Shown piece by piece: positions 1-64,000 of a stretch of 64,000 nucleotides of DNA. Position numbers and translations under genes: made by a program. Positions within the stretch are counted from its first letter, which is position 1. Each line of letters begins with the position of its first letter. The stretch is from Planctomycetota bacterium (lineage in GTDB: Bacteria; Planctomycetota; Planctomycetia; Planctomycetales; Planctomycetaceae). The DNA is taken from NCBI GenBank assembly GCA_022600195.1, contig JAHZKX010000017.1, positions 1 through 64,000 on the forward strand. The letters run 5' to 3'. The notes under the pieces are model-generated. The model made no database searches. It had not been told where the DNA came from and saw only the letters and a program-made list of their open reading frames with translations.

Positions 1-31
1 GAATTACCAAACCCCTGCGGCATTTGCCGCG

Positions 32-80
32 CGGTGTTCTTCTTCCGTTCGGCCTACGGCCTCACTCCAGAAGAACACCG
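32..80. repeat. Inverted repeat CGGTGTTCTTCT (32-43) / AGAAGAACACCG (69-80), with an inner GGCC-TAC-GGCC palindrome
   Basis: 12-bp perfect inverted repeat read directly; non-coding context at the window edge. Confidence 0.6.
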
Positions 81-129
81 ACCCCATGAACCCCGATTCT
101 CTCACTTAGGCTGGTACTAACATCGGGGG

Positions 130-242
130 AAGGTCACCTGGCCTTAAGCGGCGGAGAAAAAGGCAAGCCTCACAACGCCCCGATTTACATCGACCAATGG
201 GGCGGCGAGAAGACCGTGTATTTGAAGGATGCGAAGAAGTAG
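130..242 (+). CDS. Possible 3' end of a truncated or edge CDS (...GEGHLALSGGEKGKPHNAPIYIDQWGGEKTVYLKDAKK*)
   Basis: Open frame ending at TAG 240-242 with protein-like composition; no start visible. Confidence 0.3.
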
Positions 243-316
243 TTGCGAATCTCTGATGGAGTTGTCAAAATAGAGACCCGCGATTCATTGCTTTTCTACC
301 TGCTCAGGTCACATTT

Positions 317-1447
317 ATGACCATTCACTTCTGTTTCATTAAACTCTCCCTGAGTTCCGGCTTTCTCTCCACAATCTCCGTTGTTCAAAACTGGGAATGG
401 GTTGAGAGTCTGAATGAGATCGCGATTGAACCATACGAGTTCAAAGTAATCCTGCTGATTGTGCTTGGAATATTAATTTGGCAATTGAGAGGCCGACTAT
501 ATTCCTTCACAAACTGGATGATTGATCTGGCTTATGATTTTCTCTTTGTGTGTTTGAAATTGACTTTTGATTTTTTCAAACTGATCGGATCACGTCATCT
601 AGGCTCTTTCCTCTTTATTTGTCTATTTTTTGTTATCTTTCTAATCAAGAATGCTCCTGATCCAGCACGCAAGAACTATTTGAAGCAACTTGAGCCAACA
701 GCCAGAAAGCAAGCATTAAAGGATCTTGAAAAGACCACGCTTAAGCGTCAAATGGAACAGGCGCGGACCCGATATGTATTACGTGAGATGCTCGGCCTGA
801 AAAGTAGACCGGAAGATAAAATCTTGCTTGCACTTGCAGGTGTGGATACAAAAACAAAGATCTTCCGTTCAGGAATGCCAGTTTATGACAAAAGTAAAAC
901 TCAAAGTTCAGTTTTTATGTTACTCAAGCTGGAACACGATGCGGGCTATCAAAGTGACTTTAAAGGGGCTTATCTGATGAATCTCGATTTTAGCCTGCGT
1001 CAATTAAAAGCTTTTCAGTTAGAAGGAGTTCTGGAAGGAGCCGACTTCAGTTCTGCCCATTTAGGGGGATCAAAATTCAAAGACACCGATCTACGGGGTG
1101 CCAATTTTACAAACGCCCGTTTGATGCACACACATTTCATTGACTGTGACTTATCCAACGCCAATTTTGAGGGAGCCAACCTGCAAAGCGCGATATTCTC
1201 CGGCTCCCGCTTAAAGGGCGCTCGATTTTCTGGAACGAATTTACGTCAGACATTTTTCAGGGGAGCCCATCTGAGTGGGGCGGTTGTCGATTCACCTGAA
1301 TGGATTGAGAATTATCATCGGTTAAATTCGTATTCGCATGCTTTCAGTATCAGGTGGCACTCAGTTGTAGAAGCGGAAAATGAGCAGGGAAATCTCGTTT
1401 ATGTCTTTCAAGGAGAAGATCCACCACTCAAAGCCCAAAAACCATGA
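317..1447 (+). CDS. Pentapeptide-repeat protein with N-terminal transmembrane segments
   Basis: C-terminal A(D/N)LxX repeats (LEGADFSSAHLGGSKFKDTDLRGANFTNARL...ANFEGANLQSAIFSGSRLKGARFSGTNL); two hydrophobic N-terminal segments. Confidence 0.85.
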   Translation: MTIHFCFIKLSLSSGFLSTISVVQNWEWVESLNEIAIEPYEFKVILLIVLGILIWQLRGRLYSFTNWMIDLAYDFLFVCLKLTFDFFKLIGSRHLGSFLFICLFFVIFLIKNAPDPARKNYLKQLEPTARKQALKDLEKTTLKRQMEQARTRYVLREMLGLKSRPEDKILLALAGVDTKTKIFRSGMPVYDKSKTQSSVFMLLKLEHDAGYQSDFKGAYLMNLDFSLRQLKAFQLEGVLEGADFSSAHLGGSKFKDTDLRGANFTNARLMHTHFIDCDLSNANFEGANLQSAIFSGSRLKGARFSGTNLRQTFFRGAHLSGAVVDSPEWIENYHRLNSYSHAFSIRWHSVVEAENEQGNLVYVFQGEDPPLKAQKP

Positions 1448-1579
1448 ATTCATAAAATTGTATCGAAACAGGTGGCATTCCATTCGAATGGAATGTGAGT
1501 CTAGAACCAATTGATTGGAACTGAACTTGAAGTAAACAACGCGACAGAATGCTTCGCATCATCAAAAGAGAAATTAACC

Positions 1580-2071
1580 ATGTCACTTTCCATTCCAGAA
1601 AACAATTCTTTTCCTCAACCAGCGGGGATCAACTTCTCGTTGAAAGAACCGATTCCGATCCGATCCTTATCTCAATCGTTATGCATGATTGCGTCATTCT
1701 TACAGAATGTTCTACATGAAACAAAACTGGTCCAATATGAGGACTGGTGGCAACATGATGGATTGCATTTCCGAAGAGGTGAGTGCAATATTCATGATCT
1801 GTTTTCGATGATCGGGACACCTCGAGAACTAATGAGTACAATGCAGGGTGATGAGTATGTTCATGTAGGAATCGCACCGCCGGATACATCTTGGTATTTG
1901 CGATTCTATGAGACATGGGACGATGAAGGTCAGGAAATGATCGGCCGCTTTGATATTACCCTGCGGGAAGATGATGCGAAACGATTTCGGGAGTCAGTTG
2001 TCAGCGAGTTTGAATTCACAGTTTTGGAACAGAATGCGACTGACTATTATAAGAGAATTATCGTCTCGTAA
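1580..2071 (+). CDS. Hypothetical protein (ORF 1511..2071; internal ATG at 1580 is a likely start)
   Basis: Good ORF on the same strand as its neighbour; MSLSIPENNSFPQPAGINFSLKEP... Confidence 0.6.
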   Translation: MSLSIPENNSFPQPAGINFSLKEPIPIRSLSQSLCMIASFLQNVLHETKLVQYEDWWQHDGLHFRRGECNIHDLFSMIGTPRELMSTMQGDEYVHVGIAPPDTSWYLRFYETWDDEGQEMIGRFDITLREDDAKRFRESVVSEFEFTVLEQNATDYYKRIIVS

Positions 2072-2114
2072 TTCCCTGCGATTGACTAAGCAGAAGTCAG
2101 GTTAACAGATGTCG

Positions 2115-2539
2115 TCACTCATCAGTCAACCATTTTTTACCGACGGTAAAAAATGCGGAAGCCATAAGAAATCCAAGACCGGGATTAAGTCCTTCCTTGG
2201 GAAACAGCCCTTCGGTAAATATTACACGGACCACACCGAAAAGAATGAACAAGCCTACTGCAATTGAGAGGCCACCGAAAATCTTTTTCACGATATTTCC
2301 GGGAGTGATACTGATTCCTTTTTTGGTCTTCTTTTTCTTTTTGGCGGGAGCGGGTTTCTTTTTTTTCCGCGTAGGGCGCCGGGTGGTTCGTAGTCTTCGT
2401 TGAGATCTTCGATTTCGTTATCCGCGGCAGGGACTCTTATTTTGGCGCCACACGATTTGCATTTGAGCATTTGGCCGGCACGATCATCGCGCACTTTGTA
2501 ACTTTGGAAACATTCGTCACACTGAACGGAAATCGTCAT
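2115..2539 (-). CDS. Zinc-ribbon (CxxC...CxxC) and C-terminal membrane-segment protein, split by an apparent frameshift at an A8 run
   Basis: Frame 0: MTISVQCDECFQSYKVRDDRAGQMLKCKSCGAKIRV...; after the shift: KKKKPAPAKKKKKTKKGISITPGNIVKKIFGGLSIAVGLFILFGVVRVIFTEGLFPKEGLNPGLGFLMASAFFTVGKKWLTDE*. Confidence 0.65.
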
Positions 2540-2653
2540 GTTAACCCTCTCCAGCAGGTTGCTCTTTCCAGTCTCTTAGGGTCAAATTTTTCCGAGACCA
2601 GAATCAGGCGCAATCAAAAATCCCTATCTCGTTACTGAGACAGGGCTTATAAG

Positions 2654-2727
2654 TGGACGATACTGGATTCGAACCGGTGACCTCCACGATGTCAACGTGG
2701 CGCTCTAACCAACTGAGCTAATCGTCC
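2654..2727 (-). tRNA. tRNA-Val (anticodon GAC)
   Basis: Minus strand GGACGATTAGCTCAGTTGGTTAGAGCGCCACGTTGACATCGTGGAGGTCACCGGTTCGAATCCAGTATCGTCCA folds as a cloverleaf; anticodon loop TTGACAT. Confidence 0.95.
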
Positions 2728-3002
2728 TGAGGTTTAAAAAGGGTACGTATCGATATTGATATCGTCAAGTTCCAGACCGAAATCTGTGGAAAAAACAGCC
2801 GAATGCTGGAATCTCTGGTCCTGTCTGACCGATCATACCAATTTGAATGGTTTCCTGCAATTTTCCCTCTTTCGAGCGAACATTGACGCAGACATATCTT
2901 GTCGAATATAAAGACGCTACCTCCTTCGAACTGCCCGAGCAGTGAGCCCTTTGTAACGGCGACTGTGGTGGTTCCGACTTTAGATGAAGTTCAGATACTC
3001 AG

Positions 3003-5183
3003 ATGATTCAAGTCAAACTCCCCGATGGAACCGTCAAAGAATACTCCGAAAACAGCACTGCAATCGATGTAGCCCAATCAATCGGTGAGCGGCTGGCCAA
3101 TGCGGTGGTCGCTGCAGAAGTGGATGGAACCGTATGTGATGCGTTCCGCCCGATGAAAGAAATTTCAGGCTCGTCCGAACTCTCACTCCGCCTGCTGACC
3201 GACCGCGATGCCGAAGCGCTTGGCGTGATGCGCCATTCATGTGCCCACATTATGGCGCGGGCGGTAATGCGTCTCTGGCCTGGCATTCAACTGGCGTTTG
3301 GCCCGACCCTGCCGCATGGGTTCTATTACGATTTTGGACTCGAACATACCATCAGCGAAGATGACTTTCCCAAAATCGAAGAGGAAATGAAAAAGATCAT
3401 TAAAGAAGCAGAACCCTTCGAACGGTTTTCCCTCGACCGGGGTGAAGCGGTTTCGTTTGTGAATGAAATGGATCAGCATTCCAAAGCCGAACATATCGAA
3501 ACGGGTCTGGCCGATCATGGGCAGCTCAGTTTTTATCGTCAGGGCGAATTTGTGGATCTCTGTCGTGGTCCTCATATTCCGAATGCGGGAAAAGTCAAAG
3601 CGTTCAAACTGTTATCGATTGCGGGTTCTTACTGGAAGGGTGACACCGGTAGTAAACCACTTCAGCGTCTGTATGGAACTGCCTTCTTCAGTAAAAAGGA
3701 TTTGAAAAAATATCTGGAACAGGTTGAGGAAGCCAAGCGCCGCGATCATCGTGTGCTGGGGAAAAAACTGGGACTGTTTCAGATCAATCCGGAAGTGGGA
3801 CAGGGGCTCTGTCTCTGGCTGCCGAAAGGTGCGACCATCCGCGCGGTGCTGGAAGACTTCATCAAGGTCGAACTGACACGCCTCGGCTATCAGCCCGTTT
3901 ATTCGCCCCATATCGGACGCGTGGAGCTGTATGAAACCAGTGGTCATTTCCCCTATTATCGCGATTCGCAATTTGCGCCACTGTTCAGCCATGATGCCGG
4001 GCAACTGGTTGACTTCTGGGTGCGAAAGCTGGAAGAAGAGAGTCTGTCGGCTGAGGATGAGGAGATCTTCTTCAAGTCATCACGGGTCATGAACTGCGAT
4101 TTTGAATTTCCACCAGGTGCGAGCCGGGAAGAAAAAATTGAAATCCTGAAAGCCTGGGAACATAAAAACGAACGCTACCTGCTGAAGCCGATGAACTGTC
4201 CGCATCATGCCGAGATGTATAAAGCGATGCCGCGCAGCTATCGGGATCTGCCTGTGCGGCTGGCGGAATTTGGAACCGTTTATCGTCATGAACAAACCGG
4301 GGAATTAAACGGTATGTTGCGTGTACGCGGTTTGACTCAGGATGATGCACATATTTTCTGCACTCCCGAGCAGGTGGAAGAGGAATTCCGGATCACACTG
4401 GACCTGGTCAAATTTATTCTGGCTGCAGTGGGTCTGGATAATTTCCGCGTGCAACTTTCACTTCGCGAACCGGGCAGTGATAAATATGTCGGCAGTGAAG
4501 AAAACTGGGAACGCGCAGAAAACAGTCTCAGGAAAGTACTCTCGGATTCAGGCATGCCTTTCAGCGAATGTGAAGGGGAAGCGGCGTTCTACGGACCGAA
4601 GGCTGACTTTATGGTTTCGGACTGTATTGGCCGTGAATGGCAACTGGGAACCGTGCAACTGGATTACAACCTGCCCGAACGCTTCAAACTCGAATATACC
4701 GGCTCCGACAATCAGCCACACCGCCCGGTGATGATTCACCGTGCCCCGTTTGGCTCGATGGAACGATTCACGGGTATGTTGATCGAACATTTTGCGGGTG
4801 CGTTTCCTTTATGGTTGGCGCCAGAACAGATTCGTGTGTTACCCGTCAGTGACAAAACGCTCGATTACGCAAACGAAGTGGCTGCCCAACTCAGGCAGCA
4901 GGGATTCCGGATTTCAGTTGATACGCGGAGTTCGAAAGTTAACGCCAAGATCCGCGATGCGCAGCTGGAGCTGATCCCGTATATGTTCATTGTAGGTCCG
5001 AAAGAAGCCGAGCAGACTGCGGTTGCCGTGCGTGATCGTATTGATGGTGATCTGGGTCCGATGCCTTTGGCGGATGCGATTTCCAAACTGAAACAGGAAG
5101 TCGAGGAACGGCTTGTGCGTCAGGTGGCGGAAAGTTCTTTTTCCGGCATTGAAGGCCAGACTGAGGCATCCAACGAATATTAA
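3003..5183 (+). CDS. thrS: Threonyl-tRNA synthetase
   Basis: TGS domain at N-terminus, [53 protein letters not shown] motifs. Confidence 0.97.
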
Positions 5184-5342
5184 GATTGTTCCTGTTCTGA
5201 ACTCTTTGATATTTGGTCCTCGTTCCGATATAAATTACAGTAGTCCGTTTCATTTTGCTTTCTAAAATGAATCCAACGGGCCGCAATCACTTCTGATGAT
5301 ACATCAGAACAAATCCTTACATCTATTTGTGAGTAAAACACC

Positions 5343-6710
5343 ATGAGCCAGGCAGTGGGACAACAGATTGAAGCCGACTTTTTCGCAAAGTTCCCGACTT
5401 CTTCACAAATGTATCAGCGTGCGTGCAGCCTGTTTCCCAGCGGGGTGACACACGATGGCCGGTATATGAAACCGTTTCCCATTTATGTCGACCATGCATT
5501 GGGTGGCCATAAATATGACGTGGACGGCAATGATATCATTGATTACTGGAGCGGCCACGGTGCGCTGATTCTGGGTCACAGTCATCCCGACATGGTCAAA
5601 GCGGTTCAGGATCAGGTAGCGAAAGGCACACACTTTGGCGCCTGTCACGAGCTGGAACTGGAGTGGGGCGAACTCGTTCGACAACTGGTGCCTTCCTGTG
5701 AGATGTTACGTTTCACCAGCAGTGGCACCGAAGCGACGATGATGGCGTTACGTGTGGCCCGCATTGCCACCGGAAAAACGAAGGTCATGAAGTTCGCAGG
5801 TCACTTCCACGGCTGGCACGATCTGCTGGCACAGGCAGCAGAACCTCCGCACGATGACGAAACCTACGCCATGCCCGGCGTAACCGAAGGTGTTTCTGAT
5901 GAACTGATTATCATTCGCCCAAACGATCTGGATCTGGTGGAACGTGCGATAGACGCACATGACCCCGCCTGTATTATTGTCGAAGCGACCGGTAGTCGCT
6001 GGGGTGTAGTGCCTTTAGATGACGGGTTCCTGCAGGGACTAAGAAAATTGACCGCCGACAAGGGCGTGCTGTTGATTATGGATGAAGTCATCAGCGGTTT
6101 TCGCGTTGCTCCGGGCGGTATGCAGGAAGTCTGTGACATTGTACCCGATTTGACTTCGCTGGCAAAAATTGTCGCGGGCGGATTGCCGGGCGGCTGTCTG
6201 GCGGGACGCGCCGATCTGATGCAGGCGATTGCCTTTGATAACCCCTTCGGCCAGAAAATGAAACATCCCGGCACTTACAATGCGAACCCCCTCTCGGCGG
6301 CTGCGGGAATTTCCGTGTTGAAGCAGGTTGCCACTGGAGAGCCCTGTCGAAAAGCGAATGAGAACGGTGCAAAACTGCGACAGGGATTGAATGAAGTTCT
6401 CACGCGTAAAAATGTGGACTGGGTCGTCTATGGTCAGTTTTCCATAATCAAAGTCTTTCCCGGTTACGATGGTCCGCGACCGACGGATGATTCGTTCGTT
6501 CCCTATAAAAGTGATTTTGATCGCCTGGACCGCAAGCATGATGCCCGATTGGGTCACGCGTTTCGTTGTGCTCTGTTGCTGAATGGTGTTGACTGGTTTG
6601 GCTGGGGTGCCATGACGACGGCTGCCCACACCGACGAGGATATCAATTTGACCGTCAATGCGTTCGAGCGTGCCATGGATGCTCTTCGTGCAGATGGATT
6701 CATCAATTGA
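5343..6710 (+). CDS. Glutamate-1-semialdehyde 2,1-aminomutase-like class III aminotransferase
   Basis: SGTEATMMALRVARIATGKTKVMKFAGHFHGWHD, LIMDEVISGFR, HPGTYNANPLSAAAG motifs. Confidence 0.88.
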   Translation: MSQAVGQQIEADFFAKFPTSSQMYQRACSLFPSGVTHDGRYMKPFPIYVDHALGGHKYDVDGNDIIDYWSGHGALILGHSHPDMVKAVQDQVAKGTHFGACHELELEWGELVRQLVPSCEMLRFTSSGTEATMMALRVARIATGKTKVMKFAGHFHGWHDLLAQAAEPPHDDETYAMPGVTEGVSDELIIIRPNDLDLVERAIDAHDPACIIVEATGSRWGVVPLDDGFLQGLRKLTADKGVLLIMDEVISGFRVAPGGMQEVCDIVPDLTSLAKIVAGGLPGGCLAGRADLMQAIAFDNPFGQKMKHPGTYNANPLSAAAGISVLKQVATGEPCRKANENGAKLRQGLNEVLTRKNVDWVVYGQFSIIKVFPGYDGPRPTDDSFVPYKSDFDRLDRKHDARLGHAFRCALLLNGVDWFGWGAMTTAAHTDEDINLTVNAFERAMDALRADGFIN

Positions 6711-6734
6711 AACAGAGCAGCCGCAAACTGGAGA

Positions 6735-7286
6735 TTGTACGTCGTGGTAGAAATCTGGAAGCCGACTGCAATCGAAGTAGCGCAAGCAACGGACAAGCTG
6801 TTACCCGATTTAATTGAAACCGGATTGAAAGCACTGTTTGTAGGCACGAATCCCGGCTTGTATTCGGCGGCGGTAGGGCACCACTTCGCGCGTCCTGGAA
6901 ACCGATTCTGGCCCGCCCTGTCACGCGCCGGTATTACCGAACGGTTGTATTCCCCGTTCGAAGATCATCTGCTGCTCAAACAGGGAGGCGGTTTGACGAA
7001 CATCGTCAGCCGCGCGTCCAAGCGAGCTGATGACTTGTCGAAAGCAGAACTCTACGAGGGAGCTGAAATTCTGACGAAGAAGGTGCTTCAGTTCCAGCCG
7101 CAAAAAGTGGTCTTTCTGGGAATCACCTCCTATCGAAGTGCATTTCAGGAAAAACAGGCGACGCTCGGCCTGCAAGAACGCACGCTCGGCAAGGCTGAAG
7201 TCTGGGTGCTGCCCAATCCCAGTGGTCTGAATGCACACTATCAACTGCCCGCGCTGGGGAAAATCTTTGCGCAAATGTGGCGATGA
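6735..7286 (+). CDS. mug: G/U mismatch-specific DNA glycosylase (MUG family)
   Basis: FVGTNPGLYSAAVGHHFARPGNRFWPAL and VLPNPSGLNAHYQL motifs. Confidence 0.9.
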   Translation: MYVVVEIWKPTAIEVAQATDKLLPDLIETGLKALFVGTNPGLYSAAVGHHFARPGNRFWPALSRAGITERLYSPFEDHLLLKQGGGLTNIVSRASKRADDLSKAELYEGAEILTKKVLQFQPQKVVFLGITSYRSAFQEKQATLGLQERTLGKAEVWVLPNPSGLNAHYQLPALGKIFAQMWR

Positions 7287-7486
7287 AAAATCTTCCTATA
7301 TTACCTGTTTTACGAAACCGGAATCAATTCCCAAGCCTGTTTCTATTCAGTGAGAAATGATTCAATCCCAGCCTTTTCTCTCGACGATGAAATTAGATAT
7401 CCGATCAGAGAAGCTGCGCAATCATTATCAGTTTTTCTGTCTGACCCAGATGTGGATGTTATCAACGACTCTTGCAGGTTCTGCTC

Positions 7487-8041
7487 ATGCACCGAAAACG
7501 GATTTTCAATAGGCATTGTATGTTGCTGCTGCTGTTCTGTGCCGCAACGCTCAGTCAGCAGGGTTGTCTGGAGCACCGAAAACATTTCAGCCTGAGTAGC
7601 ATGCGTCTTGATTATAACACATTTCGCGCGCCGGCCCTCTTCTTCGAAAAGCGTGAGCATCTCCCGTACAAGGCAAAACAGGTTGCGTTATTCCACTGGC
7701 AATACGGAGTGACTCCCGGAAAAGATGTCCGCTATGAACGGCCCGATTTATGGGGCGGCGATCAGCCGTATCAGGTTCCTAATGGGAGCGTGATTAACGT
7801 CAGTGCAACAGAGGGAAATATCCAACCGATGGTTATTCCGAACGGGAGCATGCAAGTCGGTCCTCAAATGAAGATAAAGCCTCATCGAATACGGAACCAG
7901 CCTGGAGTGGAATACATTCCTCCCCCACCGGGAGCGCCGCCCACACCGGGTGTCTCTTCACAACCCTTGACACCACTGATTCCGCCGATACCAGCACCGT
8001 CAAAACCGCTGGCACCGCCCATTCCACCGCCAGCACCTTGA
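7487..8041 (+). CDS. Hypothetical lipoprotein with Pro-rich C-terminus
   Basis: Hydrophobic N-terminus ending in a lipobox-like SQQGC; C-terminal PPPPGAPPTPG...PPIPPPAP. Confidence 0.6.
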   Translation: MHRKRIFNRHCMLLLLFCAATLSQQGCLEHRKHFSLSSMRLDYNTFRAPALFFEKREHLPYKAKQVALFHWQYGVTPGKDVRYERPDLWGGDQPYQVPNGSVINVSATEGNIQPMVIPNGSMQVGPQMKIKPHRIRNQPGVEYIPPPPGAPPTPGVSSQPLTPLIPPIPAPSKPLAPPIPPPAP

Positions 8042-8047
8042 TGATTA

Positions 8048-9157
8048 CTATCGCGTAGCGGGACTGACACGTGGCTTGAAGACAGTGATCCAGATAAAGG
8101 GCTGTCCGCGTTCATCGATCACCAGCTTACGAGTGAGTCCGTCGCGTCCGATGGCGTTACCGATCAGAATGCCCCAGGTGGTTCGCTTGTTGGGAATGGT
8201 CACCATGATCTTGTCCAGATCGACGTTCTTCTTTTTAATTTCGTACTCGTCTGTAATCATCGGAATGCCGGAAGCCTTCGACGCTGCCAGTAATACGTCT
8301 CGCAAGGGAACGTTGGTTAATTCGACGGGAATCAATTGAAAGTAGCGTGGTGCTGTTTTCTGGCGCGAGTTCTTCAGGTCCCAGCCGATGGGCCACGGAG
8401 CGGTTTTCGATTCCCAGGGAGCGACAGCCAGTTCCAGCGAGCCAGACGGCGTTCGTGAAGGATGAAAGGCCAGGCCATACTGTTTCAATGCAATTGCCAG
8501 TACAGTACCTTTCGCCAGCTTTTCCAGATCGGAAATGACTGTCATTTGTGAATCTGCAGCGAGTCGTTTTTCGGCATCGACATCGAATCGTACGGGCAGT
8601 GTCTGCGGTAAGTCCAGTTTCGTGATGGCTGCTTTGAGAGTCAGCCCTTGCACATTCGCGGGTGCTGGCTCAGCGAGTGCTTCAAACACCGTTTTAAACT
8701 GTTTTTCTGAAAGCCCCCAGACCGGTTTGCTTTCCGGCGATCCCTGGGCACCATAGGTTTTAAGTTCGTTCAACCACTCTTTGAGTTTCCCCAGATCCTG
8801 GCGTGCGAATCGATGACCGGGGAAATGAATCTCTCCATTACGGTCCAGGACACCCACCAGGCGGACTTCCCGAAATGTGCCTCTTACATTCTGCTCGACG
8901 CTGGGTTTATCGTCCAGGACAGATCGCCGCGTTCGCACGGAGACTTTCAGATCACGAAAGATCCGCCCCCATTGCTGAGCAAACAACGCCGAGCTGGTGG
9001 TTTCGGTCAGCAGTGTGACCGAAACAGTCGTTTTGATCGGCGCTCCTTTTGGTTTCGAGTTTTTGGGGAACTGGACTTGTGCTTCTATCTGATGAGTTCC
9101 GGACAACAGAAGTGTGAACAGAACACAGAAGCCAAAAAGTGTGTGTAAATGTTTCAT
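8048..9157 (-). CDS. Hypothetical secreted protein
   Basis: 369-aa ORF with signal peptide (MKHLHTLFGFCVLFTLLLSGTHQIEA). Confidence 0.7.
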   Translation of the reverse strand: MKHLHTLFGFCVLFTLLLSGTHQIEAQVQFPKNSKPKGAPIKTTVSVTLLTETTSSALFAQQWGRIFRDLKVSVRTRRSVLDDKPSVEQNVRGTFREVRLVGVLDRNGEIHFPGHRFARQDLGKLKEWLNELKTYGAQGSPESKPVWGLSEKQFKTVFEALAEPAPANVQGLTLKAAITKLDLPQTLPVRFDVDAEKRLAADSQMTVISDLEKLAKGTVLAIALKQYGLAFHPSRTPSGSLELAVAPWESKTAPWPIGWDLKNSRQKTAPRYFQLIPVELTNVPLRDVLLAASKASGIPMITDEYEIKKKNVDLDKIMVTIPNKRTTWGILIGNAIGRDGLTRKLVIDERGQPFIWITVFKPRVSPATR

Positions 9158-9338
9158 GTTTGATCAGGCTGTTGATGAGTGGGACCATCTCACTGCCAGC
9201 TTTGTCGGACCAGCCGACAGTGGCACCCGTGAGCATTTTAGTACTGTTACAATTGCTGTTGGGAGTATAACAGATTGAGTTTGCTGTGATGATAGCAATT
9301 TTGCTTGCGGTATTGCTGTCACTCTGCCTTAACTCACT

Positions 9339-11879
9339 CTACTTACCAGTGACATTCACATAGTGCGGTGTGGACCAGGCGAGGTGGCCGTGGGCTGCCA
9401 TCAGGTTTCCGGGGAGAATGGGGGCATCCTTCGATTGCACGATTCGCCAGTAGAACCAGTGTCTGCCTGCGGGTAAGTTTTTCAAGCGATGAGTGACGTT
9501 GAACTCTTTGGTTTCGCTGCCTTTGACTGTTTTGATCTCTTTGCCGTTGTGAATTAACGCAGCTGAAACGATGGGTCGTGTACCGATTGCCTTTAACGAC
9601 AAATTGACAGTGCCGTCTTGTGAATCGATTTCTTCGCCCATCAAGGCTTCATTGGCGCGGGCGTCGATGAAGAACTGTGAACCGTTGGTGGCAAAGCAAC
9701 GGCGTTTTTTCAAGGCGTCGAAAATGGCTTCCGCCGTTAGCTCTTCGGCATAGATGCCCGTTAAGGCACCACTCAAACCGGGTGCGCGACGATGGGAATC
9801 GCCACACGCGACGAACGCCATGTTGCCGCCGCGATTGAGGATGCCGTGAAACAGTTGGGGCACGCTCTGAATGTAATTGCTCCAGCCGGATGTCAACTCC
9901 ATGCCGACTTCCACCTCATGGCCCGATGGTTTGAAGGCGGGATGCTGGGTTAATGTGATACCGCCCGTTTTCTGGACTTCGTAATTCAAGCGGGCGATGT
10001 CATTTTCGACTTCCACAAACCGAATCACGGGACCGCCTGCGGGCGGATAAACGACGCTACGGTGATTGGGGAACGAACGGTTTTTGTAAGGATGCGTCCA
10101 GTTGCCGGGATCAGAGTCTTTCGCCGTGCTGACGCCGGGAATGCGGGACGTCCATTCGTAACCGGGCAGCGAAAGGAACTTTTTCTGTTCCGTAAAGGCA
10201 TTGGCGAAGAAGTTCCCCAGTTCATATTCGTATTGTGTCAGCGGCACGATATAAAAATCGTTATTCGTAAAGACAACCACATCCAGCCCGGCCCGGTCAC
10301 GGGCATAGTGATTTAGTTCATCCGGTTCTCCTTCCGCGTCTGATGAAAGGTTATTGTGACAATGCATGTCCGCCCAGAAGAGCTTGAATGTTTTGTCGCC
10401 CACATGAATCTCTCGTCGCGGCGTCACTTCCGCCTGAATCGGAAGTTCGGTCGGCTGCCAACCTGCCCATTGTTCCTGCTTGAATGGGGTCTGCTGATTC
10501 AGATCACCGACGAGACGATGATAGACGCGTCGGCCGCCGCCGAAGACATTCGAAGCCAACAGAGCAAATTTGCCGTCAGTCGCTTGTTCGGGATGTGTCA
10601 GATGGTATTCGACCTTTCCCTGTAACAGCACAGTCGGCGGCTGCAGTCTGTTCTGTTGAATGCGTCGACCTACCAGATCGCCGCGTGGCTTGGCCGTCGA
10701 GCCGCGATGATCTGATTTTCGTTCCCACATCAACCAGAGGTCCTCTCCCTCGGCCAGCAACATCGGTGTGGTCCGCCTACCCAGATAGCCGCTGGTGGCG
10801 ACCGGCTTGGGATCAATTTGTGCGACTAAACCTTGGGTTAATTCTGCCGCAACACTGTTGCCCTCGGCATCTGTGATCTGGTTCCAACCTTGCGGATCCC
10901 GTTTTGCGACGTGCAGCGTATGCCACTGACTGATCACGCCCGGGCCGCCAATCACATCCTGCTTTTGCAACCAGGCGACGAACAGCCCCTGCTTTGTTGA
11001 AAGAATTGTGGGTTGTAAAGCATGCATTTCATCGGGTGAGATCGATTCAATCGGACCGAGTTCCCGTGAGACGCTTCGCCCCACGACGTTGTATCGTTTA
11101 TTCTTGTATTGATCCCAGACCACCCACAATTTGGCAGGTTGGTTGACGTCGCTCGAATAATCAACGGCGATCGCAGGCCGAAAGGCGTTTCGTCTTTCAA
11201 ACGAAAGCGTGATTGGTTCCTGCCAGTCCTCACCTTTTAGTACACGACTTTGAATCTGAAAATGTCCGTCCTGAAGTCCGCTCCAGACGACCATCAGTTG
11301 ATCGTCGGCAATCTGTACCGCCGTCGGCTGAATGGCGTTGGTTTGTTTGTCGGAGACGGTCACTACTTTTTGCGCCGTTTCCCCTTGATACGAACGTGCC
11401 AGGATTTTCCAACCCGTCGGTTTCTTAGCCGACCAGATGACCCAGAGCTTGCCCTGACCCATCGTCACGAGAGTCGGATGCCCGTGTACTGCTCCTTCTT
11501 CGCTGACAATCTGCACCGGCCCCAATGTGCCATTCGCCTCAATCTTACGGAGCAGAATTTGATCGCGACTGTCTTTAAACGCACTCCAGGTTACCCACGT
11601 GACACCATTGGGCATGGTCACCGCTGACGGATGAGAGTCGTATGTTTTGCTGTTTTCGTTGATGATCACATCAGCGGGAAGAGCAGAGAGATCGACAGAA
11701 ACCGGTTCCGCACTCTGCAGGTTGTGAGGTAAAATGAATAACGCGGCAAACAGAATCGGTAAAGCGATTAGAGAATGATCTTTGATAGGCACGACGGTGG
11801 TTTCTCCGTTGGAGTCTGTTCTTTCATTTTTAAATAGCAGTGTTAATTCTAACATAGGATCATGATCGATGTGTAGCAT
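9339..11879 (-). CDS. PHP-type metal-dependent hydrolase (CehA/McbA or DUF3604-like) with N-terminal propeller-like repeats
   Basis: KLFWADMHCHNNLSSDAEGEPDELNHYARDRAGLDVVVFTNND, AFVACGDSHRR; repeated VxxGQGKLWVIWSAKKP-type motifs upstream. Confidence 0.8.
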   Translation of the reverse strand: MLHIDHDPMLELTLLFKNERTDSNGETTVVPIKDHSLIALPILFAALFILPHNLQSAEPVSVDLSALPADVIINENSKTYDSHPSAVTMPNGVTWVTWSAFKDSRDQILLRKIEANGTLGPVQIVSEEGAVHGHPTLVTMGQGKLWVIWSAKKPTGWKILARSYQGETAQKVVTVSDKQTNAIQPTAVQIADDQLMVVWSGLQDGHFQIQSRVLKGEDWQEPITLSFERRNAFRPAIAVDYSSDVNQPAKLWVVWDQYKNKRYNVVGRSVSRELGPIESISPDEMHALQPTILSTKQGLFVAWLQKQDVIGGPGVISQWHTLHVAKRDPQGWNQITDAEGNSVAAELTQGLVAQIDPKPVATSGYLGRRTTPMLLAEGEDLWLMWERKSDHRGSTAKPRGDLVGRRIQQNRLQPPTVLLQGKVEYHLTHPEQATDGKFALLASNVFGGGRRVYHRLVGDLNQQTPFKQEQWAGWQPTELPIQAEVTPRREIHVGDKTFKLFWADMHCHNNLSSDAEGEPDELNHYARDRAGLDVVVFTNNDFYIVPLTQYEYELGNFFANAFTEQKKFLSLPGYEWTSRIPGVSTAKDSDPGNWTHPYKNRSFPNHRSVVYPPAGGPVIRFVEVENDIARLNYEVQKTGGITLTQHPAFKPSGHEVEVGMELTSGWSNYIQSVPQLFHGILNRGGNMAFVACGDSHRRAPGLSGALTGIYAEELTAEAIFDALKKRRCFATNGSQFFIDARANEALMGEEIDSQDGTVNLSLKAIGTRPIVSAALIHNGKEIKTVKGSETKEFNVTHRLKNLPAGRHWFYWRIVQSKDAPILPGNLMAAHGHLAWSTPHYVNVTGK

Positions 11880-12053
11880 GAACGGCTGTGTGGATCTTTA
11901 TGGTTTCGTGAAAGTGGCCTCATTCACCTTCTAATCAGTGCGATAGACTTAGGATTGATTCGCAATTGGGTAGACATCTGCATGTTGTCAACTGAGTTAA
12001 TGTGGCTATAGTCCAGTTGTGGGCTGCAAATAATACATTTTTAAGAGGACTGA

Positions 12054-12245
12054 ATGATGTTTGGCTGGTTGCGTGGTGATCCCAAAAAGAAATTAGAGGC
12101 ACAATACGCCAAAAAGCTGGAAGAGGCCCGCGATGCCCAGCGGAATGGGAATATTCAGGGATATGCGAGTTTGATGACTGAGGCGGAAACGATTCTGCTG
12201 GAAATCGATCGGCTTGCAGAGACGGTAGAAGATGGAAACGCTTGA
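12054..12245 (+). CDS. Small DUF6435-like protein
   Basis: MMFGWLRGDPKKKLEAQYAKKLEEARDAQRNGNIQGYASLMTEAETILLEIDRL. Confidence 0.75.
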   Translation: MMFGWLRGDPKKKLEAQYAKKLEEARDAQRNGNIQGYASLMTEAETILLEIDRLAETVEDGNA

Positions 12246-12374
12246 TTTTTTTCTACCACGAAAAACACGAAAATGATTGATGCCCCTGAGACAATCAGGT
12301 GCCACTGTTTGACAATTGGAATTAAAAAAGATAACAACGGCGTCTAGCGCCGTGCCGCTCAATTGAATCGGTTC

Positions 12375-13550
12375 TTAATACAGATTCTTCTTCAGCACAT
12401 CCAGTGGGTAGGTTGTATCGCGCCAGCGGACGCCGCCATTTTTTAGTGTGATCCAGGCGGAGCGGCAGATGGCGAAGGCGAGGGCCAGTGAGGCGAAGAA
12501 CATCAGAGGCGTGACGCGAACTCCTGAGGAAAACAGGACAGCGATCATCGCGTAGCAGAGATGCAGCAGGACCACTGTGATGATGAAGCCCAGCGTTTGA
12601 GCGAGCGGGAAGAAAAAAGGCATGATAAAGGGCATCACGAAAAATGAGAGATAGAGCATCATCACCAGAATGAGTCGGATCACCGAATAGTTGAAAGAGG
12701 CGAAGGAATTTTTTTCGACGCCGGTGATCACGCCCCAGGCGGAGGGTTGCCAGCGGACTTTGAGTTGTTCGATGGCCAGGTAAATATCCTGTCGATAGTG
12801 ATGGTGTTTGATTAACTTGCCGAGCTTGATGTCGTCCAGCACATCCAGTTTGATCGTTTCAAAGCCGCCGACACTTTCGTAAACGGAAGTTTTGACGAGA
12901 TTAAACGCACCAATGCCGATGTAGGCGTAGGTCCAGCGTGTGGGCACCAGCCAGAGAAATGTGCCACCCGTTAACAGGAAGCCGAAGAATGCAATGAATG
13001 CCATTTCGATGATCCCGCCGCGTGCCAGTTGCGGTAGAAGACAGAGATGATCGAGTTGTTTGTGCAGAAAAATGCGAGTTGCATGCGAGATCGCCTGCGG
13101 AGTGAAGATGATATCGCCATCGGTAAACAGCAGCAGTTCGCCGTTCGCGATTTTTACTCCCTGATGCATGGCGTGCGATTTCCCCAGCCAGTCGGAGGGC
13201 AGTTCTTCGATTTGCAGGATCTGCATCGAAGTGCGTTCCTGCTGTTTTGCTTCGGCTGCGACGCGTTCCATTATCGCACCGGTTTCGTCAGTGGAACGAT
13301 CATTGACGGCGATAATTTCGAGGCGCGGATAGTCGGAAGCCAACAGGGAGTTGAGTGTCTGTTCAATCGTTTCTGCTTCATCTTTGGCAGGTACGATAAC
13401 TGAGATCAGCGGCCAGTCTTCCGGAACTTCAGTGTTGGGCAGACAGCGTGAAATGCGTTTGCGGATCATCATGATCAACGAAGGCACCAGCAAAACCGTC
13501 CAGAAGACAACGGTTGCATAACCCCAGACTGTGATGATCGATGACGGCAT
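12375..13550 (-). CDS. Family 2 glycosyltransferase (HpnB-like) with C-terminal membrane helices
   Basis: ISVIVPAKDEAETIEQTLNSLLASDYPRLEIIAVNDRSTDETG, GELLLFTDGDIIF; several C-terminal TM segments. Confidence 0.88.
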   Translation of the reverse strand: MPSSIITVWGYATVVFWTVLLVPSLIMMIRKRISRCLPNTEVPEDWPLISVIVPAKDEAETIEQTLNSLLASDYPRLEIIAVNDRSTDETGAIMERVAAEAKQQERTSMQILQIEELPSDWLGKSHAMHQGVKIANGELLLFTDGDIIFTPQAISHATRIFLHKQLDHLCLLPQLARGGIIEMAFIAFFGFLLTGGTFLWLVPTRWTYAYIGIGAFNLVKTSVYESVGGFETIKLDVLDDIKLGKLIKHHHYRQDIYLAIEQLKVRWQPSAWGVITGVEKNSFASFNYSVIRLILVMMLYLSFFVMPFIMPFFFPLAQTLGFIITVVLLHLCYAMIAVLFSSGVRVTPLMFFASLALAFAICRSAWITLKNGGVRWRDTTYPLDVLKKNLY

Positions 13551-13585
13551 CGCGGGTCAACTTTCTTTGGTTATTCCAACCGGGG

Positions 13586-14785
13586 TTATTCCAATCGAGG
13601 TGCGAGCAGGTCGGTCACCAGTGTACCGATTCGGAGTGACGAAGTGGCAGCCGGCGAGGGAGCATTCAGTACGTTAATCATACGATCGGATTCATCGATA
13701 AGAAAGTCGTCGATGATTTTCCCGTCTCGGCCCAGTGCCTGTGCGCGGACTCCTGCGGGGGCGGTTTCCAGGTCTTCTGATTTGATTTCGGGAACCAGTC
13801 GCTGCAGTTCTTTGACAAACGCGGGTTTACTGAGTGAACGCCACATTTCTTTGACGCCGGTTTTCCAGTATTTCATGGCCATCTTCAGAAAGCCAGGATA
13901 GGTGGCCGATTCGAACATGTCACGGAGATTGATGTGCGAATTCGAATACCCTTCGCGGGCAAAGGCCCAGACGGCGTTGGGTCCACATTCGACGCCACCC
14001 TGAATGATTTTTGTGAAGTGCACACCGAGAAAAGGAAACTCGGGATTGGGTACGGGGTAAATCAGCGAACGGCAGAGATGTTGCGCTGCGGGTTTGAGTG
14101 TGAAGAATTCGCCGCGAAAGGGGACAATTTTGGAATTTGGTTTCGAGCCACCCATACGGGCCACACGATCGCTGAACAGGCCACTACAGTTGATGACCTG
14201 CCTGGCGGAATATTCGCCCGCGCGGGTTTGAATGGTAATGTGATCGGCATGATGCACAATGCCGGTGACTTCGGCACCGGTTTGAACCTGATTGTCTTTT
14301 TCCTGAATGCGTTGTGCGAGTCGTTCGGCGACCTGTTTGTAATCGATGATGCCGGTTTCCGGAACGTGAATCGCGCGGATGCCTGCCACGTGCGGCTCCA
14401 GTTCTTTGAGCCGTGGCTCATCGATCATTTCACATCTGACGCCATTTTGCTGGCCTCGTGAGAAGATGGTGTCGAGCGCGTTGAATTCTGATTCATCAAC
14501 AGCGACGATGACTTTGCCACATTGATCCCAGGGAATTTCTTCGGCATCACAGAAGGCTTCCATCTCTTCTTTGCCTTCACGACAGTTGGTGGCTCTTAAC
14601 GACCCGGGTTTATAATAAATGCCGGAATGCAGCACGCCGGAATTGTGTCCGGTCTGGTGCTGGGCAACCTGGTTTTCTTTTTCGAGAACTAAAACCGATT
14701 TGTCGGGAAAGCGTTGAGATAAACGCCAGGCGGTGGCCAGCCCTACGATTCCCCCACCAATTATTGCAACATCTACAGTTTTCAT
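13586..14785 (-). CDS. lhgO: L-2-hydroxyglutarate oxidase (FAD-dependent)
   Basis: DVAIIGGGIVGLATAWRL dinucleotide fold; QTGHNSGVLHSGIYYKPGSLRA motif. Confidence 0.88.
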   Translation of the reverse strand: MKTVDVAIIGGGIVGLATAWRLSQRFPDKSVLVLEKENQVAQHQTGHNSGVLHSGIYYKPGSLRATNCREGKEEMEAFCDAEEIPWDQCGKVIVAVDESEFNALDTIFSRGQQNGVRCEMIDEPRLKELEPHVAGIRAIHVPETGIIDYKQVAERLAQRIQEKDNQVQTGAEVTGIVHHADHITIQTRAGEYSARQVINCSGLFSDRVARMGGSKPNSKIVPFRGEFFTLKPAAQHLCRSLIYPVPNPEFPFLGVHFTKIIQGGVECGPNAVWAFAREGYSNSHINLRDMFESATYPGFLKMAMKYWKTGVKEMWRSLSKPAFVKELQRLVPEIKSEDLETAPAGVRAQALGRDGKIIDDFLIDESDRMINVLNAPSPAATSSLRIGTLVTDLLAPRLE

Positions 14786-14914
14786 GGATGACTTCTATAC
14801 TCAAATGACCCGCGGGAACTTATACTCCACACAGGATAACATCATTCCCGAGTCTCTCTCACCTTCAATGATTTCATTCTTATAACTTAGCAGGATCGAG
14901 GTTACAGGAAAACA

Positions 14915-16282
14915 ATGGTTGACCAAGTTCGCGAGTATTTAGAGCAACATCAGGATCGGTTCATTACAGAGCTGACTGATTTTTTGAAAATCCCCAGCGT
15001 GAGTGCCGATTCGACATTGAACGCGGAAACCCGACGTGGTGCCGAATTTGTCTTAAAGCAACTGGAAGCAGCGGGTATTGAAAGCCGAATCATTGAAACC
15101 GCTGGTCATCCGATTGTGTATGGCGCCTGGAAAAAAGCGGAAGGCAAGCCGACGGTGCTGGTTTACGGGCATTATGATGTGCAGCCCCCCGATCCGCTGG
15201 ATCAATGGATTACGCCCCCCTTTGAGCCGGACATTCGTGACGGACACATTTATGCACGTGGTGCCACTGATGACAAAGGGCAGATGTATACACACATCAA
15301 ATCGGTCGAAGCCTGGATGAAAACGCATGGTGAGCTGCCGGTGAACCTGATCTTCGTTATCGAAGGTGAAGAAGAGGTCGGCAGCGACAATCTGGATCGC
15401 TTTCTGGAAGAGAACAAAGATCTGGTGGCCTGTGATATCGCGGTGATCAGTGATACGAGTCAATATGCACCGGGCATCCCCGCGATCACTTATGGTTTGC
15501 GGGGAATTCTGGCGTGTGAAGTGATCGTACGCGGACCGAATCAGGATTTGCACAGTGGTGTGTTTGGTGGCGCGGTGACGAACCCGGCCAATGGTCTGGC
15601 GCGGATGATTGCCGCGTTGCACGATGAACAGGGGCGAGTGCAGATTCCCGGCTTCTATGATGGCGTGATCGAACTCACGCAGGAAGAGCGCGATCAGTTT
15701 GCTGCCCTGCCCTTTGATGAATTCGCTTTTATGGAAAGCCTGGGCATCAACGCCGTCGATGGTGAAGAAGGCTTTAGCACACTGGAACGCCGCTGGGCAA
15801 GGCCCACCTGTGACGTGAACGGCATGATCTCCGGCTATACTGGAGAAGGGCCGAAGACGATTGTGCCTGCGGAAGCGCGGGTCAAAATCACGTGTCGGCT
15901 GGTTCCCGATCAGGACCCGGTTTTGCTGACGAAAGCGCTGGAGCAATACTTAAAAGCACAGTTGCCCACGGGGCTGACGATGGAATTTGAAGACTTCCAT
16001 GGTTGTAAAGCACTGGTATTTGATTATCAAAGTCCGTATATGAGTGCCGCTCGGTCGGCCATTGAGCAGGCATTCGGAGCCGCCCCGGTGATGATTCGCG
16101 AAGGGGGTTCGATTCCCGTTGTGGAAACGTTCCAGACCGTGGTCGGCGTGGATACCCTCTTACTGGGCTGGGGCCAGAACACCGACAACCTGCACAGCCC
16201 GAACGAACGCTTTGCCCTCGAATCGTTCCGACAGGGAACACTGGCGAGTGCCCTGCTCTGGCGTGAACTTGCGAACGTATAA
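14915..16282 (+). CDS. M20 family dipeptidase
   Basis: [55 protein letters not shown] motifs. Confidence 0.92.
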
Positions 16283-16626
16283 TTTGAGTTTCTCAGACCC
16301 AACTGGCTTAATCTCAGGTTTAAATCAGAATTAAGCCCAGCTCTTCAAAATCAAACAACTTTCAGCAACGACAGTGATATTTCGATAAATCGCAGGAGTT
16401 GTCCAACTGGATTTTGCTTGTCCGCTGTGTTAATGTGAAATCTTCTTATGGGCATTCTTTGCCCTTTGTTCACCATGACAATTCACCGGGACAAAATTTC
16501 GCCGACGTTATGTAATGAAACTCCCTCCATCGAAGCTCTCTTCGAACAGGGTACTCCTTACGGTTTTCGACTGACCCGGAACTGTCATCACACTTCTCGC
16601 GCCAAACATGCAAAATGGACATAATT

Positions 16627-17862
16627 ATGAAGAACATTGATCGATCCAGCTGCAATTTGAGTCGACGCGACTTTGCAAAAGTGGCGACAACCGCCATGGC
16701 TGCAGGGGGATTGGGGTTCAGCAGCATGATTCCAGCGGCTTTTGCTCAGGAAAATCGACCCAAGGCTCAAAAGATCGAAAATCGTCTCTATTTTCTGACA
16801 ATCGACGGCAAGCCATATGACCGCGGACTACAGCATGGACAAGCCATGCGATACGTTATTCAAAGTGGCATGGCGCGGTGGAAGCAATGGATCGGAGAAG
16901 TGCTTGAACAATCGGATCCCGAAATTGAGATCGCGGAGTTCGTGCAGGGGACCGACTTCATGGGCGCCATCCAGAAGCATACCCCCGACCTCTATCGCGA
17001 ACTGCAAGGTATCGCAGCCGGCGCTCAGGTCGACTTCAACACGCTCTATGCCTACAACATGTTCGACGAATTCCTGTCCTTTACGATCAAGAAATACCGC
17101 CTCGGATTCTGCACCGGCTTCGGCGTTTACGGCAGAAAAGACATGCCGAACATCATTGGACAGAATAACGACCTGCCTCGATTCTTTGACGGCACACAAA
17201 CGTTACTGCGTATCAAGGGAGTTGATGGCAGTCAGACTTACGTGTTCACGTTCGCAGGGTTACTGGCAAACAATGGACTGAATGACGCTTCGGTCGGCTG
17301 CACGATCAACATCATGCCAACGCGTCTTTCAGGTGAGCTTGATGGTCTGCCCATGCCCTATATGGTGCGGGGAATTCTGGCCCGCAAGTCCCGTCGTGAA
17401 GCAGTAGAGTTTGTCAAGAGTGTCAGCAAGTACGCCGGCCCAATGGATTATATCATTGGTGATCCAACAGGTGTCACAGTTGTCGAGACGGGCAAGGACT
17501 ATTTCAAAATCCATGAAACGTACAAGGGCGAGAAGTATATTCCGCATACCAATCATCCGCTCGACATGACACCACAGATCAAGCCGGGCGAGGCTTCGAA
17601 GAGTCCCGAGCGATTGGCGAAGCTGGTCGAGATGATCGGAGGCCGAGTCGACAAAATTAACGTCAGCGAGACACGAAAGATCTTCCGCTCTCGACCGATT
17701 CTCAAGAACTACCAGACTGACCCCACCTTTCCCACGCTGGAAAGTATCATCATCGAGCTAGACCCAGCCAACCCCCGACTTCAAATCGCCCCTGGCCCTC
17801 CAGACATGTACAAGTACAACAGCTTCGATTTCAAGAAGGGCTTTATCGGGACGGAAGAGTAG
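16627..17862 (+). CDS. C45 (acyl-CoA:6-APA acyltransferase-like) Ntn-hydrolase, Tat-exported
   Basis: SRRDFAKVATTAMAAGGLGF Tat-like signal; DRGLQHGQAMR, LGFCTGFGVYGR, IIGQNNDLPRF motifs. Confidence 0.8.
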   Translation: MKNIDRSSCNLSRRDFAKVATTAMAAGGLGFSSMIPAAFAQENRPKAQKIENRLYFLTIDGKPYDRGLQHGQAMRYVIQSGMARWKQWIGEVLEQSDPEIEIAEFVQGTDFMGAIQKHTPDLYRELQGIAAGAQVDFNTLYAYNMFDEFLSFTIKKYRLGFCTGFGVYGRKDMPNIIGQNNDLPRFFDGTQTLLRIKGVDGSQTYVFTFAGLLANNGLNDASVGCTINIMPTRLSGELDGLPMPYMVRGILARKSRREAVEFVKSVSKYAGPMDYIIGDPTGVTVVETGKDYFKIHETYKGEKYIPHTNHPLDMTPQIKPGEASKSPERLAKLVEMIGGRVDKINVSETRKIFRSRPILKNYQTDPTFPTLESIIIELDPANPRLQIAPGPPDMYKYNSFDFKKGFIGTEE

Positions 17863-17980
17863 CGCGCAACCCTGGCATTAACAAAGATTCTACAATACCA
17901 TTCGTGAATTTTACGATTTAAAACTGACCTTCAGTAAGGTCCTGTCCCCTGTCCTAACTAGTTCATTCTGGTAAATAATT

Positions 17981-18475
17981 ATGAGTAATTATCCAAGAAC
18001 ATTCTCACATATTGGTATTTCTGTTCCGGATGTAGAGAAGGCGGTTGAGTTTTATAGTGCAGTGATGGGTTGGTACCTGATTATGAAGCCCACTGTAATT
18101 ACTGAAGAGTCGGAAACACCCATCGGTCAAATGTGTCTTGATGTCTTTGGGGCTGGCTGGGGCTCTTTCAAAATTGCGCACATGACCACTGGCGACAGTA
18201 TTGGCGTGGAAATGTTTGAGTTCATAAACAACGAGAAATCAAAGGAATTCGAGTATTGGAAAACGGGCACATTTCATTTTTGCGTGCAAGATCCAGATAT
18301 AGAGGGTCTTGTAGAAAAAATAGTGGCTCACGGCGGTAAGCAAAGAATGCCAATTCGTGAGTACTATCCGGGCGAGAAGCCCTACAGGATGGTTTATGTA
18401 GAAGATCCATTCGGTCTTGTTTTTGAGATTTACTCTCACAGTTATGGACTTACTTATTCGCAAGGTGCCTATTGA
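17981..18475 (+). CDS. VOC (glyoxalase/bleomycin resistance) family protein
   Basis: FSHIGISVPDVEKAVEFYSAVMGW, VYVEDPFGLVFEIYSHSY. Confidence 0.9.
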   Translation: MSNYPRTFSHIGISVPDVEKAVEFYSAVMGWYLIMKPTVITEESETPIGQMCLDVFGAGWGSFKIAHMTTGDSIGVEMFEFINNEKSKEFEYWKTGTFHFCVQDPDIEGLVEKIVAHGGKQRMPIREYYPGEKPYRMVYVEDPFGLVFEIYSHSYGLTYSQGAY

Positions 18476-18578
18476 TTATTCAAAATGGTATGCATCCAGA
18501 CAATATTCCCCCGACGCGTTCACTTAGCCATTGATGCGAAGCGTGATCCAACCAAATCAGTAAAACAGGAAAGCCACA

Positions 18579-19592
18579 ATGAAAGCGATTGCCTATAAAA
18601 CTCCCGGTCCCATTGAACGGGATGATGCCTTACAGGACATTACCCTTGAGATGCCCAAAACCGAAGGTCGTGATCTTCTGGTCAAGGTGATCGCCGTGTC
18701 GGTGAATCCAGTAGACACCAAACTGCGGCGGGGTGTTGCCCCCGAGGGAAGCGAATGGAAAGTCCTTGGATTTGATGCATCAGGCATCGTGGAGGCAGTA
18801 GGACCGGAAGTACAGAACTTCAAAGCAGGCGATGCGGTTTTCTATGCTGGCTCGATTGCCCGCCCTGGCACCAACAGCGAATTTCATCTTGTCGATGAAC
18901 GTATCGTTGGCCGAAAGCCGACCAACCTGAATGATGCCGAGGCCGCTGCACTTCCACTCACGGCGATCACCGCCTGGGAAATGCTGTTTGATCGGCTTGA
19001 TGTCAATTGTCCAACCCCGCAGGGAGCCGACATTATTCTGATCATCGGTGGCGCGGGCGGCGTTGGTTCGATCACGATCCAGCTTCTGAGGGCATTGACT
19101 GACATGACGGTCATCGCCACCGCATCGCGTCCCGAAACACAGGATTGGGTGCGCGAATGCGGAGCCCATCACGTGATCGATCATCGCCAGCCTTTAGCAC
19201 CCCAGGTCGAAGCTCTAGGGCTCGGCGCTCCGGGCTTTGTATTCTCGACAACACAGACCCAACAGCACATTACCGATATCGTTGAACTGATAGCACCGCA
19301 GGGCCGGTTTGGCCTGATCGATGACCCGGACGAATTGAACGTCAAACTGTTAAAACGCAAAGCCATATCCCTGCACTGGGAGTTTATGTTTACACGTCCC
19401 GTTTTTGAAACTCCGGATATTGAAGAACAGGGCAAACTGTTGAATGAAGTGGCCGCATTGGTCGAAGCGGGACGGGTCCGGTCCACCGCTACCAATATCG
19501 CCGGTAAGATCGACGCCGCGACTCTCCGTGCGGTACACGCCCAGATCGAAAGTGGCTCTGCGCGTGGTAAAATTGTGCTGGAAGGGTTCTAA
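18579..19592 (+). CDS. Zinc-type alcohol dehydrogenase-like / quinone oxidoreductase (MDR family)
   Basis: VSVNPVDTKLRRG, GFDASGIVEAVG, IIGGAGGVGSITIQL motifs. Confidence 0.92.
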   Translation: MKAIAYKTPGPIERDDALQDITLEMPKTEGRDLLVKVIAVSVNPVDTKLRRGVAPEGSEWKVLGFDASGIVEAVGPEVQNFKAGDAVFYAGSIARPGTNSEFHLVDERIVGRKPTNLNDAEAAALPLTAITAWEMLFDRLDVNCPTPQGADIILIIGGAGGVGSITIQLLRALTDMTVIATASRPETQDWVRECGAHHVIDHRQPLAPQVEALGLGAPGFVFSTTQTQQHITDIVELIAPQGRFGLIDDPDELNVKLLKRKAISLHWEFMFTRPVFETPDIEEQGKLLNEVAALVEAGRVRSTATNIAGKIDAATLRAVHAQIESGSARGKIVLEGF

Positions 19593-19661
19593 CTCGACTA
19601 ATATCCGAAGAAGACGAAATTTGATTCTCTCTGTCAGTACTACAGCCGCGACGCTGGTTTT

Positions 19662-20330
19662 TTAAAGAGTCACTTCACGAATCCAGTCTTCACTTCGATT
19701 GTTTCGCTGGCTGCCTGCTTTGCGTTCTTTGGAATCGTCCCTCATTTCCGGGTACTCAATAAAAACAGCTGCCAGCAAACGTTCCTGGTTCGGAATGCCT
19801 AAATAATTGAACATCTCTGATTGTCGTAATTTTCCGCCACTCGACCAGTATGTTCCCATGCCGTGGGCCGTCAGCATGAGCAATAGATTTTGGACCATAG
19901 CGGAAGCGGCAGCCAGATGCTCTTCGTCACGCGCGATTTGATCTTCGCGGGTGAGTTTCGAAGCCTGCTGTGATTCCAGGTCGTAGAATTCTGGTAACCA
20001 TGTCACGAGCACGAATGCGCTGCAACCGGCGGCCAGTCTGGGTGCTTTCGAGGTCACATTTAACTCATCGCGCAGGTAGAGAGCCGCTTGCTTTGCATCC
20101 TCGTGCCATACAACGTGAGCCCGCCACGGTTCGGCAACGCCATCCACTTTCCGCGGGTAATGAAAGGGCGCCCAACCCGCGGTCTTGATCGACTGCAGTA
20201 AGAGTTCCCGATTACGTTCTGCTAATTCTGCGGGAACGGGCTGATGTGCCTCAATATCACAGAGCACTTTCTCTGTCTTACGGTTGCGGATGATGTTTTC
20301 CATTGTCTCTGGTAGCGTCTTGTCGTGCAT
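19662..20330 (-). CDS. Nitroreductase family protein
   Basis: RNRKTEKVL, AGWAPFHYPRKVDGVAEPWRAHVV, AAASAMVQNLLLMLTAHGMGTYWSSGG motifs. Confidence 0.85.
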   Translation of the reverse strand: MHDKTLPETMENIIRNRKTEKVLCDIEAHQPVPAELAERNRELLLQSIKTAGWAPFHYPRKVDGVAEPWRAHVVWHEDAKQAALYLRDELNVTSKAPRLAAGCSAFVLVTWLPEFYDLESQQASKLTREDQIARDEEHLAAASAMVQNLLLMLTAHGMGTYWSSGGKLRQSEMFNYLGIPNQERLLAAVFIEYPEMRDDSKERKAGSQRNNRSEDWIREVTL

Positions 20331-20747
20331 TATCGATCCTTAGATACATTTCACCAGACAATGCCGGTGCTTACTACTTCAAGTTAATTGAGCGGCTAGC
20401 GTGGATGCTATTTTCATTGATGAATACAGCGTGTCATTTCTGTTACTTGATGTCAATCTTCCCACATTTTGCATATGCTCGGAATCATGTAATTCTGTGC
20501 CGCCTGTTTACACGTGAGTCTTGACGGATGATGCGTTTTTTCAGGACTACCACGAAAATCATGAAAGGCACAAAAGACAGTGACGCTGCTGAGAAGACTG
20601 GTTTTTAAAGATCACTGTCTCACGAGTCGACAATGATTCGACCAATGTGCCATTAGCGCAGGACAGCCAGTTCGCCGAACAGATCCGGCGTTGGCTGTCG
20701 CGAACACCTATCCTACAGGGTCGTCCCGAGAAACATTGATACTCGAA

Positions 20748-21809
20748 CTACCGCCTCGGAAAGACGGCAACGCCGATGTGTTGATAAACTCCAGCCCCGT
20801 CGCTGTGCTTCTTGCCGTCGCCGCCGATGTAATCGTTTGATAGATCTCGGGCGGAATAGTACAACAGATATCGATCTTTTTCGACCAGCACGCATGGTGT
20901 CGACGTATAGCGACCATCAAAAAGTTTCGATTCTCGTGAAGCAGGGAATGCTGCCGTCTTGTGATGCGTCGTCCAAGTCGAGCCGTCCGCCGACTCATCA
21001 CAAAATATCTCGGTATGGCCGTTTGGTACGTGGGAGGCGTGCCACATGTAATACCGGCCCTTTTCCTGAATGACGTACGGGTAAATGACGCTCCCCTGTT
21101 TGCCGGCGGGTTGGATACAATGCTTCTCCGCCTGAGTCCAGTTGAGACCGTCTGTCGAGGTGAACTCGTAGATGAATCGAAACAGGCCGGTTCGTTTCCC
21201 ATTTTTGATGGGACCGGAATTCATCCACATGCGATAGCGATTCTTCCCTTCTTTAATCACACAGGGTCTGCGACCATACTCAAAGATTGGCTTGGGGTGG
21301 ATGTTCCACTGGATGCCGTCCTAGCTGGTCGCATAGCCCAGCTTCTGTGTCCCTTCAATCATCCGACCTTTGTCGTTTGTCTTCACTCCGGTAATCGAAA
21401 TGAACCACATTTTGTAGATGTTTTCATCTTGATCGAACAGCACAAACGGGGTTTGCCAGAACGAGCCCCAGGGGAGGTCATCCAGTTTAAGAATCGGATT
21501 ATGCTCGTACTCCTTCCAGTGGATTCCGTCGTCGGACTCGGCGAGCCCCATTACCAAATCCGGCCTGCGGGTGAGGGAGGAGTTCCCAATATACCACATC
21601 CGGTATTTGTCGCCGACTCGAATGACGTGTGGGCTGTAAAGGGTGACGCGAGACCAGCTCTGTTTGGTGGTTAACGCCGAGAGGATCGGCTTATCCCGGC
21701 GCTGCCAGTTTTGTGGTCGCTGCGAAAGAAAGAGATCATCTGCCTTGCCGGACTGTGGAAGGCATGCGACCAAAATGATGGCGAGAGTCAGACTCGATTG
21801 TAACATCAT
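20748..21809 (-). pseudogene. Beta-propeller glycosidase-like (GH43/GH130-type fold) secreted protein, interrupted by one in-frame TAG
   Basis: ORFs 21321..21809 and 20748..21260 share one frame separated by TAG (21321-21323): ...KLGYATS*DGIQWNIHPKPIFEYGRRPCVIKEGKNRYRMWMN... Confidence 0.75.
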
Positions 21810-21960
21810 ACAATTCCTTCATATTGATCTGATTTGTTTGATCTGATCTGCGAGAGAAAGCGTTATCCGCTGCTATAGGATAATCAAGTGGAATTCCCTT
21901 TGCTATTGCATTGTGGCCCACCCATTTCTTTTTGTTAGTAAAATTGCTGTGGGCTGGTTT

Positions 21961-22060
21961 CTATTATCTCTGACAGCGTCTTGTCGTGTATTATTGACCC
22001 TTATAGTCTCTTCACCCGGCAATGCCGGTGCTTGTTATTTTTAAGCTGATGTTGATTGAG
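21961..22060 (-). repeat. Diverged duplicate of the 5' end and upstream region of the 19662..20330 nitroreductase gene
   Basis: Aligns with 20301..20392: shared agcgtcttgtcgtg(c/t)atta(t/c)(c/t)ga and aatgccggtgctt blocks in the same order and spacing. Confidence 0.75.
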
Positions 22061-22081
22061 TGTTGCAAGTTGGAGTGAATT

Positions 22082-22672
22082 TCAAGAAATGCGCAAATTA
22101 TCACTCTGCTTCAACGCTTTGTTTCGACTTCGTTGTGCCGCCAATGGGACAGAAACAATAAGTGATAACACGAGCAGTATGAACCAAATGATTGTCCATT
22201 CTGTTATATCGCGCGATATGAACTGGAGCCAGTCAGCTGCACGAAAATGGGGATGATTCATCATTGTCGAAATCATTATCTCAGAAGCTGTAAACAAGCC
22301 AAAAAGTATCACTGCGCGACTTGCGACGAGACATACAATGAATGGTAATGTAATTCCGAAAAAAATTGCTAAAAGCCAGCCTGAGTAACCAGCGCCTTGT
22401 ATCAACGGACCGGACCAATAGACTGCACTGACAACGATCATAGCTGCAACCACGTCACGAAGTATGTGCACTTCGCGTTTTTTCAGTACTGCAATTCGGT
22501 TTGTCTCCAACCAATCAAGATCGATCAATGCTAACATCACGAAAGATATTGCGAAACCACTGAGAGCAAAAACAGGAACAACGAATGGGGCATCCTGCCA
22601 ACTACCGCGAAGAATTGTGAAAACAACAGCACAAAGAAGTCCAATACTCGTACTACGTATGAAACGAGACAT
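22082..22672 (-). CDS. Hypothetical multi-pass membrane protein
   Basis: 196-aa ORF with about five hydrophobic segments. Confidence 0.65.
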   Translation of the reverse strand: MSRFIRSTSIGLLCAVVFTILRGSWQDAPFVVPVFALSGFAISFVMLALIDLDWLETNRIAVLKKREVHILRDVVAAMIVVSAVYWSGPLIQGAGYSGWLLAIFFGITLPFIVCLVASRAVILFGLFTASEIMISTMMNHPHFRAADWLQFISRDITEWTIIWFILLVLSLIVSVPLAAQRSRNKALKQSDNLRIS

Positions 22673-22973
22673 AATCTATCGCAATTTATCTTGTGATTTA
22701 CCTGCGTGCTCTTGTTCAACTATGGTGCTGATTTGGAATAAACACTTGAGTGAACCGGGTTTTGTTCGGATATGATGCCTTGAGAGCTTCATCTCTTTGG
22801 TACATACTTTCAATGATATTTAGCGAAAACTGGTCCTTCAAGAGATAACCTGTTGCTTTTTGGATATTGGCTTCTCCCATGTCAGCAATTCAAAAGTGAC
22901 AGTCTATTTCCTAAGGAAAGCATGCACTCAAAAATGATGGGCATGAGAAACTTAATTCGGGCAGGGTCACTTT

Positions 22974-23477
22974 TTGATGAAGTACAAAGTAATCGCTTTT
23001 AAAAATCAGTCAAAGCCGAAAGTATGTCGTCCACTGCGTTTTATGCACTTCCTGATTTTCAGTTCGGGCTTCCTGTTGCTATTGGATATGATGTGTTGCC
23101 GGTTGGGGTTTGGAATCCTCTGGATGTTTTTTTGTTTGGTACTGGAGGTCGTGATGTTCGCGTTTGCTGTTTTATTTTACTGTGCTGTTTGTTTGCTGAC
23201 GAACAGGTTACATCATGCTGAAGGGCAGCTGGGGGTCAAGTTCATTTTAGCGTTCGAACGGTGGTTGATCGCTGTCGAACCGTGGTTGAACGGTGGTTCA
23301 AACGCTTCGAAGCGTGACCGAAGCGTGTCGATAACGTACGAGACATTGGGAACCGGTGGAGATACAGCAGGTGAAGATTATCAAAACACAGGGACTTTTA
23401 TAGTAGTGAGATCTTCAGTGTTCGTAAAAAGCAGTGGGCATAAAACTCATCTCGCGCGCGACGCTTATAACGCATAA
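22974..23477 (+). CDS. Hypothetical small membrane protein
   Basis: ORF with two hydrophobic segments; no recognisable family. Confidence 0.35.
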   Translation: MMKYKVIAFKNQSKPKVCRPLRFMHFLIFSSGFLLLLDMMCCRLGFGILWMFFCLVLEVVMFAFAVLFYCAVCLLTNRLHHAEGQLGVKFILAFERWLIAVEPWLNGGSNASKRDRSVSITYETLGTGGDTAGEDYQNTGTFIVVRSSVFVKSSGHKTHLARDAYNA

Positions 23478-23627
23478 TGGGAAGTGGCGTGGGGGTGTCA
23501 AGCTGAAATATTTCGACACCTAAAAATCGGGAGGGTTGCCATTTTGAACGACTTGAATTCGTCAAGTGAGAACGAAATTGATGAATTTTCTGCAGGGGTG
23601 AAGATCAAACAGCGGTGAACCCTGTCG

Positions 23628-23672
23628 ACTGACTAAACCAGTACCGACTAAACCAGTACCGACTAAACCAGT
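23628..23672. repeat. Three tandem copies (first partial) of a 15-bp unit accgactaaaccagt covering the DUF1501 stop codon
   Basis: gactgactaaaccagt accgactaaaccagt accgactaaaccagt read directly. Confidence 0.85.
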
Positions 23673-25006
23673 TCAGGCATGACCTTGTATGTATTATTAT
23701 CGACCAGATAACGGGGACGTCCCTGCAGGTCTGTGACTGTGGTGTTTTCCACGTCGATTCCCAGATTGTGATAGAGCGTGGCGAAGACTTCCTGAAAATG
23801 GACCGGACGGTCTTCTGCATATTCGCCGAGTCGGTTAGTGGAGCCGATGACCTGACCGGTTCTCATGCCTCCACCTGCGAGTAACGCGGTTGAGACACGG
23901 GGCCAATGATCGCGGCCGGCATTGGCATTGATTTTGGGAGTGCGTCCGAATTCACCCCAGACAACAACGGTGACGTCGTCGAGCATGCCTCGGTTTTCGA
24001 GATCTTCGATTAGCGCGGTGACACCCTGATCCAACATGGGCATATCCTGTCGTCCGCGATTGAAGTTTCCGCCATGCCAGTCCCAACGACTGAAGGCAAG
24101 TGTCACGCAACGTGCGCCGGCTTCGATCAGGCGACGGGCTGTGAGAAAGTCATCGAGGAGTTTTGGTCCGCCGTCGGCTGCTTTCTTTGATGTTCCTCTG
24201 CCGTAACGGTCGCGGAGTTTCGTATCTTCTTTTGTGATGTCTAATGCATCGGCCAACTTGCTGGAAGTGAGAATCCCAAAGGCTTGTTGCGTAAAGGAGT
24301 CGAGGCCTTTCATCGTGCCTGATGAATCGACTTGAGAGCGAAACGAATCCAGAGAGCTGAGGACCTGCTTACGATTGTCGAGACGATCAAGGGTAATGCC
24401 GTTGAGCGTCATGTCTGCCATGCCTTCGCCGTTGGGACGGAAGGGAGCGTGTGATAGTCCGAGAAATCCGGGTTCACCCGCACGTGCCCATTCCATGTGG
24501 CCCATTTTGGGAGACAAGCCGAGGAACGGAGGAACCGCTGGATCAACGGCGCCATATTTATGTGAAAGTACAGAACCCAAACAAGGCCAGCCGCCCAGTG
24601 GTTGATTATTGAACCGTTGTCCGGAGAGACATTGAAACGCATCGTGCCGTCCGTCCGAGCCGACCATGGAACGAATGAAGGCAAACTTGTCGGCCATTTT
24701 CGCCATGCGTGGAAACTGGTCTCCGATTTCGATGCCGGAGACGTTGGTTTGAATCGCGTTGAATTCGCCGCGGATTTCGCTAGGGGCATCGACCTTGATA
24801 TCCCACATATCCTGATGAGGAGGGCCTCCGGGCAAGAAGATCATGATGATCCCCTTGTGTTGTTTTTTTTGTGGCGTTGCTGACTCGGCTTGAAGTAACT
24901 GAGGAAGCGACATGCCGCCTAAAGCGAGACCGCCCACTTGGAGGAAGTTTCTGCGAGTGATCCGATCGCAAAACTTGCTTTTCTGAGAACCGAGGATCTT
25001 CAGCAT
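23663..25006 (-). CDS. DUF1501 domain-containing protein (Tat-type signal)
   Basis: [62 protein letters not shown] motifs. Confidence 0.93.
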
Positions 25007-25144
25007 CGTTTCAGGTCTCCCAATTCAACACGGCGGGACAGTTTGCAGGCAGGTAAGATTAATCAGAATCGATTCTCGAATGTGATCCTGATCAGCGCTC
25101 ATTTAAAATATCGGCGTACTCTTATAATATAGTATAGGTGTTTT

Positions 25145-25891
25145 TTAATGGAAATCCAGCGCAGATTGCAAGACGTGAATAATTTGTCCAGTATTATTCA
25201 GGTATTCAGAACAGTCTAATCGCGGCAAAACAGGCAGGGAATGGAATGCGGTTTTTGAGTGTTTTGAGCCGAACCAGGTAATTATTGTGGGTTCAGAATC
25301 TGAACTCGACTGATCTGATAATTCCCAAATGGAAAACAAGACATCGTGAAATCGTGGCTTTAATTCCTGAATCACCGACTTTGCTTCCTCGGTGGGTAAG
25401 CCTGCAATTGAGAACAGGAAGGGCTTATTGAGTAATCGCTGCTGCAGTTCTTTGATCGTGATTTTTTTCACGGGATGAACGAAATCGGGTGCAATCTCCC
25501 TTAGGGGGTCGAGTACAAACCGTCGATACCAGCAGGCAGGATGGGGAATAACTAATCCAGCGGAATCAGAAATCACTTGATCGTAGAGAATCAGATCGAG
25601 GTCGAGTGTACGTGCACTCCAGCGCACACTTCTGTTCCGACCCATATCGGTTTCTACTTTTTGTAATTCGTTGAGCAAATTCTGTGGTGAAAGCGTGACT
25701 GAGAGATGCGCTGCACCGTTTAGAAATGTGACATCGGTCTGACTGCCTACGGGAGCCGTTTCCACCCATTGGCTTGTGCGAATAAGAGATATTTCAGGAT
25801 GCTGGTTGAGTCGATCCAATGCCTGGGAAAATGTTTCCCGAACATTCCCCTGATTTCCTCCCAAAGCAATAAAGCAGTCAGGCATGTCCAA
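25145..25891 (-). CDS. folK: 2-amino-4-hydroxy-6-hydroxymethyldihydropteridine pyrophosphokinase with C-terminal extension
   Basis: CFIALGGNQGNV, VETAPVG..FLNGA, RWSARTLDLDLILY, IPHP motifs. Confidence 0.93.
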   Translation of the reverse strand: MDMPDCFIALGGNQGNVRETFSQALDRLNQHPEISLIRTSQWVETAPVGSQTDVTFLNGAAHLSVTLSPQNLLNELQKVETDMGRNRSVRWSARTLDLDLILYDQVISDSAGLVIPHPACWYRRFVLDPLREIAPDFVHPVKKITIKELQQRLLNKPFLFSIAGLPTEEAKSVIQELKPRFHDVLFSIWELSDQSSSDSEPTIITWFGSKHSKTAFHSLPVLPRLDCSEYLNNTGQIIHVLQSALDFH

Positions 25892-26049
25892 TTCCAGCGA
25901 CTGAAGTTGAGTGTATTTCGTACTCTATTAATAGCAGTTTAGTCAATTGGCAGCGAAGTGCAATTCCGACAGGCGCATGCTTTGATAAGCCTGCAATGCT
26001 GGAAATGTGTGGAGGCGGGAGAGGAGAGGACAATCAGAACAGCTGAAGA

Positions 26050-26223
26050 TTACATGCCGTGGTTTTGCATTTCGGTTGTAGCGTCTTCAAACATCGTATT
26101 CGTCTGAGTTCCAATTGCAGCAATTGCGACAATACATACCATCAAAATGGCGGCAACCATGACTGCATATTCGACAGCCGTTGGGCCATCCTCTTCAGCA
26201 AGAAAGTTTTTAATAAATTGCAT
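26050..26223 (-). CDS. Flp-type (type IVb) pilin
   Basis: MQFIKNFLAEEDGPTAVEYAVMVAAILMVCIVAIAAIG; prepilin-type G/PTAVEYA motif. Confidence 0.85.
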   Translation of the reverse strand: MQFIKNFLAEEDGPTAVEYAVMVAAILMVCIVAIAAIGTQTNTMFEDATTEMQNHGM

Positions 26224-26630
26224 TTCAACAACCCTGATCACAAATGGTGATATGAACTCATAAATCGATAGAAAGCGAACGAGCAATCGTAGCAATGATC
26301 ACTGAGAAGATTTCGCGGTGAGAACGTAGTCAGTATTTTCAAACATAGCTTACATTAATGAGCGAAATCGGTAATATTTTGAGAAGACATGTGAAATATT
26401 GAGTATTCCCTTATACGAAAGTAGATTTTTCGGCTTGGAATTGCAGGGAAACGCTGTCAGGGGCTCCATTCAGACTGGCATAATCGACGAATCCCTGTAA
26501 CAATAAGCGGAACAGAGCGGCTCGAACTTTCTGAATCTAAGTTTCGTGAGAGCTGGTCAAGAGTTAGGCTTGTGCGGGCTGTTTCGCATATTCCATTTTT
26601 TTGTACTTTATTGGATAGGATACAATTGTT

Positions 26631-26849
26631 ATGGCCAAAGAAGAGGCCATTGAAGTCGAAGGTACAGTGACAGAAGCACTGGCAAATACCCAATTTCGTG
26701 TCGAACTGGAAAATGGGCATCAGGTACTGGCTCACGTAGCGGGCAAAATGCGAAAGCACTTTATTCGTATAGTTCCCGGAGACAAAGTCGTTGTCGAAGT
26801 ATCACCCTATGATCTGAATCGTGGACGTATTGTCTATCGGGAAAGATAG
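26631..26849 (+). CDS. infA: Translation initiation factor IF-1
   Basis: [72 protein letters not shown]. Confidence 0.97.
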
Positions 26850-26990
26850 CAGGCGTTTTTCTGCCAGCCACATTACCAGTTCCTTTGCAGGTTGATTCAC
26901 TCCTTCCGTGTAATCCCTTGCTTTTGTGATTCAAACTGAATTCATCATCGGTTCGTTATTACCTCCTTGTCAGGCTAACGCCCCAGTATT

Positions 26991-27485
26991 ATGCCCGATC
27001 AATCAGCAACGCGAGAACCGGTTCCATTTGTGCAAATATTTACCGATGGCGCATGCCGGGGTAATCCAGGACCTGGCGGCTGGGGAGTGATTCTGCGACA
27101 TCCTTCAACGGGAACGGAGAAGGAATTTTCCGGTGGAGAAGTGGAAACGACGAATAATCAAATGGAATTGCAGGCGGTGATTTCCGGATTGAAACAACTG
27201 ACACGGATTTCGCGCGTCGAGATTATTACTGACAGTGTTTACGTTGCTAAAGGTTCTCTGGAGTGGATGCCCAACTGGAAAAAAAATAACTGGAGACGCC
27301 GCGAAGGAAAGAGCTGGAAGCCTGTCAAAAATGAAGAACTCTGGCGAGAGCTGGATTCACTTCTGGAACGGCATGACGTCTCTTTTACCACGATTAAAGG
27401 TCATAGTGGCCATCCGGAAAATGAACGCTGCGATGAACTGGCCGTTGAATATGCTGTCAAGTTGCAAAATCAGTCTGATTTGTAA
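26991..27485 (+). CDS. rnhA: Ribonuclease HI
   Basis: IFTDGACRGNPGPGGWGVIL, TTNNQMELQAVI, TDSVYV, KGHSGHPENERCDELA. Confidence 0.96.
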   Translation: MPDQSATREPVPFVQIFTDGACRGNPGPGGWGVILRHPSTGTEKEFSGGEVETTNNQMELQAVISGLKQLTRISRVEIITDSVYVAKGSLEWMPNWKKNNWRRREGKSWKPVKNEELWRELDSLLERHDVSFTTIKGHSGHPENERCDELAVEYAVKLQNQSDL

Positions 27486-27505
27486 CCATCTGGTTGTGGA
27501 ATACG

Positions 27506-29581
27506 ATGACCGAATCTCCCTTGGAAACTCCTGTTCAATTTCTTAATGGAGTGGGAGCGGAACGCGCCGCGCTATTGCAGAAGATGGGAATCCAAACGGT
27601 TGAAGATTTACTGTGGCATTTGCCTCGTAATGTTCTCGATTTGACCGATGTGCGTCCGATTAATGAACTGGAAGACGATCAGCCTGCTTCCGTCTGCGGA
27701 AAAGTTGTGGACCTGGATGCCCGTACGATTTCCCGCGGTCGAACGATTACCGCCATCCTGCTGGACTGTGGAACTGGTTTTCTGAAAGGAACATGGTTTA
27801 ACCAACCCTGGGTTATCAAACGTTTTTTTCAAGGTCAGTTTTTGATGTTCTCGGGAAAGGCAAAACGTCGCTCGGGAAAATGGGAGATGTCGCATCCCCA
27901 ATATCAGGTACTGGAAGAAGACCTGGACGATCCGCAAGGCCTGATATTGCCGAAATATCCACTTACCGAGGGGCTCAAGATGTATCAGATGAGGCGCATG
28001 ATTCGCGCTGCCGTCGATGAATACGCGCATCTGATTCCCGATTATCTACCGGAAGCATTTCGCCAGGCACATTCTTTGATTCCACTTTCTCAGGCCGTCA
28101 TTCAGATGCATAAGCCTCAGACAATGGAAGAGTACCATGCCGGTGTGCATCGTGTGATTTATGATGATCTGCTGGAATTCCAATTGGGTCTGGCCATGCG
28201 TCGGCGACTTTGGACTTGTGTGGATAACGCACCGCTGCTTAAGGTCACAGCTAAGATTGATGCCCGTATCCGACGCTTATTTCCTTATGAATTTACAGAG
28301 GGACAAAACCAGGCTGTCAGAGAAATTTGTGCCGATCTGGAATCGGGACGTGCCATGCATCGCATGCTTCAGGCGGATGTGGGAGCCGGTAAAACGGCGA
28401 TTGCCATTTATGCCATGCTGGCCACGATTGCCGGCGGATATCAGGCTGTTCTGATGGCACCGACTGAATTACTGGCAGTACAACACTGGGAGACGATTGA
28501 TAATATTTTGAAAGAGAGCCGTGTAGAGCGGTGCATTCTGACTGGCAGCTTATCTGCTGCTCAGCGAAAAACTACGCTGGAACAGATTGAGTCCGGCCAA
28601 CAGCAGCTGATTATTGGTACGTCGGCAGTCGTTCAAAAAGATGTTCGCTATCACGATCTGGGTTTGGTGATCATTGATGAACAACACAAGTTTGGTGTGA
28701 TGCAACGGGCTCACTTTACAAGCGAGAAAAAGACGCCTCATATGCTGGTGATGACGGCGACTCCCATTCCCCGTAGTTTGTGCATGACGCAATTTGGTGA
28801 ACTGGATATCTCTGTGAATTCAGAACTACCTCCGGGCCGACAACCGGTACTAACAAGTCGTGTTATCACCACGCCTCAGAGAAAAAAGGCCTGGGATTTT
28901 TTGCGTGCTCAAATCGCTGCGGGCAGACAGGCATATATTGTTTGTCCTCGCATTGATTCGGAGATTGAACAGAACAGTCGTTCGAGTGCGGAAGAAGTTT
29001 ATCGCAAACTTCAGAAAAGCGAGCTTTCATCAGCTTCGATCGGATTGGCTCACGGCCAGATGGATCGCGAAGAACGTGCTCAAATCATGAAGCAGTTCCA
29101 CCAGGGAGAGATCCAGGTACTGGTTTCCACGACCGTTGTGGAGGTGGGAGTTGATGTGCCTAATGCGACGTTAATGGTTATTTTGCAGGCCGATCGTTTT
29201 GGATTATCTCAACTTCACCAGTTAAGAGGGCGCGTGAGTCGTGGCATCTACCAGGGCAATTGTTTTCTTTTTACTCATACGGAAAGTGAAGACGCACTGA
29301 AAAGGCTGGCTGTCATGGAGCAGACGACAGATGGCTTCGAAATAGCAGAAGCCGACTTCCAGGCACGCGGCCCCGGTGATATTTTTGGAACACGACAACA
29401 TGGCGAACTCCCCTTACGTGTGGCCGATTTGAAGCGGGATGAAGTCCTCTTACACGAAACGCGGGAAGTGGCATTACAACTTGTAGAAAAAGGGGAATTC
29501 GATCAACCCCGATTTGCCCCATTAAAAATCCGCGTTCTTGATCGCTTTGGACAATTAATGGATTTGGGACAAAGTGGTTGA
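27506..29581 (+). CDS. recG: ATP-dependent DNA helicase RecG
   Basis: LNGVGAERAALLQKMGI, MLQADVGAGKTAIA, IIDEQHKFGVMQR, TATPIPRSL, QLRGRVSRG motifs. Confidence 0.96.
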   Translation: MTESPLETPVQFLNGVGAERAALLQKMGIQTVEDLLWHLPRNVLDLTDVRPINELEDDQPASVCGKVVDLDARTISRGRTITAILLDCGTGFLKGTWFNQPWVIKRFFQGQFLMFSGKAKRRSGKWEMSHPQYQVLEEDLDDPQGLILPKYPLTEGLKMYQMRRMIRAAVDEYAHLIPDYLPEAFRQAHSLIPLSQAVIQMHKPQTMEEYHAGVHRVIYDDLLEFQLGLAMRRRLWTCVDNAPLLKVTAKIDARIRRLFPYEFTEGQNQAVREICADLESGRAMHRMLQADVGAGKTAIAIYAMLATIAGGYQAVLMAPTELLAVQHWETIDNILKESRVERCILTGSLSAAQRKTTLEQIESGQQQLIIGTSAVVQKDVRYHDLGLVIIDEQHKFGVMQRAHFTSEKKTPHMLVMTATPIPRSLCMTQFGELDISVNSELPPGRQPVLTSRVITTPQRKKAWDFLRAQIAAGRQAYIVCPRIDSEIEQNSRSSAEEVYRKLQKSELSSASIGLAHGQMDREERAQIMKQFHQGEIQVLVSTTVVEVGVDVPNATLMVILQADRFGLSQLHQLRGRVSRGIYQGNCFLFTHTESEDALKRLAVMEQTTDGFEIAEADFQARGPGDIFGTRQHGELPLRVADLKRDEVLLHETREVALQLVEKGEFDQPRFAPLKIRVLDRFGQLMDLGQSG

Positions 29582-29602
29582 GTCGAGAAAGAGTTCGCTG
29601 AA

Positions 29603-30730
29603 TCAGGTCCACACGCGATTCGAAAACCAGGCGGCTAAAGTCCCGCAAGTGATGACGGGAAACCAGGCTGCCTGATCGGGTGTAACGAGTTTCGTCGTTC
29701 CCATATAAAAGAAGAACTGATTGATTGCAAACAGTCCGCCCATCACGACAGCACAAAAAGCAATGTTCAAAATCTGGCTGCGACTTTCTTTACGAAGTAC
29801 AAATGGAATCGACATCATAACCGCAATCAAATTCATAAAAGGACGCGTTAACCGGAAATGCAAATCCATTTTCTGTTTCCGGATCGATAAATCACTGAAG
29901 GAAGGGTTATTGATTCTGGCAATCAAATCGGGAGTTGAAATCAGCGTGTTCGTGCTCCGATTACAAAGCTGATCACAGCCGATATCTGACACAATAAATA
30001 TATCGCCAGGATCATCGCCGGGAAGAATCATTTCGTTTGCAAATTCCGCGATTTCCAGTTCATCATATTTTGGAGATGCCTGTTTCAGTAACCAACCTCC
30101 CGCGGACTCAGGAGTCTTGTCATGGTAAAAAGCTTCAGCTGATTTCACAGTGACAAAATCGTGTACCATTGGTTTAGAGAGCACGAATTCTGCACTGAGT
30201 AACTTCTTTTCCGTCAACAACAATTCTCGCCCGTTGATCATGATTCTGGTACTAAAATCATATACGGGTTCCACAAACTGAGAACTGGTTCCGAGATCTC
30301 CGCGTTCGGCCTGTAATTTATCAGCAATACGAGGAATTAACAGCTCCTGATTTGCGACGATAAAACAATTGATGGTAAGCGTTGCGAATGCCAGTGGAAT
30401 CGCCAATCGATAAGTGGGAATTCCAGCCGACAACACGGGGTTGAGTTCTCCATGACGTACCATGAGCGAAAAGACAACGACTGCGGAAAGAACAGTCAAA
30501 ATCGGACTGATCATGTCAAAGAAGATACTGGACTGATAAACATAAAACTGCAGCATCAACTTGAGCAAACCAAAGGATGACCCCTCTTCAAGACCGCTCT
30601 GAAAGCCATCGATATTGGTAAAGCCATCAAAAACCACATACAAACCGTAGGTAGCGATGAATCCAATAATGAAGACATGGAAAAATCGTTTCAATAAATA
30701 ACGGTCAAAGGTTGTAAACACATTACCCAA
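29603..30730 (-). CDS. LptF/LptG family (YjgP/YjgQ) permease
   Basis: N-terminal FDRYLLKRFFHVFIIG, several TM segments, YjgP/YjgQ-like layout. Confidence 0.85.
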   Translation of the reverse strand: MGNVFTTFDRYLLKRFFHVFIIGFIATYGLYVVFDGFTNIDGFQSGLEEGSSFGLLKLMLQFYVYQSSIFFDMISPILTVLSAVVVFSLMVRHGELNPVLSAGIPTYRLAIPLAFATLTINCFIVANQELLIPRIADKLQAERGDLGTSSQFVEPVYDFSTRIMINGRELLLTEKKLLSAEFVLSKPMVHDFVTVKSAEAFYHDKTPESAGGWLLKQASPKYDELEIAEFANEMILPGDDPGDIFIVSDIGCDQLCNRSTNTLISTPDLIARINNPSFSDLSIRKQKMDLHFRLTRPFMNLIAVMMSIPFVLRKESRSQILNIAFCAVVMGGLFAINQFFFYMGTTKLVTPDQAAWFPVITCGTLAAWFSNRVWT

Positions 30731-30952
30731 TCGTTTTTGTGGCTGATCTATCGAGTTGATGATGAAAATGATTCAGAAAAAAAGAGGGCACGTATTACAT
30801 CGGAATCATTCGGATGGGTCAATATCAGGAACAAGAGGTTCTAAAGTACAGTAAACACATCTCAAACACCGCCCATTTGAGAGACATTTTGCCTTTCGAG
30901 AGTGAATGAGCGCGAAATATGAAGAGTCGAGAGAAAAGTAGATAACCCTAAG

Positions 30953-30985
30953 TTATTTAATTATATGTGTTTGTGAATTAAATAA
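30953..30985. promoter_or_regulatory. 10-bp perfect inverted repeat TTATTTAATT-N13-AATTAAATAA in the divergent lptF-like/dksA-like intergenic region
   Basis: Read directly; AT-rich palindrome without a T-tract. Confidence 0.4.
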
Positions 30986-31175
30986 TCATTTAGAAAGTTT
31001 CCAACTCTCGACATTTATCTATCGTAGTGAATAATACTCACAGAGGGGTTTCATTGAAAACCCAGTATCATTGTGGAATGTTTCTCCTATCTCGAGCCTG
31101 TTTAGGAGCTATGCTTTGGGTAAATCGGCGATTGAGTTTTCTTGCTGAATTTGAACTTTATGAGGGGAATAGGAC

Positions 31176-31628
31176 GTGGTACGAAAAGACGCAATAATCG
31201 GGTTGCACAAGCAGCTTTTGAATAGAAGAGACGAGCTCAAAAAACTTGTAACTGATAGCTCAGAAGGTTCTTCTGCCAGCCGCGCCACTGTAGAAGACAG
31301 CGGGGATGCCGCAATTCGCGAAACCCGCCAGGGTCTGGAATCGCATTTGGCTGAGATAGAATATAAAGAGTTACTGCAAATTCGTCGCGCGATCTCTCTG
31401 ATCCAGGAAGGTCGTTATGGTCATTGTGAGAATTGCAATAAAAACATCCCGATTGCAAGGCTTAAAGCGGTTCCCTATACGATGTTTTGCGTCGATTGTG
31501 CGCAACAGCGCGAATCATTGGGCTTGTCCAGTCAGGACGTTCATAGCGATTGGGAGAACGCCTACGAATTTGAAGGGCGGCTTAAGGATCAGGATGTCAG
31601 AATCCACGATTTAGATTTGGATAAATAA
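31176..31628 (+). CDS. TraR/DksA family zinc-finger protein
   Basis: Four-Cys zinc finger YGHCENCNKNIPIARLKAVPYTMFCVDCAQQRE; GTG start. Confidence 0.9.
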   Translation: MVRKDAIIGLHKQLLNRRDELKKLVTDSSEGSSASRATVEDSGDAAIRETRQGLESHLAEIEYKELLQIRRAISLIQEGRYGHCENCNKNIPIARLKAVPYTMFCVDCAQQRESLGLSSQDVHSDWENAYEFEGRLKDQDVRIHDLDLDK

Positions 31629-31919
31629 TCTTTCCTTCCGATAATAAGCGAAAGAGGGTCCGTCCAACCTGATTGAGTTGATACCCCTCTCCACAAATTC
31701 CTTTTCGCTCATACCAGTTTTCATTTGTGGAGAGACCACTTCAATCAATCTCGTGACCTTCAACCGCATTGCAGAAAACCACATTATCGGCAGTTGCCTG
31801 AATGTTGGTTTCCCGTAATCAAATCGTCTGGCAGTTGGCGAAGGAATGCCTCATTTTGCCGTAGCTAGAAATAGCTAAAATGCAAAAATGGTCCTGAGTC
31901 ACGCTGAGAGATTTGCATT

Positions 31920-33443
31920 ATGAAAAATCGTTACACACTCGCGATAGTGCTGGCACTAATTGCCTCTTCTTCTCTATGGAATTCTTTTATTGAATTTCCA
32001 TTGAATTCAAAACAACTGGAAGCAAAAATCCCTTCGCAGGGAAAATCAAGGATCCAGAACACTGCCCACTTACCTATGTCATCTCTGCATGAAGGAAGTA
32101 AACATCTTGCTAAAATTGCAAAAGTAGCAACACCCAGTGTAGTACATATTCAATGCGAAAGACAAACACCACGTGGAGCAGTAGAAGAAACAGGATCCGG
32201 CGTCATCGTGCGAGGCGAAGGAAATTCTGGATTGTATATCGTCACGAATCGACACGTGGTTCGGGATTCCAGTGGTAAGTCGATTTCCATTCAATTGCAT
32301 GATGGTCGTGAGATTCATCCAAAACGCAAGTGGGAGGACAAGGACACTGACTTAGCAATCTTAAAAATTGATGTGACCGACGTGACTGCCGCGGAATGGG
32401 GTAATAGTGACAAACTCGATATCGGACACATGGTTCTGGCGATGGGAAGTCCCTTTGGATTAAGTGAATCAGTCACCTTAGGAATCATCAGCGCCAAGGG
32501 ACGTCGTTCGCTCCAGTTAGGAAGTGGTTCGGAAGTTCTCAATCAGAATTTTTTACAAACAGATGCTGCCATCAATCCGGGAAACAGTGGTGGACCATTA
32601 ATCGATCTTGAAGGAAAAATCATAGGTATCAATACAGCCATCGCTTCCAACAGTGGTGGTAATGATGGCATCGGTTTCAGTATACCCAGCAAACTGGTTC
32701 GTCATGTATTCAATCAGCTTGTCAAATATGGCCAGGTCTATCGGGCTTATCTTGGTGTTCAGCTCGATCCCGAATTCAGCATCGGAACCGCAACCCGGTT
32801 GAAGATGGACCGCGTGCGTGGTGCCCGCATTGTGAAGGTTATTTCTAATACTCCCGCTTCGCGTGCCAATTTGAAATATGATGACATTGTTCTTAGCTTT
32901 GATGGCATCGATGTTCTCGATCAGAATCATTTGATTAATCTAGTAAGCCTGACTCCCATCGACAAAAGAGTCAGCGTGGTGATGTTACGCAATGGCCGCA
33001 AAGTGAACGTAATGGTGGAACTGGCAAATCGTAGAATCCTTGACGAACTGGAACGAAAGCAGAAAGAATCTCAGCAATCTTCAAGACGATTGGGAACCTC
33101 TGCGGAACCGATGAGCTTTCAGCGTTTTAAAGAGAAGACAGACCAGGATGTACTTGCTGGATTACAGCTGGCTGCAATGAATGAGGAGCTGGCAATGCAG
33201 TTGGGTTTCGAAACGTCTCAACCGGGACTGCTTGTGATGAATGTGGATGAGAACAGTTCTCTCTATGGAGTCGTTGATTTATATGATGTCATTGAAGAAG
33301 TGGCTGGTACACCCGTGCGTAACCTGAATGAATTCCAGCAAGTATTGCAAAAGAACAGGACCCTTAATTCTCTGGTTTTGAAAATTTCCAATGGAAACAA
33401 AGCAAAGCCACATCATCAATTATTGATCTGGCAGAGGAATTAA
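31920..33443 (+). CDS. HtrA/DegP-like serine protease with two PDZ regions
   Basis: IVTNRHVV (His), DTDLAILKI (Asp), AAINPGNSGGPLID (Ser); PDZ-like YDDIVLSFDGIDVLDQNHL. Confidence 0.93.
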   Translation: MKNRYTLAIVLALIASSSLWNSFIEFPLNSKQLEAKIPSQGKSRIQNTAHLPMSSLHEGSKHLAKIAKVATPSVVHIQCERQTPRGAVEETGSGVIVRGEGNSGLYIVTNRHVVRDSSGKSISIQLHDGREIHPKRKWEDKDTDLAILKIDVTDVTAAEWGNSDKLDIGHMVLAMGSPFGLSESVTLGIISAKGRRSLQLGSGSEVLNQNFLQTDAAINPGNSGGPLIDLEGKIIGINTAIASNSGGNDGIGFSIPSKLVRHVFNQLVKYGQVYRAYLGVQLDPEFSIGTATRLKMDRVRGARIVKVISNTPASRANLKYDDIVLSFDGIDVLDQNHLINLVSLTPIDKRVSVVMLRNGRKVNVMVELANRRILDELERKQKESQQSSRRLGTSAEPMSFQRFKEKTDQDVLAGLQLAAMNEELAMQLGFETSQPGLLVMNVDENSSLYGVVDLYDVIEEVAGTPVRNLNEFQQVLQKNRTLNSLVLKISNGNKAKPHHQLLIWQRN

Positions 33444-33516
33444 TGACCGTGAGAAAAATTATGGTTTCGTTCTGAATTGAAATTCATCCCTCAATAAGAA
33501 TCTAGATCCAATAAAA

Positions 33517-33549
33517 AAGCCAGGTCAGATAATGATTCTGACCTGGCTT
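33517..33549. terminator. Bidirectional Rho-independent terminator (convergent htrA-like / DUF11)
   Basis: 13-bp perfect stem AAGCCAGGTCAGA-TAATGAT-TCTGACCTGGCTT with flanking A/T-rich tracts. Confidence 0.9.
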
Positions 33550-33578
33550 TGTTTTTGAATTTCTCTGAGTGATTCTGA

Positions 33579-35792
33579 TTAGTCTCGATAGAACCGAGTC
33601 AATTCTTCAAACAGAAGTGGGTCGCGGATCGAATCGCTGGCGAGACGTGCTCTGAAGCGATGGTTCCCTTCAACCGTACCTTGCACGATCACCTGGTAAC
33701 TGATTGAATCTCCAGGTGCCAGATCTCCCAGTGATTTGAAGACAACCACTCCATTCTCTGCAATATACTGAGTTGGACCAGTTGCTGAGATCAAATGCAC
33801 TCCTGGTGGCAGCTCACAAGAAATCGAAACGTTTGAGGCAGATTTACTACCATCATTTTTGACCACAACTTTGTATCCCGTTTCGGTACCAATTTCGACG
33901 GGATCATCTAAATCTGAAATATCCAGAACGAGCTGAGCCGTGCCTTCAATTCGAGTTTGCAGCTGAGTATCTGATTTTACATTATGCTCTGAGATGGCCC
34001 GAACGTGATGGACAAAGTTTCCAATGGTCTTGGTTTTCAAGTTCAGATTCACATTAGCAGACTGGCCAGGTTCCATACGTCCGAGGAACCAGCTGATAGT
34101 TGAATCTTCAGGATTAAACTGTCCGCCGTGATCTGCCTTCACAAATTCAAACCCTTTGGGAATTTTGTGTAAGATTCTGACGTTGTTAGTGGCAGCAGCT
34201 CCATCATTGATCGTTGTAATAACGTATTTCGCACTTCTACCTTTATAGCGAAGTCCGGGACCGTCAATGGCAACCTGCACTTTAGGTGCAATCACATTCA
34301 CTCGTGCTTGTGTTGCTTGAGTCAGGCCACCTTCTGCTTTTGCCCGAACTTTTACAACTTGCTCACCACCCAGTACGGCAGCCAGTGCCAGACGAATTGT
34401 ACGTGTTTCACCGGGGTTAAGAGAACCGACCTGCATCTGCAGATATTCAGCTGTCACATGCTCTAAACCTTTAGGAATTTCTGCTTCGAGTACAACATTG
34501 TGCAATGTTCCAGTACCCGGATTCGAGATCGTCACAGACTGAGAAGCAGGTTCACCAATCATAACATTCGTAGGTCCCTTGACTGCAACTTGCAGAAGAG
34601 GTTCCGCTACCATAAATGATTCTGACAACGAGTTCGTAAATCGTACGTTTGCTGTCGCTGCGATTGAACCACGCTGACTGGGTATCAGGGAAACCCGAAT
34701 CGTTTTTGTTTCGCCTGCTTTTAATACATCGAATTTCCATTCCAAATGATCACGACTGGAACTCGGACTGGGAACTGCATTTGTCAGTCTTACAGAGACA
34801 GGAAAGAATGCTTCTACCTGAACATCTTTGGCAGACTGCTTGCTTTCATTCTTGATCTCCAGTTCAAACTGGCACTCCTGACCTACGTTAATCTCACTTT
34901 TCTTAATCCATTTGTGAGTAATTTTTGATTCCGATACTTTGGCAGAAGTACCAATGGGCTTTGTAGCAATATTCTTAATGCTACGATTTTTGGGAGATGC
35001 CGAGATTGTCACTCCCGAGGGCTGAGTTTGCTTAACGTTCTTTTGAGTATTCCCGAAAGTTAAGTTATGTTTATTTCCGGCTCGCTTTTGGTCAGGAATT
35101 CGTGGAATTGCCACATTGGATGAACGAGGAGCAGTCTGGCTAAATTCGGTTGGCAACCGAAATTGCTGCTTCTTTTCCTGTGCGGCACTGACCTGCTGAA
35201 TTTTCCCTTTGGAACTTTGATGATTGCCCTGCTGATATTCTGCATGCACAATTTTATTCTTACCAGATCGATCGGAAGAGAACTCTTCAAATCGATATTT
35301 ATTTTGAGTGTTGGCAGGTGCAGAGTGACCAACTTGCTGTAACGATGATTGCTTTCTTTCAGCTGTTTTTGTTTTGGTTTTGGTTTTGGTTTCCAGCCGA
35401 CGATAAGGACGCTCTTGCCCGAACAGTTCCTTATAGTAATTGGGAACCTGTGAAAGCCTGGCTTTGTCAGTTGGTTTGTATTGAGATGATTTCGTTTTCA
35501 CAGCAGAAGTCTGTTTGGGCTGTGAAATCGTGATGCTTCCTGTATTACTGATTCCAGGAGAACCCACTTTCCCATTCTGACCGGAGAAAAACTGATTCTT
35601 TGTCTTTGAAGGGGGAATCGCATCGAAGGGGGACTTCGACTCGAAAATGCGATCATCGGCGGTTGCGATACTCGCACTCATTACCATAGTTGAAAATATC
35701 GCGAGCATCATTTTTCCGCGTCGCATTTTGCTTCTCCTTACCGATTGGAATATTCTGCTGGACAGGATTTGATTTTTGATTTGGATAGTCAT
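33579..35792 (-). CDS. DUF11 repeat-containing surface/secreted protein
   Basis: Repeated NDGxxxxxNVxIxxxxPxGxxFVxA...L..GxxxxxxxxxKT modules; N-terminal signal sequence. Confidence 0.88.
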   Translation of the reverse strand: MTIQIKNQILSSRIFQSVRRSKMRRGKMMLAIFSTMVMSASIATADDRIFESKSPFDAIPPSKTKNQFFSGQNGKVGSPGISNTGSITISQPKQTSAVKTKSSQYKPTDKARLSQVPNYYKELFGQERPYRRLETKTKTKTKTAERKQSSLQQVGHSAPANTQNKYRFEEFSSDRSGKNKIVHAEYQQGNHQSSKGKIQQVSAAQEKKQQFRLPTEFSQTAPRSSNVAIPRIPDQKRAGNKHNLTFGNTQKNVKQTQPSGVTISASPKNRSIKNIATKPIGTSAKVSESKITHKWIKKSEINVGQECQFELEIKNESKQSAKDVQVEAFFPVSVRLTNAVPSPSSSRDHLEWKFDVLKAGETKTIRVSLIPSQRGSIAATANVRFTNSLSESFMVAEPLLQVAVKGPTNVMIGEPASQSVTISNPGTGTLHNVVLEAEIPKGLEHVTAEYLQMQVGSLNPGETRTIRLALAAVLGGEQVVKVRAKAEGGLTQATQARVNVIAPKVQVAIDGPGLRYKGRSAKYVITTINDGAAATNNVRILHKIPKGFEFVKADHGGQFNPEDSTISWFLGRMEPGQSANVNLNLKTKTIGNFVHHVRAISEHNVKSDTQLQTRIEGTAQLVLDISDLDDPVEIGTETGYKVVVKNDGSKSASNVSISCELPPGVHLISATGPTQYIAENGVVVFKSLGDLAPGDSISYQVIVQGTVEGNHRFRARLASDSIRDPLLFEELTRFYRD
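35365..35392. repeat. (GGTTTT)n microsatellite encoding (TK)n in the DUF11 protein
   Basis: gtttttgttttggttttggttttggttt; protein ETKTKTKTKTAE. Confidence 0.8.
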
Positions 35793-36242
35793 GACGAGAT
35801 TCGTGAGATTGGGTAGATGGATTTGGATCAGTCACGAAACGGGTTTGCGACTTTTATCCATCTCTCTATATCGGGTGTAACGATTGCTATAATTGAATGA
35901 GATATACTGATTTTTGAAAATAAATGGAGATTACAAGATTTTCCGATTATGACGATTTCTTAGTTCTCCACCGCCGCTAAACAACAACCACACCATAAGT
36001 CCTTATTAAACAAGGTATTATGTGGCTGTCTGAGTTCGCTGTCTTCGTAAAATCAACTACCCGGGCCTGCTGCCGCTCTCTGAACCGGGTCACGTTTGTA
36101 CCGGATCAGCATCACCCGGTTTTCAATCAAAGAATATTGGCTCCTTATGATTGACTCCTGAATAGAAGCCTTGAAAATGAGTGTGTTGTTTCAAGCAGGA
36201 GCATTTTTAAAGGAATCAAATCGTTCGATTACCTGAAACGTC

Positions 36243-36989
36243 ATGAATTCGCCTACTCAAAGATTTAATATCCCTCAAAATCAAGATCGCGCAATGCAGA
36301 TCTACATGCTGGGATGCGTCGATTTCGACTCGTTGCTGCTGCTACAGGAACGTACGCTACAAGAAATGCGCAGAAAGGAATCAGATCAAGCGGTCCTTTT
36401 TATTTGTGAACACCCACCCATCGTGACCATAGGACGGGAAGGAAGTCTCAGGCAGCTAATCGGTTCTGAACAGGAGCTCAAGGCCGGTCAGATTGAAGTA
36501 CGCTGGATTAACCGTGGTGGTGGTGCCTTATTTCACGCACCAGGACAACTGGCCGTCTATCCTGTCATTCCTCTGAAACGAATCGGTCTGGGAATTCCTG
36601 ACTATCAAACCGGTCTTTCACAAGCAGTCATCAAGATGGCAAAGGAACAGGGAGTAGTGGCTCACACCCAACCTGGTTCTTCGGGTATTTTCAGCCGTTG
36701 TGGGCAGTTTTCCTTCCTGGGGGCTGCGATTAAATCATGGATTTCTTACTATGGGATGTATATAAACGTTTCACCAGACATGAAGTTATTACGTTTGATT
36801 GATTCCAACCAGAACGACCACCGTCTCACATCACTGTCAGCAACGCTGACGCGCGAAGCCAGTATGAGTGCTGTTCGGGAGAGTCTCATGAGGCAGCTTG
36901 TGTCACAATTTGGATATCAGCAGACACATATTTTTACGCAACACCCCTTACTACATAAAGTGAAGAATCAAGTTTATGTCCACACTTAA
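36243..36989 (+). CDS. lipB: LipB-like octanoyltransferase homologue lacking canonical catalytic Lys and Cys
   Basis: CEHPPIVTIGREG, NRGGGALFHAPGQLAVYPVI, TSLSATL; overlaps lipA by 14 bp. Confidence 0.85.
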   Translation: MNSPTQRFNIPQNQDRAMQIYMLGCVDFDSLLLLQERTLQEMRRKESDQAVLFICEHPPIVTIGREGSLRQLIGSEQELKAGQIEVRWINRGGGALFHAPGQLAVYPVIPLKRIGLGIPDYQTGLSQAVIKMAKEQGVVAHTQPGSSGIFSRCGQFSFLGAAIKSWISYYGMYINVSPDMKLLRLIDSNQNDHRLTSLSATLTREASMSAVRESLMRQLVSQFGYQQTHIFTQHPLLHKVKNQVYVHT

Positions 36990-37875
36990 TATATTGTCAG
37001 ATCCTCAACCAGCGCCGCGACAGCGACTTCCAAAATGGCTTAAAAGACCGCTACCCAAACCGGGAATGTCTTTTACAAGTAATGTCATCGAAGATTTGAA
37101 TCTGGTTACTGTTTGCGAAAGTGCCAAGTGCCCGAATCGAACTGAATGCTGGTCACACAAAACAGCAACTCTGATGATCCTGGGAAATGTCTGCACCCGA
37201 CCTTGTGGATTTTGTTCTATCCCCAAAGGCAAAACGGAAACAGTTCAGATAGATGAACCAGAACGTGTTGCGGAAGCGGCAGCTCGATTGGGATTGAAAC
37301 ATGTGGTGATCACATCTGTCACACGGGATGATTTGCCAGATGGTGGAGCAGAACATTTTTATAATTGTGTTCTGGCCGTGCGCGAACGCACGGGGGCTGA
37401 CATTGAAGTGTTGACTCCCGACTTCCGAGGTGACCGTAAGGCTATTCAGCGTGTGATCGAAGCGCACCCTGATGTATTTAACCATAATACGGAAACAGTC
37501 CCTCGGCTGTATCATCGGGTTCGTCGCAACGCAGTCTATCAAAGAACCCTGGATCTGTTGATTCAGGTCAAGGAAACGGATCCTTCGATCGTCACAAAAA
37601 GTGGTATCATGCTGGGGCTTGGTGAAACCAGAGAAGAGGTTCTGGAAGTGTGCGCTGATCTGCGGGCGACAGGTTGCGATATGATTACCATTGGGCAATA
37701 TTTACAACCAGCGCCTGAAAATTTACCGGTGGAGCGATTTCTACCTCCCGAAGAATTTGATGAGATAGGAGATCAGGTACGTGCTATGGGATTCAAGCTG
37801 GTCGCCAGCGGCCCCTTTGTAAGATCCAGCTATAATGCTGGCGAAATGGCGGCGGTACTGGAGAATGATTCCTGA
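36976..37875 (+). CDS. lipA: Lipoyl synthase (radical SAM)
   Basis: CESAKCPNRTECW, CTRPCGFC, VLTPDFRGD, NHNTETVPRLYHRVR, FVRSSYNA motifs. Confidence 0.97.
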   Translation: MSTLNILSDPQPAPRQRLPKWLKRPLPKPGMSFTSNVIEDLNLVTVCESAKCPNRTECWSHKTATLMILGNVCTRPCGFCSIPKGKTETVQIDEPERVAEAAARLGLKHVVITSVTRDDLPDGGAEHFYNCVLAVRERTGADIEVLTPDFRGDRKAIQRVIEAHPDVFNHNTETVPRLYHRVRRNAVYQRTLDLLIQVKETDPSIVTKSGIMLGLGETREEVLEVCADLRATGCDMITIGQYLQPAPENLPVERFLPPEEFDEIGDQVRAMGFKLVASGPFVRSSYNAGEMAAVLENDS

Positions 37876-38127
37876 ATGGCCACCCCAATAGTCGTTCCTC
37901 CGGTGGGCTGCCCGAATCAGGATTTGACCGTAAGTTTATGGCTGGCTCGAGTGGGGGAACAGGTATTCGCTGGAGATCGAGTGGTTGAATTGCTGATGCC
38001 GGGTATAATTTTTGACGTCGAATCTTCCTGTTCGGGAATAATCACCTCTTATGAATGTCAACCTGGCACAAAAGTCCGGGAAGGAAATGTCTTGGGATGG
38101 ATTGAACAAGAACAGCTAGACTCATGA
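37876..38127 (+). CDS. Stand-alone lipoyl/biotinyl-like domain protein without the modifiable Lys
   Basis: MATPIVVPPVG...VSLWLARVGEQVFAGDRVVELLMPGIIFDVESSCSGIITSYECQPGTKVREGNVLGWIE. Confidence 0.85.
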   Translation: MATPIVVPPVGCPNQDLTVSLWLARVGEQVFAGDRVVELLMPGIIFDVESSCSGIITSYECQPGTKVREGNVLGWIEQEQLDS

Positions 38128-38184
38128 TATAACTCCCATAAGCACTAGGCTCTATTTTTTATTGAATATACATGTGGATGACGA

Positions 38185-39240
38185 ATGACAACGGATCAAA
38201 TAAAAGGTCATCAATCAATTCTTGAAATGCTGAATCGCGCATTGTCGCGAGGCCGAATGCCTCATGCATTATTGTTTGCGGGAGATGCAGGCATTGGAAA
38301 AAAACGGATTGCTTTGTATCTTGCTCAGTGTTTATTTTGCCAGCAAACTGCCACCGATCATCTAAGTTGTTGTCATGAGTGTGATTCATGCAAACAAATG
38401 GCCGCGGGTACGCATCCGGACTTGATCTCCATCGAATGCCCTCCAGACAAAGCGATTTTACCCCTAAGCTTGATTATTGGCAGAGACGAAAACCGGGGAC
38501 GCGAGGGAGTTTGTTATGAAATGTCGCTGCGTCCCATGCTGGGAAATCGTCGAGTGGCGATCATAGATGATGCAGATAAAATGAATGCTGAATCTGCAAA
38601 TGCCTTGCTCAAGACTCTCGAGGAACCTACTGCGAACTATCTAATGATCTTGATCGCAAGTGAACTGGATGCCATTCTGCCTACAATACGTTCCCGCTGT
38701 CAAACCATTCGATTTGGTCGTTTATCAGAAGAAGACGTGGCAGAATTATTACTGCAGCAAGAACTGGTTGAATCTGAAGATCAGGCGTTTCAAATTGCAC
38801 GTTTCGCGGAAGGTTCACTGAAAATAGCCAGTCAGCTACTGGATGATAATTTGAAAGTGCTTCGTGCCAGCATCACAGAACAGCTTGGTAAAAAGCCTTT
38901 TTTACCTCAAGTTTTTGCACAAGTCGTCATACAGGCCATAGATGACATTGGGGGGAACACGGCAGCACAGCGTAAAACAGCAAACTGGATTATCAAATTC
39001 TGTGCTGATTTTTATCATCAGGCATTACAATCTGCATCAGGATATAACCAGGGTATAAACTCTGAGGAACTCAGACGGTTTGTTGCTGGTTTATCGGGAG
39101 AAACGGAAGATCGGATCGAAAAAATCGGGAATCTTCTTGATAGAATGATCCAGACGGAAGAAGAAATCGCTAAAAACGTGACAATTTCATTGTGTATCGA
39201 AAGCTTGAGTGAAGACCTCAAAGGTATACTGATGAAATAA
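38185..39240 (+). CDS. holB: DNA polymerase III subunit delta'
   Basis: GRMPHALLFAGDAGIGKKRIALYLAQCLFC, ADKMNAESANALLKTLEEP, ILPTIRSRCQ motifs. Confidence 0.92.
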   Translation: MTTDQIKGHQSILEMLNRALSRGRMPHALLFAGDAGIGKKRIALYLAQCLFCQQTATDHLSCCHECDSCKQMAAGTHPDLISIECPPDKAILPLSLIIGRDENRGREGVCYEMSLRPMLGNRRVAIIDDADKMNAESANALLKTLEEPTANYLMILIASELDAILPTIRSRCQTIRFGRLSEEDVAELLLQQELVESEDQAFQIARFAEGSLKIASQLLDDNLKVLRASITEQLGKKPFLPQVFAQVVIQAIDDIGGNTAAQRKTANWIIKFCADFYHQALQSASGYNQGINSEELRRFVAGLSGETEDRIEKIGNLLDRMIQTEEEIAKNVTISLCIESLSEDLKGILMK

Positions 39241-39430
39241 CGCCACATCTCTTATTTGGAGTTGTGAAATCTACTGCTTTTCAAAAATACTGTATTCTCT
39301 TGGAATTGGTAAAGAGTGGTAGGCGCAGACTCGCTATAATAATTAGCACGGGCAGTCACTGTAATTTTCATGTTGATTATTTTTATTCCACGAAGGCTCC
39401 CTCAATCATATTTTAATGAATTTATAATAT

Positions 39431-40282
39431 ATGAATAACGAAGTTTCTGGATATATTGTACGCTATGGGTCCACGCGATCTATTGGAGAGTTCAGTTGGA
39501 AGGGCAGTCCGGCATTAACTCGCAATGCTGCTGTGATTATCAAAAGTGAACGCGGACAGGAATGGGGTGAAGTCTTATCACCGGCAACAGAACAGGTGCG
39601 TTCTTTCATGAACAAGACCGGTTCAGCGGGAAGAATTATTCGGCCGGTTACAGATGATGATTATCGGCAACGTGACAAGAGTCGTCATGAAGAGCGGAAT
39701 GAATTTCTGGGATGCCAGGAACTGGTCGATGAGCATAAACTGCAAATGCAGTTAGTCGACGTCGAACATATTTTTGGTGGCGAGCGGGTGATCTTTTATT
39801 ATCTCGCCGAGAAACGTGTCGACTTTCGGGAATTGGTGAAGTCTTTGGCACGAAAATACCGGTCGCGTATTGAAATGCGACAGATCGGAGTTCGTGATGA
39901 AGCAAAGCTCCTGGCAGATTATGGTGATTGCGGCAAACCGGTTTGCTGTGGAACTCATCTAACAGAAATGCCCCCTGTTTCCATGAAGATGGCCAAGTTA
40001 CAAAAAACGTCTCTCGATCCGAATAAACTTTCGGGCCGATGTGGGAGACTCAAATGCTGTCTACGATATGAGTATGATACTTACAAAAGCTATAAGAAGG
40101 ACCTGCCTCCCGTTGGTTCGACTGTCGTAACCAAAGAGGGGGAGGCAAAAGTAATGAACCAGGAAATTTTGTCAGAATGTGTCCAGGTGATATATCAGGA
40201 TTCTCGTAAAACAATTGTCCACAGAAAAGACATACTGGAAGTGATCAAAAAGAAAAAAACAGAACCTCCTACAAGTGAATGA
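39431..40282 (+). CDS. PSP1 domain (RicT/YaaT-like) protein
   Basis: KRVDFRELVKSLARKYRSRIEMRQIGVRDEAKLLADYGDCGKPVCC, LSGRCGRLKCCLRYEYDTY. Confidence 0.92.
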   Translation: MNNEVSGYIVRYGSTRSIGEFSWKGSPALTRNAAVIIKSERGQEWGEVLSPATEQVRSFMNKTGSAGRIIRPVTDDDYRQRDKSRHEERNEFLGCQELVDEHKLQMQLVDVEHIFGGERVIFYYLAEKRVDFRELVKSLARKYRSRIEMRQIGVRDEAKLLADYGDCGKPVCCGTHLTEMPPVSMKMAKLQKTSLDPNKLSGRCGRLKCCLRYEYDTYKSYKKDLPPVGSTVVTKEGEAKVMNQEILSECVQVIYQDSRKTIVHRKDILEVIKKKKTEPPTSE

Positions 40283-40303
40283 CCAGCAATGGGTCAATCT
40301 GGG

Positions 40304-40332
40304 AAAACCGGGCCTGAAATACCCGTTTTTTC
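40304..40332 (+). terminator. Probable Rho-independent terminator after the PSP1 gene
   Basis: AAAACCGGG-CCTGAAATA-CCCGTTTTTT imperfect hairpin followed by a T-tract. Confidence 0.6.
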
Positions 40333-40465
40333 TGAAGAGCCCCTCAATAATTTTAAATATCTATAATGTTATCTGGCAAGAAAGTCTTGACCGGAGGCGA
40401 TCAGATCGAAACACTAGATCTAACTCTCTTTAAAAAGATCTTGTTTTTTAAAGATTTCAGAAGAT

Positions 40466-40894
40466 ATGGGTAAAAAAATGACCTCTACCACTAATCTTTC
40501 TCAACCAAAACTACAATTTCATCCCAATGCGTATGACTTTGTTTTTGAAGCATTACAGCAGGCGCAAGAAATCTATGCGCGAACCGTGGTGAATGAGAAT
40601 GATCAGGAAGAAGCTCATGTTTCAGGTCAGGAACTTCTGGATGGAGTACGCGCTCTTGCTCTCCAACAGTTCGGTTTAATGACCACCACCGTCTTTAAAG
40701 TATGGGGTGTGGAATCAACCAAAGACTTCGGAAAAATGGTCTTTGAGATGATTGAGCATGGCAGAATGCGAAAAACAGAAAATGACCGACTCGAAGACTT
40801 TGTCGATCTCTATGATTTTGAACAGGTTTTCGATTTGAATTATGTCATCGATACCAGCCAGGTTTTCAACCGTAGTACAGCAGATCAGGCTTGA
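40466..40894 (+). CDS. Minf_1886 family protein
   Basis: YDFVFEALQQAQEIYARTV...HVSGQELLDGVRALALQQFGLMTTTVFKVWGVESTKDFGKMVFEMIE. Confidence 0.88.
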   Translation: MGKKMTSTTNLSQPKLQFHPNAYDFVFEALQQAQEIYARTVVNENDQEEAHVSGQELLDGVRALALQQFGLMTTTVFKVWGVESTKDFGKMVFEMIEHGRMRKTENDRLEDFVDLYDFEQVFDLNYVIDTSQVFNRSTADQA

Positions 40895-41162
40895 TCTCGT
40901 AATACACTACTTATGACATTCTACTGGCGACTCTGGCTCAGATTGCCCTGCTCTTTCCCTCCGCTTTCAAGTTTTGTATTTAGCCAACTTTGTTAAGTTG
41001 CTGTTATTGCAATCTAAATTCCACCTGTTACACTCCCCGTTTAGAGATTAATGCTTGAATTTTACCTCTATTTTTTGAGTATTCAAAATTGCTTGATACC
41101 TGTCGCCCAAAATCGTTTGAGGTTTTGTGGTTTTACAACAAGATTTACATCGGCTTATTTAA

Positions 41163-43793
41163 ATGGGGTTAACTCTAAGGATGAGATTTCATTTTCGCGC
41201 ACGCTTCTCTCCCGTTCGTCTTCTCACAACACTCCTCGCCTTGACATGCTCAACTCTGTTCTGTTCAGCATCTTTACTCGCAGCAGAAGTCTCTGCAGGT
41301 GAAATTCCCAATGCTGATAATGAGACTGTCCTCATCAGTTGGCTCGTGGCGATTGCCGGCGCTATCTTCGCTTTATTTACTGCCTATCGTTTCTTCAGTT
41401 GGATGGTGAATCAAAGTGAAGGCGATGCAAAGATGAAAAAAATCGCGGAGCATGTTCGAGAAGGTGCTCGCGCTTACCTGGATCGTCAATTCAAAGTCGT
41501 CACTATATTTTTTGCGGTCGTGTGTGCCTTATTGGCTTTCATGGCATTCGGATTGAAGACACAATCAGAGTGGGTTCCCTTTGCTTTTTTAACTGGTGGT
41601 TTCTTTTCTGCATTAGCCGGCTGGTTCGGTATGCGAACTGCAACTCTCGCCAGCGCACGAACTGCTCACGCAGCCAAAGACTCTTTAAACAGCGGTTTAC
41701 AAGTTGCGTTTCGAAGTGGCGCGGTGATGGGATTAGTCGTAGTCGGCCTGGGTCTACTCGATATCTGTCTCTGGTTTGGCGTATTACACTGGGTGGTAGA
41801 AATGCCATTGGCTGATATCACAGTTACGATGCTCTGCTTTGGAATGGGGGCAAGTAGTCAGGCACTGTTTGCACGAGTGGGTGGTGGTATCTTTACTAAA
41901 GCCGCCGATGTGGGTGCCGACCTGGTTGGTAAAGTTGAAGCAGGTATTCCTGAAGATGATCCCCGCAACCCAGCCACGATCGCAGATAACGTCGGCGATA
42001 ATGTCGGCGATGTCGCAGGGATGGGGGCCGACCTGTATGAGTCTTACTGTGGTTCGATTCTGGCCAGTGGTGCTCTCGGCGTTGCCGCTTACCACGGTTA
42101 TCCTAAAATGCAGATGATGTGCCTGTTACTTCCCATGTGCCTGGCAGCGGTTGGAATCTTTCTTTCCGTGACCGGGATATTCATGGTAAAGACTCGAGAT
42201 GATGCAACACAAAAGAACTTGTTGAAAGCACTCTCAAAGGGAATTGACACGAGTGCAATTGGTGTGATGATTGCCGCATTTGGCCTGGTCTGGATCATGC
42301 TGGTCATTCCTTCTCAGTCATCTGGTATCCCCTCTGATTCCCCACTCATGGTTGGCACACCTTTATTTGGTGTGTTTGGCGCAATTGTTTGCGGTCTGGT
42401 ATCCGGATGGCTAATCGGGAAATGGACGGAATACTCTACAAGCGACGAATTCAAACCAACACGATTTATTGCAGACCAGTCCTCAACGGGTCCTGCAACC
42501 GTCATCATCGCCGGTATTGCCGAAGGATTTTACAGTGTCTGGGTGCCGATTGTCGTTATCGGGTTTGCCATTCTTTTGTCCTTTGGACTGTGTACGGGAT
42601 TTGATTTTGCTAACGCTCAGATCTTTGCAATGGGCCTGTATGGTGTTGCGATTGCCGCAGTCGGTATGCTAAGTACCCTGGGTGTCACTCTGGCGACGGA
42701 CGCTTATGGTCCCATCGCAGATAACGCTGGTGGAAATGCGGAAATGAGTGGCCAGGAACCCTATGTGCGTCAAAGAACCGATGCACTGGACAGCCTGGGA
42801 AATACAACTGCTGCTACAGGTAAAGGATTTGCGATTGGCTCTGCTGCATTGACCGCTTTGGCTTTGCTGGCCGCTTATGTCGAAGAAGTTCGTATTGGAT
42901 TCGAACGTTGGGTCGAACATTCTGCCATTGTAGAATTTGTCTCAGATGATATGTCAAACGCGACAGCCTTAAAGTTAAGTACAAACTGTGTTGCTCTGCG
43001 AACTAGCAATAAGGACGGCGAAAAATCGGACCATAACAATCAGGGATTTTTATTATTTCCCGCTTTGAATCTTTCACAAGAAACTCCGGGACGAGAAAAA
43101 ATCAAGAGTGCAGAAGTCGGCTCGATTATTAAGGGGCTGAATATTACTGAATTATTAGAAAGAGGCGAAATCGTTGATGTCAAAACAGCGACGGTCCCTG
43201 ACTTCTCCCGTTTTTATAATTTTTCTCTATTGAACCCCAAGGTTCTGGTAGGAGTCTTTTTTGGTGTGATGATCGCATTTGTCTTTTGTGCGATGACCAT
43301 GAAAGCAGTGGGGCGTGCCGCAGGGGCGATGGTAGATGAAGTGCGCCGCCAATTCCGTGAAATAGCCGGCATTATGGAAAATGAAGCCGAACCTGATTAT
43401 GCAGCTTGTGTCGAGATCAGTACGGCTGCAGCACAGCGGGAAATGATCCTGCCAGCGATGCTGGGATTACTTTCACCAATCGTTGTAGGTCTCATCTTGG
43501 GAGTACCCGGAGTGGTCGGCTTACTGGTTGGTGCCTTGACGAGTGGGTTTGCAGTTGCCATTATGATGGCTAATGCCGGTGGTGCCTGGGACAATGCGAA
43601 AAAGTACATTGAAGCTGGTGCACATGGCGGCAAAGGAACTGACGCGCACAAAGCCACAGTAGTAGGCGATACCGTTGGTGACCCGTTCAAAGACACTAGC
43701 GGTCCCAGCTTGAACATTTTGATCAAACTGATGAGTATGGTTTCTGTTGTCATGGCCGGGTTTATTATTCAATACGCATTAGAATTATTTTAA
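41163..43793 (+). CDS. hppA: Membrane-bound (Na+/H+-translocating) pyrophosphatase with signal-like N-terminus and a long soluble insertion
   Basis: [100 protein letters not shown]. Confidence 0.97.
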
Positions 43794-43822
43794 GCAATTG
43801 AAACGGGCTAAAGGTCACGAAA

Positions 43823-44233
43823 ATCGATACTGAATCTACTCAACCATCTGAATCTATTGAAAGTGCTTCCAGCTTAGAACGTGCCTGCCTGTGTGCTCAA
43901 GTCTGTGATAATTTCAAAGGCAAAGATATCGTCGTACTCGATGTGTGCGATATCACACCTTTGTTTGACTATTTTATTATCTCGACTGCAGCCAACCAGA
44001 GGCAAAGCCGTGCGACCGCCGATGAGGTTCGCATTTTAATGAAACGCGATGGAGCACACCGGCGCAATATTGAAGGTAAAGACAGTGAATGGATTCTAGG
44101 GGATTATGGGGACATTGTTCTGCATATTTTCACCGAAGAAGCCCGCCAGCAATACGATCTGGAACGGCTCTGGGCAGATGCCAAAAAAGTAGATTGGCAG
44201 TCTTTCAAAGCTGATAAATCTGATTCTGAATAA
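43823..44233 (+). CDS. rsfS: Ribosomal silencing factor; conserved N-terminus precedes the first usual start codon (GTG 43943)
   Basis: LERACLCAQVCDNFKGKDIVVLDVCDITPLFDYFIISTAANQRQSRATADEVR...WILGDYGDIVLHIF; no ATG/GTG/TTG between the upstream stop and 43943. Confidence 0.8.
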   Translation: MDTESTQPSESIESASSLERACLCAQVCDNFKGKDIVVLDVCDITPLFDYFIISTAANQRQSRATADEVRILMKRDGAHRRNIEGKDSEWILGDYGDIVLHIFTEEARQQYDLERLWADAKKVDWQSFKADKSDSE

Positions 44234-44350
44234 CAGGAATTCCTGTTTCTATGATTCTCAGCGTCCATCGTATATTCTAAGCATCAAATCCTATACCAGC
44301 ATCTCTTTCTATCAAGAGAGAGATCAGAGCCCCCCTGTTGGAAATGTGAT

Positions 44351-46315
44351 ATGAATATTCTCGATGCACTCAGAACTCGATTTGAACCCGTTTTAGCTGA
44401 ATGGACTGATGATCCGTCCTCTGTGATAGAAATGCTGAAAGCCTCTCAGGATGCCAAATTCGGTGACTATCAGGCGAATTTCGCCATGCCCCTGGCAGCG
44501 AAACTGGATGGCGTCAAGCCACGCGACCTAGCAGTTCTAATAGCCGACAAAGTAGACCTGTCTGATTTCTGTGAACCTCTGGAAGTCGCGGGGCCTGGAT
44601 TTATCAATATCAAATTGAAACAGGACTGGCTGGAAGGTCTCACTCAGCAATTGGTACCAGATGAGCGCCTGGGCGTCCCAGTGACTGAGACACCACAAAA
44701 AGTCATTGTTGACTTCTCGGCTCCCAATGTTGCGAAACCAATGCATGTGGGACATTTAAGAAGCTCGGTGATTGGTGATGCCAATTATCGCGTTCTACAG
44801 TTTCTCGGACATGATGTGGTCGGTGATAATCACATCGGCGACTGGGGAACGCAATTCGGTATGATTATCTTCGGGTTTAAAAATTTTCTCGACGAAGATG
44901 CCTTCCAGCAAAGCTCTGTGACGGAACTGGCACGTCTTTATCGGCTGGTAAACCAACTTTCCGATTACCACGCAAATAAGATTGCAGTCCCGACACGTCA
45001 GACTGAAATTGAGCAACTGGAAGACAAACTAAAAACGCTGGAAGAGACAATTGATCAATCAGACAAGAAGGCCCGGAAACAACTCAAGAAGTTAAAATCG
45101 GACATTGGCGAACGTAAGTCAGAACTGGCATCGATGCAGGAAAAGTTAGCTGAGCTGGAACAGAACGAAGATCTCAACAGCAAAGCAGCCGCTTTTCCGG
45201 AGATTGCCCGTCTGGCACGCGACGAAACCGCTAAACTTCATGCCGGTGATGCAGAAAACCTAGAACTTTGGAAGCAGTTCCTACCAGAATGCCTGGATGC
45301 CATTCAGGTCGTATATGATCGACTCAATATTCATTTTGATTTAACCTTAGGCGAAAGCTATTACCAACCGATGCTGGCAGATGTCGTAGCTGATCTCAAA
45401 CAAAAGGGATTGGCTCAAGAGAGCCAGGGTGCGATCTGCGTTTTTGCTGAGGGATTGAAGGCACCTTCCATTGTCCAAAAGCAGGATGGTGCCTTTACAT
45501 ACGCCACCACAGACCTTGCCACGATCAAATATCGGGTTGAAGAACTCAAAGCAGATCGAGTGCTGTATGTCGTGGATTCCAGACAAAGCGAGCATTTCCA
45601 ATTGTTATTCGCAACCGTGAAACAGTGGGGCTTTACCGATCTCGAATTACAACACGTCAGCTTTGGAACGATTCTCGGAAAAAACAAACGTCCCTACAAA
45701 ACAAGATCCGGTGACACCGTTGGTCTGGAAAGCCTGCTGGATGAATCCATTCAACGAGCACATACGATTGTTGCAGATAATGATGAAGCCAAACCTGATG
45801 GACCGGAACTGAGTGAAGCAGAACGTTTACAGATCGCAGAAGCTGTCGGCTTAGGTGGCATCAAATACGCCGACCTGAAACACAATCGCGATAGCGACTA
45901 TGTGTTTGACTGGGATAAAATGCTGGCGTACCGTGGGGACACCGCGACTTATATGCAGTACGCGTATGCTCGTGTTTGTGGAATATTCCGTAAAGGAAAT
46001 ATTGATCGAAATGCATTGCGAACCGAACAGTCCGTACTTCAGCTCACTGAGGAAAGTGAACGAGCGCTGGCATTACAGATCAATCGTTATTCGGAAATTC
46101 TCGAAAGTGTGGCCATTGAGGCACGGCCCAATTACTTGACGAACTATCTCTTCGAACTATCAAATTTATTCAGTACATTCTACAACAACTGTCAAGTACT
46201 GAAAGCAGAAGAGGAGCACATTAGAACCAGTCGCCTGCTGCTCTGTGACTTAACCGCCCGTGTGATTACGCATGGTTTGTCCCTCCTGGGAATCCGCACC
46301 TGCGAAAGAATGTAG
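44351..46315 (+). CDS. argS: Arginyl-tRNA synthetase with a coiled-coil insertion
   Basis: SAPNVAKPMHVGHLRSSVIGD, GDWGTQFGM, FGTILGKNKRPYKTRSGDTVGL, C-terminal CERM. Confidence 0.96.
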   Translation: MNILDALRTRFEPVLAEWTDDPSSVIEMLKASQDAKFGDYQANFAMPLAAKLDGVKPRDLAVLIADKVDLSDFCEPLEVAGPGFINIKLKQDWLEGLTQQLVPDERLGVPVTETPQKVIVDFSAPNVAKPMHVGHLRSSVIGDANYRVLQFLGHDVVGDNHIGDWGTQFGMIIFGFKNFLDEDAFQQSSVTELARLYRLVNQLSDYHANKIAVPTRQTEIEQLEDKLKTLEETIDQSDKKARKQLKKLKSDIGERKSELASMQEKLAELEQNEDLNSKAAAFPEIARLARDETAKLHAGDAENLELWKQFLPECLDAIQVVYDRLNIHFDLTLGESYYQPMLADVVADLKQKGLAQESQGAICVFAEGLKAPSIVQKQDGAFTYATTDLATIKYRVEELKADRVLYVVDSRQSEHFQLLFATVKQWGFTDLELQHVSFGTILGKNKRPYKTRSGDTVGLESLLDESIQRAHTIVADNDEAKPDGPELSEAERLQIAEAVGLGGIKYADLKHNRDSDYVFDWDKMLAYRGDTATYMQYAYARVCGIFRKGNIDRNALRTEQSVLQLTEESERALALQINRYSEILESVAIEARPNYLTNYLFELSNLFSTFYNNCQVLKAEEEHIRTSRLLLCDLTARVITHGLSLLGIRTCERM

Positions 46316-46361
46316 TGTGGAATCACCAGAGACTCATCTACATTACAACTCACTATTACGT

Positions 46362-46397
46362 AAAAAAACGCATCCCAGATCGGAATGCGTTTTTTTT
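46362..46397. terminator. Bidirectional terminator-like hairpin after argS
   Basis: AAAAAAACGCATCC-CAGATC-GGAATGCGTTTTTTT. Confidence 0.75.
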
Positions 46398-46402
46398 AAA
46401 TA

Positions 46403-46473
46403 TTACCCGGCAAGGGCTCGAACCTTGACTAGCAGAATCAAAATCTGCTGTGCTACCATTACACTACCGGGTA
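46403..46473 (-). tRNA. tRNA-Gln (anticodon TTG)
   Basis: Minus strand TACCCGGTAGTGTAATGGTAGCACAGCAGATTTTGATTCTGCTAGTCAAGGTTCGAGCCCTTGCCGGGTAA folds as a cloverleaf; anticodon loop TTTTGAT. Confidence 0.95.
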
Positions 46474-46614
46474 ATGTGTTTCCTGTTTTCAGACACAGTA
46501 GCTCAGCTCGGGTTCACCATTTCGATAATGATGAATCCGGCGAACGGAGTTTATTGAATCCCTCAAGATCTGGCAAGAGTTCTCTTTAGAGAATTCCAGC
46601 ATCTTTTGGATTCA

Positions 46615-47985
46615 CTAATCGTTACGCAACTTGAGGTTCATTTCACCGAGTTTTTCCCGGATTTCATTGAGTGACGTCACACCGAAGTTACGGCTGGCAA
46701 GCAACTCATCTGGACTGCGACGAAGTAGTTCACCCATGGTTCCGATTCCAAGCCGAGACATACATTTCCGAGATCGTACGGAAAGCCCCAGATCTGAAAT
46801 TGGTTTCTCAGTAACCGGGTTATCAGCCAATTCAGGTGGTAAGGCAGCATAGCCACCTTCTTGACCCAAAGCTTCATGCAGGTTCTGGCCAATATGCAGG
46901 CCAAAGGAAGTCAGCATTTCGCGGATTTCGTCGAGCGAGGTCTGGCCAAAATTCTTACCTGCCAGAAGATCGTTTTCGCTGACTCGCGTTAGATCGCCTA
47001 GCGTATGGATGTCCATCGCGTGCAGACAATTGCGGCTGCGAACGGAAAGCTCGAAGTCGGTGACTGGTCGATCCAGTAACTGTTTCATACGAGCTTCGTT
47101 GCGAGCAGTCTCTTCATCGTAATACATGTTGTCAGCGGCTTCGATGTCTTTCAAATACATCGCAGCCATTTCATTCAGTGGATCTGCTTCCAGAATACGT
47201 CGGAAACAAAACGCTGCGGCTGGATAGTTTTCCATATCCTCGTAGAGCAAGCCCAGATTCAGAATCGCTCCCAGATAAAAGGGAGGACTGGAAAGAGACT
47301 GTTCATAAAGCCGAATCGCATCTTCATCATTTCCACGCGAGGCATTTTCGCCCGCCAGTCGGAAAATAGCACGAGAGTGCCGTGGATCCATGTCGACGGC
47401 CCGTTCGAAGTATTCGATCGCCCCGTATAAATCACCACGGTCAGAGCGGATACAGCCCATCTGAAAAGAATACTCAGCACGACCTGCTGCGTCCTTCGCA
47501 ATGGATGAAAGGATCGTTTCAGCTTCATCAAGCTTACCCACCAGACGAAGGGTCTCGGCTCTTCTGAGTGAACACTCAATGGAATCATAACCCAGTTTTG
47601 CTGCTGCTTCTAACTGAGCATCTGCTTCTGAGTAACGCTTCAATGCCATTAAAGAAACAGCATGATAAAAGCTGGCAGTTGCATTATCATTCACTTTTTC
47701 AAGCTGCAGAACCGCGTCGTTATGCTGGCCTAACAAATGTAAGGCGATGCCTGCTCTCGGATTCAGATCCGCTGAAGTCAGACCTTCTGAGATCTCGTTG
47801 ACGAGAGTCTGTACTTCACTGCGAAGTTCAGAAACCTGATCAGAACAAACAATTTCTGATAACTGTTCTACATCAGAGTATCCCACGCCATCAGAGCTTT
47901 TTAATACTTTATTCACGTCAAATAATTCGTCGACACTCACACTATTTTCCTTTGTTGCAGCTAGCGCGCAAATGAAAGCAGACAA
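46615..47985 (-). CDS. TPR protein with two C-terminal RNA polymerase alpha-CTD-like domains
   Basis: TPR units (AIEYFERAVDMDPRHSRAIFRLA...); then FELSVRSRNCLHAMDIHTLGDL...NFGQTSLDEIREML and LGLSVRSRKCMSRLGIGTMGELL...NFGVTSLNEIREKL. Confidence 0.92.
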   Translation of the reverse strand: MSAFICALAATKENSVSVDELFDVNKVLKSSDGVGYSDVEQLSEIVCSDQVSELRSEVQTLVNEISEGLTSADLNPRAGIALHLLGQHNDAVLQLEKVNDNATASFYHAVSLMALKRYSEADAQLEAAAKLGYDSIECSLRRAETLRLVGKLDEAETILSSIAKDAAGRAEYSFQMGCIRSDRGDLYGAIEYFERAVDMDPRHSRAIFRLAGENASRGNDEDAIRLYEQSLSSPPFYLGAILNLGLLYEDMENYPAAAFCFRRILEADPLNEMAAMYLKDIEAADNMYYDEETARNEARMKQLLDRPVTDFELSVRSRNCLHAMDIHTLGDLTRVSENDLLAGKNFGQTSLDEIREMLTSFGLHIGQNLHEALGQEGGYAALPPELADNPVTEKPISDLGLSVRSRKCMSRLGIGTMGELLRRSPDELLASRNFGVTSLNEIREKLGEMNLKLRND

Positions 47986-48158
47986 TAGCTAATAATTAAC
48001 GAAAAACTATTGCTAATTTTTATAGACTCGAATCTTACTCTCTGTTTAGACAAACGGCAACCATCAAGACATGTTTAGCCGGTTTTCTCGTTGTGGCTAC
48101 GTACTTTATGGTGCAACACCATCCCTGGAAGTATTCCAATGAACAGTACCGAGGTCTG

Positions 48159-49592
48159 CTACTGAATCAACGCCTGATATCCACCATCACCAGGATTTCC
48201 GGGTAAATGCTGATTTTCACTGATAATTCTTCGACCGGGGTACTGCGGAAGCACGCTCTGTAGCAGTTCTTCATTTTCCCTGCGATCGAACGAACAGGTT
48301 GAATAAACCAGCTTTCCCTCAGGCTTCAGATGATCCAGGGCGAGTTGAATCAGATAGCGCTGGATTTCATTCAATTCCCTGATTGCAGTATCATCGATTC
48401 TCCAGCGTGCTTCGGGACGTTTACCGAGTACACCGGAATTGGAACAGGGGACATCAACTAAAATAGCATCAAAGGGGGCTTCCGGAAGTTCCGTTTCACG
48501 TAGTCGGACCTTTGATGGTATGATAATACTCAATCCCAGTCGCGACGCATTCTGTTCGATTTTGAAGAGCCGATCTTCACTGACATCAGTTGCAACAAGC
48601 GTACCCTGATTTTGCATCAGTTCTGCAAGATGTGTCGTTTTCGTTCCGGGAGCGGCACACAGATCTAAAACAGTATCACCAGGTTGTGGACCAAGCAAAT
48701 TTCCGGCAGCAATGGCAGATTCATCCTGGATGGTAAATTGACCGGTATCGAAACCAACCAGAGATTCCAGGGGAACGAATTCATCCAGCCTGATTGACTG
48801 AGGTTCGTTTCCCAAACTCACTTGAATCCCCGCTTCTCCCAGTTCTTTAAGCAGTACATCACGGCTTGTTTTCAATTCATTGACACGTAAAAAAAGCGGA
48901 CTACGTTGATTCATCCACTGCGCAATCTGCTGAGTCTGTTCTAAACCGTATTGAGCGAGCCAGTCAGAAATCAACGCGATGGGGAAACTAAATGCCTGTG
49001 AAAGATATCCAACCAGATTTGTTTCAGGGTCATCTAACAAACTTTTTGTAAAACTACGAAAACGATTGTGACTTAAGGGTATCGCATTGGCCTGCGGTGT
49101 CGTTGCGATCTCATCCGTCTGAAGTCTGCCGATCGAACGTAAAATGGCATTGACCATTTTTTTCCAGCGGACTCTGTTGAGTTTACTGGCAAGTTCAACA
49201 GTCTCTGATACAGCCGCGTGATCGGGAATCTGGTCGAGTATCACCAGTTGATAAACGCCGATCTGCAGGAGTGTCCACAAGGGGGGCTCCACTTTTTCCC
49301 GCGGGCGACTTAACTGACTTTCGATGAGTGTATCCAGAGTCAATTGCCTTCGAATCACACCAATGCTGATTTCCATTGCCAGCCGCCGATCCTGTGGAGA
49401 TAAATCAATACGGCGGTCCCAATGTTGAAGAGAATCGCTGACAAACTGATCCTGACAACGGTATTCTTCGATTAGAAAAAAGGCAAGTTCTCGCGCAGAA
49501 CGGAAATATTGAGGCAATAACAATTCATCAGAGCTGGAGGAAGTCGATTTTTGTTTCCAGATATGATTATTTTTCACGATGACTGACCACAC
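48159..49592 (-). CDS. rsmB: 16S rRNA m5C967 methyltransferase family
   Basis: NusB-like N-terminus; [58 protein letters not shown]. Confidence 0.93.
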
Positions 49593-50860
49593 AGCTTTTC
49601 CAGGTCGGTAAAGAAATGCGGGTACGTTTTAATCGTACAATCCGGATCATTGATTACGATTCCGGGAACTTTCAAACCAATCAATGCAAAGCTCATGGCC
49701 ATTCGATGGTCATCGTAAGTTTCGATGGTTGCCGGCTGGATTTCACCAGGATAGATGGTGATAGAATCCTCTGTCTCTTCTACTTGAATCCCCAATCGCT
49801 TCAATTCAGTGGCAACCGCTGCAATACGGTCTGTTTCCTTGTGTCGAATATGTCCTACATTCCTGATACAAGTTGGCCCCTCTGCAAACACAGCAACAGC
49901 GGCCAACGTCTGGGCGGTATCACTGATATCATTCATATCGACATCGATGCCTTTCAGAGGACCTCCCTCGACGGTGATACTATTGCGGCCTCGTTCAATC
50001 TGGCATCCCATGTCTTCCAGGACACGCACAAAATTGATATCCCCCTGCAATGCATCCTGATTTAATCCTTCGACGGTAACACGCCCTCCCGTTATCGCGG
50101 CTGCAGCTAAAAAATAACTGGCTGCAGAAGCATCGGGCTCAATCTCATAAACCGCAGATCGCTGATAAGTTTGGGGTTGGATCTTCCAGACGGATGGTTT
50201 AGCGCGATCGATGGTTACGCCGAATTGTGCCATGACCCCCAAAGTAATTTCCAGATAAGGCTTTGAAACCATTTCATCAAGAATCGTAATTGTGACGGGC
50301 TCTTGTGCAGCAGGAGCAATCATCAGCAAGGCGCTTAAATATTGACTGGAAACATTGCCTGAGATTGAAGTTTCCCCCCCTGACAATCCTTTTGCATTCA
50401 CGCGAACGGGCGGGCAACCCGTCGCATTTTCGCAGGCAATATCGACATCTAGCAGTTTCAACGCTTCAACCAGATCCTGAATCGGGCGTTCACGCATCCG
50501 CGGGTTGCCGTCTAAAATAAATTTCCCTTCGCCGGTTGCACAAAGTGCCGTCAAAAACCGGATACTCGTTCCACTGTTTTCCAACCAGAGCGAGGCCGAT
50601 GTTTGTGGAATTCTCCCCGCACACCCCTTCACTTCCGCAGTACATTGAGAAGCATCATGTTTCACTTTGACTCCCAGACGATTCAAGCTTTGTATCATCA
50701 CCTGAGTATCCAGACAATCGAGCACTCCCGAGAGATGTATCGTTCCGTCTCCAAGTGCCGCTACGATTAAGGCACGATTGGTAATACTCTTAGATCCGGG
50801 AGGCTTAACAGTTCCCTGAATGGGGCCGTTAACTGGTTTGACTTGATAAGTTTTGGGCAT
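49574..50860 (-). CDS. aroA: 3-phosphoshikimate 1-carboxyvinyltransferase (EPSP synthase)
   Basis: [83 protein letters not shown]. Confidence 0.97.
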
Positions 50861-50984
50861 GTGATAATTAACGCTATCTTAAGTTCTTGATATTCTTAAA
50901 AATCGGTTTCCGTCTCTGTCTATCTCGACACAGCATACACGTTTGACAACGAAACCTAAAGTGAGGGTATCATCGACCGAGGCT

Positions 50985-51899
50985 TTAACGATTTTCAATT
51001 GCCTGAGGCAGCCCCTCTTTGATCGTCGGATAAACCAGTTCCAACCCTGGAATTCCCCTCAACTTCCGGTTATTGCACCGTTTATTCAACCCTGCTGCTC
51101 GTTCGGTACTATATGAACGATTTGACTTCTTCGCCCCCAGTCCGGTTGTCTCTGTCGCAAATTGAGGGAGTGGCGCATTCAGAATAAAAGCGAGTGTTTC
51201 ATAATATTCCTGGCGGGTAATCGGACAATTGTCACTCACCAGATAATGAGATTCCAGCTGAATGTCTGTATCAATTTTTAAAATCGTATTAACAATATCG
51301 GTAACATGAATCAAATTCAGGTAGGCGTCGGGCCTGCCCTGTAATGGTTCCCCAGCTTTGATTTGTTCTATTCTAGCGAGAAGTCGACCGGGACCATAAA
51401 TACCTGCCAGTCTGAGTATGACGGCTCTCGAAGTCGTCAGATCTCCCTCAGCAGTAATCAGTCCCTGTTTTTCTAACAACTGTTCCGCTTCCAGGCAGAT
51501 CTGCCCATTTTCTCGTTGCGGAGCACACTCAGATGTTTCGTCGACCCATTCTCCGAAGGATTGACCGTAAACACTGGTGCTTGAGAGGTAAATGATTTTC
51601 TGTGTACGACCTTTGATTTCAGAAAGGACATGGTTCAATCCCGTAACATAGATTTCGTGTCGAGATCGATTCGCTGAACGATCAAAACCAACTGCATACA
51701 GCAGGGTCTCTGATTGTGGCAGATTTTTGAGCGATTCCGGTTGTGTAATATCGCCGATGATCGGTTTGATACCAAGTGATCTGAATTCGTCCGCGCGTAA
51801 TTCAGATCGCGTGAGTGCCGAAACGGTATGTCCCTGCTCAAGCCATTTTTGAGCAACCTGTAAACCGACATACCCACAACCAATAATAAGTTTCTGCAT
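50985..51899 (-). CDS. NAD(P)-dependent epimerase/dehydratase (atypical SDR)
   Basis: LIIGCGYVGLQVAQKWLEQGHTVSALTRS, IYLSSTSVYG. Confidence 0.88.
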   Translation of the reverse strand: MQKLIIGCGYVGLQVAQKWLEQGHTVSALTRSELRADEFRSLGIKPIIGDITQPESLKNLPQSETLLYAVGFDRSANRSRHEIYVTGLNHVLSEIKGRTQKIIYLSSTSVYGQSFGEWVDETSECAPQRENGQICLEAEQLLEKQGLITAEGDLTTSRAVILRLAGIYGPGRLLARIEQIKAGEPLQGRPDAYLNLIHVTDIVNTILKIDTDIQLESHYLVSDNCPITRQEYYETLAFILNAPLPQFATETTGLGAKKSNRSYSTERAAGLNKRCNNRKLRGIPGLELVYPTIKEGLPQAIENR

Positions 51900-51944
51900 C
51901 TTGGAAAGACCAATTTCTTAACAGCGAGTTTCTATTAATCAAAC

Positions 51945-52445
51945 TCAGCGTTTCCCAGGAATCCGCGGAGCCAGTTGATCAGAATGTTGTAAAATCTGTT
52001 TTATCTGGGTTTGAATCAGCTCCTGTAATTCACATTGTGAAGTGTCAGCCACAAATTGCATGAGCCGTATTTCGTGTTGTTTGCCGAAAGCAGAATCCAG
52101 TTTCAGGAACCGATCTGACATCTCCCGCAGCAACCCTGCTGATTCTGTTATAGTCAGGTCATAGCGTTTGAGAGTTGATTCATTTGAATTTCGTTCACGG
52201 CTCAGTCGGGCAAGTGTATTTCCCTGCGTCCGGTACAGGTACCCGTCAATATAGGCCCGTCGTAAGAAGCCACTTTGATCGAATTGATAAACGGGATCAC
52301 TGCCAAAATAAAACGAAAAATTACCGTTTTTCTTTTGTCCCCAGAAAACAGGTAGCAGTTCGTGATCTACGTGCAGCTCGGCACGGGGATCGAATGCCGT
52401 TGCTTCGCGCATCAGGTCTTCACGGTCTTGTTCGTTCAGCGCCAT
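51945..52445 (-). CDS. Hypothetical protein (internal ATG start MALNEQDREDLMREATAF)
   Basis: ORF 51945..52481 lies between the SDR and prs genes on the same strand. Confidence 0.7.
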   Translation of the reverse strand: MALNEQDREDLMREATAFDPRAELHVDHELLPVFWGQKKNGNFSFYFGSDPVYQFDQSGFLRRAYIDGYLYRTQGNTLARLSRERNSNESTLKRYDLTITESAGLLREMSDRFLKLDSAFGKQHEIRLMQFVADTSQCELQELIQTQIKQILQHSDQLAPRIPGKR

Positions 52446-52516
52446 CGAAGTCTCTTTATTGCGATCATCATTCGAACACAAATGATCCGTTTTATACAGC
52501 TTTACAAGCGGTTTTT

Positions 52517-53464
52517 CTAATCGAACAGATGGCTTACCGATTCGTTACGATGAATCCTTCTGATTGCTTCACCCAGCAATGGGGCAATCGAAATGGTTCT
52601 TAGATTCGGCAGTTTATCCTGATCAGGGATCGCCAGGCTATTGGTCACCACAATCTCTTTAATCGGTGCTGCACTCAACAGTTCGATGGCAGGTCCGCAA
52701 AAGACAGCATGTGATGCACTTACGTAAACATCCTTGGCACCGTGCTCTTTCACCACGTTGACTGCCCCCACGATTGAGCCTGCAGTTGAGATCATATCAT
52801 CGAACAGTAATGCCGTTTTACCTTCAATCGGGTCACCAATCAGATTGGCCTGCTGTGTTTCTAAAGCATTCTTGCGGCGTTTATCGACAATCGCCAGTGT
52901 GCCACCAAGATTATTATTATGCTGTAGGGTGCGTTTGATACTTCCCTCATCAGGGCTGACAACAACCAGATCTTCATGCGGAATTTTGAGAGACCGGAAG
53001 TATTGATCCAGAATAGGAGCAGCATATAAGTGATCGACGGGAGTATCAAAAAAGCCTTGAATCTGGGCGGCATGCAGATCCATTGCCAGCACCCGGTCTG
53101 CTCCTGCCTCATTGATCAGATTGGCAACCAGCTTTGAAGTAATGGGAACTCGTCCCGAGTCTTTTCGGTCCTGCCGAGCATATCCGAAATAGGGGATTAC
53201 AGCGGTGATGCGTTCTGCGCTGGCACGACGGCAGGCATCCATCAGAATCAACAGCTCCATCAAATTATCATTGACGGGGGGAGACGTGGGTTGAATGATA
53301 AAAACGTCTCTACCACGCACATTCTGATTGAGTTTCAGACTGATTTCCCCATCAGGAAAATTGCCCAGCTCCACTGAAGCCAGTCGAATCCCGAGATATT
53401 CTGCGATTTCTCCAGCTAACTTAGGGTGAGCTCGTCCACTGAGAAGAGTAAGATGATCATACAT
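52517..53464 (-). CDS. prs: Ribose-phosphate pyrophosphokinase
   Basis: GNFPDGEISLKLNQNVRGRDVFIIQPT, RITAVIPYFGYARQDRKD, LLFDDMISTAGSIVGAVNVV. Confidence 0.97.
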   Translation of the reverse strand: MYDHLTLLSGRAHPKLAGEIAEYLGIRLASVELGNFPDGEISLKLNQNVRGRDVFIIQPTSPPVNDNLMELLILMDACRRASAERITAVIPYFGYARQDRKDSGRVPITSKLVANLINEAGADRVLAMDLHAAQIQGFFDTPVDHLYAAPILDQYFRSLKIPHEDLVVVSPDEGSIKRTLQHNNNLGGTLAIVDKRRKNALETQQANLIGDPIEGKTALLFDDMISTAGSIVGAVNVVKEHGAKDVYVSASHAVFCGPAIELLSAAPIKEIVVTNSLAIPDQDKLPNLRTISIAPLLGEAIRRIHRNESVSHLFD

Positions 53465-53696
53465 TGAAAGCGATGCCTGCAGTAATGCGATACTTTAAAA
53501 TGCGGGAACCAAAGGGGTTGGTGCCAGACAAAACTGTATGACACGCCCTCTATTCACGCTTATCGAGAGAAAGAAGTCAAGTATCGGCTTTCAATTTCAC
53601 ACGAAAGTCTTCAAATGTCATTAGCTGGATAGTTCATGCAGGCATTGACGAATGAAAAATTGGGAGAATTTCTTTCGATTATACAGCCGTGGCATG

Positions 53697-54428
53697 CTAT
53701 TTCATCAGTTCAGCCACTTCAGCAAGTTGCTCTTGCGTGTTGACGCCCATTGCTTCCTGAATGTCAAATACAGCATCAGCGAGGACTGGATGCCCTTCCT
53801 TGAGCAGGATCTCTGCACAATCTGTCAGATAATATTCTGCCTGGCTATTATTGGGCTTCACTTGTTCCAATGCATTGAATAATTGGCGGCAGTCAAACGC
53901 AAAGCAGCCTGTGTTGATTTCTTCAATGGCGGCTTCTTCAGGAGTGGCGTCCTTTTGTTCAACAATTCTCAAAAAGCTTCCTTCAACATTTCGAACAATG
54001 CGTCCCAAACCTTCGTTCGCTTCTGTGATTGCGGTACCCACAACGCAACTTGCCTGGTTCTCTTTCTGGATCTCAAGTAAGCGAGCGAGCGAGCTACCTT
54101 TCAACAAAGGTGTATCGCCAGCCAGAACCAGAACAGGGCCATCATGGTCCGCCAGTTGATCAGCACACATCATGACTGCGTGACCAGTCCCTTTTTGATC
54201 TGCCTGCAATGCAAATTCCACATCGGAATGGTGGGATAGGGCGGCTTTGACTTCCTCGGATTTATGTCCTACGACCACCACAAACTTCTGACAATTGGCT
54301 GAACGGGCGGCATCCAGAACATATTCGATCATCGGACGACCCAAAATAGGATGTAGAACTTTGGGAAGTTCGGACTTCATCCTTGTACTCTTGCCGGCGG
54401 CAAGGATTACAGCTGCAGGAGGATTCAC
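53697..54428 (-). CDS. GlmU N-terminal-domain-like nucleotidyltransferase (no acyltransferase domain)
   Basis: AVILAAGKSTRMKSELPKVLHPILGRPMIEYVLDAA, GTGHAVMMCADQL, VLAGDTPLLKG. Confidence 0.92.
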   Translation of the reverse strand: MNPPAAVILAAGKSTRMKSELPKVLHPILGRPMIEYVLDAARSANCQKFVVVVGHKSEEVKAALSHHSDVEFALQADQKGTGHAVMMCADQLADHDGPVLVLAGDTPLLKGSSLARLLEIQKENQASCVVGTAITEANEGLGRIVRNVEGSFLRIVEQKDATPEEAAIEEINTGCFAFDCRQLFNALEQVKPNNSQAEYYLTDCAEILLKEGHPVLADAVFDIQEAMGVNTQEQLAEVAELMK

Positions 54429-54479
54429 GAATGAATGTCCTTTTTCAAGGTTATGACGGAATGCAGAAAGATGATGGTA

Positions 54480-55625
54480 TTAAAACTGAACCCCGAAGCG
54501 GGCGATGAAGCCATCTTTGATGTCAAATCCACCACCGCTTTTAAAGTCAGCCTCTCGCTTTAAGATTCCCCCTGCTTCGAGGAAGAGGGACCTGCATCCG
54601 TTATCGCTGCGTATACCGAGCATCATTACGTAATCCTTGAATTCCACCTGATCGCGGCCTGCAACGCCAACGCGTTCCACTTGGTACGCCTCGATATCGT
54701 ATTCAAAGCTACCATAAACCCAAACGCTTTTGCCTCCCATATCTCCCAGAAAACGGCTGACGCGCGCTTTCGGGAACATCGCACGCACTTCCCAAAGATC
54801 ATTGGGCGTCCAGACAACACCCGCATAGGGGATTACATAATCGCCCACTCGATCCCAGTAAGCTGCCCCAGCGGCAAACATCCAGGTTTCAGATGGTCGG
54901 AAGAATAATACGGCACGCGCGTCGAACATCCAGGCATTGGAACTTAAACTTTTTGAAAAATCGCTGCCCAATGAGGGAGTAAATCCTAATTGAACGCTCC
55001 AAAGTCCATTCGCAGGGGTTGATAATTCAAGATCTGTACCAAAACGAAAACCTTTGCCTGGCAATGAAACTGTTTGTGGTCCATCCCAGCCTCGGTAATC
55101 AAATTCAGGTGAGAAACCGAAAATCCAGCCATTTCGCATAGGAGTTTTATAGTTCAAATCGATATCTGTTTCAATTTGAGAAAAATTACCACCAGGTGCT
55201 CCTGTAGGAGCAACATAGGTACGAGACTTTGGCATAAACCCAAATTCATATCTTGAACTCCAACCAAAGCGATATGGTTGAGGGCCATTCACAGCACCTG
55301 AATAGCCGGGCATCGGCTGGCCACCATAAGGGTCTCCACCAGCACCAGGTGTCAGAAACGGATCGTAAGCACCAGACGGTGCTCCATACAAATTCCCTCC
55401 CCCTGCATTAGGATCAAAGGCCTGCCCTTCCGGAACCGTATAGGAACCATTGGGGGGAACTGTCGTCCCAAACGGGGCCGTTTCCTCATATGTTTGCGGC
55501 GGGCTTTGAGCACGAAAGACGGCGTCAAAGTCCTCAGCGGGAGTGTAGATCGTTGTTACATCAGCGGCGTTAAGGCTAATACCGGCTGATAAAACGGTGG
55601 CAAGACAAAGAAGGGAAGCTTTCAA
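54480..55625 (-). CDS. Secreted/outer-membrane hypothetical protein, beta-barrel-like C-terminus
   Basis: Signal peptide MKASLLCLATVLSAGISLNAA; alternating aromatic beta-strands ending in ...IARFGVQF. Confidence 0.65.
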   Translation of the reverse strand: MKASLLCLATVLSAGISLNAADVTTIYTPAEDFDAVFRAQSPPQTYEETAPFGTTVPPNGSYTVPEGQAFDPNAGGGNLYGAPSGAYDPFLTPGAGGDPYGGQPMPGYSGAVNGPQPYRFGWSSRYEFGFMPKSRTYVAPTGAPGGNFSQIETDIDLNYKTPMRNGWIFGFSPEFDYRGWDGPQTVSLPGKGFRFGTDLELSTPANGLWSVQLGFTPSLGSDFSKSLSSNAWMFDARAVLFFRPSETWMFAAGAAYWDRVGDYVIPYAGVVWTPNDLWEVRAMFPKARVSRFLGDMGGKSVWVYGSFEYDIEAYQVERVGVAGRDQVEFKDYVMMLGIRSDNGCRSLFLEAGGILKREADFKSGGGFDIKDGFIARFGVQF

Positions 55626-56130
55626 TGTTCAACCTGCAATTATAGGATTAATCAGTTTATGAGCTGAAAAGCTCTTTCTGAAGGGGGAGTCAGCAACACA
55701 ATGTAGCTCAACTCATAGGTGTAGGGGTGGTTTATTAGTGAGGGGATTTTCCAAATGTAGCAGATTAGGTCAATATCAATCTGTAGACTATCGGTCGCAA
55801 ACTTGAGGAAAAGTTCGAATTTATAGAAAGTTCACGAGAAAAAGATCTGCTGCTTTGAAATAGAAATCTGTTTTGCAGACTGGAATTGGGACCGCAAAGG
55901 GCCTGGAAAGTCTCATTGAACAATGGCTTAGGAGCAGCCAGAAGATGAATTCGTATGAGAATCGAATGAGAATTCTGAAACTGATCTACTGCAGAAAAGT
56001 CCTCGAGAATTGCTGATGTTTCACAGTCGGATCCTTTAGAGTAACCCAGATGACTGAATCAAACTAAATCGCACACTGCTTCGATTCGTGAATCTCGAAG
56101 ACTAGAAACTGTACCATCAATTGGAGTTGG

Positions 56131-56370
56131 TTATTTGTGGTAACCTAAACCGGTGACGACAGAATGCAACTCTTCAAAAGTAATGAAACGTCGGCGATGA
56201 ACCAGCTTGTACTGATCGATGGCCTGAGCCAATTCATTGACGTCCTGGTTTTCAGAGTTGTAAGAATTACTGAACTGACGTCTCTCTCCAATTCCTTCGG
56301 GTCGGTTTTCAGTTCGGTTTTGACGTCGATCTTCGAATGTGACAGAACTTGCGTCGGTGACCTGTTTCAT
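56131..56370 (-). CDS. Small hypothetical protein
   Basis: 79-aa ORF in an otherwise empty intergenic region: MKQVTDASSVTFEDRRQNRTENRPEGIGERRQFSN... Confidence 0.55.
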   Translation of the reverse strand: MKQVTDASSVTFEDRRQNRTENRPEGIGERRQFSNSYNSENQDVNELAQAIDQYKLVHRRRFITFEELHSVVTGLGYHK

Positions 56371-56757
56371 GAGATTATTCCTTGATGTAATAACTTACCA
56401 AGCAAAAGGTAGATTACATTTAAAGGTAATGTGGAAAAATTTGATATCTGCAACGATTATTTCCGTCATTTCTTGTGGTACATTTCCACTATGCTGATTG
56501 TGGGAATTATATGAGAAAATCAGCAGAAATGACTTTTGCAGGATTTGCGAGAGTCAATTTAAGGCCCAAAACTGTCCTGTCAAAAAATAGAATCGACAGA
56601 TATTTCTATCTTCTTTGGCTTACGCATCATTTCTCGTTATATTACAGGTATTCGGGTCATAAGTATTCTTCCAGTCATGCAGATGCTCTCTGGAGGAATC
56701 GTTTTTACATGTCAGAATTAAAGACGTTTCAGGTTCAGAAATGAAAGATGGATTTTT

Positions 56758-57753
56758 ATGAATACAAAAGTTGCAATTCTGGGTGGTGGTGGGATGGCGA
56801 CTGCCTGCGCAACGTTGCTTACAGAATCTTCAACGGTGGCAGTTTCCATGTGGGTACGCAGCGCTGAAATCGCTGAAGATCTGAGAAAGCACCGGGAAAA
56901 CAGAAGACTACTTCCCGGTGTTCCACTTTCGGAAACAATCGATGTGACTTCAGATATTGATGAAGCGGTGGCGGGTGCTGACTATCTGGTAGTCGCAATT
57001 CCAACTGAGTTTCTCAGAGAAGCATTGACGTCACTGGCACCACATCTGAAAAACAGTTCGCCTGTGATCAGCGTGATCAAAGGAATTGAACAGGGAACAT
57101 TTTTTCGTCCCAGTGAAATTATCTCTGATGTATTGGGGCCACGACCGGTTGTCGCTTTGGGAGGTCCAAGCCATGCCGAAGAAATTGCGCGGCGTCTACC
57201 AGCCAGTGTTGTCGCTGCCAGCGGTGATATTCAACTTGCAAAACAGACTCAGAAACTCTTCAGCACCGACCGTTTCCGGGTTTATACGAACGTCGATATT
57301 GTAGGAGTCGAATTAGCAGGCGCGTTGAAAAATGTGATTGCCATTGCAGCTGGTATCTGTGACGGTGGCAAGTATGGGGATAATGCAAAGTCAGCCATCA
57401 TGACACGTGGTCTGGTCGAAATGAACCGTTTCGGTTCTGCTTTGGGCGCAGAACCATCAACATTTTCTGGATTGGCTGGCGTAGGCGATCTGATCACTAC
57501 CTGCATGAGTCCCTTTGGTAGGAACCGAAAACTCGGAGAACGTCTGGGACAGGGAGAGACGCTGGAACAGATTCTTCAGACAATGGATGCTGTCGCAGAA
57601 GGTGTAAATACCACGCACAGCGTATTTGATCTGGCAGAAGATAAAGGACTCGATATGCCGATCACCACCGAAATTTATCGCGTTCTGTTCGAAGGCAAGT
57701 CTCCGGAAGAAGCGACACAAACCCTGATGACGCGACCTCAACGCGAAGAATAA
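56758..57753 (+). CDS. gpsA: Glycerol-3-phosphate dehydrogenase [NAD(P)+]
   Basis: VAILGGGGMATACATLL, GPSHAEEIARRLPASVVAAS, NVIAIAAGICDGGKYGDNAKSAIMTRGL, LAGVGDLITTC. Confidence 0.96.
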   Translation: MNTKVAILGGGGMATACATLLTESSTVAVSMWVRSAEIAEDLRKHRENRRLLPGVPLSETIDVTSDIDEAVAGADYLVVAIPTEFLREALTSLAPHLKNSSPVISVIKGIEQGTFFRPSEIISDVLGPRPVVALGGPSHAEEIARRLPASVVAASGDIQLAKQTQKLFSTDRFRVYTNVDIVGVELAGALKNVIAIAAGICDGGKYGDNAKSAIMTRGLVEMNRFGSALGAEPSTFSGLAGVGDLITTCMSPFGRNRKLGERLGQGETLEQILQTMDAVAEGVNTTHSVFDLAEDKGLDMPITTEIYRVLFEGKSPEEATQTLMTRPQREE

Positions 57754-57829
57754 TTCATTCGGTATTACAAGTCCCATTTGTAGTTTCAGTGTCTGGACTT
57801 TATTACCCACACCTATCGGAGTCTTTTCA

Positions 57830-59119
57830 ATGCGATTCTCTAAACTAATTTTTCCAGCAATTTTAGTTTCCCTGCTGATACCGTCTCTCGCTCAAGCAGA
57901 AGTATGGCCTCAATTTCGTGGAGCCACCGGCAGTGGCGTTTCCACTGAGAAAAATCTTCCGAAAAAATGGTCAGATCAGCAAGGTATTCTCTGGTCTGTT
58001 GCGCTACCGGGACGGGCGAATTCCTCACCCGCGATCACGGCCAGGCGAGTTGATATCACTACCAAAACCGATGATGAATCGTTGTGGATCATTTCTTTTG
58101 ATCGCAAGAGTGGCAAGGAAATTCGAAAAGTGAAAGTGGGCTCGGGGTCATTGTCCGCTACGGGACCACGTAATCTCTGGGCCAATCGACATAATTCAGC
58201 CACACCTTCGCCCATGGCAGATGACCGAAATATCTGGGCGTTTTTCGGTACGGGTTTATTGGTTTGCCTGGATGCAGAATCGGGGCAGATCCAATGGAAA
58301 CGAGATCTTGTTAAAGATTATGGCCCCTATAACATTACGTTCGGCATGGGTTCCACGCCTCGCTTATGGGGAAATTTATTGTATGTCACCTGCATGACAA
58401 AAGGCCCCTCCTATGTTGTGGCCTTCAATAAGAATACGGGGAAAGAAGTCTGGAAAACGAATCGTAAATTACCAGCAAAAAAAGATGGTGCAGACGCATA
58501 CTCCACTCCTGTCATTTTCCACAACGGTAAAAAAACCGAGTTGCTGGTCTCCGGCTCCGATCATGTAAACGCATATGATCCCCAGACAGGAAAACAACTC
58601 TGGATTGCCGGCGGCCTGGATATCCCCAGCCCCTTTGGCCGGATCATTGCTGCGCCTGTTGCTGATTCGAACGTCGTGATTGCAACCTCAGGAAATCCCG
58701 GAGGCGGCGGCCTGGGATATCTCAAAGCGTTTCAACAGGGAAGTTCAGGCGATATCACAAAAAAAGGTCTGTTGTGGAAGTATGACGTTTCTACTCCTGA
58801 TTCTTCGACGCCTCTGATTCTCAATGACAAACTTTTTATGGTAAGTCAAAACGGTGTTGCCAGTTGTTTGAATCTGAAAAACAGAAAACTTCTCTGGAAA
58901 AAACGCATGAAAGGCCAATATTATTCTGCACTCGTCGCCGGCGATGGAAAGGTTTACTTCCTCAGCATCGAAGGTTTATGCACAGTGATTGATGCCAGCA
59001 ATGGTGAAGTCCTCGCAGAGAATCAACTGCCAGGCACATTCTATTCCACCCCCGCCATCAGCGAGGGAGTCATCTATCTGCGATCCTTCGACTGCTTATA
59101 TGCTATCTCCGGGAAATAA
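57830..59119 (+). CDS. PQQ-binding-like beta-propeller repeat protein, secreted
   Basis: WPQFRGATGSGVSTEKNLPKKWS, repeated GK..W blades, signal peptide. Confidence 0.9.
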   Translation: MRFSKLIFPAILVSLLIPSLAQAEVWPQFRGATGSGVSTEKNLPKKWSDQQGILWSVALPGRANSSPAITARRVDITTKTDDESLWIISFDRKSGKEIRKVKVGSGSLSATGPRNLWANRHNSATPSPMADDRNIWAFFGTGLLVCLDAESGQIQWKRDLVKDYGPYNITFGMGSTPRLWGNLLYVTCMTKGPSYVVAFNKNTGKEVWKTNRKLPAKKDGADAYSTPVIFHNGKKTELLVSGSDHVNAYDPQTGKQLWIAGGLDIPSPFGRIIAAPVADSNVVIATSGNPGGGGLGYLKAFQQGSSGDITKKGLLWKYDVSTPDSSTPLILNDKLFMVSQNGVASCLNLKNRKLLWKKRMKGQYYSALVAGDGKVYFLSIEGLCTVIDASNGEVLAENQLPGTFYSTPAISEGVIYLRSFDCLYAISGK

Positions 59120-59237
59120 ATTGTCCCTCGATAAATGAGAAATTAAATTAAAACGAACGCCTACAATATACTTGTTTGCTTGATCCTGGCTTTCACAAAC
59201 AAAGAGTGCGTCTCAATTGCATAAGGTCAAAAGCGAC

Positions 59238-60683
59238 TTATGCACGCGCAGAAAGTTCGGGAATTGCTTGCCCATGCGTGACAATTGGCGTCGGGCGACC
59301 GGAGAAGTCTGGCAGAAACGTGTTGGAAAAATCGATTCCCAGATGTGAGTAAATCGTTGCGAGAAAATCATGAGGCCCCACTGCCCTTTCGATGGGCCCT
59401 TCTCCTTTAGCATCCGTTGCTCCGATAATTTGACCGGTCTGAATATTACCGCCGGCAAACAGCATGGAATTGGCGTTCGGCCAATGATCGCGCCCCGGCT
59501 GCGTGGTTCCCTTACTGCCACTTCCAATTCCGCCACCCGTACTTTGGGAATAGGAAATCCGAGGCGTACGCCCAAACTCACCGGCCACAATCACCAGTAC
59601 TCGCTTATCCAGCCCACGCTCATAGACGTCTTCAATCAATGCGGTTACGGCTTGATCAAAAAAAGGAGCACGGTATTTGATTGCGTTAAACACATGATGA
59701 TTGACGGCATGATCATCCCAGTTTGAGACGCGACCGCATAAAGGGCCTGACAGTTCTGTCGTAATGATCTCAACGCCTGCTTCCACCAGTCGTCGCGCCA
59801 TCAGACATTGTTGCCCCCATTGATGCATTCCATAGCGTTCACGAATTTGCTGAGGCTCGCGGGTGATATCAAAAGCTTCTGCTGCCTGTTTGCTGGTCAA
59901 CAAATTTGTCGCCTGCGATTCAAACTGATCCATGGCTTCCATTGCACCATCAAGATCAAGATCACGACGGAATTGATCAAACTGCTGACGTAAGGAAATT
60001 CGCTTCGCAAGCCGTTGTGTCTGTTTAATATCGCTGAGTCCGATATTCGGAACTTTGAAACCGGGCTTGCTCGGATCACCCTTAATTTGAAAAGGACCCG
60101 CTCCCGCTCCAAGATAGGTAGGACCGGCAATCTGAAAACTGTCGTAATTTGTAATGGCATTCACGCCCACATAATTGGGGAGTATGTTCTCAGAATCACG
60201 TCTGAGATAATTGGCAACCGACATAAAGTCGGGCAACTTCGGCGTACGTTTATCAATTCGATCAGGATCGCCTCCCAGCACCTGCAATGAGCCCGCGGGA
60301 TGTCCCCCGCCCGTATGAGTGATCGAACGTAAAATCGTAAACTTATCTGAAATGGTTGCATGCCGCGGCAAAAGTTCGCTGAGGAACAGTCCTTCGGTCT
60401 TTGTGGCGATCGGAGAGTAAGGACCGCGGTAGTCTGAAACGGCGTCTGGTTTGGGATCATAGGTCTCTAAATGACTCGCACCACCTCTCAGCCAGACAAG
60501 AATGACTGCAGTTCGTTCTTTGGATTTCTTGGGAAGTTTCTGCTGTGCTTCAGCGGCAGCTGCCTGCAACTGATATAAGCCAGGCAATGAAAGACTGCTA
60601 AATCCACCCAGGCCAATTTTCAAAAAATCACGCCGTGATTCAGACTTATGCTCTGTAGAATTGTGTTTCTTACCATCAACCAT
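59238..60683 (-). CDS. DUF1501 domain-containing protein (Tat-type signal)
   Basis: SRRDFLKIGLGGFSSLSLPGL, AVILVWLRGGASHLETYDPKPDA, VIVAGEFGRTPRIS...GRDHWPNANSMLFAGG. Confidence 0.93.
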   Translation of the reverse strand: MVDGKKHNSTEHKSESRRDFLKIGLGGFSSLSLPGLYQLQAAAAEAQQKLPKKSKERTAVILVWLRGGASHLETYDPKPDAVSDYRGPYSPIATKTEGLFLSELLPRHATISDKFTILRSITHTGGGHPAGSLQVLGGDPDRIDKRTPKLPDFMSVANYLRRDSENILPNYVGVNAITNYDSFQIAGPTYLGAGAGPFQIKGDPSKPGFKVPNIGLSDIKQTQRLAKRISLRQQFDQFRRDLDLDGAMEAMDQFESQATNLLTSKQAAEAFDITREPQQIRERYGMHQWGQQCLMARRLVEAGVEIITTELSGPLCGRVSNWDDHAVNHHVFNAIKYRAPFFDQAVTALIEDVYERGLDKRVLVIVAGEFGRTPRISYSQSTGGGIGSGSKGTTQPGRDHWPNANSMLFAGGNIQTGQIIGATDAKGEGPIERAVGPHDFLATIYSHLGIDFSNTFLPDFSGRPTPIVTHGQAIPELSARA

Positions 60684-60922
60684 GAATTCAATCCGATATT
60701 TGACATGGGGGGGAGCGCAGAATCTGCCCCTGTTTCTCTATATCAGGAGTATACCATGTGATCCCTGCCTGTGTCTAACACAGCTGAATTTTTCTCACGT
60801 TCCCCACTTCAGAGACGCTAGTTTAATAGTAGTCATCGCTAAATTACTGATTCAATTTATCCATTTGCTGGTAGAGATTTTTTATCCTTTTTTCTCTGAA
60901 GAGATTTTAAAATACAGAGTTC

Positions 60923-63052
60923 TCATGGACGACGTTGATTATTATTACCCTTGGGTCGAGTATTGCTCTTTGGTCGAGTATTACCGGTAGCCCGTCGGAC
61001 CTTCTGCCGAACACTGTTGATGGCTGCCGTTGAAGGCTGGTTGGGATCATATTCCGCCAGTCGCTGTCGTGTGATCTGGCGCAGAAAATGAATGGAACAT
61101 TGACGCACAAAGAGAGGTTGCGAGGCTCCCAGACCTGCGGAAAGTTCTGCCAGAATCTTTTGGTTGCGAGGTGCTTTCCCCTGTGCCATATTAAACCAGA
61201 TGCGAATCGAAGGTGTAGTGGGACCCGCATTACTGGCAACAGCAATCTTACGCCAGACTGCTTGCGTGGTCGGATCTTCTTTCGCTGCGAGTAACCATGA
61301 AATTGCAGCCGTCCTTTGTACTTCTGACTTGGAAAATGCAGCCTGAGAAACGGTTGTAACCGGATCAAGGGCAAAACCAAGGTTAGTACTGGCAAGCAAC
61401 TCTGCCCCCCCTTTGCCGGGAGGCAAAGTCAACAGAGACGACAAGAGATCATCGCTCTGATTCATTTTTTCAATAAAAGATTTACTTAACTTCAAAGATT
61501 TTGTTGGCTCTGTTCTCCAGCGCTGTGTACCTGCCACTTTCAATGGCGTGCCCAAAGTCTGATTTCTTATTACAATCATTTGATTTGACTTCAATGATAT
61601 CGTCTGCTGTGAGGTCGTTGATGTCACTTGCACTTCACCTGAGAAGGCCATCATTTCTCGTTTGTTATCAGCCCGTTGAATGAAACCGATCGAAGTACCA
61701 TCCTGTTGCACTTGAATCAGCCAAACCTGGAGCTGATCCTGAAACTGCAATTCATCGCCTGCCTGCAGTTGAGAAAATGCCACTTTGCCCGCGATGAGTT
61801 TCAAATCAATCACAGTCTGAATGGTAGCCGATTCTGCACCGTCTTGTTTTGCCTTGCGTTCTGAATTCACTCCCCGCATGGCTATCTGAATTTCGGAATC
61901 GGAATCCAGCACCATTTCTGGTCCTGCGCTACTCGATTTTGATATCATTTTCGCCTGAAGCCAACTGAAAGGAAGAGTGTGTAGTTCGAGGTATTTCTCA
62001 GCAGAATATCGTTTCGTAGAAGCGTCAGTAAGAATTCCCTTCCAGGGCAAAGAGTCTGCTGTTCGTATACCAATAATTCCAGACAGCCGGACCCAGTCAA
62101 TCTGCAGATCGAGGTTCGTCACTGGCACTACCGTTGGCCCTTTCTTCGCCACGATAGGTTTCTCGTTATTTTGATTGTCCATTACAGGAGGCACGGGAAT
62201 CATCTTCGGTGAAGGCTTGGGGTTATCGACATTTTGCTTTGTTTCAGGAACCACCGTCAGCTTGGGAACCGTTTCTGAATGCAAATGTTGTTTTATTTTT
62301 GAACGGGGAGGTTCCGGTAAAAACGGTCGAGGTTCTGGAACCGGATTCTCCGTGATCGATGTGATTCCCCGATCCTGAATTAATCCAAAGTAAACGGGAA
62401 TCGCTATTACAATGACTGCAACCGCGACTGCGATATAAATCCGTTGTTGCCTTTGCGCTTTTCGCTGATTGCCCAAGGCGGAGCGGGGTTTGAAATGGGT
62501 TCTTCGAGATAGAGGCTCGACGGATTCCATTTCAGGTTCACTGAAATCCGATGTCACTGCGTTTGAATCTAATTCAGGATGGTCTTCGATTTTTTGCAGA
62601 TAGTGGCTGACGACGGGAACGGGATCCAACTGTCGGCAGTGCACCTTGACTGCCTCGCTCATCCGCTTCGATGTTTGCTGCGTATATAAATTAATTTCCT
62701 GAGAAACTGGGTTTGAGGCATTATCTCCCTGTACTGCCTGATAAGCAGAGATCACTTCGCGTAGTGATTCTGTTTGATTCCAGCATGCAGTTTCAAACTC
62801 ACGCCTTTCATCAGAACTCATTCTTTCTTCAACAAACGCAGCAACGGTTTCTGCATCCATCGCAGTCGCGTTGGGCTCTGTGGACTCATCCTGAGAATTT
62901 TCCTGTTCATAAAGTAGTGAAAGTGTTTTCCAACGCTGTAACAGAAGTGAATCCGAAGCTAACTGCTCGCGCACTAACAACCCCTCTGCATCGGAAAGGT
63001 GACCTTCCTGCAGTTTTATCAGAGTCAGGATATGAGCTTTTTGCTGATTCAT
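60923..63052 (-). CDS. Putative anti-sigma-factor-like single-pass membrane protein
   Basis: Overlaps the sigma factor gene by ATGA; one TM segment (IYIAVAVAVIVIAIPVYFGLI) between a short N-terminal cytoplasmic region and a large C-terminal region. Confidence 0.7.
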   Translation of the reverse strand: MNQQKAHILTLIKLQEGHLSDAEGLLVREQLASDSLLLQRWKTLSLLYEQENSQDESTEPNATAMDAETVAAFVEERMSSDERREFETACWNQTESLREVISAYQAVQGDNASNPVSQEINLYTQQTSKRMSEAVKVHCRQLDPVPVVSHYLQKIEDHPELDSNAVTSDFSEPEMESVEPLSRRTHFKPRSALGNQRKAQRQQRIYIAVAVAVIVIAIPVYFGLIQDRGITSITENPVPEPRPFLPEPPRSKIKQHLHSETVPKLTVVPETKQNVDNPKPSPKMIPVPPVMDNQNNEKPIVAKKGPTVVPVTNLDLQIDWVRLSGIIGIRTADSLPWKGILTDASTKRYSAEKYLELHTLPFSWLQAKMISKSSSAGPEMVLDSDSEIQIAMRGVNSERKAKQDGAESATIQTVIDLKLIAGKVAFSQLQAGDELQFQDQLQVWLIQVQQDGTSIGFIQRADNKREMMAFSGEVQVTSTTSQQTISLKSNQMIVIRNQTLGTPLKVAGTQRWRTEPTKSLKLSKSFIEKMNQSDDLLSSLLTLPPGKGGAELLASTNLGFALDPVTTVSQAAFSKSEVQRTAAISWLLAAKEDPTTQAVWRKIAVASNAGPTTPSIRIWFNMAQGKAPRNQKILAELSAGLGASQPLFVRQCSIHFLRQITRQRLAEYDPNQPSTAAINSVRQKVRRATGNTRPKSNTRPKGNNNQRRP

Positions 63053-63753
63053 GTTTCCTGGTTTCTTGTTTGCATTATTTTTTTCAATCTCTGTTGTGCA
63101 CGGTGCAGTTTGGGACCGACAGCGTTTTCTGAAATCCCAAGTTTCCGACCGATTTCCGCATAGCTCAAATTCTGATCGAAGTACAAAACTAATACGTGAC
63201 GGTCTGATTTCTTCAAACGTCTCATACAGCTTTGAATTTTTGACGAATCGTCGGCATCAACGGCCTTAGCATCGTGGAGCGTTTTTTGAGGTACGGTAGC
63301 GATATCGAAATGACTGTCGTTGGGTCGAATTTTTTCTGTATCTCGACGCTGACGAGACAGAAATTTTAAGGTCGTCCGGCGAGTAATCACTGCTAACCAG
63401 GTCGAGAGCTTGCTGCGTCCCTGAAACTGTCGCAGACCGTTCATATTTCCATGAAACAGAGCCGCCATCACTTCGGCCCCACAATCTTCCACCAGTTCAG
63501 TAGCGGGCACTACCCCACACTCGCGACAAGTGGAGAGAATACGGCTGATGATCAACTTGTCATAACGACTGACGAACTCTCTCCACGTATGCGCATCCCG
63601 CTTCAGCAATAACAAGATGAATTCACGTTCTCCCAGATTTGCAGTGTCCTGATTCTTTGCGGAATGTGTTCCCGTTTCTCTCTCCTTTGATGGTCGCCTG
63701 GTGGGCGCATCGCTTGGTGAATCATCAAGAAGTGGAAAATCTTTGGATGTCAT
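63049..63753 (-). CDS. ECF-type sigma-70 family RNA polymerase sigma factor
   Basis: Region 2 (FQGRSKLSTWLAVITRRTTLKFLSRQRR) and region 4 (LSYAEIGRKLGISENAVGPKLHRAQQRLKKIM). Confidence 0.9.
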   Translation of the reverse strand: MTSKDFPLLDDSPSDAPTRRPSKERETGTHSAKNQDTANLGEREFILLLLKRDAHTWREFVSRYDKLIISRILSTCRECGVVPATELVEDCGAEVMAALFHGNMNGLRQFQGRSKLSTWLAVITRRTTLKFLSRQRRDTEKIRPNDSHFDIATVPQKTLHDAKAVDADDSSKIQSCMRRLKKSDRHVLVLYFDQNLSYAEIGRKLGISENAVGPKLHRAQQRLKKIMQTRNQET

Positions 63754-64000
63754 TTATGTGACTTATTCAATAGGTCGACCTGCGTGTCTCTGGCTGATTA
63801 TCAGTGGCAATATATTTTTTATTGAAAATGCAGAATCTTAGAAATGAGAATAAATCCATCAACCGCATAAATCATCTTATGCGGTTGACGGACTGTATAC
63901 AAGATTTTCTTTGCCTGCCCTTAACCCCCAAAGGCGTTACGGATCGCATTTTTTTCACGTTGCAAAGTGGATCTCAAGTCTGAAATTGCATCTTCACAAA

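Follow-up and report, generated by a model that had tools for sequence, protein, structure and literature searches.

The locus and the question it raises

Why should a bacterium keep, beside the gene for lipoyl synthase, a lipoyl domain without the lysine that carries lipoate? The question arises from a contig of a Planctomycetota bacterium (JAHZKX010000017.1, positions 1 to 64,000); this whole 64,000-nucleotide stretch is called the window here. The features concerned are as follows.

36,243 to 36,989, forward strand: lipB*, encoding a LipB-fold protein without catalytic Lys and Cys (LplA-B_cat, PF21948, 101.5 bits)
36,705 to 36,707, forward strand: codon (cag) for Gln155, at the position of the LipB catalytic Lys (Escherichia coli K135, Mycobacterium tuberculosis K142)
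36,804 to 36,806, forward strand: codon (tcc) for Ser188, at the position of the LipB catalytic Cys (E. coli C169, M. tuberculosis C176)
36,976 to 37,875, forward strand: lipA, intact lipoyl synthase, overlapping the end of lipB* by 14 bp and abutting lipX
37,876 to 38,127, forward strand: lipX, a stand-alone 83-aa lipoyl-like domain (PF00364, lipoyl fold) lacking the lipoyl lysine
37,999 to 38,004, forward strand: codons for Pro42-Gly43, the hairpin tip, Asp-Lys in canonical lipoyl domains (alignment and model)
38,185 to 39,240, forward strand: holB (DNA polymerase III delta'), a syntenic marker 57 bp beyond lipX

The start codon of lipX directly follows the stop codon of lipA (TGAATG), as the initial annotation had read it. 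LipA scores 366 bits against TIGR00510 (cut-off, 310) and contains the motifs CX4CX5C and CX3CX2C and a C-terminal RSSY, and the closest matches of lipA are in Gimesia MAGs, which marks the organism as a Gimesia-like planctomycete; the lipA matches in four other genomes (G057, G543, G523, and G545) each have one in-frame stop. Farther along the window, 3' of ricT, positions 40,466 to 40,894 encode a protein of the conserved family TIGR04138 (Plancto_Ver_chp), whose function is unknown.

A lipoyl domain without its lysine is a trait of the class

LipX matches PF00364 at 24.6 bits (Pfam; cut-off, 22.1), as do all of the family members scanned (35 of 35), and PF13533, PF13437, and PF13375 are matched by only 6, 5, and 2 members, respectively. 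Its gap-free correspondence to a standard lipoyl domain, first drawn from the letters alone, was confirmed by both profile and structure alignments, in which Gly43 falls at the position of the lipoyl lysine of E2 domains (e.g., 1PMR), and these alignments exclude an alignment error as the cause of the missing residue. The AlphaFold model (pLDDT of 93.6) has strands at residues 35 to 41 and 44 to 49, which places the hairpin tip at Pro42-Gly43, and the PDB entries that match the model best are lipoyl and biotinyl domains. K66 is the sole lysine of the protein and, as had been noted, lies in its second half, where it is no known modification site; it is not conserved among orthologues. LipX is, on alignment and predicted structure, a lipoyl domain that should be non-modifiable at the known lipoylation site.

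The substitution extends well beyond the window. Lysine is present at the hairpin site in 0 of 55 distinct planctomycete LipX orthologues, 50 of which have Gly and the remainder Glu, Ala, or Asp; additional class members beyond these 55 likewise lack it, and among the 55 there is no conserved Lys or Cys column elsewhere in the protein. The E2 and GcvH proteins of the window's own genome retain their lipoyl lysines. A strain-specific mutation is excluded by the conserved LipX family, and the initial suspicion of a non-modifiable domain fixed in a lipoate operon can be widened: comparison of orthologues supports the loss of the lysine as a class-wide trait of the lipB-lipA-lipX arrangement. The possibility raised at the outset, that orthologues mostly keep the lysine, fails within the class, although it does describe distant members of the phylum (see below).

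Both lipX and lipB* are under purifying selection, with dN/dS of lipX mostly 0.1 to 0.37 (0.54 in the closest pair, which has few changes), and no LipX copies were found in plasmid records. In an unrooted phylogeny of 78 columns, the LipX proteins of the class form one group and the E2 domains another, both well supported; this separation excludes LipX as a recent offshoot of the genome's own E2.

The neighboring LipB-like protein has lost its catalytic dyad

The model of LipB* (pLDDT of 90.7) most resembles 2QHS (TM score of 0.93 by target length), and its score against the octanoyltransferase model TIGR00214 falls below the curated cut-off (73.3 versus 83.55 bits). The Lys and Cys whose catalytic roles in LipB are documented elsewhere (PMC9307952) are replaced by Gln155 and Ser188, a second defect that the initial annotation had overlooked, and the dyad is likewise gone from the aligned lipA-linked LipB loci of planctomycetes. 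Sampling 20 genomes from various families of the class gave 18 whose LipB* orthologues lack both residues; the other two (G437 and G454) encode a canonical LipB and no LipX. The pocket-forming motifs RGG, H-PGQ, and G--N stay conserved, with R91, H98, G101, and Q102 invariant, and no invariant replacement nucleophile occurs near the lost Cys. Planctomycete genes annotated as lipB are probably not octanoyltransferases. An inactive E. coli LipB (K135A/C169A) has been used in an NMR titration with C8-CoA, in which amides changed (PMC9307952). The C terminus of LipB* (window positions about 36,900 to 36,986) bears a YTGHPLL-R-R-KV-like motif that the window's family keeps and canonical LipB lacks.

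LipB* and LipX are kept or lost together

Across 199 genomes of the class, LipB* (or LipB) was detected in 147 and LipX in 136, the latter called at an E value of about 2e-15 or better, with two manual additions (G321 and G361) and one long-frame hit judged to be an E2 (G558) removed by hand. Leaving out the two canonical LipBs, 135 genomes have both proteins, 10 have LipB* only, 1 has LipX only, and 53 have neither (Fisher p of about 1e-36, uncorrected for phylogeny); the genome with LipX only also lacks lipA in its assembly, so an assembly gap is likely. Five families (f1, f3, f5, f7, and f104) each hold both states, and the joint loss thus probably happened more than once.

LipB* mostly remains next to lipA, and LipX lies away from it in several families. 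In one genome (G142), LipB* and LipA are encoded on one contig (C1) and LipX on another (C34), and the pair survives the separation. Unlinked LipX adjoins rpiB in two cases (loci L168 and L170, of genomes G057 and G040, about 6.0 to 6.9 kb); the rpiB of the window's own genome is directly 5' of gcvH (L135:4504-5638). The distance matrices of LipX and LipB* remain correlated when LipA is removed (partial r of 0.38, with 0 of 999 permutations as high). The pairing of LipB* with LipX, which are retained or lost jointly also where their genes are unlinked, is well supported, and because of it the two probably act as a noncatalytic helper pair.

Deeper lineages retain both active sites

Four loci of deeper members of the phylum (L174, L175, L176, and L183) have the order lipB-lipA-stand-alone lipoyl domain, and there the domain has Asp-Lys and the LipB has both Lys and Cys; a fifth (L184) has the order lipA-lipoyl domain. 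Among the genomes examined outside the class, the lysine of the domain is kept in all 26 with an intact LipB (counting G169, whose LipB is partial on its contig), whereas among six genomes without LipB, it is lost in four and kept in two (G367 and G389). These four losses, at loci L181, L274, L278, and L185 (G256, G233, G192, and G346, respectively), occur where no LipB was found, and the Lys-loss cases of family f80 are nested in the tree within a group that bears the Lys.

A Lys-bearing stand-alone domain is also encoded directly 5' of holB in a genome tentatively considered Kuenenia-like, and this shared neighbor supports its orthology with LipX. In the unrooted tree, of which few deeper forks are resolved, the Lys-bearing stand-alone domains fall between the LipX and E2 groups. 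The Lys-bearing domain of deeper planctomycetes is likely the orthologue of LipX in its ancestral state, and the loss of the LipB* dyad, set beside the intact sites of these lineages, suggests that LipX is one half of a degenerated enzyme-substrate pair.

Other putative transferases accompany the lipoyl acceptors

Two further genes of the LplA/LipB family occur in the genome of the window. One, LplA-like, overlaps lpd behind E2 in an E2-lpd-LplA-like operon (L134:5706-9167); the other, in a gcvH-gcvPA-gcvPB-LipM-like operon (L135:5180-9531), overlaps gcvPB and carries the LipM-like Cys. Each acceptor operon (E2-lpd and gcvH-gcvP) has its own putative transferase, an acceptor-specific arrangement, and, judging from gene position and family, acyl attachment is presumably the task of these LplA-like and LipM-like enzymes. 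Among the class genomes that lack the LipB*-LipX pair, most retain LipA and enzymes of the LipM/LplA-like kind, which makes the pair dispensable for lipoylation itself, an accessory rather than part of the core pathway.

A proposed former enzyme-substrate pair and its alternatives

We propose that LipB* and LipX were once enzyme and substrate and that, their chemistry lost, they were retained as a noncatalytic complex scaffolding or regulating LipA-dependent lipoylation, an explanation to which we give about an even chance. The planctomycete ancestor would have encoded a working LipB octanoyltransferase and a dedicated stand-alone lipoyl domain around lipA. Attachment of octanoyl or lipoyl groups would then have moved to the LipM-like enzyme by the glycine cleavage genes and to the LplA-like enzyme by E2-E3, while LipB* would still bind LipX at the old interface between LipB and its lipoyl domain, its old pocket possibly occupied by octanoyl-phosphopantetheine. 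Because acyl transfer could not be completed, the two proteins are proposed to form a stable noncatalytic complex, which may hold, stabilize, or gate LipA such that LipA meets octanoylated acceptors. The losses of both sites, the retained folds, the co-inheritance, the operon with an intact LipA, and the intact sites of deeper lineages are what was observed; from there we infer the physical complex, the LipA contact, and the effect on lipoylation. Counting against such a complex are the 10 genomes with LipB* but no LipX, the dispensability of the pair, and the occasional unlinking of LipX. The bolder form of the proposal, in which enzyme and substrate lost their chemistry in parallel and now constitute an obligate, class-wide pseudoenzyme-pseudosubstrate complex that controls lipoyl synthase or takes the place of LipL-type distribution, seems to us somewhat less probable than the general one.

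Two alternatives are unlikely to about the same degree. LipB* might have gained another catalytic activity and might, e.g., carry out the LipL-like amidotransferase step that is otherwise missing, LipX then serving it as guide or activator subunit: the conserved pocket motifs are consistent with this, and a genome survey found many LipM/LipA bacteria without LipL and proposed unknown amidotransferases (PMC10332631), but both classical catalytic residues are gone from LipB* and no invariant nucleophile near the lost Cys has taken over. The LplA-like gene seems to be more common where LipB* is absent, as if one replaced the other (about 19 of 22 genomes without LipB* versus 7 of 14 with it, a small sample scored by match range only), yet the two coexist in many genomes.

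Alternatively, the pair might have left lipoylation for an unrelated role (ligand sensing, for instance, or a structural function), its adjacency to lipA being inherited gene order. The unlinked LipX genes, two of them next to rpiB, and the genomes that have LipA without the pair fit such a departure; against it, LipB* stays mostly beside lipA, in overlapping frames in the window, and common descent with the lineages whose active sites are intact connects the pair to octanoyl transfer. We consider this no more probable than a new activity of LipB*.

That lipB* and lipX are relics in decay, still in the operon only by chance, as the loss of both active sites and the joint losses in several families might suggest, is very improbable in the face of purifying selection on intact frames, residues invariant across the class in both proteins, and the presence of both genes in 135 of 199 genomes, unlinked copies included. 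Least probable of all is a modification of LipX that uses a different residue or a different cofactor, which its full lipoyl fold might allow, since the family offers no conserved Lys or Cys column and K66 is itself unconserved.

Meaning and comparison with known systems

Lipoate assembly is textbook biochemistry, yet a bacterial class co-inherits, around an intact LipA, a LipB that is probably dead and a lipoyl domain that is predicted to be non-modifiable. The open-access papers searched describe neither planctomycete pseudoenzymes of the LipB/LipA kind nor a lipA-adjacent lipoyl protein that lacks the lysine, and within that literature the pair seems to be undescribed. If our explanation holds, the locus would be an evolutionary record of the passage from an enzyme-substrate pair to a noncatalytic complex, with lineages from before and after the change, and would point to an unrecognized layer in lipoylation that provides control or delivery; it would also bear on the route by which E2 proteins are lipoylated in LipM-type organisms that have no LipL. 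For annotation, caution is in order with planctomycete "lipB" genes, given their probable lack of octanoyltransferase activity. The two proteins compare with known systems as follows.

(i) LipB octanoyltransferases (TIGR00214; 2QHS and 1W66) share with LipB* the fold (TM score of 0.93 by target length) and the RGG and H-PGQ motifs. LipB* differs in the loss of the catalytic Lys and Cys and in its score below the family cut-off, and many of its members have a conserved extra C-terminal GHPLL-type motif.

(ii) E2 lipoyl domains (PF00364) share the fold of LipX and align with it without gaps, and W22, G54, and other core positions are kept. LipX, unlike these, stands alone, has its Asp-Lys replaced, usually by Pro-Gly, and is not expected to be lipoylated at the known site.

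(iii) GcvH and LbpA, like LipX, are small lipoyl-type proteins that stand alone and are linked to dedicated lipoate assembly genes, but they are lipoylated on a Lys that LipX does not have, and a separate, Lys-bearing GcvH is encoded in the same genome.

(iv) The barrel-sandwich hybrids RnfC_N, HlyD_3, and Biotin_lipoyl_2 resemble LipX in having a lipoyl-like fold and no modified Lys. LipX is set apart from these hybrids by its uniform match to PF00364 (35 of 35), by standing alone, and by having Lys-bearing relatives in identical gene order.

(v) These relatives, whose genes in deeper planctomycetes adjoin lipB-lipA or holB, share gene neighbors with LipX and are its nearest relatives by profile; they retain Asp/Glu-Lys and accompany an intact LipB, whereas LipX does neither.
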